In this document: positions 1 through 64,000 of the stretch, piece by piece
How the letters are laid out: the number at the start of each line of letters is the position of its first letter
Numbering within the stretch: the stretch's first letter is position 1
NCBI GenBank assembly: GCA_000310025.1
Contig: FN649727.1
Location: 2,429,797-2,493,796, forward strand
Source: Ectocarpus siliculosus
Taxonomy: Eukaryota > Sar > Phaeophyceae > Ectocarpales > Ectocarpaceae
Length of the DNA stretch: 64,000 nucleotides
Direction: 5' to 3'
Made by a program: the position numbers and the translations under genes
The notes under the pieces: model-generated
Told to the model about the DNA's origin: nothing
Databases searched by the model: none
Seen by the model: only the letters and a program-made list of their open reading frames with translations

Positions 1-2038
1 AAAGAGCAAAAAAAAAATGGTCTTCAAAAAACAAACAAGAATACAGTTTTCTTAGAAAAATACAAAATCAACCCCGAGAAAAACAGATTCTCTTGTACAG
101 ACGCTTTCGTTGATGGACGCTACCTCGCCGTGCACGAGTAAGACCGGGCCGGGTTCCGTTTTTTCTCGCAACGAAGAGGAAGCTGTACACCACCACCATT
201 CCCAGAGACTGCTCTACTTTTGTGTATTGTCTCAAGAAGCAACACGCTTACAGTAGGAAGCTTCTCCCTCCCCTTCCCGCCCACTTCTCTCGTGCCGTGC
301 TTACGATGTAACCGTGAAGACCGGAAAGTTCCGAATGGGCCATACCGATCATGCGCCTAACCGTGTACCACTTTTTTACTGCGGCCGTGGAAGACTCCTG
401 CCGCCACTTCCGAGATCATCCGTTTTGTACAGTGGTTCACCCTGTATACGCTGCATAGATGGGTGCCCGCTGCTGACAACAGGTACCAAACGTCTCTCTG
501 CTCCGCCGTTTTACATGTCTAATCAATAGCATGATATCGCTGCATCCAAATTAGCACCTTTGAGAGTTACTGTGCTACAACGTTCTACAGCATGGTATCC
601 CCGCATTAAAAATGAACCCTTTTCATGATATTCGGCCCCGATATACATACGACAATACATATGCTATCGCCGCCATCAAATCAGCCCTTTCTAGGTTAGC
701 CTGCCCGTTGTGTACAGCATGGTATCGCCGGATTATAATCAACACTTCTTAGGACATCTGCCCCGATATACAGCATGATGTCGCCGCCTTCAAAATCAGC
801 CGTTCCAAATTTAGCCTGCCCCGTTGTGTACAGCATGATATTGCCACATTAACAGTCAGCCTTTCTCAAGCCATCTTTCCCTGTTGTACAGCATGATATC
901 GCCGCATCAGAGACAAGCGCCTTTGTTCCATGTTCTCCATCCCTTGGTACAGCAGTAGTCCGCCGCCTTCGAGAACAAGCCCTAGCGACTCCTCGGGGAC
1001 TTTTTTTCTGCAGTGGCTGTTTACTGCCGTTTTCAAGATTGGAAAACAATTTATTATTGATAAAATACTTCTCGTCGGCATACGGTGCCACACGAGAAGA
1101 ACAAGACCAATCAAAATTAACCAAAAAAAAGCGTCGGGCAAGCCTTATGGTCTTCGCTTGAGCAAAACTAGCACGATGTTAAATCAAAGTACTACACCAG
1201 TACATGTATGCAAGACAAGCGTTTCGTCCGCCCGTTGTATGAACAAGGACCGGGACACCAGTACCAGCAGCAGCAGTGACAACAACACTAACACTAACAC
1301 CAACAACACTGCGATAGAAACAACAACACGACGGCGGGGACAGCTCCCACCGCAACCTGCTGACGGTTAACCATACGTAAACGGAAAATAAAGTGTTTGT
1401 GGAACACAAGAAAAGAAAAACCCGCACGGAAAACGCCGGCTGGGGAAAACCACGCCAAGAAAACTTGGTCGGACCCCCAAGGTATAAACCCAGCCCTTTT
1501 CACCGATCGTGTTCATCCGAAACGGAAGCAAGGCCGTCCGATGTCTAATTTTGGCATCACGCAGGGGAGGGGAGAGAGAGAGGGCGAGAGCGACAAGCCA
1601 CCCATGTCATAAAGAAACTCATCTAATCACACGAGCAACACAAACAACAAAAATACAAGAGACACAAGAAACATTATCGTGCGACGGACACACAAAAAGC
1701 CGGAAAAGATATCGAAACATAAACTCGAAATATAGAATGGGCGCACAGCAGTAGCAGACGCCCACCCTCGGGGTACGACAACGGTGCAACAACAACTTTC
1801 GCAAGACTAAAGCAGCATGCGCAAATTTCATTGGTGCACCCCCACCCCGACCCCCTCAACTTCATCATTCCCAAACAGGGCCAGACGACCACCCCCTGGA
1901 TGGTTCCGTCACCAAATACTTTCACCAGGTCCTGTTCTGCCTGTCTGAAAAAAACAAAAGCCCTGTGTGTACCTGTGGGGGTACGCACCATCGCTGTCAC
2001 CACGGCGATCGCCAGCGTGAGGAGAACATCGGCCCGCC
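1..2038. other. Gene-poor stretch, nothing coding supported
   Basis: About 2 kb in which I see no exon with a credible protein signal or flanking splice sites. The open frames here are short and lack family resemblance. It contains the degenerate tandem repeat at 527-985 and AT-rich, A/T-homopolymer sequence around 1000-1130. Part may be 3' untranslated sequence of the minus-strand gene ending at 2767, since brown-algal 3' UTRs are long (general knowledge, not shown here). Confidence 0.5.
527..985. repeat. Degenerate ~60-bp tandem repeat, eight copies
   Basis: A core resembling TACAGCATGATATCGCCGC recurs at about 527, 587, 657, 714, 770, 831, 889 and 948, so the spacing is 56-70 bp. Most copies are followed by an A-rich stretch, then CAGCC(C/T)TT, then TTAGCCTGCCCCGTTG. 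The copies differ by point changes and small indels. No open frame runs through the array. Confidence 0.75.
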
Positions 2039-2590
2039 CTACAGCTCCGGGGCATCGCACGCCTCGAAGGCTTGCTGCGGCTCCCCGCCCTCGGAGGCGC
2101 CTTGCCCGACAACGCCCCCGCCCACTGCTTTATCCCCTGGTCCGGAGGTCTTTCCGTTCCCATCCTTGTCTTTCTCCATCTTCATCTCCCGCTCGCGCTT
2201 CTTGTCTCCATGCCTCTCCTCCTCTTCCTCCTCCTCTGACTCTTCCTCCCCAGATTCCTCATCCCAAGCTGCTTCGTCGTCATCATCATCATCATCGTCA
2301 TCATCATCATCATCATCACTATCGTCATCGTCGATATCTTCCTGTCCCCCCCGTGGCCCCACCCTAGCGCCGGCCTTGCCTTTCTTCTTGTTTCGGGGAG
2401 GAGGCATGGACAGCGCCATGAGCACCGTATACAGCTCCTTCGAGTTGCCGGTAGCGAGGTACTGAGCGTGCTTCTCGCGAGTCGTTCTCGTGATGCGCCG
2501 CCCCACCTTTTTTTCGTCGCGCGTTTCGAAACCGTTTTGTGGGAGGGGGGGCGTCATCAATCCAATCAATAGTTCGTCCCCACAACTGAA
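2039..2590 (-). other. Doubtful acidic low-complexity ORF or exon
   Basis: A minus-strand open frame ends at 2039. It holds a basic segment, then an uninterrupted Asp run (CAT/CGT trinucleotides at about 2275-2335), then Glu-rich and Lys/Arg-rich sequence. A good splice acceptor (T-rich tract then CAG, exon start about 2590) precedes it, so it could be a terminal exon. No upstream exon is visible, because the gene on the same strand ends at 2767 with its own stop. It may equally be part of that gene's 3' UTR, with the open frame produced by a trinucleotide repeat. I recognise no domain. Confidence 0.2.
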
Positions 2591-2766
2591 AATTAAAAAA
2601 TACCAAGAACAACAACAAAACTGACGCTTTGGATTCATTGCTATTTAGTCAATCTTAAGACTCTTTTCTATACAGATAGAGATGGATTCGTTGTGTCATA
2701 TTAAGAAAAACAAAAAAAAACCACCAAAACCATAAACATTTATCAAGGGCCCGTGGTGGTTAAGAT

Positions 2767-5700
2767 TTAAACGGAGGCGGACGCCAAGTAAATATTTCGG
2801 CGGGCGATAGGAAAGATGGACCCGGCAGGGCTAGCCACGTGCATCCAAGACTCCAAATCCTTGCGCACCGTAATACCACGAAGTTTCAGGGGAGCTAGAG
2901 CGCTTTGCTTGTATCTGAAACGAACGCCGTCGATCTCTCCTGAAAAATCAACCATGAATGAATGAACGCCTTTCGGCGTGGTCAGAAGCTGCATCAAAGG
3001 TCCAGGGACGGAAGTGTTCTGATACGGCCAGAGGATTGAGATTGCGGGCGAACCAGTCGGCCCGAGTGAGATCGATCACCCACCTGTGCCAGCAGGAAGA
3101 GCCTCTGCCTGTCCGTCAGCATCCCTTGCTTCGCCATCACGGCCACCAGCTGGGACACGTCTTGCCTTAGACGCCGGTCTCCGCTCGGCTCTTTACCCTC
3201 TTTGCCAGCAAAGTAAAAAAAAAATAAGGACGACGGCGGCGGCAATGGCATCAGATCAGTGGCAGAGACGTTTTTCGCTCGTCAGCCAGTTGCACAACCT
3301 CGAGACCACCATAAAATCTTGCTGCAAGATGCAAGATGCAAGATGCAAGGTGCTATCTACGAGTCGCGTGTGTTTGTGTGGCTTAAATATTAGCATCGAC
3401 CGAGCTAACCGGCTGACAATGAAAAGACGTCAGTCTCATCTGTGTTTGTGTGTGTGTGTTTAGTACTAGCATCGACCGCGCCAACCCGCTGACCAATCAA
3501 AATACGTCAGTGCCAGCGGGAAAAATCAAGGTCCTGGGATCGTATAGATACTCGGTGCGGTTCGGAAGGCAAGACGACAACGACGCCGCCGAACAATTGT
3601 CCACAAACCGGCTGAATACCTTTGCCGAACGATGACGCTGCGCTTGATGCCGACTTGCTCCCTTCAACACTACCACCAGTTTCAGCAGCAGCAGCAGCAG
3701 CAGCAGCAGCGCTCTTGGCCTCAGCAGCACTCTTCATCCCCGCAAACCTCGCCTTCATGAGCTCCTGGGCCCGCGCCCCGACCGCCGCCGCCGCCGCCGG
3801 TGTCTTGACTTCCGCGGCGGGCCGCGACCATATGCTCTCGCCCGTCGCGTCACCATCGCGACCGCCGTCACCGCTCTCACCGTCGCTGCTAACGCCGACA
3901 GAGGCTTGCGCCCGTCCACCCCCGTCTCGAGAAACACCGGAGCCGCAGCCGAGGTCCAAGCCACCCCTACCCCTACCCCTACCACCACCGGCGCCGACGC
4001 CTGACGGCTGCTGGTGCTGGTGCTGGTGCTGGTGCTGGTGGGGAAGAGCCCGTCGCTGTTGCGGAGGGTCGGCCCTTCTCGTTTCGGGCACGGCGGCGGC
4101 GGCGGCGGCGGCGGCGGTAGCCGTGGGAGGAGCGGCGGCGGTAAGCGATAGCTCTATCTCGGCCGCCGTCTGGAGCGTGTCGAGGAGGTCCTGCACCAAA
4201 AGAGTCGGCGGAAATGAGGAAAACAAGGGAGAGGACAAATGGGGAACAGGCTCAAAAACGGGGGGGGCGACAGGCACCAGTACCCATCTCGTCCAGTTGC
4301 GGGGCCCCCTCCTCCGCCGAAAACACCTCAAACGACCTAAACTTCTAGATACGAGAAGCTGCACGGGGTACAAGCGCTGTCGACAAAACGCACGCGAGAG
4401 GTGCATCAAGCTCGACCTTCAACGAATTTTCCAAACAAAACAGCAGTTTCTACGTGCCACAGCGTTCCACATAAGGCCGAACGTCAACGGTAAGAGCGTG
4501 CCAGCCCGCACCCCGCTTCGAGGGGCGGGGCGAGAGCTCCCACCTCAAGGTCTTGGTTGGCCCCGTATGCTTCCACCGCCGCCAGCAAGACGGGGCTCCC
4601 CCTGTTGGACATGGTCTTGAGCGTCCGCTCTTCGCGCTCCCCGATCACTCCCCTCAGTCTCAGCAGCTGCGAGCACCCCGCGACGACTCGACAGAGCTGC
4701 CCGACCACCATATGGAACGCCGGGTTGCCCGCCTCTCCCTTGCCGTGTCCGATTGTTCCACGATCAACCAGTCCGCCGTGAGAGACAGCAGCGGTACCCT
4801 CTGCCGAATTGCCGGTCTGAGTAGAAGCACTACTGCTGTTGGCAGGCGCTGTCGACGCCGAAGCTACTAGTTCTGATGACGCCGCTGCCGCTGTTGCTGC
4901 TGGGGTAGACGCCGATATTGATGAAACCGAGGCGTGGGGGATATTCTTCGCTGACAACACGGTGCGACTCACCGATGGCTGTGGCTCTTGCTCGTGCTGG
5001 TGCTGTGGTTGTTCTTGCTGATGTTGCTGCTGCTGCTGATGCTGCTGCTGATGCTGTGGTTGTGGCTGCTGCCGCTGCTGTTGCTGCTGCTGCTGCTGCC
5101 GTCTTGGCCAAAACGGAGAGTCTGCCTCGCCCGGGGGCGGCGGCTGCGACGTATTGGCTGCCAATACGACCGCTTGATCTCGCTCCAGAAGAGCCGGCAG
5201 GCATTGAAGATTTTGCTGGGGGCAAAAGAGGTGAGGGGGATCGCAACAATTTTTATGGGTAACGAAGGGGGTGACTGTCAGTAAGCCGCCCACTACCGAG
5301 CAGCGCGAAAGCGGACACGGAGTGCAACACTGAACTGAAAAAAGAGGCATGGCACGCTGCGCCTAAAAAAAACAGCAGGTGAGGGAGTGCCAAATACTAC
5401 CAAGGAGACACCCACCTACGGTTGCTTTGAAACGGGCATACCACGTGGGGCCCTCCGTCCAGCAGGGGGTGCTGTGCAAGCCTACTTACGCCAAACCTAT
5501 AAAAAGAAAGTCAGCATTGTCCCACTCCCTTCCTCCCTTTTGAGCCGCCTTTGGCAAAGTAGGAAGGAACGGTTGGCCATCGGCGATCGGCCCTGTGGGA
5601 ACAATGGTCCGTCCTCTCGAGGACGCGAGGTCAACGGTCTAACAGCTAAGGCATGCGAAACACAAGAAGAGTACGCCCCCCCTCCCTCCCTGCTACCCAC

Positions 5701-8380
5701 CATCAGCCCTCGGACGTCGCCGGTCTCCTTGCACTCGTCGTAGATAGCGGAGACCCACGGGTGCCCCACAGAGATCGCCTTCTCCACCACCGCCCTGTGC
5801 TGCGCGCTGAGGCCAGCACCTCCCTCTTCGATCAGCGAGAGAGCCTGCGACCCGACGACAGCGCGCGCGCGCAAGAGGTAGCATTCGGAGCGGCGGGTGG
5901 TCCCGAGGGGATACGTAATATCTCGTGTGAGCTGGCGAGCAGCAAGGCTACTTAGTTAGGGTTGGCAGCGACGAGTGTACGCCTCGATTCGATTCGATAC
6001 GGAAGCCTTCGATCAAGGGGCTGGATGGAAACATCATACGTGCAGCACCCATGACGACGTGACCGTACCGGCTCGGCTGCCTACCGTTCCGACGAACGAA
6101 GCACAAGAACACGCTCAACCGCGGCTGGTCGTGAACCACCATGGCACCGCCGTTTGACGATAAAAAAGAGCAGTGGCAACGTAATCACACGACCAAGGCG
6201 AGCACGTACGGCATACAGCAGGACAACGACATGAAACAACACCCCGTCCCCGACCGTCTGTCGCCTTTCATCCATTCTCTGCCAGGTCACCTGACGCAAA
6301 AAATCGTCGCGCAGCTCGGCCTCGCGTGCAACGAGGTCCTCTGCCGCCATGCGGCCCTGCCCCAGACTCCCGTCTGTCGTCGCCGCCCCCGCCGCTTTCA
6401 CCCCTCCAACTGCTGCAGCGGCACGGGGCTGCTGCCGTGGGTCATCATTATCAGCGGTGCGTCCCTGTTGTTCAGGACCGAACGCTCTCACGACGGCCTC
6501 GAGCATGCCTTCTCCGTCTTCCTGCCGGCCCTGCTTCCGCTCGCCGAGGTACGCCGAAACCAGGCTCGAGTCGAGCGTGACGACCTTGTGCAGCGCCCGA
6601 ACGTACGCTTGCTTGGAAATCTACGGAGATAGCAAAAGCGATCCAATCGGTTTTCGCAACACAGGTTGGCGTCACCACAAGGGCGGGGGGGGGCGAGAGT
6701 GGTGGATAATGGCGTGGGCTGGTTCTCGTGGCAACCCACAGCAAACCGGCTCACGCTAAAATATATTCTAAGGTTAGGAACTGGCATGGTACTACTGTAC
6801 GTCAAGAGATCAACGAAACGAACGACTGAAAGCGCCCCTGAACATGAGGACCCCCCCCCCAAAAAAAAGCAAAAAACAAATACCCCCGGTGGAGTCGAAA
6901 CATTTTGAGAACGCCCCCGCAATCTGTTTTAATTTTATTGATATTGTCACCCCCGCAATAATATCTCTGACTTCGCCCCGCAGAGCAATTTGTCTTTGCC
7001 GCCCCACGGCGCGTTCACCACAGCACCCCAACTTTCAAGGCGGCAACATTATTTGATGCTGTTTCTGCTGTTGTGGTGACCGTCCGTGATTGGTCGTACT
7101 GTACTTGTTGAAATAAACTCCTAGCATCTAGCACACACGCCGACGTGTCTTGCCAACAGACATACTACCTAGGAGACAGTGCCTAGGCCCCGCACCGCGT
7201 ATAGTAGCACGAATAGAGAGGTCCGCGGCAGCAGGTGTGTGTGTGTGTGTGTGTTTGTGTGTGACAGGGTGGCGACCTGGTCCCAAATAAAGTGCGTTTC
7301 TTCATGGTTTTAACGAAGGTGGGGGGGTTTCCTTTGCCTGCAGCAAGACCGCTTACACCTGCGAGAAACCTCGGGTTTTTCTTTTTCCACCGAAAATAGT
7401 AAGCGACGCCCCGCGCGGCTTATTCGTCAGACAACAGAACTGCGCGCCCAATCCCTGACGCGCAGTAATCACACACCGAAGCAACACGTCTACTACGGTA
7501 AAACATGTCCGGAGCGCGCCAAGATTTTTTAAAACCTCAAAGAACGCGGAACATATGCAGGGACGAGGAGTTGACAATCTGAGGGTGCCCTCGACACGGG
7601 ACCGGCCGCTCGATGAACCGTCGCACACGCTGTCGTGGAACAAAGAGCCGGTTGCATGAACGAATGCCAGCAAGTGTGCACACGACGGACAAGAACCGGC
7701 TAGCCCCCGCTCACCTTCCCGGTCACAAGCGCAACGTCCGCCAGAGCTAGAGCGTCCACCTGGAACGACTCCGGCACCTCTTGCGAACGTCTGCAAAGCT
7801 GCTGTTCTTCCTCCTCCTCAGCCCACGCTCTCCTCCTTCCCCGCCCTTTCCCTCCCCTGCGAGGCATGCCACCATCTGCTTCGCCAACACTAGAGCCTCC
7901 GTCACCCCGGCCAACCTTGCCGCCAAGCACAACCTTGACCATGGAAGCAAAGCTCCTCTTCGCCTCACCGCTCCACTCCCGTCTCCGCTCCCCAGCCGGG
8001 GTAGAAGAACCAAGGCTTACTCCAGCAGCACCCGCAACGCGACACGCCGCAAACACCACGGGGTCCTCTGCGCGGAGCCTCTCGACCACGAGCACGCCCT
8101 GCTGCCGCGTGAGGGCGCCTGTTGACACCAGCTCCGGAATCGCTACGGTCTCGGCCGTGTTCACTCTCAACTCGGGGGGCGAGGAGGCCCAGGTAGGGGG
8201 GAGGCGGCTGAGGCCCGGCGAGGGCGGCGGCGTCAGCGCCGAGATGGGGAAGAGCACCTCGTCCTCGCTGGCGGCGTCTTTTGTGACGATTCGGAAAACG
8301 CGGCCTAACCTCTCCTCTTCCCGGAAAATGAGGTTGGGGTATCTGGAATCGAGACGACGGCGGAGACGCGAATGCACCAT
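2767..8380 (-). CDS. Hypothetical protein (~906 aa) with divergent helical repeats and Gln/His/Ala tracts, seven exons
   Basis: Exons in transcript order: 8380-7715, 6620-6291, 5844-5701, 5215-4544, 4190-3620, 3199-3084, 2988-2767. All junctions keep frame (phase 0, one phase 1) and all introns are GT-AG. The start is the ATG at 8380 and the stop is TAA at 2769-2767. I do not recognise the family. A ~38-residue helical motif recurs: GALTRQQ...DPVVFAACR in exon 1, GKISKQAYVRAL...LVSAYL across exons 1-2, AGLSAQHR...GHPWVSAIYDEC in exon 3, and GSPVLLAAVEAYG...DLLDTL across exons 4-5. A fifth, partial copy (GMLTDRQRLFLLAQ) lies in exon 6. Between them are poly-Gln/His (exon 4, CTG tract at about 5020-5100) and Ala-, Gly- and His-Gln-rich linkers (exon 5). 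There is no signal peptide or membrane segment. A scaffold role is only inference. Confidence 0.65.
3363..3513. repeat. ~72-bp tandem duplication in an intron
   Basis: Two diverged copies sit head to tail, at about 3363-3432 and 3437-3513. Each has a GTGTTTGTGTG-type start, TAGCATCGACCG, a shared AACC(C/G)GCTGAC block and an ACGTCAGT end. They lie in the intron between 3200 and 3619 of the minus-strand gene. A short GCAAGAT triplication at about 3320-3350 lies beside them. Confidence 0.65.
5540..5690 (+). repeat. Dispersed ~150-bp element, copy 1
   Basis: This copy shares TGAGCC(G/A)CCTTTGGCAAAG, a CCATCGG..ATCGG block, the 15-base core CCTCTCGAGGACGCG, GGTC(T)AACNGCTA and a C-run tail after GAGTACG with copies at 15648-15790, 52340-52480 (inverted) and about 8985-9115 (inverted, diverged). 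Within the core, CCTCTCGAGG is almost self-complementary. It sits in the intron between 5216 and 5700 and ends just beside the exon 3 donor at 5701. Confidence 0.8.
7216..7262. repeat. (GT)n microsatellite
   Basis: An interrupted GT dinucleotide run in the 1.1-kb intron (6621-7714) of the minus-strand gene. I see nothing else in that intron. Confidence 0.8.
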
Positions 8381-11300
8381 GTCGTAGGTGATGTGTTGAC
8401 AGCATATACGGTCGGGCGGGAGAGGGCAAGGGGGGGGCGGTCGAACTCATCCCAGCTCATTCTACAATTTCCCAAACATGCGGTGCATCAATCTAGCTTT
8501 GGCACCATCACCTTCAAAAGATGACGGTATTTTCATCGGATCTCGACGTGCCGACCTGTCGGGGTAAGATCCACGTAGGTCCCGTACCTGTAGTAGATAT
8601 GTGGACCCCAAGAGCATTCGGGGCTACTGGCTAGATAATCTACGCGTCAGGCCTAATCTGACAAAAGCCCGGCATTGCTAAATCGTACACCCAAACCAAA
8701 CCAGGCCGCCGATGGACGACCACTTAAAACATTATTGAGTGCCGAAGCGTAAGGCACCTTAGACACAAGTGACAATTATAACATGAGCACACGCAACTCC
8801 AAATCACCTGCATGATGCCGACAGGGGAATGACACCGCACGACCCCGTCACTGACGCCAGACCGACGACTCGCTCGTGGCTGGGGATCTCAAACAGTGCA
8901 CCTGCGGCAGGCGCGCACGGCGGGCATAGAAAAAAGGGGCATTGCCTAATGAGGGTTTTATCTGGAAGTACATGCGACGATGCCGCTGTTTTCGAAGCCT
9001 GTGGCGAGGGGGGGGGTGTACTCATAGTCGTGCATGCCGTAGTCGTTAGACCATTGACCTCGCATCCCTACAAAGCCGGGACGGAGCACGCCGGGTTCTC
9101 ACCGGACCAGGCTCTCACATCACCAAGCGCGAAGCGCCGTGAGGTATTCGGCGAGGGGGGGGAAATTGCGCACGATACTCGGAACCACGGTTTCATTCGG
9201 TGTCGGAACACGCATGCACACCAAAGTAAATTTTCGTGACGCCCGGCTCTGGTGTGCGTGCAGCCGATGGCTGCGGTGTCTACACAGCCGCGTGTAGTTC
9301 GTTACCCTACCATATCCATGGTGGTGCTGTACGCCACCCATAACACAAATACTGTACATGCGGTGAAACCTGCTGTGGGTCTGCGCGCCTTTTTCGTGCG
9401 GGGGGGGGCGGGAGGGGTAGGAAATTTTTGGAACGAAAATTAAAACAAAACCCTGTGTTGCAGTACACGACAAGGACGCTGCATGGCTTTTACCGTCCTC
9501 TCACGAGCGTGCTATGTCGGCGGCCTCGCGTGTGTTGATCGTCTTCGCAACTGCAGCCCAAAGACAAACAGCGAGTCATGCCTCTATAATAGTGGTATAG
9601 GCTATCTCCGCTGCATGTAGATAATGAGACAAAGCTTTGCCAACACACCAAGTAATACTTGCCATTTGCGCAAGGGGAAGCAACATGCCAACAAAGCAAT
9701 CTTGCGGCCTCGACAGCACGCTGTCACCCGACAACATGCAGCGTTCAACGAACGTTCTTAAACATCCCGACGGTGTAATAAATAGTATACAAAGTCTCGA
9801 ACGGCAACAAACGACACAACGCGTTGTTTCTACATGCACACGCCAACACACACATGTTGTGGCTGTGTTCGTGCAGCAAAAATAACGTCGAAGTCTATTG
9901 ACCTCAACACTGCTAGTTTTTACCGGTTTTTCGACCCGAGACAGATAGGGAGAAGAGAGTTAACCTGTTGGAATGACAGGGGTACGCTTTTGAAAATGCC
10001 CGCACGCATAAGTACGGTCGCCCCGGTGGTCTAGTGGGTACCCTCGCAGCCTACTAAGGGCAAGGTCATGGGCAGGAGTCCCGGTAAGGTGAGTTCTTTT
10101 TCTCGCTAAATACAATCTGGTCTAAGTTGGAAGGGACGCGCTGCAAAGCTCGTTGTTAGTAAACTAGATCGACTTCATAAGTCGCGAGGGAAGGGATTGC
10201 TGTACCCTTCTCGCGATAAAAATATCTCAGGCAGGAACCGCAGGAGGGGGTCCATCCCCCCCCTCCTATGTGACCCCGGTTGGGTCGTCCAGCTATTTAG
10301 TAGAAGTGGAGGATGGGGGCCAGAGGGGCAGACGACAGAGGCCAACGAGGAGAATAAAAAAAAAAAAACATTGTGTGGTAGCTAAAAAAAAAAGAAGCAG
10401 TTCATGTACGCAGGTTTTCGGGAGGGCATGTACACAAAAAGTAAAAAGCGTGGTACCTATTCTACGAAAGGCGGGCCGATGTAGGTGGCGTACGCATTCA
10501 GACAGGTGTGCCACCGCCTGCAAATGCCTGCAGTCGATGACTATTCCGTGTGTCGCGGCACCACCGCCGTGCAAGGCTTTCGGTGGGCAACGAACGAGAA
10601 CAACACAAGGCAAGAACAAAATGAAACTGCGGCTACGCTTCCGCACACGGCTCCTCCGCGAACCAGCCGTGAACTGCTGCAGTAGCTCTCTGGAATATGA
10701 GCGGGTGCGGTGTTTGGATTCGACCGCGAAAGGTGTAGGCAGTACGCATGAAAGGCGACACACGTGTGTACACAACCATGTCGGCGATTCACCGTCGTCG
10801 TGTGTTACCGAATCCAAAACTGCACATGCCAAGAATCCGCATGCATAATTTGAGAACTGCTTCTGCAACAAAACGGTTGGTTACTTCTAGACGCTACGCA
10901 GCGGCGATGTAGCCGCGCGATCTCGCTGCCCCAACGACAGCTTGGCAGGGCGACAGACACAGCACTTTTGTCTGTCACCCCTGCTGCTGCTGCTGTTGCT
11001 GCTGTTGCTGCTGTGTAGGTGTGTGCCCATGTAATAGACTAGATGGATTGTAGATGACTGATTCACCGGCTCTCGACCAAAGGCCTAACCCGTCAACAAG
11101 ATCGCGTCGGTTGGCAACAAAAACCAAACCAGGGTTCCAATTTCTCGGAAGTGAGGACGTGGGCGTGGACGGTACATGCATGCACTGGCCTTGACTCCCG
11201 GCCGCGCACTACTACTGCTGTGGGCAACAGATCGTCCACTTCTGCTCAAGCCTCAGTCAGCGACAGACACCAAACCAGCTTCTGTTCGATCTTCTAGGAC

Positions 11301-11742
11301 ACTCACACGATGGGCACAACAGCAGCGAGCGGCGGTTGGGGCTGCTGCTCGAGTGTCCCTCTCTCTCTCTCTTTCTGCGCTATTTTGTTTCACCCACCTA
11401 GCAGTAGCGCCATCTCTTGGGCATCGTTTCGCTCTGCCAACAGGCGCAGCTTCTCCGTCCGAGTAGACCGCCCGTCGTGGTGACAAATGGACACCACGAG
11501 CGTCGCCATGGCCTCCTGCCTGATTAAGCAGGCCCCCTGCCTGATTTAGCAAAGGGAAAGTGGCACACAAGACCAGAAGACCCAAAAGCCAAAGGACGGA
11601 CCGAGGGGGGAACGACGGACAGCTAGGACTATATACCCGATCATCTTCCGGGCGGAGCCCCCTCGATCCAAATCCGAACCCCAACCCAACCACAGCACCC
11701 ACACACACGGGAGGCCCGGTACAGACGAAGCCAGGCATCGCA
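8381..11742. other. Intergenic region between divergent genes
   Basis: 3.4 kb separate the start codon at 8380 (minus) from the ftsZ start at 11743 (plus), so both promoters must lie here. It contains the diverged repeat copy at about 8985-9115, a CAG/CTG-type tract at 10981-11010 and a CT run at 11346-11370. Overlapping 192-codon open frames on both strands at 10270-10871 look like chance: they have no domain and no splice context. No RNA gene is supported. Confidence 0.5.
8985..9115 (-). repeat. Dispersed ~150-bp element, diverged copy
   Basis: Read on the minus strand, it keeps GCGAGGTCAATGGTCTAAC, the following GCATGC block and a GAGTACACCCCCCCC tail, as in copies at 5540 and 15648. Its 5' half is strongly diverged. 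The orientation is opposite to those two copies. Confidence 0.55.
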
Positions 11743-14700
11743 ATGGTGTGGCGTCGAGTCCGTGTTCTCGCGGTGGTATCTTCTCTGGCTACCGTCGTGG
11801 CCTTCAGAGCTGAAATCTCGAGCTCGAGCCACCACTACAACCGAATTAGAACCTCTGCTGCAGTGTCTACTACCTCCGCAGTGCTTAGGTTGTCGGCACC
11901 TGCTGCTGCCGATGTAATGGCGACGGACGACGGCGATCGAACCAGGTATGCATGTATGCATGTACCAGGATTGCACTGGCTGACAGCACAATATTGTCGG
12001 AGTAGGCCTTTGGGTGTGTTCATTGCTCTATGTCTCTCGTGTGCAACAGGGTCGGGCTCGTAACAAGAAACTCGCAATTTCGCGAAAGGATCGCTCGATC
12101 CATGTACTACTCTGTACAGTAGTCTACAGCAGTACGGCAGCCCGTACGCACGCTGTCAAACCCACAAGCCAGTTCTTTCAGTAAAATCATCCAATCTACT
12201 GTAGGAGGGGTGTATTGATCGGCACAGAAAACTTAGCCAACACCATGGGGATAGAGGTAACCTGGATTTCGTAAAGCTGACCTGCTACATAGACTATAGT
12301 CTCGCTCGGAACACCCTTGCGGACCGTTCAGGTTCCTACATTAGCGCATGGTGTCATTCAGGTCTCTGCCGTCGCAACACCAGAACCTTGAAACAATGCG
12401 CGATAGGAACCTGAACGGTCGCAAGAGTTTTCCGAGCTAATAGCAGGTCAGCTGACGAAGCGTTTCACCAAGTTTCAGGCCTAGCTCTACCCCATCGTGT
12501 TCCATAGATCTGTTTTCGTGCCGATCAGCACACACACCCTCCAAGATTGGATACAATTTGTAGTGCAGCTGAAAGAACTAGTAGATTTTTGGGGACTCCT
12601 GTCCGCCCGACGCCCATATCAGTTCGACCGCCATCGAAGGTGTAGCAGTGCAGCACCCAGAAATATCGCTGTTCGTCAAACCCGCGTTCAAGAAGGCGGT
12701 TACTCTGTCGGACATGTGTAGACCGTCCTCAGCGCATCGTGTATGTGTGGCAATCAAAAGGGGGCATGCTTCAGTCACGAACTCATATCTACTGCCTATT
12801 AAAGACGACAACAACAATAGTACTGGCGATATTTAGACGACAGTTGTTCGGGCAGAACCTCGTGTAGGCGCACACAACCAAGGCCGCGAACACCGCCGTC
12901 TTACTGCCACCTTCTTCTCTAGAGTAGCTCTCTACAACTAAATGTGCCGACCGAAAGTGTCGGGGTCGTGGAATACATCACGTGGCCCAGACCAACGCAG
13001 TCTACACCATTTCGCCTCCGCCATCGCAAAGCTTCCCCGTATGTATGCGATTGCACTGTAGTCGGACCCCACCCCACCCCGAGCCGACCGCTGTCATTGC
13101 TACTTCGGCCGATCGTGGTGACCGACGTTTCTTTCTTGCCCGCTGCTCGTCTTGGTGTTTGGCCTACGAAACAACCGTCACCAGCAGAGGTTGGGCGAGC
13201 TCCTTGCCTCTGGACTCAGTAGCGGAGGAGGAGGAGGAGGAGGAGGAGGGTTTTTACGAGGAAGAGGCGTTGGTGTCGCCGGTTTCGATCAAGGTCGTGG
13301 GCGTCGGCGGTGGCGGCGGCAACGCCGTGGACGGAATGATCACCACGGCCACCCGCAAGCTGTCGGGCGTGGAGTTTGTCGCCATGAACACCGACACGCA
13401 GGCCTTGACGAAGTCTCACGCGGAGGTATTCGCAACACGACGAAATCGTTCACGGAGTAGGGACTGTCAGAGCTGGCTCGTGGACATGGTGACAGGGCTG
13501 TCCCGTCCTCCAGTCTTCAGGTTGTGACGTCGAGAGTTTGAACCGTCCCTCCTATGGTCCTCCTCACCAGCCAGCAAACGGATCAGCTGTCCTAAAAGCA
13601 AAGCTATCCTGGTGCTGAATCTTGTGAAAGGGAGTAAAGGGTGTCAACACCCCGCGCGCTGGCTTTTTACTGGTACCGTGTACCTGCAGTACGAAGGGGT
13701 TGGGTGCCTCAACGACCCTCCCCCCACACCCCCCGGGTGCCGCTGCCACCGTTACGACAACTCTTGGCCACTTTCAGGTGAAGATCGCCCTCGGGTCAAA
13801 GGTGACGCGCGGGCTCGGCGCCGGGGGCAAGCCGGAGGTGGGCCTGGCAGCCGCTACGGAGTCTCTGCCCGAGATCGAGAAGACGCTTGCGGGGGCGGAT
13901 CTAGTGTTCGTCACGGCGGGTGAGGATGACTCTCTCTTCCCCTTCCGTCTCTCTCTTTTTCTTACCTGAACCGAAGCCGCGCCCTTGAAGTATTTGGCGC
14001 ATCAGACCGGAGGGAGATCGCTGCCTGAGAGCTAGCTCAGAACACTGCCGAGAGAGGGAGACTAAAGACGGGGTGGGCGAACTCTTTTTTTTTTTTTTGT
14101 GCGTGTGCGCGAGACTGCCGAAGTGACACCGTGCTTCCCTGCTCGCCGCACCGTAACCACGGCAGAGCACACCGCATGCTCTCACAGCAGTATTTACCGA
14201 ACAGGTTGTATGTACAACCTGCCCGAAGAAGCGGTCGCCGTTTGACCCCGAGAGAGCAAAACGTTCTCCCTCCCCTCTCCCCGGCGCGCAGGAATGGGAG
14301 GAGGCACGGGCACAGGGGCGGCGCCGGTGATCGCATCCGCGGCGAAGGGCATGGGGTGCGTTACCGTAGCCGTGGTGACCGAGCCCTTCGGGTTCGAGGG
14401 GCGGCAGAGGTCTAGGCAGGCGGCGGCGGGTCTGGCCGAGCTCCGGGAGGCGGCGGACACGGTGCTCGTGGTGGCGAACGACAAACTTTTGGAGATCGTA
14501 CCGGGGAGGATGACGATGAAGGATGCCTTCCTCGTGGCGGACGACGTCTTGCGACAAGGGGTGAGTGAGTGAGTGAGTGAGTGGAAGAGTGAGAGGTCGA
14601 AGATGACTATCTTGGTGCGATGTTGAAGGGTAGTCCTGGGGATGGGGGGAGCTTGTGCTTTGTTCTTTTGCGGTGGTGGGGTGGCGTTTTTCGTTTTAGC

Positions 14701-17469
14701 CTCCATTGTTTTACGGCGCGGCGTGACGAAACATTGCCGTTCTGCTACATATTTCAACCCTTGGGACGTTTCAGTCTATCCATCCTCTCAGAGCGATCTA
14801 TCGGTCTCCCTTGATGGACTGTATCGACCGCGTGGTCGTTCTTGTGTTGGCAGGTGATCGGCACGTCCGAGCTAATCGTTCGACCGGGCCTGATCAACGT
14901 GGACTTCGCAGATGTCCGTCAGGTCATCACCAACTCCGGCACGGCTCTCATTGGCATAGGGATGGGGTCGGGAAAGGTAAGATCCCACCAAACCGTACCG
15001 CACCGAGTGCATACCGTAATCCGGACAAAGACGCCTTATGTATTGGAACGAGTGCTCCCCGGCGGGCACGCCTTGGTCTTTTCGCAGTGTATAAAGTCGC
15101 CGTGGTGTGTTCATTTCCCGCGAAACCTTTGTTTGTCAGCGTATTATTCGTTCGTTTTCAAGGAGGAAGGAGTGTGGTTCAGTAGCCTGTTTGAAACAGC
15201 GCCCGGGACGTTTCGCGGTGAGAGAGAGAGAGCGGCGTTTTTCCCAGTGAACACATTATGCCAGTGCGTGGACCAACTCTTGAGATGTTCCGTGCGGTCC
15301 TGACAGGTACCTGTCACCTGTCAACGATATCGTTGACGGGCGGACCGAGACTGGCGTCATTGTTGTCTTTCCGTTATTTCCCCTCCCTCCCTTCCTCCCT
15401 CACTCTCACGAGCGGTGCTTGGCGTGCAAAGGTCTTGCTGTTGCTTTTCCACCCGACAACCGTGCTGCGAACGGTCCTGGTCGTTATTCTTCTTTTCCGA
15501 ACTACTGCACAGAAGAGAAGGAAGAAGTCACCGACGTTTCGGCCAACACTTGAATACCCCCCACACTTTTTTTAGTTGTACTGGGGCATAGGAAGTGGGT
15601 TGAAAAGGCGGGAAGTGATATCGGTAGGATAGACTAAGGAAGACTTTTTGAGCCACCTTTGGCAAAGTAGGAAGGAACGATTGACCATCGGTAATCGGTC
15701 CTGTGGGAACAATGCTCCATCCTCTCGAGGACGCGTGGTCAATGGTCTAACCGCTACAAGGCATCAAAACACAAGAGTACGCCCCCCCCCTCTTTTATCG
15801 GCCGGGCTAGCTTGAACGACCGACCTCCTTCTCCCCGCCCCTGTGCCACACCCCTTGTCCTTGCGCTTAGACTCGCGCGGAGGATGCCGCGGTCGGGGCG
15901 ATAGTCTCGCCGCTTTTGGAGTTCTCCATCGATCAGGCGGCCGGCGTGATTTTCAATATTGTCGGGGGAGCCGACATGTCGTTGACGGAGGTGAGTTTGA
16001 GGACTCCCGTGTCGAGAGTCTTTCCTGTGTTGAAACGTGCAGGGCACCTGTGAAACAGACAGAATGGCGAAGAATGCACCTAGGCATGCACCACGTCGTT
16101 CTTTTTGCTGCCCACACTTTCAGCTCTTGTATAGCTTGATCGGGAACTTTGGATAATCGTTTACCCATGCCGAAAAGGAAAAAAGGTTGACAAGTGTACG
16201 CCGCCTTGACGCCTTGAGGCCCTTTTCTCTAGGCTGGGGAACATGTCCCTTGGGTCGGGCATGCGAGTGTTGTGGGCGGATGCACGGAGCAAAGGCGGGC
16301 TTCAAAAGCGTCTTTTGACAGTGGTGACGGCCGTGCTACCTCTGTGCATCATTCGTACGAGGAACAAGACGACCGCGCTGCTCATCCGTCAGACGAAGCA
16401 AATGCTCGGCTGACTCACCACGCTCCTCGTTGGGTGACGTGATCACGTCTTACCGTTACTTCCCGTCGAACGAGGGCGCTACAAAGATGTGTGTGTGTGT
16501 GTGTGTGTGCAAGTCGTCCTCGAGAAGGCCCCATGCGGCGGTTGTTTTCTCACCACCTTGCATTGCTTCACCTGGCGTGCGCAGCCTACGTGCACATGCA
16601 TGCATTTTTCGTGGGTGTAATGGTGGGTGTCTGAGACATACTCGTTTCCGGCCTCCGCTTCCCTCCGTGCGGCAACATTAACAGGTTAACGCGGCGGCGA
16701 GCATCATCCAGAGAAACGTGCACCCAGACGCGAACATCATCATTGGGGCCCTGGTAGACGAGCGCTGCGGAAAGGAAGTCTCCGTGACCGTCCTGGCGAC
16801 AGGTTTCAAGGTAACATTGTCGTCCATCGGTGGTCTAACTCTGTCGGCTTTTTTTCGGGTTTGCATGTAGAGCGCGTTACGCTCGAGCTTGTTTTCTTTC
16901 ACGTCTGTTGACGCGTTTGACGTAACGCTGCCCCCCTCGCGTGCGTATCGCAATACTGCGCTCTCTTTCACTGTCCTCTCTACCCCTCCCTATTCCCTAC
17001 CCTCCGACCCCCCCGCTCCTCGTCTCTCTCTCTCTCTCTCTCTCTCCCTCCCTCCCTCCCTCCCTCCCTCCCTCCCTCCCTGTCGCTCCCTCTCCCTGTC
17101 GCCCAGGTCCCGTTAGGGTCCTCCGGTGTTGACGCCAACGAAGGGGCGCGGGCCACAAGACCACAGCACTCGGGCGCGGTAGCTCAAGCGAGAGCGGATT
17201 ACACCAATAGCGGCACACCTACACCAAACGGAAGACCTCATGCGGAAGGAGGAGCTAGGAACGGGGATGGGTGGACGAGCAACGGAAGCCAAAGAGGGTA
17301 CGGGTACAACAACAACGGCGTGGGATACGCAAACGCCCCCCCACCCCCCCCCGCATTGCCAGGCCGGCCGTCTTTTGATGGCCGAGGGAACTACGGGGAC
17401 AACGGGGAAGCGTCCCCGCGGAAAAGAAGAGGCGTTTTTCGCCGATTATTTGGTCGTTCATGGGAGTAA
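11743..17469 (+). CDS. ftsZ: Plastid-targeted FtsZ division GTPase, eight exons
   Basis: Exons: 11743-11945, 13185-13425, 13778-13919, 14292-14560, 14854-14976, 15871-15990, 16685-16810, 17107-17469. They give 528 residues in a continuous frame. FtsZ is a tubulin-like GTPase forming the division ring. The GTP-binding start [12 protein letters not shown] (exon 2), [11 protein letters not shown] (exon 3), the signature [10 protein letters not shown] rebuilt at the exon 3/4 junction, and the catalytic T7 loop NVDFADV (exon 5) are all present. The N-terminus is hydrophobic and reaches TVVAF at residues 18-22, the signal-peptide/Phe pattern of heterokont plastid preproteins, followed by a Ser-rich transit-like stretch. 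This argues for plastid rather than mitochondrial division. The C-terminus is a Gly/Asn/Pro-rich linker and a basic tail, [10 protein letters not shown], which may be a partner-binding peptide (inference). The exon 2 acceptor is ambiguous by 3 bp. Confidence 0.93.
12268..12459. repeat. 192-bp inverted-repeat (fold-back) element in ftsZ intron 1
   Basis: The left arm starts TTCGTAAAGCTGACCTGCT and contains GACCGTTCAGGTTCCTA. The right arm is its reverse complement with mismatches and small gaps (TAGGAACCTGAACGGTC, then AGCAGGTCAGCTGACGAA). The arms are about 80-85 bp with a short spacer. The form suits a MITE or fold-back transposon. I did not identify a target-site duplication. Confidence 0.75.
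15648..15790 (+). repeat. Dispersed ~150-bp element, copy 2
   Basis: This copy matches 5540-5690 almost along its length, including the CCTCTCGAGGACGCG core, GGTCTAACCGCTAC and the GAGTACGCCCCCCCCC tail. It lies in ftsZ intron 5 (14977-15870), about 80 bp before the exon 6 acceptor, in the same orientation as ftsZ. Confidence 0.8.
16485..16510. repeat. (TG)n microsatellite
   Basis: A short TG dinucleotide run in ftsZ intron 6. Confidence 0.75.
17025..17095. repeat. Pyrimidine microsatellite, (CT)n then (CCCT)n
   Basis: A (TC)n run passes into a (CCTC)n run immediately before the CAG acceptor of ftsZ exon 8 at 17106. It is effectively an expanded polypyrimidine tract of that splice site. Confidence 0.8.
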
Positions 17470-20225
17470 ACGTCTAGATGTGGTGAGATTGATTAGATGT
17501 GGTTTGGCCAATTTGCATGGTGTGTAGATTGCTTGATTGGTGAGTCGAGGGTTGCCTTTGGCTGTTGTAATATATTGTTGAGAGGAAGTTTATCGTCTGT
17601 GTTTTCCCCGTTCTTCTTTGCTCAACAGAGTAAAACCGGCCCGTGCAGTCTTTCGAAGAAGCGGGGAGCGGGATGTGGAGATTTTTTTGGGCAAGCCAGC
17701 TGACGCAAGGGACTCTTGGCTTTGGGGGTAGCCTTGTCATGCGGACAAAGGAGAGCAATAAAAGAGTTTTTTGGGATTGCCTGACACCGATTTCCTTTGT
17801 TCTTGTTGGGTGTTTTTTCTTGTTGGCGTACCTCATGTGTTGTGCTTGATTTTACCGTCTTGTGGCCCTCTAGCTCTTGGGATAGCGGCTCCCTCCCATC
17901 TCGCTGCTGCGGTGTAGGTACAGTAGCTTGTTTTCTTCGAGCGTACTCCATAGCCAAGGATTTATTTTTACCTTATGGCGTGCATGCTGCACAGACGGCA
18001 GAGAGGCGGCCCAATAAACGTTTTGAAACAGCAGCCGTAAGCACTTTGCGCCTCGAGCTTGCCAGCGCTCTTTGGCGAAAGAACAATATGTGCGTATTCG
18101 TGTTTCTGCGGTCTTTTTACGGTCAAATATAAAACGTTTGTGGTGCAGTCGCAGAATAGGGAGTGGTGGAACAGGGTGTTGTTGATGAGACCGGGGTGCA
18201 TGGCGTGGTATGTGTGAAGGTGTGTATGTGAGGTGTTGCCCACTTAAACGAGTACAGCAGCACGTTCCCAAGCGTTTGTTGGTCTCTAACAGTATAGTCA
18301 AGACAGAAATACATGACACGTGGCGACGCATTCTCGCGTTGGCTTGTTTTTTGGTAGGCCAAGCGCGTGGTTTGGTCCGGATCTACATTTCCTCTGACTC
18401 CTCTGTCATGGTACCAGATAGCTGAGAGGCCGCGGTCAGTCAACTTGTACATACCGCATGTGCATACGACAATCCGGTTCTTGTGCAGCTGTGTTTCGCT
18501 GATCGTTGTGCCAAGGAAGGAAAATTCTGGCGTGTTTGCTCGGTGCCACCGACATCCACCAGCTATTATACCCACCAAACACGACAGTAGTTTACTCCGT
18601 TCGGGCGATGGCGGGCTTTCAGACTTAATCGGACCACCTTCATCCTCTCATTTGGGCATGGTGTCTCGACCATCCTCCGTTGTGCTTAGCAAGCACGAGA
18701 ATTGGAAACACCGAGTTGATTGGTCGGCGATAGGAGCAAACCTCACCTGAGAAACTTTCTGAGTACAAGATGGAGGTGACGCATGTGCGTGAGGCGCCCC
18801 CACTAAGACCGCATCATGAAACTAACAAACACGGGCTCTTGTACAGCAAGCTCAAACAACATTTTCAGTGTCAACACCTGAGGTCACGCACACCGCAAAC
18901 ACGAAAGAGCGAAACCAAAGTGAACGACGTGCACTTTTGAAATGAAAGTGAAGCGAAGTATAATCACCAAAACGCCGAGGCTGAGAATGCATGGTTCGCT
19001 CACGTCTCCACATGGAAGTGTTTCGAGTTCAACGAGAGTTCCATAATCTTAGGTGGTCTTCTTTCCTCTGTGCTCGCGGGCCCTCATGACGGGCGACGTC
19101 TCCAGGGTGTACCAGTTTAGCCATGACGCTTTCCAGGCAACAGCTTATCTTTGCTACTGAAGCATGCATGCGATGAGGGTTTCACCTGCAGGTTCATGAG
19201 AAGGGCGATGCCTTCGCTGTGTATAGTCTTGGGGAGGCAAGGCCTCAACAGGCAGGTGCGAGGGAGCCAAACGCAAACATGTCTGAACCACATTGGGGTC
19301 TGCGCGACACTCCCTTACAATTTCATTACCGCCCACTACTGTGGCGGGCGTACCACAGCAGAGTAGTAAATGGTAAACCGTTGTCAAAGAATGGCGGCTA
19401 GGCATACCACCCACCGCGAATCTCGTGCGCTTCTCGTGGGTTATAAAGGTTTAATGTGCATAGAACGCCCAGGGCACCCTTCGCACACGAAAAACCATCG
19501 ACATATCGTGTGGGGGAGGATTTGATCGGGTCTACATGCTGAACGACTCGTTTAAACCAAAACTTCCCCGTCGCAAGGGCCCGGTCTCGGTGCACTCTCG
19601 CGAACACCTGCACTACCCGTAGGTGCATGCAGCCACGAGCGGCGCAATAGGGCTCGACCACCAACCCCCCCTCCTCACGGGACACAATCACCGGTACAAG
19701 CGGTGGGGAACATTATCGCTACAAGTGTAGCGAACAAGCAAGAGTCACCAACACGTATGCATACACCACAACTCACGTATGTACCTCGTGGCACGCACAA
19801 CAACTCAGAGCGGCCAGGCCGAGGGGAGTGGGGGGCGGGGGTCAATACTGGCATTTTCGTTCAGTGCTGGACTATCAGGAAGCGAAACCGCCCCCAAAAA
19901 ACAACCACGGCCCGGACGGGTCCAATGCGACTGCCCAGGCCAACTGCGGTGCTCGCCACAACCTGCCACGACAATTCCAGTCCCTGTGACGAAGGCTGGC
20001 ACCCGACAGCCATCATGCGACGGTGGTCGTCATGGATCATACAACAGGACCTTGAAGACCTCCGGCACCTTCTCTTCCTCATTTTTGGGCAGTCGTATTG
20101 ACGACCCGTCCATATCTAGAGCGCCGTCCTCTCCTCCGGTTTGCTAGCCTGCTATTCCCCCCCCCCCCCCCCCAAATATGAAAAACTTGTGAGGCATTCC
20201 TTTCGCTTCTTCCATCCTTGTCTGT
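17470..20225. other. Gene-free stretch between convergent 3' ends
   Basis: 2.75 kb lie between the ftsZ stop at 17469 and the stop of the SOD-like gene at 20226 (minus). The open frames present, including minus 18123-18578 and plus 19703-20147, show no domain and no supporting splice sites. A 17-base C run lies at about 20157-20173. The two 3' UTRs probably occupy part of it. Confidence 0.5.
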
Positions 20226-22903
20226 CTACTTGGAAGCCGCAATGCCCACCACGCCCCCCCACACCCTGGCTCCCGCGTTACCCGTTGTGAAAAACAACTC
20301 GTGGCCCCCCTTGAAAAACAAAAAAACAAGCGGGCGGGGACAAACGGCAGTTGTGAGTCAGGGCGCGCGCGGGGGGCTTGGTGAAAAACAGCGGTGGCCC
20401 CCCTCAGCATCGAGGAGCGTTACAGCAGTTAGGCCTTCGCATTGGCCATCGGAGGCTTTTCCGTGTTTATCATCGCCGAACACGCGAAAATATCGTGCTT
20501 TCTGCACGGGAGCAAAAGCAACAGGGGTGGAGAAGATCCAACGACACATTGGTAGCCGAAGCCAACACGCAACCGCTTTCAGTGCACCGGATGACCTGCG
20601 GAGAACCGACCGGAGCGTGTTATCCCAAACCTGGGAACAAGCGTACAGGTGGCCCGCGTCACATTCATGGTCTGCAACGAAGAGCCACATGGCGCCGACA
20701 CCCAACATGGCCGGCGGAAAATCCGACGTCATCCGTCCCGACAAAGTAGTCTTCGGGATGCGAACGCCTACTGGCAACACCGCAACACGACCAACATGAT
20801 AGTTGGTACGTATCTCCCTCTGTTTCCGACGTAATAGCTCCCCCCGCTCTCACCCGGCCAAGGTCATCTTCCCCTGCAGTGATGATGATAGACCGCCCGA
20901 TGATAGAGTGGGGCCCGATAAGCCTCACCATTCGGTCTTCCAAGTGCACCTTGCACACGCCAGCATCGTCCGCGTCTATGTTCCCTGTGTGGCATGGCGG
21001 GCAGGCAGGCACACAGAGCGGAAAAGCGTTGTTGTTGATGTCATCGTCGTCGTTTTTGGTGTGTGAGTGCGGTACCCAGCGGGCGGGTGAGGGAAAGGAG
21101 ACGAGACGAAGCGAGATGATTGAGGGCGCTTGGGGCGTTTATTGTTTATTGCTCGGTTCGTGGAAAGAGCGCCCGGGGGTTGCTCAATTTTTGCTTGACT
21201 TCGTCCTGTACCCTTTAAGAACCCTACTGCCAAAAATACATCCATGTTCAATTCATCAACTTCTCCAGCTACGTCAGCACATGGGCATCCTCCACATCGG
21301 GATTCCTCTTCCTACTCCTACTCCCCTCCACATTTCCCCCTTTCTTCTGTTGCAGCAAGCTCAGGCCCCCAGCCGCTCTGGTCGCTTGCCAGGCAAGAAG
21401 AACGAGCCAACGCTTAAACTTGAGCTTCTTTTCGTACAGCCCACCTGTCCATGCAGACAAGCACCTACTACAGCAGGCAACTCACCCAAGTCCCCCACCA
21501 TTCGGTCCTCGTCGTCCGGAGCGCCGTGATTCTTGCTGAACGGGTTGAAGATGCCTCCCGCACTTACCAAACCCTCGGAAAAGTCCCCAAAAACGTGCAC
21601 GCGGATGCCGTGTCGGCCCTGGAGCGGGCGGGGCAGAGTCATTGCGAACGATGAACAAGAACGCGCAGCAGGTTGATGTTTTTGACGGGGGAGAACAAGA
21701 GCGACGGCCCCGAGCCGTAAGCGCGGCCGGTTCACAAGCCGCTTTTTCTTTAGTCACCGTTTCAAGAACCTACGCACGCAGGCACGCGCTGGACAATCTA
21801 GGGACGAGCGGATTCATTCCTTCACCAACATCTCAGCTGTTGGTTAAACCTAGTACTCCCGGCGAAACTGTAGACACGAGAGAGGTCGGTCGGAAACCAC
21901 CGCAGTCCCTCCCTTTCACAGGGTGATTGGTCACAACCTTTCGAGCAACTCGCAACGTCAATGGCCGACATATCATGCGAGGTACCCAAGGACCTACACA
22001 AAAGGCGACCCAAAAAAAGTTTGGTCACTGTTATAACATCGCCCCAAGCTCACCATTGGCAAGCAGCAGCAGCCCTTGCGTCGTGTCAACGTGAACGAGC
22101 TAATCTACAGCAATACTTGGCCGTACAGTACAGGCGAAAAAAAAAACAGCCGCAAGTGGCGGTGTTAGCATGTCACGTGTGGACAAGCCCCAACATCACG
22201 AATGCAGCCCAAGAACGTACAAGGGGATTCGACATTTGCCTCCACCCTAGTTTTTTCAGGTAACTCTTTGGATTCTCAGCCGTGCACTGATCATGGCTGC
22301 AGCAGCGACTCACCGGCCTCATGCCTGCGATCTCTCCCGAAATGATGGTGGGGGCTTCCTCCTGGGCCTTTTGATCGTGGGTACATACATCGAACGGGGG
22401 GGTGGGGGGGGGGGGGCGAAGTAACGACAGGCAGTGTGAGGCGAAGCCCGAGCTTGACGGCCAATGGATAATGAGATAGTGAGTGCAATACGACCCGTGG
22501 TCAGGTGTAGGAAGAAGCCTCGCAACCCGGGTGCCCGGGTGTGTTGCATATCCTAACTGCCGGTGCCATCTTCCCTTTGTACATAACAAGACTTTCTTTG
22601 TGGATACAAGGGTCTCGAGGCTGTGCGGACTTGGCGCATGCCACCTGCTTCATCAAAGGTTGTGGAGATACGAGAAAAACACGAGCACCCAACCACATGG
22701 GTTATGAAATTTAATTGCGCCGCTGCCGCTTGGGGGTGCAAAGCAGAGCTTGCTCTCTGAGAACCTCCTGCTGCTGTTTGCGAGCACCGTTCGTTCAAAA
22801 CCATCTTGAGCAGATGCCCCATTCTCCCGTTCACCTGTGAAAGCATCAGAGATCCAGTAAGCCCCTCCTCGTCGCTCGTCATCACGCAGCTTGCCTTCGC
22901 CAT
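20226..22903 (-). CDS. Cu/Zn superoxide dismutase-fold protein lacking most metal ligands, five exons
   Basis: Exons in transcript order: 22903-22835, 22367-22314, 21618-21486, 20984-20854, 20309-20226. They give 156 residues, and every junction keeps phase. The exon 2 acceptor could instead be at 22361. The sequence aligns without gaps to Cu/Zn SOD from [10 protein letters not shown] through [30 protein letters not shown] and TTGNAGAR to the C-terminus. In human SOD1 numbering, His46 is Arg, His63 is Ile, His80 is Met and His120 is Thr, while His48, His71 and Asp83 remain. The disulfide cysteines Cys57 and Cys146 are Leu and Gly. Arg143 is kept. The frame is intact, so it does not look like a pseudogene, but copper-dependent dismutation is not expected. 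There is no targeting peptide, so it is presumably cytosolic. It is divergent from the ankyrin/zinc-finger gene. Confidence 0.85.
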
Positions 22904-23654
22904 GGTTCTAACTCGGTGCTTACTTGGGTGCTGCCTGTTCTGATCAGCGTGTAGCGAGAGCAGTACACAGCAGCAGCAGGTTCCCGGCTGGCCGACCGAG
23001 GGGGCCACGCAACCCGAAACCAAGGAAGGGTTTTCACAGGCTAGATCGGACAGGATTCTCGCTGGCGGGAGAGGGGGGACGGCGGGGGATATTTTTCTCT
23101 TTCGACCGCGCAGCGCAGTGCTGTTGGATCCCCGACGCTGCTGCCACTGAAGTATTGACAACGAAGGGCGTCGAGCATGAGACGCCTTGAATACGAAGCC
23201 ATTTAATTAATTTCCCATCGTTGCTAATATTTGCCCTTGGTCTCTTTAACCTATGACGCTGGGGCGGATGCTACATCTGTATCTATCTTCCGTTGCGGTG
23301 GATACAGAGTGTGGCGGTCGGTCTGCGTCGAAACTGTCGACGGTCCCTCACAGCAGTCGGGCCGCATTCGCCCAATCACCTTAAAGTCATTGCGTTAAAG
23401 TGCTTAAGGGCAGCGCACAGGTTGTCAAACCTGGGGATACGGCTACAGCTAGCGATCGCCACCACATTGCGACTATGCGTTGTCCCCAACACTGCAGTTT
23501 GGCAAGTGGCGGAAAGTGAGCATTGTCTGTCCAAGTGTCCCGCCGACACACCCTGGGCATGGTCTCATCACCATGTTCCTTCCGCCGCGCTCTGCACATA
23601 CTGCGACCCAAACGTGAAGATATTTGAATATCACTTGTGATGATTTACCAAGGC
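22904..23654. promoter_or_regulatory. Divergent (possibly bidirectional) promoter region
   Basis: About 750 bp separate the start codons of the SOD-like gene (minus, 22903) and the ankyrin/zinc-finger gene (plus, 23655, or 23640 if an upstream in-frame ATG is used). The spacing suggests shared regulatory DNA. No specific motif is identified. Confidence 0.4.
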
Positions 23655-26600
23655 ATGAGTATGGGGCCAGAAGAGCATGACTCCGTTCATTCAGCTAGCA
23701 CGGGATTATTCTCGGGCCCAGACATCGCGGGGCAGGTGGAGGAGCTTGAAAAGAGGGTAGCACAACAGGTGATCATGTTGTTGTTGTCTGCACATTAATG
23801 TGGAGGTGGAATTATCATGTCTACTTTACTCCGTACCATATATATATCGCAGTGGATATCTCCCATCTCTGTTTCATTGCCGCCTATGCATGGGCAACAT
23901 GCGATACAACCATAGAGAGCCCCGCGTAGGCGACATGCATATGATAGTCAACATACCTGTAGGCGACTGGGCGGCGCCGACGTTCGCCGCAGGCAGGCAT
24001 GTTTTGCAGATGGAGCGACAGACACACACATCAAGAATGCCTTCATGACAGTGGATCTACTGTACCAATCTCTTGCTAACACTTGCAAGCGTAGCTGCAG
24101 TGCAATAATGCATCAGAAGCAGACATGGTTTCGGGTGCTTCTTTGAACGCGCCCATTAGATTCTAGACTACTGTAAAGCAGTACAGTATAAGGAACGCTG
24201 TCATTTCGCGTTTTTCGCGGGTAATACGGCCTCGTGCACATCACGCGGAGACCTATGTAACATGCTGACGTATTTGAGCGCGTCAGCTGTCTTTTGAACC
24301 AGAGTTTGAGCCCCCCCTGACCCCAACCGATATATGGTGTACTCAGCCACCGTAGTCTAGTGTTGCCTGCGCCGTGTTCAGTAGTTCGAACGTCTCAACC
24401 ACTAAGCCCATGACTACATGTAAATTATACCTTCACTTTTCAGGCATGCAAGGACTTGACGCTCGCAGCCGCCGCCGGCAAGACCTCCGACGTGGTAAGG
24501 TCCATTGAGCTAGGAGGGGATGTGGACACGACCCTCAACACTTTCACCCCGCTCATGCGCGCGGCGACCTGGGGTCACGTCGACACGCTGGCCACCCTAA
24601 TCGCCGAAGGCGCCGACATGTTCGCAACGGATAGGCAGGGTCGGACAGCTCTGGACTGGAGTCGCATCGCGCGACGCGACAAGGCGGCTCGAATTTTGGA
24701 GCGGGCGATGGAGAACGAGATTCGATACCGCAGGTAGAGAACATGAAGTACTGTATACATAGATAGGAGTACTCGATATATGTTGCTATTGTAGTCTACA
24801 AAGCCCGCATATGCTTGAACCCCATGGCAGTACCATCTTCGTAGCTTCGACCCTATTGAAAAGAAGGTACAACCTTACAGTTGCTACAGTCTAGTTTATC
24901 GTGGTGCCTTCACAGAACCTGAAACAAAGCTATAATCGATACCCACCCAAGCGGAAATGCGCAAACAGAAGGATCATAGGATGGATGTCATAGATGCGAA
25001 AACATCAGGGATCTCCGACAGGTACAATTGTTCGTTCAACAAGACGACCAAGCCGGGCAAACGTTCTCCCAATGTGGTAGAAGCATGCCAACACCAACAA
25101 CGTCTGCTGATTTTCCTCAACAAAATACCACATCCAGAGAGGCAACCAAGGCAGTTCGAGGCGACAAGGAGCTGTGGGCTGTGATAGAGGCCAACGCGAG
25201 GCACGCCCGCGAGGTGGCTCACGCAGTGAACGCTCGAGACCTCAAAGAGGTTAAGCGAATCGTCGATCGGGCACAGCTGACCCGGGACAAGTTTGTGTCC
25301 GTGTGCGATCGCCTCGGGTTTCGGAGAAGAGAAGAGGCGAACGAACGAGCGAGAGAGAGTAGTTGTGGTGGCAGTGGTGAGGCACCAGCATCCACCGTAG
25401 AACAAGCATTGAGTGTTTGTCCGACTCCACCGACAGCTGCGGAAAAACCGAGTGTTGCAGCACTAGCAACGCCCTGGACAGCTGAAGATGGCACCGAACC
25501 GAACGACGGTTCGTTGCTAAGAAGAATTCCGGTATTCTTTCTCGATGCCGAGGGGCGAGGGGGCACAACGGCGCTCGCGCTGGCGACGATCGAAAACGAT
25601 GCCGAGACGGTGCGGCGTCTCATGAAGGAGGTGGGAAGCAAACCTTGTTGTTCTGAAGTAAACGGTGAATGAACGACGGTGCATGATGCACCCAATAAAA
25701 ATATCATCCTTTCTGACCAACACAAGAGTTTTGATGACAGCAGCAACAAACGCGATTTCCAACTCCCAGGACAACACTCTGTTTGCTCTCATGACGCAAG
25801 CTTCAAAAGAAGCCATAGCCCGTAATTCGAGTTCGTTCTATGTTCAAACTGCAGTTTCTTCCCTTGCGGGTATTGAATTGTTGCCCCCCCGAGAATTCAT
25901 AGTGTTCTGCAGCTGTTCCAGTCGGCGATTAATGGCCTCTCTCGACAGAAAATAGGCCACGTTCACGGTCTCGCGTTGAATCGTAAACGTAGAGATGTTC
26001 AAAACAGAGCATGCCTGCCACAATTTGTACATAGTGCTCCTTTGCAAACTGCATAAATACAGGGAGCGGACCCTGGTGTCGAAGCGAGCAGTGGCCACAC
26101 AGCTCTCAGCTGGGCAGCCGTGTGCGGCTTCGACCTCGTCGCGGCCGAGCTGCTTCTTGGCAACAACACCAACAAGCGCAGCCGCAGCAGCAGCAGCAGC
26201 AGCAGCGGCTCGTCGAGGTCGGGGCCGATGCAAGACGCGATCAACGCAGTAACGAGGAGTACTTTGGTCGAGGGGAAGACAGCGCTGCACAACGCGGCCT
26301 TCAATGGGAATTCCGGGGTTGTCGTGCTCCTGTTAGACCGGCTTCGGGATCTTCTGCTGAGGGACGGGTGAGTCGACATGACCGATGGGGCGGCGGGGGG
26401 GGGGGCGTATGCAACTCGTTTCAAGTTGTTTGTTAGTTTCCTTGGTCGGCTACCATGTGTTTTACATTGACTCCTCGGGCAGTACAAGCACCCACCATGA
26501 CTATCCGGAACGATGCGCACAACGGGGTTTCATTTCGAGGGGCGGTATTTGACCCATCGAAAAAACCTCAGTTAAAAAACTTCCATCCACGTTCCAAACT

Positions 26601-27842
26601 GGTTCTCCGCCCTTTGAACCACGGAGGTCGAGTTACGTGTTTGAAACGCTATGCGACAGTTCCCGTTGCTCTTTGTCCTCCCAGCGACCATGTCCTCACC
26701 CCAATTTCGGACCATCTCTACCGCATGGCATGTATCTCCCAGATTCGCCAAACCACGACAAGCTGATGGGGCTGGGCCCGGCCTCGGTTGGTTCCACCCT
26801 TTCCGCGACTTCGTGCGGCGGAAAGACAACCAAGGCTTGACAGCCCGTGAACTTGCTCAACAGGTCAGGCACCCTCGAGAACAACACTGCATCCAAAGCA
26901 CTCTCTATTTCGTTTTCGATCTTGTGGAGCGTTTCGGGCCGTATTGAAAGGTGCCGTTGATCTTAAACGTGGCTCGTGCCAAACGGATGGGGCTATGTTG
27001 TTGGACATGCCCTTTGTTCACTGCGTTCATACGAGGTGATCTTTTAGGGAGTATTGTAGTGGAAAGAAGCCTCATGGATTTCGTTCGTCGAGTAGTATTC
27101 CGATGCTCCCCGAAAATTAAAACCAGTGATCGCTGTTAGTCGATACCCATTGGACGAGATGTTGCTTACAGAATCAGCTTCGCTTACACACGAACGTCGA
27201 AGACCTTCATGGTCTACGGTGCCAGGCAGCGGGGCTCTGATCCCACTTGTAGGCGAGTTAAGTATCACCGAGAATAGTTTCGCACTCGGTGAGCTCTGGT
27301 ACACACGCCAAACCAGCGTCGTGCGGAAAGAGGCTTCCCGCTGTGAAAAAATGTTCGGAGCTCTTCCAAATATGGCGTGCTTACATTGGAAGAGGCTGTA
27401 GAGCTTTCGGAACTTCTCTACCCCGCGCGTGGGATACACGGTTATCTTCCGGGTGGGCATTTCTTGCCAGAGAGTGCGCATGACACAAAAAAACGGCATC
27501 ACCTCCATTGGTGGGAGATTTTACCTCCAGTGTTAGCGAGCATCGGCTCTTTTCGTTGCACCGTAGCCACTGCTGCTTGTGCTCGGTGTGGTGTCCGTGG
27601 CACGCTCACCTAAGCTCAGGCAATCGTGCAAATTCACACACAAGACGTTGTTGGAGCTGCACAACCGAACCAACCAAAAACTCTCCGTTTTTGCCCCGCC
27701 GACCGCCGCGCGTGTGAACGCGGTGACCTGTGGATGTTTCCCAGGCTGGGTACGACGAAGTGGTCACCTTGCTGGACAATGCCGACGGGAGGATCGAGGT
27801 CTGGGAGGCCGGAGAGCGTGCACAGGAACATGCTTCGGAAAG
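23655..27842 (+). other. Domain block: N-terminal ankyrin repeats (residues 1-473)
   Basis: Exons 1-6 of the giant gene. A short helix (VEELEKRVAQQ) leads into ankyrin units such as LTLAAAAGKTSDVV, TPLMRAATWGHVDTL, TALDWSRI, TALALATIENDAETV, TALSWAAVCGFDLVA and TALHNAAFNGNSGVV. About seven units are present, interrupted by a charged region (residues ~150-270) and a Ser-rich loop. Several ankyrin units are split by introns: RRLMKE at the end of exon 3 continues as GADPGVEASSGHTAL at the start of exon 4. That continuity is strong support for the splice. Confidence 0.85.
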
Positions 27843-30800
27843 GTGACGTTTGGCACCGTTACGGATATTGGAGTCTAGCGGCGCGCCAACGACCGACGGC
27901 CTTCGTGAATGTGACTTCGCTGCGCAGCCAAATCTTGCTGGATCTACATCGCACACACAATCATCGAACGAGGTCGCGGAAGTCATCGGCTACATAGTGA
28001 ATCTAGCTCTCCCCCACGTTGTGTCGCACTCCAAGGACAACTTGAGCGGAAGACAAAAACAAACCATTACGACCTTGCCCGATCTGTCACGTTCTCATTG
28101 GCATGATCTGGCTTTACCACCACATGTTTCCCTCAATACAAAACATGCGTTCTCGTCGAGTTGTCAAGGCGTACGTCTGTACCTCCCTTGTTGATTGTAC
28201 ACACACCGTTGCCCGGTTCCCGCTCGAGTGTCTAGGGTAGAGTGCGGTAACGAGGGCTGCCGACACCGTGACCGGCGCGACCGCATGGAACGCCACGAGA
28301 GGACCGAGTGCCCCCGCCGCCCGGCCGGCTGCCCGGCCTGCGGAAAGAAGCTGGCGGCGGGGGACCTGCCGCAGCATGAGGAGAAGGAATGCGAGAAGAG
28401 AATGGACGCCTGCCCCAACGCCTTCCTCGGGTGCTACGACGTCATGCCGCACGAAAGAATCTCGGCACACATCAGACACATGTACGGACGGGAAAAGAGT
28501 GCATACTGGGGAAGGGTTTAGGGTAAGGCGTGCCTGACTTGTTGGTTGTAGCCCATTCTGTTGAGCTTATCTTCATGTACACTACTGTAGGTCAGAGAGC
28601 TCTTTCAATGCTTTCGGGTCAAGTTTGACCTGTTTAGTTGTTGAGCATGTACGCCATGGGCGGGATGCAACACGATTAGCACCGAGACGCGGGGCGAGTA
28701 GGGCTCCGGTGGTGCGGGCGTGTGGGTCAGCTCGAACTCCCATCTAATCCGTCCTGCTTCGAAATGCAGTGTTCTACTGTAAACTGTGGCTCTACCGCCC
28801 CTGCCCCCCCCCCGCTCTTTGCTTGGCCCTAACGCGCGTTAGCTCAGTTGGATCTACTGCCGTATCGTTGCCCTTGGTTTCTTGCAGAAGTGCCTGCTGT
28901 GGCGTATGTACCGGCAATGCTGTATATTCTTCACCATATGTTTCATTCCTGTTGGTGTCTTCTCTTTTCACCGAAACGAATAAAATTATAAGGTGCAAGT
29001 TTCGTCGCGTCGACTGCCGACGCGGCTGCGGGGCATCCGTGATCGCGCGTGATCTGGACAGTCACGAGCAGGACCACTGCAGGCTAAGCAAACACCCGTG
29101 CGTCTTCGGCTGCGGGGAGAAGATCACAAAAGCCAAGATGGACGCTCACATCAAGAAGGTGACAGGGGAAAAGAAGGAACCATGTGCCGCAAACATACGT
29201 TCTGGAGCGCGCATAAGTACAATCATCATGCAAGTTCTGCCATGTCCCTCGTTTAGCGAACTTTCTTTGTGCCTGGTCACGGCATAGGTTCTTGGTGGGC
29301 GATCTTGAGGGGCAAGAGTATCATGAGACACCAACACCAAGGGTGGAGCTCGCGTGCCTGTTACACCCTTGAAGGCGACCAAACGCAACGTTGGAGGGAG
29401 ACCTGCATGGCGTTCCTCCCCAAAGCAAGAATCTCAATACCGCAAGGACCATCAGCAAGTTCGGAAAAAAGAAGCGGGATCTGGGGTCCATCCACCCAGC
29501 ATGCCTCCATTCACCCATTGGGCCCGGTCAAAGGCACAACACAACCTTTTCCTACTTTCTTTAACGGCAACCAGTCAAACCTATATCTACATTTACATAC
29601 CCGCCGTACCCGCTCCACCTCCACCCCTTGTCGCCATATTCCCTAAACAGGACTGCCGCAAGCGCAAGGTCCGCTGCAGACTGGGGTGCGGCTCGAACGT
29701 TGACGCCGGGGAGCTGCAGCACCACGAGCAGGAGGTTTGCACGCAGCCGTGCCGCTGGGAGGGGTGCGGGGAGCGGCTGGGGCCCTTGGTGCGGCGGGAG
29801 TTGCACGAGCAATCGCTGTGCCCCGAGCGTCCCGCGGAATGTCCCCACGGCTGCGGCATTAGGTATGCGTGTTCGTCCGTGCCGTGCGCTGGTTCTTGTA
29901 TTCACCCTCTCGTTAGCATCGAGGGCGCCTAACCGACTAAGCAATGATGCCCTTCTCGGTAGGGGACATTTTTTTGCGTGCAATATATGCGCGCGCGGGC
30001 ATCGATCACATGTTTGTGAGCGTTTTCATCGGTTTCGTCGGGGTCCGTTAGTGACCGAAACAACCCCCCAGTGGCGTGTAGTAAACTTCAGGATAATCTA
30101 CTTTGAGGGAATTCACAAGGACACAATCCGCGGTGATCATGGCATGATAAAGGCGAACGGTGACCCTATTGAGAACTAACACGTCATTTTGGGTATGTAT
30201 GCGATCTCGATGGCCTAGACATCATGACATGCAACAAATTACAGTCGAATCACACACATCCCGTCGAGACTACTCTCCATTTCGGCCTGCTACGCTCAAC
30301 CCTTTGGAACACCTCCACTGTTTCCCGGCAGAGGGCTCACAGCGGCGCTAAAGGACACCCATGCCCTGCACCATTGCCAGCTGAGACCCGTTCCGTGCCC
30401 CAACGGTTGCGGCGCCGTTCTCCCCAACAATGAAATCTCTGAGCACGTCCGGGGAGAAGGAGGGACATGCCCGGAACGGTTTCAGCGGTGCAGGTGCTTC
30501 GCCAGGGGTAGGGGTTAGGGGAGGACGGGGAGGGGGCGGAAGAGTGGAGCATGCTGAACGCTATGGGAAGACGGGGTAGAACCATCAATGGTAACTATTG
30601 ACGGTCGTGGGTTTTCGCATTGCCACAACTGCACGGTACCCTGTGCCGCTTCACGGCAATGTCAGTTCATTCATAGTCTATCCCCTCGCCCAACGTCTCC
30701 CTCTGTCTCAAACACCGTTGGTTCCTTTCGTAGCGCAATTCTTCGTAGCAGGCAAGAGTACGATAAGTATCTTGCAAACAGACTTTCTGTACGCTTTATC

Positions 30801-33800
30801 TTGCCCTGGGGAGAAATATGTACGAATAAACTCGCGTATGTGTTTCCTCTGTGCTGTCTCGTCCAAGGTTTGATTGTCTGCATCGAAGAATACTCGTACG
30901 GAAGACGGATGATCACACCGGAACAACAGCAACAGCAGCGGCACCGCCGGCAAAAGGCGATGATAGAGATAGGGGCGATAGCAACGATGACGGCAAAGAC
31001 GGCGGGACATGCGATGCAGCAACGTCGGAGGATGAAGAAAAAGAGACAGAGGAGAGGGAGGAAAAGGAGGGAGGAGAACCGGTAGAGTTGGTTCCCGGGA
31101 TGCTGAAATCGTACGACACTTCCACTGGGCTGTTTGGGATCCGCTACCCACACGGAAATCGGTAGGAGGGATCTGTGAAGAATACCGTCTTGTCACTGTC
31201 TGGTTGGGTTTCGTGGCGATCAATTTTGCCACGTCGTACGGAGCACGGTGAGGTAGTTGTACAATATTTCCTCGCTATCTACTTTGGTTCCTGTCCTCCC
31301 TCCTTCCGAACAGATTACCCTCTAAACAGTTGCATTATTACCTTCTTGCGGCCGTTTCGGCGGTGTAGACTCGCTGCATATTGGGTTGGCTGATCCTCGG
31401 AGGTTGACAATAGCCCGTCGTGAACTCCAGTGTAAGGCCAGTCAGTCTTCTTCGGTACGACGAACGCCACCAACCGAACCCTGACCACGAATTCTGTTGG
31501 CATCTCAATCGGCTTCTCCCTCTTCCCCCCCCCCCTCCCTCAAGGAAACGACCAGAGAATAGAGGATACCATAGTCTAGGCAAATATTTGCTTCGAACGG
31601 AGCAAGTTCTAAGCACTAAGCGCACCCAGGCGTGCTGGAGACTCTCCTAAGAAAGACAAGAGATTTACCAGTGGTCGCTCTGCCTCAGAAAGGCGACGCC
31701 GAAATGCCTACGGCAAGCATCAAGTGGTGACTCACGACCTCCCAACCGGTTCAAATCACTACGCACCCAGGCAACAAGCGCTGGAGGACCTGGACTTTGT
31801 CTGGGCCGACCAGGGGGGCGACGGTGATAACGGTGCCAGTGGTGGTTCGACTGCGTGGGCGTGCGGCTGGATTCCCGCGGCCGACATGGCCGATCACCTC
31901 TTGCACTCGTGCCCTAGGCGCTCCGCTCCGTGCCGGGAAGGGTGCGGGCAGAGCTTGGTCGTCATGGAGGCCGAGCGGCACTACCAAGACCATTGTCCCA
32001 AGCGGTACGTGCGTGGGTGGGTGTGTATCGTGAGGCGTTCGTAAGGGGCCAGTTTCGTGGAGGATACTTCGCACGTTTTTGTGTGTGTTTTGCGTAGCTG
32101 TAAGTGTCGGCGTAGATAGGAAGTTCGTGAGGCATTCCGTCGCCCGCTGACTGTGTTTACATTTCAATGCGGCCGGCGTTGCTGTGGCGGCACAGCAGTT
32201 AATCTTTTGACAATACGAACGTCAGTATGATCAAAGTTGGTTTAGCAGGCCCAAGCACCAAATAGCGACGACGACCCCCGCCCAGTCGGCTCAATCTCCT
32301 TCCTTCAAGAACGTGTACCTTATCGTGCACAATCAGGTTAGTGATCTGCCCATTAGGCTGCAGGGCGGAGATGAGGCAGGAAAAACTCGGGGAGCACATG
32401 GACGAGAAGTGCCCGTTTCGTAGCTCACCGTGCGAGGCGTGTGGAGTATCTCTGCCGCTTGAGAGACACGCCAAACACCTCGCTGAAAGCTGTCCCAGGG
32501 TTCCCCGAAGCTGCACAAATGGTACGTGCATTACAATTTACCAGATATATTAATAATTGCAGTGCCGGTACATGGTTCTGCTGCAGTAATTAATCGTTGT
32601 CCACCCCAATCTCCTGGACCCGTGAGCGGTCACACGTGTAAGCTTGGCTTGATTTTTTGGAGTGACCTCAGTGGCTCCCACACAAGAGACTGCAACTCGC
32701 ACGACAATATTGTGACGAGGTCAGGATGCACTCAATTGCGGGTTGCTGAGAAGAAAAACCAAATCGCACCAAGTGAGAGAAGAACGAAGAAAGATGGGAT
32801 TCGTCCCAAACGCCATTCCTCCATCTCTGTTGCTGTCCCCCCTCTCTCCTCGCCGCTCCTTACACCACGAAAATGGGTGTGACTCTCTCACATCCGAGAC
32901 TTATCTATCTCCCCGCCTGTCTGACACTTACAACGGGACTATTCGAACTCAATCTACTGCGCGTTCCAGAGCGGTGAAAGCTCGGTGCCGGGAGGTGCTG
33001 TTTTCACATGCAAGTTATTTCCCTGCCCAGTCCGCTCACCTACCGCTCTTCCTCCCCACCCTACACCGGTATATCTCTCCTCGATGTTTGTTTCCTACGT
33101 AAGGATGCGGCTCTCGCGTACGGGGGGAAGACCTCCAGCACCACCTTTCCAAGGAATGCCCGAAGAGAGTCGTACCGTGCCCACTGGGTTGCCCAGAAGA
33201 CCAGCTCTGGGCCGAAGAGGTGATGCGGTTAATATATCAGTTGATTGTTTTTATGAAATTGTGGTGTTGGAGTCTGAACAGCTTGAGGTATTTCTATCTT
33301 TGTTTCTCGCGTCGTTCCTGTTGCCGTTGTCTATCTGATCGCGGAGCATTGTCGGCTGTTTGAAACCAGTGGTCGTTTTGAATTTTTGCAGCTGGGTGGT
33401 GATTTTTGGGACATTGAAAGGCTGTTGACTCAAATGAAGTACATATTTATTCTTTGATGATTACGACAAAAACGCCAGGTGTCGTCTCACTTGCGGGACA
33501 GCTGTCCGCTGCAGCGAGAGCCTTGCCGCCGGGGATGCGGCGAACAGGTGGCGGTCTGCTCGAGGGAGCAGCACGAAGCGGCGGAGTGTTCGGAGAGACT
33601 CGTCAAGTGCGAATGCGGGATGGAACACCCCTTCTCCAAGACCGAAGATCACAGGTACATAGGAACTGTAGTACAGCCCGCGGTATGTAAGTGATGCGCT
33701 CTCGGCTCCTTTCACATTGAAAGAAGACGCTTCAGACCGTTATCAGGTATGTTCGTATAGGCTATTCCCCACAAGAGTACCACGAGAAAGACTGATAAGT

Positions 33801-36800
33801 CTCTGGACTTACGCAACGAAAATAGATATGCATATCAGACTCGACATGACATGAAAAAGGCGGAAAACAGGCATGTCTTGAGGTCATCGAGGTTTCGGGT
33901 TTGTGCTACAACCCTCTTCAATTAGGAAAGACAGTCACACACGGTCGGGTCTGTACAATACCACATACAGGCGGTGAAACGCTTGCACAACCTTATGGCT
34001 CGGTGAAACAACGTTCGCGAAACTTGCGAGGACGACCGCACGGAACGCGACAAGAGTTGGGGTGTCATATTTTCTTGTCGACACTCATGTCCCCGCGCCA
34101 CAAAAGTCTCCGGATGCTGAAACGGCTTTCGGCATTTTTCATCGCGTTCGTTGTGTTTCAAAATCGAGCCACCTCTTTTGTCCTACTAGCACCAACCAAC
34201 CCACCAATTTTTCCTTGCTGTTTCTCACTCTTGATCTTACAGGATTACGGCGTGTCTCGCAGTGGTGTCCTACTGTTCTCTAGGGTGCGGGGTCAAGGTC
34301 CGCAAGATGGACATGGACCTTCACCAGGTATCCCATGTCTGTCTTTATGAGCACCGAGGAATATCCACACGACGTCAGGGAATATGGTTTTGTTTCTGCA
34401 CACCGATGAGCCAGCCATCTCTCGAACAACCATCGGTGTTCTCAAACGTGTTCGCGATTCAGTAAGTACCCGGAACGCACATTCTATCATAGTCGGCTTG
34501 ATGTAACAGCTGATGATAAGATGTTACGACCTCACCAGAGCGAGAACAACCACCAGTAGACGGGGAAACACGTGGAGAGTACATGGGGAAATCAACATGA
34601 TGCAGGTTCTTGTTTCACGGCGTCAACCCTTCACGAAAGCAGGCGCAGAACATTGGCTGCTCTTGTTGGCGAGGGCTTGCTCGGGGAAGAGCAAAGCCGC
34701 CAAGGTCAATTGATGCAGCGTTCCGGTCGTTCAATTCTACCCCCGACCATCAGTTCAGTTCACACCACCAAAATGAGAAGTCTTCAACCCTCACCCCCAT
34801 CAACCGTCCTCTCAACCCCCCCCACGCCACTGATCAATTCATCGCGGGTACGGACGGACACACCGCACACAGGAAAAGCACTGCGAGCGCAAGACCCTGC
34901 GCACCTTGAGCAAGATGATCGACTGCCCCCTTGGTTGCGGGCACCTTATTCTACGGCAGTGGGAGTTCCAGCACCGCACGTTCGACTGCCCCAAGCGGCC
35001 GGCGTTGTGCCCACGGGGGTGCTCCGCGAAAGTCGCGGCCGACGAGGTGGCTGCTCACTCGTTGACCTGCGGCCGGCGGCGAATACGGTAATTCAGATGT
35101 GACTGTCTATCGTATTGTGGTAGTGGCCACAACGAGAGCGTACCCTCGTTTCAATTTGCCTTGCGGAGAAGGAGTGGGTAGGTTGATCCAGGAGAGGCTG
35201 CAATGCGAAGGGAAACAACGCGGGTGTTAAGATCGCCAATCGCGACAGTTCACACAACTCAGGACTTCGACACCATCCGCACTTGCTATGAAATGTCCAC
35301 AACCCACGCACCCGTCGTCACACTAAGCAGAACCCCGCCCCTGCCTATCATCCCCAGCCATCTTCCGCACGTGCCCATTAAGTCTTCTTGACGGTTGCCC
35401 TGCCTCGCCCTGCCGTACGTTCTGCTCTTGGTGCTCACCTTCAACAACAGATGCGGTGCGGAGAGCACCGGCTGCGAACGCATGCTCCTCACCTGGTTGG
35501 GGCACACAGATGCGTCTTTGAGGAGGAGACAAGAAGAAAACGCTTCAAACTTTCCACACGTGAGCAGCCTGTATTACCACCGTCCCTCAATGGTACAATC
35601 CACATAATATATGTTCACTAGTGCCCATCGTCCCCTACTGCCTCCCTTACCACCACGACACGTGGCCTACTCGAGCACAACTTATCCGTTTCCAGCTTTG
35701 ATGCGGCACGCGTCCAACCAAGGCTACATGACGAGGACCTCACACAAGGTATTTTACTAACTCAACAGCTGCTTCAAAACTACCCCCACGTCTCTACAAC
35801 AACAGGGAGCAGCTGATGTATTTGACAAAGGCGGGAAGAGTCTCGTGGCGTGCTCCGACCACGGTAGCGATGCCCTCATGTGGGCGGCGGGCAAGGGTGA
35901 CTCGGAACACGCGCTGCTCGAAGAGATTATATCGCTCTCCGGAGGAACTTCCGTCAACCGCGAATCATATCACGGGGACACGGCACTAACGATTGCCTGC
36001 TCCAGGCAAGGACATTAGTTAAAGGGGGAAGACGGGGAGGAGCACACGGGTGGTTCTTAGTTAACGTTTTGTTTTACCCCTCAGATTTCTGCCTTAATGA
36101 CGCTGTAGAGGTGGAGGACGTACGCGTTTTGCAAGGACGATCTAGAGGGAGGGGGGGCGAGGCTACTCGTCGACGCCTTGTCTCCGTCGAGGGGCTGATC
36201 ACCACGTATCCGTTCCAGAGGGGGGTAGGGAGTTGATATCCCATCATTTTTTGCTTGCCTGCAGTGGAAACCGAGTCGTCGTGGCTGTGGTTTAGTTGTG
36301 TGTTCAGGCCCAGAAAGAATCCCTATATTTACCATTTTCTTCGTTTCGAAGGGGCGCGGGACCCTCAACCAGCTCTACTAGCTCGATCCCACCATGCTGG
36401 GTGTAGCAATATGTTGCAAGGCTAAATATCGACATCGGCCAAATATCGACATCATGTCTCACCACCCTTCGCAACCAAACAAAACCCGGACGTTGTCAAT
36501 CGCCAGGGGTCACGTGCGGTCCGTTCGAACCCTGGTGAAAATCGGACACGCGGAAGTCAACCATGAAACCCGCGCCGGCAAGACTCCCCTGATCGAGGCC
36601 GCGAGGCACGGCCGTACCGCCGTCGTGCGCGTCCTTATGGAGTTCCGTGCGGTGATCTCGTACAAGAACCGGCGCGGGCAGACGGCGACGTGGTGGGCCA
36701 ACAGACTCGGACACCACGACTGCGCCTTGCTCATGACGAGGGAGGTTAAGGCGGAGACCACACTGCGCCTCATGTCGAGCCAGATAGGTTGGTGTTTGGG

Positions 36801-39800
36801 GTGTAGTGATACGAGAGGGGGGGGGTGAAGTCATCATTATACACGACGGAGGGCAACCCCGTGAGTGGGCCTTCGGATCCGTGCAAATTCGGAACAAGGT
36901 TACCTACGCTGCGCAGAATGCAGGCTGCATTGATATGAGGATGAATTGCCTCATCACTGATACATGAATGTAAAGTGCTCTCGCTGTGTCAAGGCAGGGT
37001 GGGCGAAGGAATTTGTAAGCAGATGTGCTTATCGTAGGATTTATGCGTGTTTGGTCGTGGTGTTGTTCGTACAATCGATGACGACATTACAGCAACTTCA
37101 CTGCAAGGAACACCGCCCAATGGCCATAACCACCACCACCGCCGCCTAACCGTGTGCTGCGTCACTGTTTCTTCTGCCACGTGTGTATCTATACTCCCAG
37201 CGCGCGGGGACGTACAGGCCGTCCGATCGCTCGTGGAATTGGGCGAGCCGTACATGGACAACCACCGCGAACACCTCGAAGCCGAGATCGAACGGATGGC
37301 GACAGAGCTCGAGGCTGCCTCTAAGAAACTCCGTGAACTTTCCACGTTGAAGGGGAAGCTGTCTCCGGAGCTTGAGCGACTCAAGGTTTGGATGGTGTAC
37401 TTAACAACCCGAAGGCCGTCCGCGGTTTTTGCTCCCCGGGTTCGAAAATATTTTGGCACAGTTGTTTTTCTTCGAAAGCGCTGCTGTGCTGAAGGTCGTG
37501 TCGCTATCATTTGCGCGGCGTTTGCAAAACTGTCCTCTTTGTTCGATACGCTCTTCCGTCACATCGATGGGAAACGGTAACATCGGCAAAGTTTTCATCA
37601 CAGGATGGTGATTGATCCCCGGTGCGTCTGCGGTCGACGGCGGATGTCGTTATCTCTTCCCAGCCCATCCGTCCCGACTGAATGTCGCGCGTTTTTACCA
37701 TGAAACCATGCTAGGCATCCCTCACCAAGGATCTAGCTCGGCGGCGCAAGATACAGCGGGAGGCCGCCAAGAGCACTCGAGCTGGCACCCGCGGCAGGAA
37801 CTTGGAGAATCAACTGGCGGTGTCTACAACCAGGTCGTCAGGGGTGGCGGTCATCTCGTCGCGATCGTTCCAGGCCATGCAGAGCAGGGCGCTCCGCCTC
37901 TTCCAGCGGAGCGTATCTCGCTTTCAGGCGCTCACCGAGGACGACTTCAAGAGAGTCGCAGACCTTAACCTGCTTCCGGAAGACGTAGGCGTGAGAAAGG
38001 TGGCCGTGGACAAAGCAGAGGAAGGTGAGAACGAGGGTGAGGCTCTAAAAAAGGCGGACTCTAAGGCTGAGGTGGACGAGGAAGCAGCTCCTACCGTACA
38101 GGAAGGAGACAGAGAAGAACACGCCGGTATCGCAGAGGAGAAAGAGGCAGGGAGGAACCCTACCCCCAGCCTTTCCGCCGCCGCCTCCTCCTCCTCTTCC
38201 CGACGCCAGCTTTCTCTAGGGCAAAGCCGCAGCGGTAGTGACGCGGAGGCAGGGGAACTGGGTGTCAAGGAAGTGAATCCGGCTTTATCGCCGCCCTCTG
38301 CCACTGCTCCCGCGGCCGCAGTAGTTCTACGTGTGGTTAGAGCCACCGTGCTGGTGCTCGGTGGGTGCGGTCTTGGGGCTCTTCCTTCGGACAAGGAGCT
38401 GTGGGAAGCCGTCAAACCAATGCTCTCTGACGGAAGCTTGCGCCACCGAGTCAGACACTTTGACCGGTGAGTACGGAACTTTTGATGGAGACTCATTGCT
38501 ATATGCCGCTCAATCTCTAACGTTGCCCGCTGATAGTCCTTTCTTTTATCTTTCGCTATATTTCGGTGAGCGTTTCATCGGGGATACGGGACTGTCGACT
38601 GAAACGAAATCAGAAAACTTTTTCAGGCCTGATTTGACCACAGGTGTTCCAGGGTACTCCTTCTTCGGGGGGGACCCCGTCGGTCCGGTCCACAACGGGT
38701 CGCATGCCCGACTACGGCACAATATCATAAGCATGCTGTCGTTGCCCTCGTCATCTCAACCTCTCCGACGAACACAATTTTGTTTCTCGGCTTCTCGCCA
38801 ATCTAACCAAACGAAACAATCGCCCGCTTGCTCTACAGGCGCAGCATCCCCGTCGGGGTACTCAACGGAGTGCGAGCTCTGCTTAACATCGGCATCGACG
38901 GCAGCTCTGAAGGCAACGCGGAAGGAAACTCCGAACGGCGTGGCTCAGGCTGTCGTCTACCCGGGCCACTTGATGACGCGCATTCGCCCCCACACTCCGA
39001 CAGGACTGTCACTCTTAGCGCGGACTCCACCTGCGAGCAGAGCGGCGGCGGGAACACCACCGAGAGTGCGTCGGCCATCGAAGAAAACCACAGCGGCGGC
39101 GAAGAAACAGCCACTACCGTTGATGGAAACAGAGCCGCACACGAGCTCAGCGCACAGCTGTCAATATACCACGGCGGAACCGACAACAGCAACGGCAGGG
39201 CCGACGCCAACCATCGTAGAAACACGAAGAGCGTGACCCTGTGTGACACAACCAACACGCAGATCTATTCCCCGACCACCGACGACGGAGGCGGGCGCAC
39301 CACCAACGACGACGACGACGGCGAGGACGACGGCGACAGTGACTACAGCGGTGCGGATGAGGACCCATGGGGAGACGGGTGCGGCGAATCGAGGTGGGGA
39401 CAACTGACAGTCAGGGGCACAGATATCGGTACCAGCCACACAGGTGGTGGTGCTGGTGCTGAGTTGGCCCTTGTCCGGGCTCTCGGGTCATGGTGCGCTT
39501 CGGTGTCGGCATACGATAGGCTGGCACACCTTCCGCCTGGAAGCGCCGCGCGACGGGCAGCGGAGGCCGAGACGGAATGGGACGAGCTGGAGAGACGCAT
39601 CGCTAGGTCAAGGTTGGACGTGCAGCTGGAAGAATTTAGGTAATGCCTGCTTGTTTGATTTTCAATGAACACTTGGAGGGGGTGGGGACGGGGGGGCCTG
39701 TCGGCTACTGAACAGTTGTAACGGGGTGTGGAGGGGGGGGGGTGTCGACTACTCTCAGTCGGAAGAAAGGATGCGTTGTTGGACAGGATGCGGTGTTGCG

Positions 39801-42800
39801 CAGAGAGGAAGGATAGGGGTTGTGACTTTGGCTTAGCTAGGGTCAAAAGAGTATCATCACAACCTCCTGCACGAGGGCCAGACCTGATGCATGTACACCA
39901 CCTTGCTTTTTCGCACGGCAAGCCAAGTAAGACCTAGTTCCTTCCCCTCCGACCGTAAAACACGCAGCCTCCAAGTGCTTACGGAAGAAATCGCCGGCGC
40001 TACCACATCCGCGGAGTACCTGACCCAGAAACGAGCGTGGGTCGAAGACAGACTGGGGGTAGCGCGCCTCTTATCCCTCTTCTCGCCGGCGGGGCACTCG
40101 CTGGTTTCCTGGGCGGCAGCGTGCGGACAGACGGAGATTGTCGAGATCCTGATGAGTCACGGTGCGACTGCGGAGCTCGGCGACGAAACCCGAGCCGTTT
40201 CCGCCTCGATCATACAGGTGCACCCTTGCGCGGGTGTGCGGTTGTGGGTGGCTGTCGGCACTTGTACGGTTTGGTTGGTAAAGGTAGCGAGTGGCTGGTG
40301 CGGTGAGCGTCTTCTCAATTGTCCCTACCGTTAGAGGTCTGTTGACGACACACACATCCCTTTCAAAAGGTGAAGCAAGGGGTTTGGGAGGGGGGTCGCG
40401 GAGAGCATGCACTTGAAGAGCTTTCTCGCGTCAATGATATATCGGGTCGTGCATCCGCCCCGCCCCCCTTCTTCACCACTCCTCCTGCTGACCTCGTTGC
40501 CCTCGTCCCCGGCACAACTCGGGTCACCATCGTCGTCAGTTATTCTATCGATTCCGGAGGTACCTCCGTCAAACATCATCAACAGCTGCAGCTGCAGCAC
40601 CCAACCCTGCGACTACAGAACACAACCTACGAAATAGCTGCAGCAGTGGCAACAGCAGCGACGAAGACGGTGGTCATGCGGGGGCGGCCACGCCCGGCAC
40701 AAGGAAAGGGGCAGAGGCGGTGCCACATGGGGAGGGGCGGCACCCTTCTTTGACGAGCCGGCGAATGGAGTACGTGATAGAGATGATGGGTAGACAGGCC
40801 ACCTTGGCACGGCTGAGGAAGAGCCGACGGCTGCCTCTCACCGAGGCCGCGTACAACGGACATCACGAAGTGTTACAGGTTGGGCGGGTTTGGGTTTGTC
40901 TGTCCGGTTGGCGGTACTCAGTCGCCGATCGTGCTCTAAGACATATGGCAGGAGCACTACGTAACTCAAACCTCCCTGTGTGTAGGCGGGCGTGCACCTG
41001 GGGAAAGGCTTTCGGCTGGGACAAGAATCACCCTCATCGCTTCTAGAGATGTACTTCACAAACGGGCGAGTCATGCACGCACTATCATTATCGTTTAACC
41101 CCCTTTCCCGTCCCATCCTGCATACCGGTTCACCCTCAGCGTACGGTGCCCCCCACACGCCCCTGAACTAAACCTGAATTTCTTATGCGGCACACGGCCC
41201 AAAAACACTTATTTCAATGCACCTTCCGCCCCCGCCCCTCCCTTCTCCATGCTCACCCCGACTACCACCAGTTCTTCCGCCTTCGCCGCACACCCCTTTA
41301 CGGTGCGTCGCGTACGTGGCTGTATCCTAGAGCACCCCCACCTTTCGCACCTCTGGGGGATGGGACCTCCGAAAACTACAAGCTGGAGGCTCCCATGAGG
41401 TGATAACACACGACCTGAAGCATTCCGACTATATATTTTGGTCGTTCAAAGAAAAGACGTCGGAATGAGCGCTCGAGAATGCAACAACTGACTGTATAAA
41501 CTAGAACAGGTAGGGGGGGGGGGGAAGGCTCGAAACGTGCTTGTTGCATTTTCGGCCGTTGCTGCTTTGCGGGGGATCAACCATCTCAGTTGAGGCTGCA
41601 ACTCACCGGAGATCAGATTTTGTACACAGGCGTGCGCCTGAAACAGTCCTAATTAGAAAGCAAGTTATGGTGGCGTTGGCTCAGGACGGGTACCGAAATG
41701 CAGTACCCTTGGGCGTCCAAAGCCGAACGTGCGTTGTTCTCAACTCCTTTGTAGCTATCTTGTCTCACAGCTGTGAAAAACTGGTGTCATACCTCTGCTG
41801 TGTGCTGTAGCGTCGCCGAGTGCGCGAAGGCCGGCACGCGAGACAGGGGATGCAAGGAGCGCATCCCGGGGAGAGGGTGGGTCGGGGAAACGGACATGGA
41901 AAACCACTTCGCGGTGACGGAGAGGGTCGCGGGAGCCGTGTGGAGAGAGATCACGACCGTGGCGGCGATGGGGAGAGAAGAGAAGGGCAGGCGGCGGGCT
42001 TTGCGCATTAAGGTTTGTGCGTCTGTCTGTTCGTCTAAAGCTGTAATTACATCGGCAAGAAGATGTGGCCTACAAGAATATGATTACGATATGATTCACG
42101 GGCGGAACGCTGTTGCTCGAGTGTTGTGCTTTTATTTCTATTTGTTTCATTGATTTGAACGGAGTGATCACGGTGGTAAGGAAGATGGGGAGAAAAACAG
42201 GAGAGCATTGTGCGTGGAGGCTAGTTCGTTGGGGATCATTATTGTGATGTGTTGTATGCATATTTGTGGTCATACTCTTCATCTCCCTCCCTAGCCCTAT
42301 TCTCACGATACGGGCAGGACTTCAAGAGATTGATAATTTGTCCAGTCACAAAGGGACCAGAGGCCGGACATTGTTCAACACCGGGACTAAACCCATCTGG
42401 TGGACCATTGATTATACCGGGGAGGCCTACATTTGTTCGAGACTTGAGACCAAAGACCGTTCCCGTAACTCAGTCAAAAGAGCGGAGCACCGCGACTTTT
42501 CATGGGTCAAAAACCGCTAGGGGGTCAAACAGCGACCGCACGACCCGTTCTTCCATCGCCACGCCCGCCCCCAAGTCGAACAAGCCTATCTGTCCACCAA
42601 TTTCCGAGATGGTCGTCTTTGTAGCAACGCGGGGAACGACAAAAGCAAGCCCGCGAACGAAACGCACGTCCATTCATGAATAGCAAACTCTCAACACGAT
42701 CGATACATGTACCACACCGGCACAAGAAGTGGCGCTGCCACCAGCACCCCCCCCCCCCCGCACGGGCCTCCCCATGAAAACCCGACCTTTCTCGTCTCGG

Positions 42801-45800
42801 TTCTGCATGCCCCGTGGACTACCACCGAGACTTGATGATGAGCATACATCCCCCCCCCTCCCCCCCGTGATGCTGCTTGTTTTGCGTAGATGAGGAAGCA
42901 GGAGGACCTAATAAAAGCCATGGACGCTGCCATCGAGGATGGCTATCTTAAGGCGCCTGAGGTTATTGCTCTGTGCCAGGTGCAACCCGCTCATATATTT
43001 CGTTTTGCCTTGTCTTTGTGAAAAGGAGCAGCACTCCTGTATCACCAATGCTTGAACATATTCACGTCGTCCTTGCGACCCCGACTGGGACGCTCATGAA
43101 ACCATCCCAGGTAAACAACGTGTGACTTGATTTGAAATTTTAAACGTACACTGAGAAGCATATCTTCGGGAATGGACTTCCGAAACCCGAGAGGAGCTTA
43201 TACTGGTTGTAAATAGCACCTCAGGCCATAAAGTAGGGATTAATGAGACTCCGAGTGACGTCGTGGCAGCACATTCGGTCTCAGAAGGGGCGGCGGGCGC
43301 AAACGTCGAGTGACCTTGTGGCAAGGAACTAATGGTGGTACTTGTATAGCGGGTGCCCCTGCTCCGAGTCGTCGAAGAAGGAAGTTGACTGTGGACGTGC
43401 AACCCAACCTTCCTTCGGCTGCAGCATACCACTTTCACCTCCGCCCCTATCCTTATCCGTCTCGAAAACCTCAGGACGCCCCCTCTATCCCCTCTATTTT
43501 CATTTCTCCAGCTATTCGTCCGTCCCTTCCCCGCCCCCCTGAACTTCGCTGCTTGTGATTGTTCTTGATGCGCCTTTGGATCCCGATGGTCTACCGTTTC
43601 GTGTAACGAAACGCATCAGGAAGGGGCTTCGATCGACAGAGAGACGGAGAACGGCTGCACGGCTCTCATCATCGCCGCCGAGGAAGACCCTCACGCTCCG
43701 AACCACACTTGGGTCAGGAACGAGGAGGGGTGGGAGGTGTTGGCGGCCGCCCTGCTCTTGGATCGGCGAATTCACCGCCCGAAAGTGCGCACACCATCAC
43801 CTATACTCTCTGTATGGATACGACTATGTTGTCTTTCCTTTTGGTTTGTTGTCCTACAGTTGTGTTGTGTTCTGCGTGTGGCGTTTTGTGCTCTGCGTGA
43901 AAAATGTTTCGATGCTGAGCCGGTTGGCTGCCTACGATTACGGGCTCTATGAGGACCGCGAACGACCCGCGTAGGTACATTGTCGATGGACAGGCCCTGT
44001 CACGGAAGAGGTAGAGCCTGCTTTGCGCCGATCGCCTTTCGCGCATCGGGTGTTCCCGAGTATGAAGAAGCGAAGGTCGGAAGACGCCTCGGAAACAGTG
44101 TGATGTTGCGACACGACCATTGGGTATCATTGCTTGGTGTTGATAGTTATGCAGTCAAAAATTCTAAACATATCGTGACGCCTCCTTTCCCCGTCCCGCG
44201 CACCCGCCTGGTTTCCTCTGCGCGTGTGAACCGTTCGTCATCTTGCGGCACCACTCCCCCCGCGCCGACCACAACGAACGACAACAACACGTAACAACAA
44301 AGATCGACTACGAGTCGAAGGTGACGGGACACACAGCGCTTACCCGCGCCTGTGCCCTGGGTCGTCTTGAGACCGCCGAGGTCCTCCTCGATCGCGGCGC
44401 CGACATAAACCGCCGCCCCAAACGCCGCCCGATAACGCCCCTGCCACCTCTACGCCAAACCCCGCGGCAACGCCGACCGGGATCCCCGCCATCACTAGCC
44501 ACCCTCCCTTCTTCGTCGGTATCGCGAGCGGCCGCCGCGGCGGTGGAGCTGCGAGAGCGATTCTGCCGGCCACCTCTCGTGGCCGCCGCTGCCGCTGGGC
44601 ACGCTTCGATGGTGAGGCTCCTGCTCGACCGCGGGGCTGATCCGGCGGTGGCGGACGGGAACGGCGACACGGCGGCGGATGTAGCCAAGAGGAGGGCGTT
44701 TGTTGACGTGCAGGGAGAGCTCGCTCGGGTAAGGGGATGAAGAGGTAACAGCGTTTGAGAAAGTGGGGGGGTAGTGGCCGGGTACGGGGAAAGAAGAGGC
44801 GAGGGGGGGTAGATGGATTGAAGAGTGAGTTGCAGTATCGCGAAGGAAATGGTAGGTTTGAGCATTGTATATATGATACGAAGATGTCGACGTGCGTGGT
44901 AAGCACCTTATCAGATCACACATCCTTGTCCTCCTATGCTTGTTGGCCAATCGGTGGATACAAATAATTTCTCCAAAGAGGTACGCAATAGGCTACCCCA
45001 CCACGGAGTGTTGCCCGTTTCCTCCGCGAACTCTCGTTTGACCAACACATCATTTGGGTCCATCTATCGTGTGTACGCAACAGAAAGATGCTGGGTACTT
45101 CGGAGTCGCGGCAGGGCAGCGCGGGGCGGCCAATCCCCTCGTTCCGTGCTGCTGGGGGTGCGGCAAGCTGGTGGAGACGGGCCACCGCAAGATCGAACAC
45201 GAGCAAGAATGTGCCCATCGGGAGGTAAGCCGTATTCCGCTGTGTGTGTATCGTTTATTTCCTTGTGCTCCATGCTATCATCCGCTCTATCGTGCGCAGC
45301 TGTGATGACGAACGCGCCAATGTACTCGTCTGAGCGCTTGTAGGAAAGTACCCGTCAAGTCGATTTGTTCGCGCCCGCTTGTTCCTTTCCACATCCGCGT
45401 CTAGCACGAGGGTTATGAACCATGATACATGATATGCGATTCGCATATTAAACGCATGCAGGTTGAGTGCAACTACAAGTGCGGCGCGTATCGCCTCCAG
45501 CACCGGGAGCTGGCACGCCACCTTGCGGAGTCGTGCCGCCTTCGCCCCGTCGTATGCAGCACGCGTTGCGGGGTTTCTGTCGTCGCTGAGGACTATGCGA
45601 ATCACCAGGCGAGTGACAAAAGCTACCTTTTGGCTTGTCGACATGAGCTCAGGTACACCTTAGGCGACATGTAACCCGGAGAGGGCGCTGCGGTTATAAA
45701 TAGTTCTCATAAAATATGCCATGGATTTTTTTTATGCTGACAACAGGACTACAATCGTGGTGGTTTGATGCAGACGATTGGCTATCGTGCTGTCGCCGCA

Positions 45801-48800
45801 ACCGCGTGTCCTGCTTCCCCGCCACGTCGCACTCCCGCCCCCTTCCCCCTGCCCACTCCGTGCCGCGCGTCCCTTGCGAACCAAAATCATGCACGGGCGC
45901 GGACACGCGCACATATGCACAGGCGACTACTTGCCCGATGCGACCTGTCGTTTGCAAGGCTTGCAAGAATAAGGTAGTGGCGTCGGCTCTTTCGAGACAC
46001 GAAGCGGAAACGTGCCCCATGAGGATGGTGGAGTGCGAACAAGGCTGTGGGGAAAAGGTTCCCGTGTCAGGCATATCCCGCCATCTCGCCAAGGTTTGTC
46101 ATGTTGACTACAAGCGTACATCGAAGTCAATTGTAGCGTTGTACATTTCAGCGGCAGATTTGGTGTGCGCGTATAGGACCTTAGGCAAGACTTGTTGCTG
46201 GGCATACGTTGAGCTCTGCGAGGGTGGAGGAACGGGTAGATTGCTACCAGTACCCGGAGTGTGTTTCGTCACAGGAAAAAGTGGAAGCGTTCTCTACTAG
46301 CGCATCGCCGTTGATTAGTGTTTCCACACACACCAACGTTCTAGACCGGCGAGAATTAGGTCATGTGTTGCTGAAAAATTGGCAAAGACAAACTTGACGA
46401 CGGAAAAACTGCACAGCAGTGTAAGAGTGTGAGAGTGACGATGTTGTTGGTTGAGGTGGCCGGGTGGCGGGTGGCGGAGGCCAGAGAAATTGGATTAAAA
46501 CACATCCGTGTCGGTTTGATTCGCCGGCGCCGCAGGGAGATTACGGCAGGTGTCAAAATAATCTGAGCTGGACGTGCCTCCACCATGACCACCCCCAAGT
46601 CTGCCTCCACCCTATTTCCCCCCACACACGGTCGGGTTGCTAAATCATGCGTGATACCAGCGAAACTGCAATAGGTTCGTCCTCGAAAAGAGCCATCAAC
46701 GTCTGTCACAATATCTGTCTGGATTAATTTATTCTTGCTTATACGTGCACGATTATTCCCGATAAATTGTGCGCATGAATGAGGCTATTCTTTTACGCCG
46801 AATCGCCGCTGCATGATATTGACTTTTCGTGACACCTGGCTGGACTGGACTCGGCTGACCGGGACTTGGATCAGACCTGTTCTCTCATGTGCGTGACGTG
46901 CCGGCTGGGCTGCGGGCAGTCGATGAGCCTCAAGATGCTGGCGGAGCACGAGAAATCCCTGTGCAGCGAGAGGTTTGTGAAGTGCAGATGGGGCTGCTCC
47001 GAGGACGTCAAGGTGCGGTTCGACACTCATAGGCTGGATAGATACAGAGTTGCAGCTCACACGGGTTGCAAACGAAATTAGGCTCGAGAGAATTCGGGGA
47101 GGGGAAACGTTGAATCGAGACCGTAGCAGGGCCTTCAGTAATACGGCACATCGCCGACCCAGGAGGTGTTAATGCCGTTTCCATCCGGTCGAGGTGAATC
47201 ACTACGCTACGTGATTTTGATGCCCATCCCGGGCTAAACGAGTCGTTGCACGTGAAAGCTGGAGCGGTGCTTGTTCTCTGCCGCGAACAACGTAATTTGG
47301 CAGCTATGACCAAAGCAGACCAAAGCAGAACCAACCTAGCTGTTCGATGCTAAGTTGCACATGCTTCTCGGCCAGCAAGAGGGCAAGATCGGAGAAGAAA
47401 ACTACGAAGAACAAACTCGCCAAACCGTTGTAATAGGTTAGGTAGGTTTGTCGAACAAAACTACACATCGTTTGTCTTTCTTCCGCCCTGATACACTTCA
47501 CCGTCCAGGCCAAGCACATCGACGACCACGAAAAGTTCGAGTGCAAGCACGCGGACGCCCCATGCGGAAACCGGTGCGGGTTGTACCTGCCCCTCGGCGA
47601 CATGAAGCGACACTACGCCGACTCGTGCGCGCACCGCTTCGTGCCGTGCGGCCTTGGCTGCGGGTATCGGGTTAGGGCGAAGGTAACCAACTCCGCCGTC
47701 TCGAGAGAGGGGGTTGGCGCGTCGTGTGATAGGACAGGAAATAAAGACTTGGGGACAAGTTCCAGCTACAGGTTAGACCGGGTAATACTCGAACCCGTCG
47801 CAACCGGGCTGTTTGAACCTCAGCCCTCCCGCTACCACCACCTATTTGTTGCTAGCGTCTCCACTTGCAGGCACGAATTAGCCTCTGCCGGACCTCGCTA
47901 TTCGACCAGAGCAACCAGCACCCCTAATACGTGTGCACGTAGAACAGTCTTCTCCGCCGCAAACACGCCGATCGAACCAACACAGCTTGTCTTGCTCGTC
48001 TCGAACCCCAGGACTTGCCCTTCCACGAGAGCAACGAGTGCGAGTCTCGCCTCATCTCGTGCCCGTCTGGGTGTGGCGGCGGCGGCAGCGGTGGCGGCGG
48101 CAACGACGAGAACAAGAGCGGCACCGCCACCGCCACCGCCACCGCCGTGTTTCCGGCTCGCGCTTTGGAGGTGCACATGATGTACGGCTGCGCCCTCCGC
48201 TTGGTGAAGTGCGCGGCGTGCGGTGACGAGGTGACGGCGAAAGACCTGGATTCTCACAAGAAGGACACATGCAGGTAGGTTTGGTGGCGGGTCGTTCGGC
48301 AATAACCAAGTGTATCTTCTCCGTTGTTGCCTGCGTACTCCTCTCTTTGATGTTTATGGGAGTCTCGCCGAACAGAGGCGTTTACTCACCTTAATGTGTG
48401 CAACTTCGCTTCGCATAAGGCATGCACATTGCCGTACGATAGGTGAGCCCCTGCAAGGTGTAGATATGTAGATATACTTTTGCAGATACCTCTAGCGAGA
48501 AAGGTACTTCCAGAAACCCTTGGCGTATCATTCGAAGAAGGAGAATGCGCAGCTACAAGAGTTGAAAAGCACAGCGGTAGAACGTTTTTAGCACAAAAGA
48601 ATAGCTGTCTCTCTACTTATGCCCCCTCACTTGAAAATATGCGTGTTCTTCTGCAGCCTACATCACTCATTCTAGCAGTTTTTTTTTTGACTGACGTCAT
48701 CGAAGTCGTCTCTTCTTGTGTAAGTTTTGAAAATGCAACAATGGAAGTCCGTCCCTTTGCTTCATACTCTTCTTCAGGCGGCGCCTGATTGCATGTGGGA

Positions 48801-49944
48801 ACGACGGCTGCTTCCTACAGCTTCCGTCAGAAGACATGGTTGCCCACCGGGAAAAAGAGTGTTCTCGTCGACGAGTATGGTGCCTCCAGGTGACTACGAC
48901 TGGCTCGACACCTTTATAATTGAATTGTGGGATTTTCGCATCGTATTGTGGTGTTACCAGATGACCATTCGCTACAAGCACTTATGTTGATTTCGTGTTT
49001 TTCGCTGAAACGTTCGGCTCTCCAGCGTGCGATGAGACGGGGCAAACTGCATCATCAGAAATTACTAACCCATGCAAACAACACGATCATTGTAAATCCT
49101 AAGACCTCTCCGGAGCGTCCCCATCCCGTTGTTGTGAAAGCGAGAAAGTGATTGACAGCTTGCCTTGCTGTGCAAAATACACTGGCTTGACGCCCGTACT
49201 CCACGCCTCAACGAGGTCTTAACACCGTCACGACCTCACTTGATTCAAGTCAAGTTTTCCTAAAGAAAATGACCACCACATGCGGTCTCCTTTCCGAAGC
49301 TACAAAATACATCGAAGTCAGATACCCAAGGAAAGTTGATGCTATTCTCGCCGCCTCTCGCCTGACCGACCGTTCCTTATCCTTCTGTATATTTTGGGGG
49401 CGACGATTCCGGTGTAACACCCGCCCTCACAAAAAACTGCTGCAAACCTCAACAAAACTGCAAACAATCAATTACGACGCAAAGGGCTGTGGAGAGGAGA
49501 TGCGCGCCGACGAGCGGCGCCGACACCATGCCATGGCCTGCTCGATGCGGTACATTCCGTGCCCGTTGGGCTGCCCCAAGAAGGTACCTTGTAAACGGTC
49601 TCGTTATTGTTTTGGGGGGGATACACGTGGGTAGAGAAAGGATGGGCAAAGTTTTCTTCCAAGGGGCAGTGCTTGGGTACCCCCCTCTAAACGCCGTCGG
49701 AGACGTGGCACAACTTTGTTTCACGCTGTGTGAACTCTCGTTGTTGTCTGTGTTTCCCTCTCTACCTGTCTTGTATTCACATGTGTAGGATACACGCACA
49801 GGCGGTGCTGCATCCATGCCCCCACATTATCGTCCACCCGTGCCCCCCCCGTCGTTTGTCCTCGATGTATGGGTTGTCCAGGTTCGGGTGTCAGAAGTTG
49901 ACGATCACGTCGACTTCCTTTGCGTCAGGAGGCACATGGCGTAG
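23655..49944 (+). CDS. Giant ankyrin-repeat/TRAF-type zinc-finger protein (~2857 aa), 39 exons
   Basis: Exons: 23655-23768, 24444-24733, 25138-25630, 26063-26367, 26743-26863, 27745-27842, 28236-28481, 28993-29158, 29651-29862, 30332-30493, 30868-31161, 31672-32004, 32337-32521, 33104-33219, 33479-33654, 34243-34327, 34873-35087, 35451-35559, 35806-36005, 36507-36787, 37201-37385, 37730-38466, 38839-39639, 39968-40217, 40798-40878, 41272-41399, 41811-42012, 42890-42979, 43620-43784, 44303-44728, 45084-45224, 45462-45608, 45923-46093, 46875-47012, 47509-47682, 48012-48274, 48778-48889, 49485-49583, 49882-49944. The total of 8574 nt is a multiple of three, and phases agree at each junction. Order: ankyrin block, 9 fingers, Tudor-like segment, 12 fingers, ankyrin block, coiled coil, dynein-stalk-like segment, ankyrin block, 14 fingers. 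There is no signal peptide or membrane segment. A protein-binding scaffold role follows from the domains. Introns after exons 19 and 32 use GC donors. Least certain are exons 25-26 and the donor of exon 7. Automated annotation may split it. Confidence 0.8.
28236..30493 (+). other. Domain block: TRAF-type zinc-finger cluster 1a (residues ~474-735)
   Basis: Exons 7-10 encode nine tandem fingers of ~25 residues on the pattern C-x(2-5)-GC-x(10-13)-H-x(3-7)-C, for example VDCRRGCGASVIARDLDSH, VRCRLGCGSNVDAGELQHH and VPCPNGCGAVL. Successive fingers are joined by a Cys-Pro-x-Arg-type linker. The exon 7 donor (AT|GTACGG, 28481) is weak but is the only one that keeps phase and rebuilds finger 3 (HIRHM joined to CKFRR) before an in-frame stop. 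Confidence 0.85.
30868..31760 (+). other. Domain block: acidic linker and Tudor-like segment
   Basis: Exon 11 and the start of exon 12. A Thr/Ala- and Asp/Glu-rich stretch is followed by MLKSYDTSTGLFGIRYPHGN, then a basic helix and a KHQVVTHDL strand. The pattern (strand, SYDxxTGxFxIxYxxGN, turn, strand) resembles Tudor or related beta-barrel reader modules. It is too short and divergent to name a family securely. It separates the two halves of zinc-finger cluster 1. Confidence 0.5.
31771..35559 (+). other. Domain block: TRAF-type zinc-finger cluster 1b (residues ~870-1240)
   Basis: Exons 12-18 encode about twelve more fingers: APCREGCG, VICPLGC, SPCEACG, RSCTNGCG, VPCPLGC, EPCRRGCG, VKCECGM, SYCSLGCG, IDCPLGCG, ALCPRGC and IRCGAESTGC, preceded by a minimal WACGW...H...C unit. 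Exon joins rebuild complete fingers, for example SCTN|GCG at exon 13/14. The last one lacks a clear final Cys and runs into a helix before the next ankyrin block. Confidence 0.83.
35806..37385 (+). other. Domain block: middle ankyrin repeats and coiled coil (residues ~1241-1462)
   Basis: Exons 19-21. The units DALMWAAGKGDSEHAL, TALTIACSRGHVRSV, TPLIEAARHGRTAVV, TATWWANRLGHHDCA and IARGDVQAVRSLVELG are followed by a long charged heptad-like helix (HLEAEIERMATELEAASKKL) predicted to form a coiled coil. The second unit is created only by joining 36005 to 36507 across a GC-AG intron. Confidence 0.85.
36006..36506 (+). other. GC-AG intron (first of two)
   Basis: The exon 19 donor reads CAG|GCAAGG, the consensus for a GC donor. 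A GT donor is not available before the in-frame stop reached at about 36018. The join restores the ankyrin unit ALTIACSRGHV with phase kept, and the acceptor is CGCCAG. Confidence 0.8.
37730..39639 (+). other. Domain block: dynein-stalk-like helix segment and low-complexity region (residues ~1463-1974)
   Basis: Exons 22-23. A basic helix continues the coiled coil. Then come a Glu/Lys/Ser-rich stretch and a conserved-looking segment, DKELWEAVKPMLSDG, joined across the intron to HFDRRSIPVGVLNGV. This recalls the Trp-x-x-(A/V)-K-x-(L/M)-L...F(D/K)...IP pattern at the base of the dynein heavy-chain stalk. A Ser/Thr/Gly/Asp-rich, probably disordered, region follows, then a helix with LVRALGSWC and EWDELERRI. 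The resemblance is by eye only. Confidence 0.5.
39968..44728 (+). other. Domain block: third ankyrin region (residues ~1975-2422)
   Basis: Exons 24-30. Clear units are HSLVSWAAACGQTEIVEIL, LPLTEAAYNGHHEVLQ, TPLYGAS, TALIIAAEEDP, TALTRACALGRLETAEVLL and PPLVAAAAAGHASMVRLLL, with typical DRGADIN turns. Exon 25 (40798-40878) has an uncertain 5' end, since its acceptor lacks a pyrimidine tract. A separate open segment from about 40987, with a good acceptor, might be an additional or alternative exon. Exon 28 (42890-42979) is short but phase-perfect. Confidence 0.75.
45084..49944 (+). other. Domain block: TRAF-type zinc-finger cluster 2 (residues ~2423-2857)
   Basis: Exons 31-39 encode about fourteen fingers: VPCCWGCG, VECNYKCG, VVCSTRCG, VVCKACK, VECEQGCG, VTCRLGCG, VKCRWGCS, APCGNRCG, VPCGLGCG, ISCPSGCG, VKCAACG, IACGNDGC, VWCLQGCG and IPCPLGC. 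The tenth carries a Gly/Ser/Thr-Ala insert between its Cys pair and its His. The last exon (49882-49944, stop TAG 49942-49944) completes the final finger with VDDHVDFLC. A longer version starting at 49789 is also open but would break that finger. Confidence 0.85.
45609..45922 (+). other. GC-AG intron (second of two)
   Basis: The exon 32 donor reads CAG|GCGAGT. Only this phase-0 site joins NHQ to ATTCPMRPVVC and restores a finger. The nearest GT (phase 1, four bases on) would shift the frame. The acceptor is GCACAG at 45922. Confidence 0.7.
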
Positions 49945-51069
49945 AAAGAGGCGTGTTCAAATTTTGAAACCGCTCCAGTTACGTGAAGGAGCGGCGATCG
50001 GTTGGATATAACCCGACGTAGAGGCGTTGTATGGTGCTGTGTTTGTAGAAGACGGGTGAGTAGACGGGTGGTCGTGAAACTGGTGACATCTTGCTTTTGT
50101 TTGCGGGGTAGTAGGTACATTTGCCCAGATGTTACGGAGTTGATGCATAAAACTACCCGGGCAATGCATCGAAACGCTTGAGAAGTCTGATTAAATTAGT
50201 GGCGTAATCACGTGTAGTTTGACGGTGGTGTTGAACCTGAGAAGGAGTTTGTTGCCCCGAGAGAGCAACGAGAGAGGGGAAAGAATTAGATGTATGTACA
50301 AGACTCGTGAGTTCGATATCTATGGGGAGAAGGAATCGTAATGGGGACACATGTACATTGTCTAGAGGTGGAAAACGCGATAAGGGGAGGGAAGTATAAG
50401 ATTTGCTGAACCCTCTCGGGTCAAAATATTGAAGGCAACTACCGCAGCGGGTGGAGAAAAAACAACCCCAGTGTCCACCTCTCAGCTCGATTGCCTTTCT
50501 CTTGTGTGATCCCGGGTGGTCCGTCAACCATACAGAAACGATACATGAAACGCTCGAACGCACCCACCAACAGATGAGAAAATAAAACAAAACGAAAAGC
50601 GACAGCTGGCTCGCCTGCGGACATCCACACACATAGCGGAAAGTATCATGCCGGTGCCGCTACGCGGCGGTACTGGTGTAACAAAATCTACAGACTGCGT
50701 GTCGCATCTAGCGTGCCGCTTTTCCGCGCAGGAAATCACGCACAGGATATTGACTGCCTGTACTTGCAGTTGCTCTCTCGGCGCCTCTCCAACTGAGTTG
50801 CCTCAACGAGCCGGCCTCAACTCTCCAATCACCGGGAGAATCGAGAATCGGAGGGAGGAGGGAGATCTTGAAAAAGAACCTACAGTAGAGAGAACCGGTT
50901 TTTCTCGAGCAAGAACTATTTTTCGGTTCATGTCACGCTATTGAACCGCCAAATCTGACAACCAGAACCAGCCAGGAATGGCACAGAGACAGAGCCGAGA
51001 GCTCTATCTGCTGCGCAGCAACTGAACAAGCGTGGGTGCTGGGCGCTCTAAAAAGAAGCACACATAAGC
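49945..51069. other. Intergenic region
   Basis: 1.1 kb between the stop of the giant gene and the start of the anoctamin gene. It would hold the 3' UTR of the former and the promoter of the latter. I see no exon, RNA gene or repeat in it. Confidence 0.5.
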
Positions 51070-54000
51070 ATGTATGATTCCGACGATGAGAGCGGTGGGG
51101 GCGTGATGATTGTCTTCTCCGCTGATCCAGAGAAGCAGGCCGACGTTCTCGGAGCGATCGAATACCTCACGAGCGCTCTCCGGGCTCATCAACTCCTTGT
51201 CACGCTGCACAAGAGGGGTGAAGCTGCTTCGGTGGAGCACAGGTGCGGGACTCCTTTCCTTTTGTGGTGCTTGCATCTTGACGGACTGCCGCGGTAGTGT
51301 GTTTGGAATTGTGCAACAACACGGGAGTTTGTTTCTACACATACCGCTGTAGTAGCCGCTCGGAATTCTGCCAAACAGCAAAACGCGCCTTTCCTTTTCC
51401 TCGGTCCTCGGTACACTCCTACTTCAACTGCAACGGCTGTTTCTCTGCTCCCCGTTGGTTTTTGTGGCAATCATTCATGCAGCGAAGAAAAACTGCGCAC
51501 CTTCACCCGATTCGGGCCGTTCCGGTAGTGATGGGTATGCATTTGACGGGGTAGTACTTCGAAGCCACGCAGTTAATTAACACCATGTACAGCAGTAGCT
51601 GATGTGCTTTCTTCACACATCAGCCATACATGCGTCCAGCGCCCGCCCTTAAGAACCTTTAGTTTTGCCGAGGCTGGGGTTCTTAGTTATGTAAGGTCAT
51701 GCTACGAATGGCCGCTATCTTATTTTTAGTATAGGGGTTCTTAACCGAGCTCACAAACGGTGCTCAAGTTCTTACATTGCGGGCTCTTCTGCACATCCCG
51801 TAATAGTCGGAGAGATGGAACAGGTCGGAGAGATGTTGTTGAGATGGCACCGGTCGGGGAGATGGCACCGGGGTGCGCAAAATAATACACGAACGGCATG
51901 ATTTAATTCGATTTACACACCGGGGGTGCGATCTCACCAACCCCCAAATCCAAGATTGAGCTCCTTTTCAGTTGCCGGAATGAGGTACATGTGCGTGTAT
52001 GCCTACACTAGTATCAATACTATGGTACCGGTCGGGGAGATGGCACCGGGGAGCGTGTAAACACACCTGTGTGTATTTCATCGGGGATGGCACCGGTCGG
52101 AGAGATCGCTGCCTTGAAAAAATCTAAACGAAATTATTTAATTGCATTTCCGCACCGGGGTCGGAGAGATGGCACCGGTCGGAGAGATGGCACAGGGGTG
52201 CGATAAAAAACCCGAGGAAGAAACATTTCAAAAAACGATCCCACCCGGTGCCATCTCTCCGACTATTACGGTACATGTGTAGAGTACCGTAAGGATGCGA
52301 GAGGTGGCAAGGCTCGGAGAGATGGCACACTGGGCGGGGCGTGTTCATGTTTTGCACGCCGTAGCGGTTAGACCATGGACCACGCGGCGTCCTCGAGAGG
52401 ATGGAGCATTGTTTCCACAGGACCGATCACCGATGGCCAATCGTTTCTTCCTACATCGCCAAATATGTCTAAACAAAAAAATTCCTACCGATATCGATTC
52501 GCGCCTTTTTAGCCCTCTTCCATGCCTCAAACATCTCTATGTTCCTTACTGAGGTACGTTAAAAAAAAAAATCCGAGAACTGCATGATTTTGTTGTATTT
52601 ATGCACCGGGTTCGGAGTCTCCGACCCCCACCCTAAATCCAAGATTGAATGCTTGGCAAGTGGGCCCAGGCCACCATTCGAGCTGCCATCAATAACTGAG
52701 GTACCTGGGCACCATTTCCCCCTAAATTAATACTTCTATTACTTGTCTTGTAGTTTGTGTGGCTCAGTTTGGCTCTGGTTTTCTGGTGCGATGGTCGGGA
52801 CTGCATGGCCCGAGTGTAATTTGGCTGCGTTTCCCTGCGTGCAGGCAAGACCTGCAAGTAGGTATGGAGAGACGGACAAACGAAAAGACCTCGCCAGCCC
52901 GAGCCCGCATGTACGTTCAACGGGACAAACGAACAAAAAGGCTGACGCTGACCACCAAGACGGGCAGGCTTTTTGTATGCAACCCTGGTTCTGCTATCTC
53001 TCTCTTTCTCTCTCTCTCTTCTCTCTCTCTGTTTGGCCTGTGATATTGATGAGTTGAACAGCGGGGCAAAAAAAAAAATCGATGACCAGAAAGAAAATAT
53101 ACATACAGCGGAGCCGTCTTGTCTCATTTACTTAGAAGGCAAGATTACCACTGCTATATTGTAGCAAGTGTGTTTAGAGTGGTATGCGGATGAGACGTGT
53201 CTCCTAGCGACGTGCGTGCTAATCCGTTGTTGCCCCCGTGTCTTTTCTCCTCAAGAAAAATCGGGGCAGCGAGTAGCTAGCGCGGACGACCAGGAATTAA
53301 ATTTCGAGATGCTCCACTTGTCCTCCAACCCCCCCGAAAAATCTTGTCTTGAGAAACATCCAACAAGTAAATGTGATGAGGCAACCATCGGGGCAACACT
53401 CCTTTTTATGTAGGTCGCGGTTCACCCGGTACTATGGATATGTCACCCGCTTTATGTTGCTGTGTGTGTTTCCTGTAACCGTACCACACATACATCTGCT
53501 GCTTTCCGATACGCCCACAGCAGTATTATGGTGGTACGGAGTGCCGTGATAGTGTGCAAGAGATGGCACCGGGGTGCGCGTATTCGGCAGCCGCCTTGAC
53601 GATTTGCGTCGCTTGTTTTGTCTAGCTCATTGATGGAGAGTTATGCTCCAATCTAACCTCCAGGCTGCGTTGTCCAGCATGACTACAAGGACCACCCCCG
53701 ACGCATGCCTGGTAGTCACACCCGGAGCCCGAAATGAGTGTTATCTTTCATGCTACACTCACGTCGTTGTCATGTGCCCGTTGATCGCTCCCGACGCCGC
53801 CGCCTTTTTCGGGTCGTGAAAGCTTCTTGGTGGTGAATGCGACCAGGCGGGTGATGGAGGTGGAGGCAGAGCACATCAAGCTGATGAAGCCGGACTTCAC
53901 GTGAGAGCCACAAACTGAGCGGTGTTGCTATTGTTGTCTTTACATGTTTTCCGGGCGAACCTCGTTGTCGAGGAGAGTATTGCTGCTGTGTAGACCACTG

Positions 54001-57000
54001 TTGTTGGTGTTGGGGTCGCACTGTTGTGGTTTACTATCAGATAGCAGTCCGGCGAGGAGTTCAGGAGCGGGCAGGAAGAGGCGGAGGTGCAGCGTGTTCC
54101 TTTGGCATTGCTTTGGTTGAGATCGCAGCCGACTCAGGGCAAGTCCCGCATGAAGCGATCGTGGCAGGCGACAGAGGAGGTAAACCCTGCTGTGTGCCCC
54201 CCATGTATGTTGCGTTCAGTTTGGAGGAGTAATCCCGTTGTAAGAGGGGCTTCTATGGTAGCAGCCCAGATACGTGGCTGTGGACTCAGGAAGACTTTCC
54301 TTCATGGCCTGTATATGGAATCACCGGTTGAACGTGTTGCTGCGCACTGCTTCCTCCGCGCCTTGGTGTTCCGCGAACGAAGGCAATATATCTATGTCGC
54401 GTCCGGTGGTTACATGGCACCTTACCCTGTCCGTCTTGTTGTCCGTCTTGTTGTCATGTCTGCACAAGCGCAAGTATGCGCTGCCTATGTACTAGTATCA
54501 GCGCAGGAGACGCGTTGCCACCGACGTGCAGGTGCAATGTTTTTTTTGCCGAAATTCGGATTACGATTTGTGCCGTACACCTTCGCCGCTCCGAAGTTCT
54601 GCAACGGCGAATAGGGCTATCTTGTTTGTGCGATGTCGTAGATACAGCAGCGTGATCGATCGCTCTGTTGCTGCTTCGACCAAGGTTAGTCCTTTTTTCA
54701 TACCGCTCATTCACGGCATGCACCCCCCCCCCCCACAGCCCCACTGTACCTTTCATCGCCACCTGCACTTTTGTCCAGCGGGAGTCTGATGGAGTTCCAC
54801 AGGGAAGGTGCGGCGGATGTGTTCAAGGGCTATGATGACCTCGCTTTCTTCACGGCTTCGGAGGAGGTGTGTGTTGTGTTTTCCGCTCGTTTGTTTCAAC
54901 AAGAAGCGCGTCGTGTCCAATCTGACGGTATAGACATGGCAGGCGACCTCGCCGCCTGCAGCTTGTATCCTTCTCGTGGTTGAGGTGCAAAGCGAAGGAC
55001 AGCAGAACAGGGAGGGAGAGGGAGAGGTAGAAAGAGTGAACGGCAGAGGGAAATGTCACAGAGATTGGTGGGACACAGAAACACCGCTATTGGTCCGAGG
55101 GATCCACGCCTAGACAATTAGGGGGCAGCGAGACAGGAAGCGGTGAATTTACGAAAGAGCGACAGCAGCCAATCGATCGCTTACATGTCCGCCACGGACA
55201 TGTCAAAGCTGTTTGCTTCGTGTGACCGATGATTGGATGGCTCACAAACAGTCGCGTGCCCCTTCCGCTCCGTGCGTGCTCACTCTCGCAGGCTCTGCTG
55301 GTTCGGTCGATGGTGGATTCCACCCAAGGCGGCGAAAACCCTCCCAAGGGAGTGCCAACGGGGTCGCACTCCTACGGCGCTGTCTACGCGCTACGGCTGG
55401 CCGGTACGTCTCTGGCGGCACGCCCTAGTAGGGAATGGTCTCTACTATGGTACAGCCGTGTCGTGGTTTCTGTGCAAGGCTGCTCTTTTCCTACCCCGAA
55501 GAATGTCTTTCCCGTCGGCCGGCCGTTCTCGGGTGTTGGCACGAAGGCGCTTCTCCAGCCTTGTCGTCTTCCGTCTTACTTCCTTGAGGCAAAGGGAATC
55601 AAGCGCGTCGGGTCTTGTTGTTGACGTAATTGTTTTGTTACTAGGACTGCCTCGTCAACCCCCGAATCCTTCCAAACTGACCAACGACCGAACGAACAAA
55701 TGCCATGAACAAAAATACGAGGTCAGGGTTGGTGACGGAGGCAATGCAGGCTCACCGAGCTTGCACCTCGAGGACGAGGGTGTGGGAGAACTGCCTCTAC
55801 GGCGTCGGCGCGGACGTGAAGGGGGTCAACAACTACTTCGGGCCCGAGGTAGATACAGTACCTATAATAGCCGTACGATCTGCTTGGTGTTGTTTGTGTT
55901 ATGGACTATACTGTGTATTCCCGCACATTGGCCCGAACATCAAGTGTACACTCGTATAGTGCTTTGTTGGTGTTTTGACGCATCTCCCGTTTTTTGTTCT
56001 TGTTTTGCGGGTGTGAGTTTTTTTTTATGTGTGTGTGTGTTTTTTTTTTGTTTTGTACGATTGTTTTCTCGCCCGACCTCCTCCCGAACCCATGGTCTCC
56101 GTGTCCGAGGAACAACCCGTCGAGAGAGAGAGAGACCCAGAGAGATGCTTGCGGCGATATGCTGTGTGGCGATGTACGAGAATGGAACTTTTCGAACCAC
56201 AAAATAGTTGGGCGTGATGACAATTGCGTGGGCTGTTTACTTCGTTCCGGTGCCGTATGTGGTGCTTGCGAAGTACGACAAGACATAATGTACAAGAAGG
56301 CACATGCAAGTGATGGAACGGAGCTACTACTGTATACCACCTCATTCTAGAGATTTCCGCGCGATCTGAGAGGGCGGCTGCACGTGCGAATTTCCGCCCT
56401 ATTCCGCTTGTCTCCGCGTCGCTTGCGTGTGGCGTCATGCGTTGTGCGGCAGACGGCGTTCTACTTCGCGTGGATAAACTTCTACTTCCGGTGGCTGCTC
56501 GTGCCCGGCATCGCTGGCCTCCTGGTAACCGTCCACAAGGCGAGAGAGTGCGCCAGCCGTGCGTGCGAAGCGCGTCAGGAGCCCGGCAAAAACCGTGTAG
56601 ATTTTGTGTGTGATGTTTGGTCGTGGGGCTAGCTAGACGTTCGTAGGGGCTGTACCACTGCTCACCACGAAGGCTTGTGGTGTCTAGTGTCTAGTCTAAG
56701 CGCGTTTATATCTAGCGTTCGGTGTAAAGGCTCACTCACCGATTCATCGAAACGATCATCAGCCGTCGGCTAAAACAACCCCAAAACCATCCGACCAACC
56801 CGTCCAACTATCCAACAGAGCCAGTCTATTGATCGTCGAAGCTGCTTTCTCCCAAAATTCAGCCCTGGCTGTGCATTGGCCTTCTTTCCCTTGGAGTGGA
56901 CGTCCTATTAACAGCAGCATAGGCTGGCGGTAGGTGTTGTTGGTGCATGGACTCATGGAATGCCATCCACCCCGATCTTGCAACATGCTACATCACGGAA

Positions 57001-60000
57001 CGCACGGACAGGCGATTGTTGGGAGGGAGACGGACAACTATCGGTGGACCCCGCTGTACGCGCTGATCGTCATGCTGTGGGCGGCCTCCTTCCAGAAGTA
57101 CTGGAAGAGGACGTGTGCTGAATGGTGACGACCAATTATCTCACTCGGTGTCAATACATGCGTTGTAGGAAGTCAACGGGTGGATGCACTTGTCGATGGG
57201 ATTTTGCACTCGGTGTCATTCACGCGTTGTATTGTAGGTAGGTAAGAAGTCTACGGATATGAATGCATTTGTTTTTTTCGGGGGCGGAAGGGTGGTGCTT
57301 CTCGATGTGTACGCTGCAAAGGGTACCACGTGCGCTGCTGCTCTTGCCATTTTGTTCCAGAAGGACACTGAAAGAGGAGGACATCCCGCAGCGTATGTGT
57401 AGTATCGACAAAGCGTTTTCCTACAGGAGTGCACAGATTTAGGCTGCGCTACCCAAAATTACGACGAGCCAGATCCTTCACAATCATGATTGTGTGACGA
57501 AAAATTCCATCCTTCCACAGGTCGGAATGGTTGAACACAAAACGCCCAAGAGTTTTTTTTTTAAAAGGTGGTTCGTAGGGTATATACCATGTAGAAACAA
57601 CAAGGACGGCAGTATGTAGCAACAATGATACGACGGTGGCAACAACAAAAACAGGTCTTGGAAGTTCGGGACGGCTCTGGTGAGCGAGGAGGAAATTCTG
57701 AGGGCAGAGTTCGTGGGGGAAGAGAGGATTTCTCCCGTTACGGGGGAGAAGGAGAGGTGAGGACGAAACGACACTATTATTAGTGCTATACCAGGTACTA
57801 ATGTCCACACGCGTTAAGGAATTATGCGGGGTGAGAAAATATAAACCTATTGGTAACAAGAGAGGATGGCATGCTCCGAACTAGGTTCAACTACGGGGCG
57901 CGGCGGCAAACCGGTTCGTACGGGAATCGGGAACGCCTTTTTTACGTTACGCTCTGGGGAGTGTGTGTAGCGGGGGGGTCGGAATGCGCGACCTTCTTCT
58001 GAGTCGCTTTGAAACTTAAAACTGTGCAGGATGCTAGTTTATCTGAATTTCGGTACGTGGATATAACTCTAAAACACAGACATGGACCGGAATCGCTTCG
58101 AGCCACGGCGTGGGCTGCGGCGCGTGCCGATTTCTTGATGACGGTCTGTTCGGTTGGATGTCTACAAGTGGTCCAGAAAACCTATTGAGCCTGTTTCCCG
58201 AATTTATTTTATCTTCTGTTTTTTTCGCACCCAACTCCAACGCAGGTACTACCCCACGCACAAGCGGCTGATGCGATATTGCGAGAGCGTCGTTGTGACC
58301 ACGGCCATGCTGCTCGTGGCGCTCGTCTTCATGATCTGCTCGCTCAACTTGCAGGTGCGTGAGGATGAAGAACAGAAAAGAAACTGTAATATCTGTGCGG
58401 CAGCACTGACAAGAAAGAGTGCGTATGACTTCCAACACATCATGTTTATTGGGGTATTGTTTCGAACGGTTAGTCTCTTTGGCATTGTCATGTATGTTCT
58501 CTTAAGAAAAGCGTGCTTCTTTTACCTGCATGTGTTCAACGACATTTGGAATCGTCAACGTGTACGAAAAAACATTTACATTTCCCCGTGAGACATGCTT
58601 GAAAATTAGCTCGAAAATTCTTTGTCGGGCTAATGCTTTTGAGAGGTTCGCTGCAGCAGCTTTTTCGGCGATGCTCTTTCTCCCATAACTGGTTGCGTGA
58701 TGTTTGTCCACGGCCATCTTAAAACCAATGCATTGGAGAAGGTATAACGGAGATGTTTTTCTGTTTTATGGCTTGTTTCTTCTTGTCTCCACGCAAATCT
58801 CGTGTCTCTGGTGGAGCTGGGTCGCGCGGGTGTGTTCCTATCCCCCCTCCCCCCCCCCCCCCCTATCCCCCTTCCCAATGTGGGGCATGCTCTCCGTTTC
58901 TTCGTTATTCCGTCCCCCATTCAATCAAGTGAATCTCGTGCCGCTCGTTTGAACAAACAACTTTGACCGCGCACAAGAAGAGGAAAAGTGGCACGCATAG
59001 TAGTTACTGCTGTACGTCATTGGTCAAACATAAACATTGATTCACCATCTCGTCGCAACGGTTGGTCGCGGCAGGGCTACATGGTGTTGCCCGAGGGCGA
59101 TTCCGTTACAGCGATCGAGTCTTGGTTCTACGTGCCGTGGCTGTCCAAGTTCGCCGAGGAGGGAGGGGTGCGTGCCTGGAACAAGAGGGGTAGAGAGAGA
59201 AAAACGAGGAATAGAGAATGGCAGAGCGACGAGACAGTGCGTGGGAGAGACAGGGGGTGGTGGTAGTGCATGACGAGGAGCGTGTGGGAAGAGACAGGGG
59301 GAGGGGGTGACAAGAGAGAGAGGGCGATACCAAAGAGTGCGATGTGAAACGTGAAAACGGAAGGGAGGAGGGCGTGTGTGGCATAAAAAGCCAAGGTTGT
59401 TGCGATGCAGAAGAGAGTGTGAAACAAAGGAAACAAGACGCCGATGACCCACGCTAACCAATGATATTTGTTGGCAATAGATAGCCCCGAAAGCCTTCTT
59501 CTGATTGTCCTCTGCCAACGACCAGCAGCAATACATATTCTGCCAGATCACAACGCTCTTGCTCATTCCGAGGGTCCCATTGCCGAGTCGGGTTCTGAAC
59601 AGTGCAAAAATGATCTATTTTTTCCGTTCTTCGAAGTACGTGTAGGTGTCAGCGGCTGTGGTTACCGTCCGCCCCCTTCCCTCCCCGTGTGCCACCAAAT
59701 GTCTTTGCTATCCATTTATCAGGCGTTTGACGCCAACGGGTACTATCGCGGATACATTCCTGCGAGCTTGGGGGCGACCGTTATTCACGTCCTTTGCATC
59801 CAGAACTGGAACAAGGTGTACCGCACGGTGGCAACACACCTTACCGATAGGGAAAACCACCCCACTGAGGAGGTACGAATGTGTGCAGAACCATGTGCTT
59901 CATTTAGAGTGGCGTAAGGATACGAAACACCCATGAACGTTTTTTGGGCGTTTTTCGCTCCTATTGATTGGGGTAGTCGTGTGTATACATTCAGTACACG

Positions 60001-63000
60001 AGTCGTTCTTGTTGGTTCGCGACAAAGGTGATGCCAAAATTTACCGATGGAGAATACGACCCAACCCAACCCAACTAACTCACCCCGCGATTGCTTCTTA
60101 CGACATATCAAACGCTGATACCAACACCGACCGCGGTTTGACGTCACTCACACCAGCGTCAAGAATAGGCACATGCCACGAAGTGAATAACGGTCCGCAG
60201 GGTACCAACGGCGTGGGTGTTCCTCCCTGACCTCGACCCCCTCCCCCCCCCCCACCCTCCCGCCTCGTCCTCCCCACCCCCCGACCGCGAGGGCAGGACT
60301 ACCAGAACAACCTCATGATCAAGCGCTTTTTGTTCGAGGCGTTCGACTGCTACGTCTCCCTCTTCTACCTCGCTTTCGTGCAGGTAAGTAAGTGAGCACG
60401 CCTGTCCATGGTGCCTGGTACGTGCCGTGTGCTGTATGTACAGCATGCTGCAAGAAATGTGCAGCCAAAAGAAGGCGTTACGGTACGGTAATTACGCTCG
60501 GGGTGCGCCGTACGTCACGCATGCAGTAGATACCTTTGGGCGACGTGTTCCCGCCGCCAATCGAATCTCGAGCCTTGGCAAAGGTTGCGTTGCGATGGAA
60601 AGATTAAGATTCCGGAGAACGAGACGCATCTGGGATAAGAAACCGTCAAAAGGGTTTGCGCGTTGCGCGTGCGAGCACTGCCGTGCTACATACATGTCTG
60701 CCATGGATGTGGCTACGAGCATTCTGCTTCTCTCGGCGCAGCCGCCGTCGTCAATTTTACGCTGATAACCCCTTCGACTATAACACCACTCACGCTTTGC
60801 CATGTCCGCCTCTTTTTGGGCATGTCGGCGACATCGCTGCGCAACCTTTTGAAATTCAACCGCCCGTCGATAGTTCGACATGCTCAAGCTTCGAAACGAG
60901 CTCATCTCTCTGTTTACGGTTGACACCATCAGGCGCGTCGCCACCGAGTGCATCGTGCCCATGATCACCCAGGTAAGGTACACGGTCGTGGTGTGGTGCA
61001 CGCCGTGGAGTCGGTATTCTCCGAACCAACCAGAGCCATCCCCCCGTTGTTGAGGCAAGGGATGTCCAAAGTATGCATTCAACAATTTTCAATCATGATG
61101 CTCGTCGCCGGTTCAAGGGAGCAGCGAATGAGTAGCTCGATTGTTGTGGTTTGGGATTGCGATTCTTCGGGGTGGTGGTGTGCGGTGTAAAACCGAGCCG
61201 TTTATTTACATGACGCGGGCGTAGGAGCTGAAGCACACCTCGTCAATGCCGCCACCTCACATCTTGCAGCCAGTAAGCGTGTAGGTGGGCGGGCGGACCA
61301 TAACTGCCGGCGAGTAGGCATAATAGGGATGGAAATGTATTTGGGGTTTGGAAATGATGAGAATGTGTCCATCATCGTCGTCTGATGTAGCGCGCACGCC
61401 GACTGTCATAGAGACAGGCATCAGTGTGTGGAAAGATAGAGGTTAACCATGCCATACTTTGGAATTTGTAAATGAAGGCTGACGACCCCCCCCTTTCAGG
61501 AGTTTTTCGGAAAGTCTGAGGCCAAGTCAATCACATTGAAGTACGTTTTAACACTCGGTCCTCCTTTTCTTCCCTTCCCTCTTGCCCTTCTCCCCGGCCT
61601 GTTTGGAATAACCGTCCCGATCTCTTCGCTGACCAGACAGCGTGTTACCGATTGTTAACCTGCTGAAATATCCAATATTGTACATCCTACATTCCGACTT
61701 ATCAATATCCAGTGTCGTTGGCTGATGAGCAACCAGTCTTTCACCAAATCCTTCTACACTCACACGCAACAACACCACACAGACGTTCAGCTGGGATAAG
61801 TCCGTCCTGAAGGAGAATGCAGAGCGCCGGCTGAAGGTTTTTGCATCAAAAACAGTGAGTCACGAATGATTGGGACAATGTTGGGCGCAGCCTGTTGCAA
61901 GGATGATTGATGCTACGGCTGCCGCTGCTGCAAGTTCGAAAGGCCGGAACGTCGACCAAGTCCGTACGTGACTCTTGGACGTGTTTTTCTTTTGCACCAC
62001 CAACTGGAACACATGTTTGATTTTGCAAGCGTCTGGCCTCTCTTCGTGTACATGTTACCAGGTGCGCACTCCTTCCAGCACAAGCGTCGCTGTGTTAGGT
62101 ACCATCAAAGTCGTGTCTGACGTCTGACGTCCTCTTTGATTGTTTTTTCGTTTTTTTTCATGCGTGATCGACAACCCAGGACACTGGGGCATCTGAGGCT
62201 GAACAAATGAAGGAAGAGGAGTACGATTCCTTCGACGACTACCTTGAGGTGCGTGAGGGAGACGAGTTTACCCAGGAAAGTCGTTCAAATCATCGAGATT
62301 TTGTTCTCTTCCAGACTGTTTTTTTGCGGTACAGATAACGATTTCGCTCGTCGCACACAATAGCCTAGCCCCAAGCTCTTTTCTGCTAGGAGCGATTTTT
62401 TTAGGTTGCCAGTAGTTGGTGTCTCGTGGGCTTGTTCGAGTTGCGGGACTGGCCGCTTGTCCCACAACCCTGCCCCGCGGCCCGACCGTCGACTGTCTGA
62501 CCCTTGCATCACCTACAAGCTGTGGTGCTCAATTGTCACGTTTTGCTCACGACCCTTCGGTGTTGTTGGCGTACCTCTCTTGCCATATGCCTGTATCTAC
62601 ATGGTGGCTCGGCAGATGGTAATTCAGTACGGGTACATGACGCTCTTTGCATCCGCGTTCCCCTTCGCGTCCACTCTCAGGTAAGTTTGCCCCCCCCCAC
62701 GTTTATTTTTTTCCACCGTAGCCCTCAAGCATGCTTTCCCCCCTGCGTGCACAGCAAGAGACATACGAGCTTTCTGTTATGATCTTGTGTCGGCTTTTGG
62801 TCCTGTTGACCATCAACAGCGCACCGGTCGGGGTCTACGCGCGATGATGTTCTCATGTCTGGGGTAGGCAAATCCCTCAACCCTTTTCTGGCGCTACACC
62901 AGTTTGTTTTACTGTTCAGCAACGTACCAGCAGTTGTTACTGTTCGGTTTCGTTGCCGTTGCTGTTGCTGCTGTTGCTGCCGCTGGGCGGCACACGACAT

Positions 63001-64000
63001 TCCCGTTTGCTTTTGTGATGATGCTTAAATCATGACGTTGTCGGCGGAAGATTTGTTTCTCCTTCGCCGTGATCGCACGTTTTGGTGTCGGAGGAAAAGC
63101 GGCGTGCTCACGTGCTCACGCTCGAAGCGACTCTTTGTAGTGCGCGCTTGTCTGAATATTGTGTGGTGTCTTCCGAATCAAACTCATCCGCGCCGCCCTT
63201 CACACCCGATGTTATACGATGCAGCCTGTTGACGACCTTCGTGGAGATCAAGTCAGACACGTTCAAGCTCTTGTTCCTCTACAAGCGCCCGGTGCCGAGG
63301 TCTGCTACTACCAGTGTGTTTTCATATGTTAGTTGGTAGCTGTGGCATACAACCATAGCCATATTTGGATGTGTGAAAGCATTCAGCAACACGTGCATGT
63401 TCCGAATCTCGTGGGCATGCTGATCGATCGCTTTGTTTTTCCGTTCCAGTGGTCATGGCGTCGTGTCTGGCGCGCTCACGTAGAACAGTCGCAGATGATG
63501 CCGTAAACGCAGCCTGTCGTAAGAAAAACGTATATGCCCGTTACTAGCATGGACCATAGGCAGGCGACCTTGTCTTCGCTTTTACAAGCTCTCGTTTTAC
63601 ATCCACAGCGCCCTGGCCACGCGGTTTGTAACGCGCGAAACATCGCTCAAGGTAGATGAAACTCCGAACACGGGAGCTTAGATATGTACAAAACCGCACT
63701 TCCAACACACTTCTTTCTCACATTCTGCATGCGCGCTCCGTCATGCGCCACTTCAATCCTTCCTGTGGAGGTTGCGACAATTATATTCATTTCCACAGGT
63801 TTGGTGACATGTCGTCACTGGCGACCCGGGCAAACGGCGAACCGTCGTCTGTAAAGTAATAACACGTTTTCTTTTGCGCGCACGTGTTCGTCAATCGTTT
63901 TTTTTTCCAACTCAGGCGAATGGCCGGCATCGGCAACTGGCAAAAGGTCATGGACGCCACGACAGTTATCGCCGTTACGACGAACTGCATGCTGTTCGCG
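51070..64000 (+). CDS. Anoctamin/TMEM16-family membrane protein, 19 exons seen, 3' end outside the window
   Basis: Exons: 51070-51242, 53823-53900, 54779-54866, 55292-55403, 55727-55848, 56453-56596, 57012-57124, 57655-57756, 58246-58354, 59075-59167, 59723-59872, 60297-60383, 60874-60972, 61500-61540, 61737-61854, 62180-62248, 62616-62680, 63225-63299, 63916-64000. They encode about 641 residues so far. TMEM16 proteins are calcium-activated chloride channels or lipid scramblases with ten membrane segments. Family landmarks in order: a cytosolic N-domain, FYFAWINFYFRWLLVPGI (first membrane helix), PLYALIVMLWA...YWKR, EFVGEERISPVTGE, a VVVTTAMLLVALVFMI helix, YRTVATHLTDRENHPTEE, FLFEAFDCYVSLFYLAF, FDDYLE, QYGYMTLFASAFPFA, EIKSDTFKLL and RPVPRR...IGNWQ. 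The calcium-binding helices expected later are not in the window. The exon 14/15 junction is uncertain (exon 15 may start at 61783). Several exons are under 90 bp. Confidence 0.88.
51805..52340. repeat. Cluster of GGTCGGAGAGATGGCACC-type repeats in anoctamin intron 1
   Basis: The unit GGTCGG(A/G)GAGATGGCACC recurs singly or in pairs at about 51808, 51850, 52026, 52090, 52150, 52170 and 52315. It occurs once inverted (52241-52262), with an isolated piece (GAGATGGCACCGGGGTGCGC) at about 53560. Two longer flanking segments (~51905-51985 and ~52592-52705) share CACCGGG...CCAAATCCAAGATTGA-like sequence, so the pattern is nested. Confidence 0.7.
52340..52480 (-). repeat. Dispersed ~150-bp element, copy 3 (inverted)
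   Basis: On the minus strand it reads GGCGATGTAGGAAG, CGATTGGCCATCGG, CCTGTGG(A)AACAATG, the CCTCTCGAGGACGC core, GGTCTAACCGCTAC and GCAAAACA, collinear with copies at 5540 and 15648. It is inserted at the right edge of the GGTCGGAGAGATGGCACC repeat cluster in anoctamin intron 1. Confidence 0.8.

Follow-up and report, generated by a model that had tools for sequence, protein, structure and literature searches.

The brown alga Ectocarpus siliculosus encodes a Cu/Zn superoxide dismutase (SOD) fold from which most of the metal-holding residues have been lost, in an intact gene at positions 20226–22903 of the 64,000-nucleotide stretch of DNA analysed here (the window). Searches of the 189-Mb genome found no other Sod_Cu gene, although gaps in the assembly mean that absence elsewhere is not proof. 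As most of the metal-holding residues are missing, the protein is probably kept for its shape and not its chemistry, and as copper cannot be held in the classical way it would not be a Cu/Zn-SOD in function. The preferred reading, with a probability of roughly 0.5, is that the product is a SOD-fold pseudoenzyme kept for protein binding, with superoxide removal left to Fe/Mn-SODs. Its non-catalytic part is well supported.

Gene structure and domain content

The gene lies on the minus strand and consists of five exons, its span being identical to the coordinates flagged at the outset. Exon 1 (22835–22903) starts with the ATG at 22903, contains the first 23 codons, and ends at the donor CAG/GTGAAC (splice point as a slash). 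Exon 2 (22314–22367; acceptor AAAAG/GCC, donor CCG/GTGAGT) is the weakest by similarity because it is matched at E = 0.014 when the protein is searched against the genome. Exon 3 (21486–21618) is the metal-loop exon and carries Arg46, His48, Leu57, Ile63, His71, Met80, and Asp83 in human numbering. It is matched by the Sod_Cu profile (E = 2.3e-11) at 2451271–2451417 of contig C2, to which the window belongs. Exon 4 (20854–20984), with the IIGR and DDLG motifs, Thr120, and Asp124, is matched by the same profile at 2450638–2450781 of C2 (E = 5.8e-6). Exon 5 (20226–20309; acceptor CAAG/GGG) encodes an FF loop, GNAG, Arg143, Trp145, and Gly146 before the TAG stop, and is matched by two canonical SODs in tblastn searches (E = 4.8e-5 and 0.002). 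The four introns of 467, 695, 501, and 544 bases are all GT...AG and the frame is open to the TAG, bearing out the five-exon frame proposed in the first-pass annotation.

The spliced CDS of 471 bases encodes 156 aa plus the TAG, giving a product of ~16.3 kDa. GC content by codon position is 0.61/0.46/0.74, compared to 0.53–0.57 in the introns. The reading frame is also open 5' of the ATG (ORF 22553–23206), yet has no earlier in-frame Met. The protein is presumably cytosolic, as it carries no N-terminal extension. Immediately upstream of the gene start, on the opposite strand, is an ankyrin-repeat exon (24414–24737, plus strand; Ank_4, 3.2e-10). Elsewhere in the window, positions 47446–48180 of the plus strand show a likeness to TRAF-type zinc fingers that is under the Pfam cut-off (22.8 vs. 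27 bits).

Sod_Cu is the sole Pfam family in the protein (E = 1.6e-37, 129.3 bits), spanning residues 16–150 and profile positions 2–133 of 133. This whole-domain match places the protein within the Cu/Zn-SOD superfamily, while the NCBIfam profile SodCCaul scores far under its cut-off (22.1 vs. 250 bits). Identity to four SOD chains is 47–51% (71/152, 75/149, 77/150, and 73/147 aligned residues). A gapless alignment had been claimed, which holds against the human-type chain after about residue 12, but one extra residue precedes this point, and aligning the silkworm-type chain takes gaps of 3 and 1. All six scaffold motifs said to remain (FGD, FNP, VGDLG, IIGR, DDLG, GNAG) are found in the spliced protein.

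Loss of metal-site and disulfide residues

In human numbering the copper ligands 46, 48, 63, and 120 are Arg, His, Ile, and Thr, leaving one of four, and the zinc ligands 63, 71, 80, and 83 are Ile, His, Met, and Asp, leaving two of four. The disulfide pair Cys57/Cys146 is replaced by Leu/Gly. Neither the ligand sets nor the disulfide of a Cu/Zn-SOD enzyme is therefore present, and the substitutions initially read from the letters (H46R, H63I, H120T, H80M, C57L, C146G) are all correct when aligned to the four SOD chains. Further changes near the metal sites are F45I, E49V, S134F, and A145W, and loop residues that are SK in one canonical SOD are FF in the algal protein. Residues that are kept include the active-site Arg143 along with H43, H48, H71, D83, D124, D125, E132, and G147. 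Also kept are F50-G51-D52, I113-G114-R115, V148, G150, and I151, which are dimer-face residues of SOD1; V5S is an exception at a position of this face. An intact gene that encodes a SOD fold with its copper site disrupted is what characterises a pseudo-SOD.

The changes had been described as clustering at metal and disulfide positions. Among 74 positions invariant in the four SOD chains, where engineered position 111 is excluded and position 83 is judged on three chains because 6dtk is mutated there, 22 are changed in the algal protein. These comprise 6/9 metal or disulfide positions and 16/65 others (p = 0.017), so the clustering stands, but only nominally, as the sites were picked from the same sequence. 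The 16 other changed positions, including V5S, count against the pseudoenzyme reading.

For wider scans the algal protein was aligned with three canonical SODs and the alignment used as the query. These gave 97 loci, consisting of 17 on viral contigs and the best 80 of 108 genome-contig relatives, and all seven ligands are present in 97/97. A scan of the C-terminal half, with patterns at residues 79–86 and 123–130 and so away from 46, 48, 63, 71, and 120, added 11 further loci with all seven ligands in 11/11. Across both sets, all seven ligands, and with them the four copper and four zinc positions, are intact in 108/108 homologous loci. The 97 loci and three PDB chains make up 100 sequences, 92 of them distinct. 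The algal protein keeps 10/10 non-ligand positions that are invariant in these 100 sequences but has lost 4/7 ligands (p = 0.015), with the invariance at residues 40–48 and 57–65 being partly built in as the first retrieval patterns span them. In columns beyond residue 66, which the retrieval patterns leave untouched, 2/4 ligands are lost vs. 0/6 others, which is not significant alone (p = 0.13 by hand). At a 90% conservation threshold, 5/30 non-ligand positions are lost.

In a tree of 93 distinct rows the algal protein groups (97/97) with three animal-type SODs, the cyanobacterial contig L018, and nine viral-contig rows, although support for placing it beside L018 is weak (91/68). The algal protein has a terminal branch of 1.01 compared to a median of 0.23, with the bootstrap not settled, and relaxed selection would also give such a long branch. 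As a single query the algal protein retrieved seven stretches in viral contigs, none of which were confirmed as relatives, and no relatives were found in phages. Two side observations came from the comparison set. The SOD at L018:1501–1974 (PXPT01000004.1, Cyanobacteria bacterium QS_4_48_99) is an intronless 157-aa protein of the animal/plant cytosolic type with all ligands and bacterial-looking genes beside it; its grouping with animal SODs suggests transfer into the cyanobacterium. Separately, in 10/11 viral-contig loci of the C-terminal-half scan (L100–L106 and L108–L110) the SOD domain lies inside a long ORF of at least 443 aa and is preceded by a Cys-rich stretch. An example is L102:477–1805, where the stretch after the SOD domain may be ParB-like.

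The chief alternative to the pseudoenzyme reading is residual zinc binding via His71 and Asp83. These residues, together with Asp124, His48, or water, would hold one fold-stabilising zinc in a copper-free protein with a structural or zinc-buffering role. Half of the zinc ligands are kept, and according to section 9 of PMC4460010 the same two are the only ones fully conserved in most of the diatom Cu-ZnSOD homologues, which are transcribed, though this sentence may describe alignment columns and not each sequence. However, the other two zinc ligands have become Ile and Met, position 46 is a new Arg, and the complete zinc set in all 108 comparison loci has no parallel in the alga. On balance a zinc-holding protein is unlikely, though some weak affinity for zinc may persist.

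Probable selection and genome-wide context

It may instead be that the gene is in decay, with selection on the SOD lost and the frame open by chance. The long branch and the 22/74 changed positions would fit, but the frame is open across five exons with four intact introns and the ten invariant non-ligand residues are all kept. Neutral evolution was simulated in 10,000 runs from the canonical cyanobacterial CDS of L018, with random mutation, transitions making up half of the substitutions, and each run continuing until four ligands were lost, which took a median of 136 substitutions. No stop had arisen in 11.4% of runs, the ten invariant residues were all kept in 2.1%, and both held in 0.8%, or 0.05% when the absence of indels (assumed at 0.1 per substitution) was also required. 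At 0.8% of neutral runs decay is a poor account, with the simulation being a model and not a dN/dS estimate, and it is a slightly weaker contender than zinc binding. The proposal that the fold was kept for a non-catalytic role, and not through simple decay, is supported by the intact gene, the strong Sod_Cu match, the retained invariant residues, the simulation, and the diatom homologues described in PMC4460010. The gene is quite likely expressed and under purifying selection.

The Ectocarpus assembly searched contains 189,456,909 bases in 492 contigs, with gaps. With both the Sod_Cu profile and a canonical SOD, the matches were confined to exons 3 and 4 of the gene. A search with the 156-aa protein at E ≤ 10 recovered its five exons and nothing else, and a paralogue or retrocopy was rejected on this basis. 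Alternative exons restoring the missing His and Cys residues were also rejected, as two canonical SODs searched against the whole window found only the exons of this gene below E = 0.7. A six-frame scan of positions 19000–24500 contained no HVH-type motif. Fe/Mn-SOD exons are present at five places in the genome (ten matches), while a NiSOD search found no match here or in any control genome. Two chloroplast Fe-SODs of Ectocarpus are reported to be induced by copper (PMC4108028), and diverse SOD genes in brown algae are described by Liu and Wang 2020, as cited in PMC8873139. A photosystem-bound SOD, an idea from a chromerid paper (PMC5643376), was dropped as the chromerid ones are Fe-SODs. No description of this gene was found in the literature on brown algal and stramenopile SODs, covered through open papers and mostly at title and abstract level. 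The genome searches also revealed arrays of near-identical antenna (chlorophyll-binding) genes on contigs C92, C232, and C488; of 20 matches sharing a score of 127.6 bits, 18 are on these three contigs. One antenna protein of the genome matches FCP17 of PDB 9YGV with 409 bits, and as PMC13219633 describes 9YGV as giant kelp photosystem I, the match supports a brown algal origin.

A SOD that still dismutates superoxide via another metal or a moved site is improbable. In its favour, Arg143 and Asp124 are retained, and a Paenibacillus SOD that has no cysteines shows activity even though it cannot form the disulfide (PMC10432803). Nonetheless, a single copper ligand is left, the whole protein contains six His, and the SK of one canonical loop is replaced by FF. 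Least credible of all, a copper chaperone for SOD (CCS) or CCS remnant would agree with the ligand losses in the SOD-like domain of some CCS proteins, but the N-terminal HMA domain is absent, no C-terminal CxC exists because the only cysteines are at positions 6 and 96, the genome searches revealed no active Cu/Zn-SOD as a client, and the ten HMA matches in the genome lie on C7, C8, and C18 with none on C2. The copper-chaperone-like role first suggested for the protein is therefore not supported.

A probable non-catalytic SOD fold and its known counterparts

Under the pseudoenzyme reading, this single-domain protein would maintain the SOD fold without a classical copper site. Arg, Ile, and Thr would refill the copper pocket, Leu and Gly adjoining the new Trp would take the place of the former disulfide, and Fe/Mn-SODs encoded elsewhere in the genome would remove superoxide. 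Tentatively, the product may dimerise like SOD1 with little or no bound metal, its surface serving to bind another protein. Dimerisation would be compatible with the kept dimer-face residues. The retention of the barrel motifs and most of the dimer face, alongside a refilled copper pocket and FF in place of the SK of one canonical loop, fits selection on the surface and barrel and not on the metal centre.

The retention of His71 and Asp83 in the alga, as in diatoms, suggests that the loss of ligands may go far back in ochrophytes. However, the ligand set is complete in four diatoms belonging to three classes (PMC4460010), so the losses may be parallel; one old loss and several parallel losses are both possible. 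A more speculative proposal is that one ancient protein with the SOD1 fold is common to brown algae and most diatoms. It would have shed the copper site together with half of the zinc site and, in the alga, the disulfide, and would be conserved for binding other proteins without any metal. As this is the only Cu/Zn-SOD-family gene found in the alga, the lineage would then have kept the fold after losing the enzyme. If so, 'Cu/Zn-SOD' labels in brown algae and on ligand-poor diatom homologues would be wrong, and would be no guide to how much copper these algae demand or to their antioxidant capacity. The gene would also represent a natural split of the SOD1 fold from catalysis, in which non-catalytic scaffold roles are testable with no competing active enzyme found, and would show fold stability without full metals or a disulfide. 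A metal- and disulfide-poor immature state is linked to the misfolding of human SOD1. The gene is of interest as the sole member of its family found in a brown alga, with diatoms seeming to show a similar loss.

Several SOD-fold proteins offer comparisons, and the inert ones among them agree with the pseudoenzyme reading. The SOD-like domain of CCS has a SOD fold without full catalytic function, but CCS carries an HMA domain and a CxC and the algal protein has neither. The diatom homologues of PMC4460010 are likewise ochrophyte SOD folds with 42–52% identity to spinach SOD in which His71 and Asp83 are kept and other ligands vary, but they differ in that four species retain all ligands, and the likeness is by description and not by sequence. 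The authors treat the ligand-poor diatom proteins as Cu-ZnSODs; their data sets include the Ectocarpus genome, and the passages on these proteins do not mention an Ectocarpus Cu-ZnSOD. Poxvirus homologues from Shope fibroma, myxoma, and lumpy skin disease virus have a SOD fold in which copper ligands or catalytic residues are missing (PMC7712962). That of lumpy skin disease virus also lacks both disulfide cysteines, but is without the catalytic Arg that the alga keeps. The Shope fibroma virus homologue is described in the same source as inert and acting on host CCS, which it binds; a similar CCS-decoy role makes little sense in the alga, as the searches of its genome yielded no CCS and no active client SOD. 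In bacteria, the cysteine-less CuZnSOD of Paenibacillus lautus shares the absence of the conserved disulfide but keeps enzyme activity, whereas the copper site of the SOD-like protein YojM of Bacillus subtilis is disrupted, and YojM has neither copper nor activity (PMC10432803). The likeness to YojM is one of description and not sequence, and the inactivity of the algal protein is a prediction. Inert SOD homologues are thus already known in poxviruses and Bacillus, and the algal gene adds to them.
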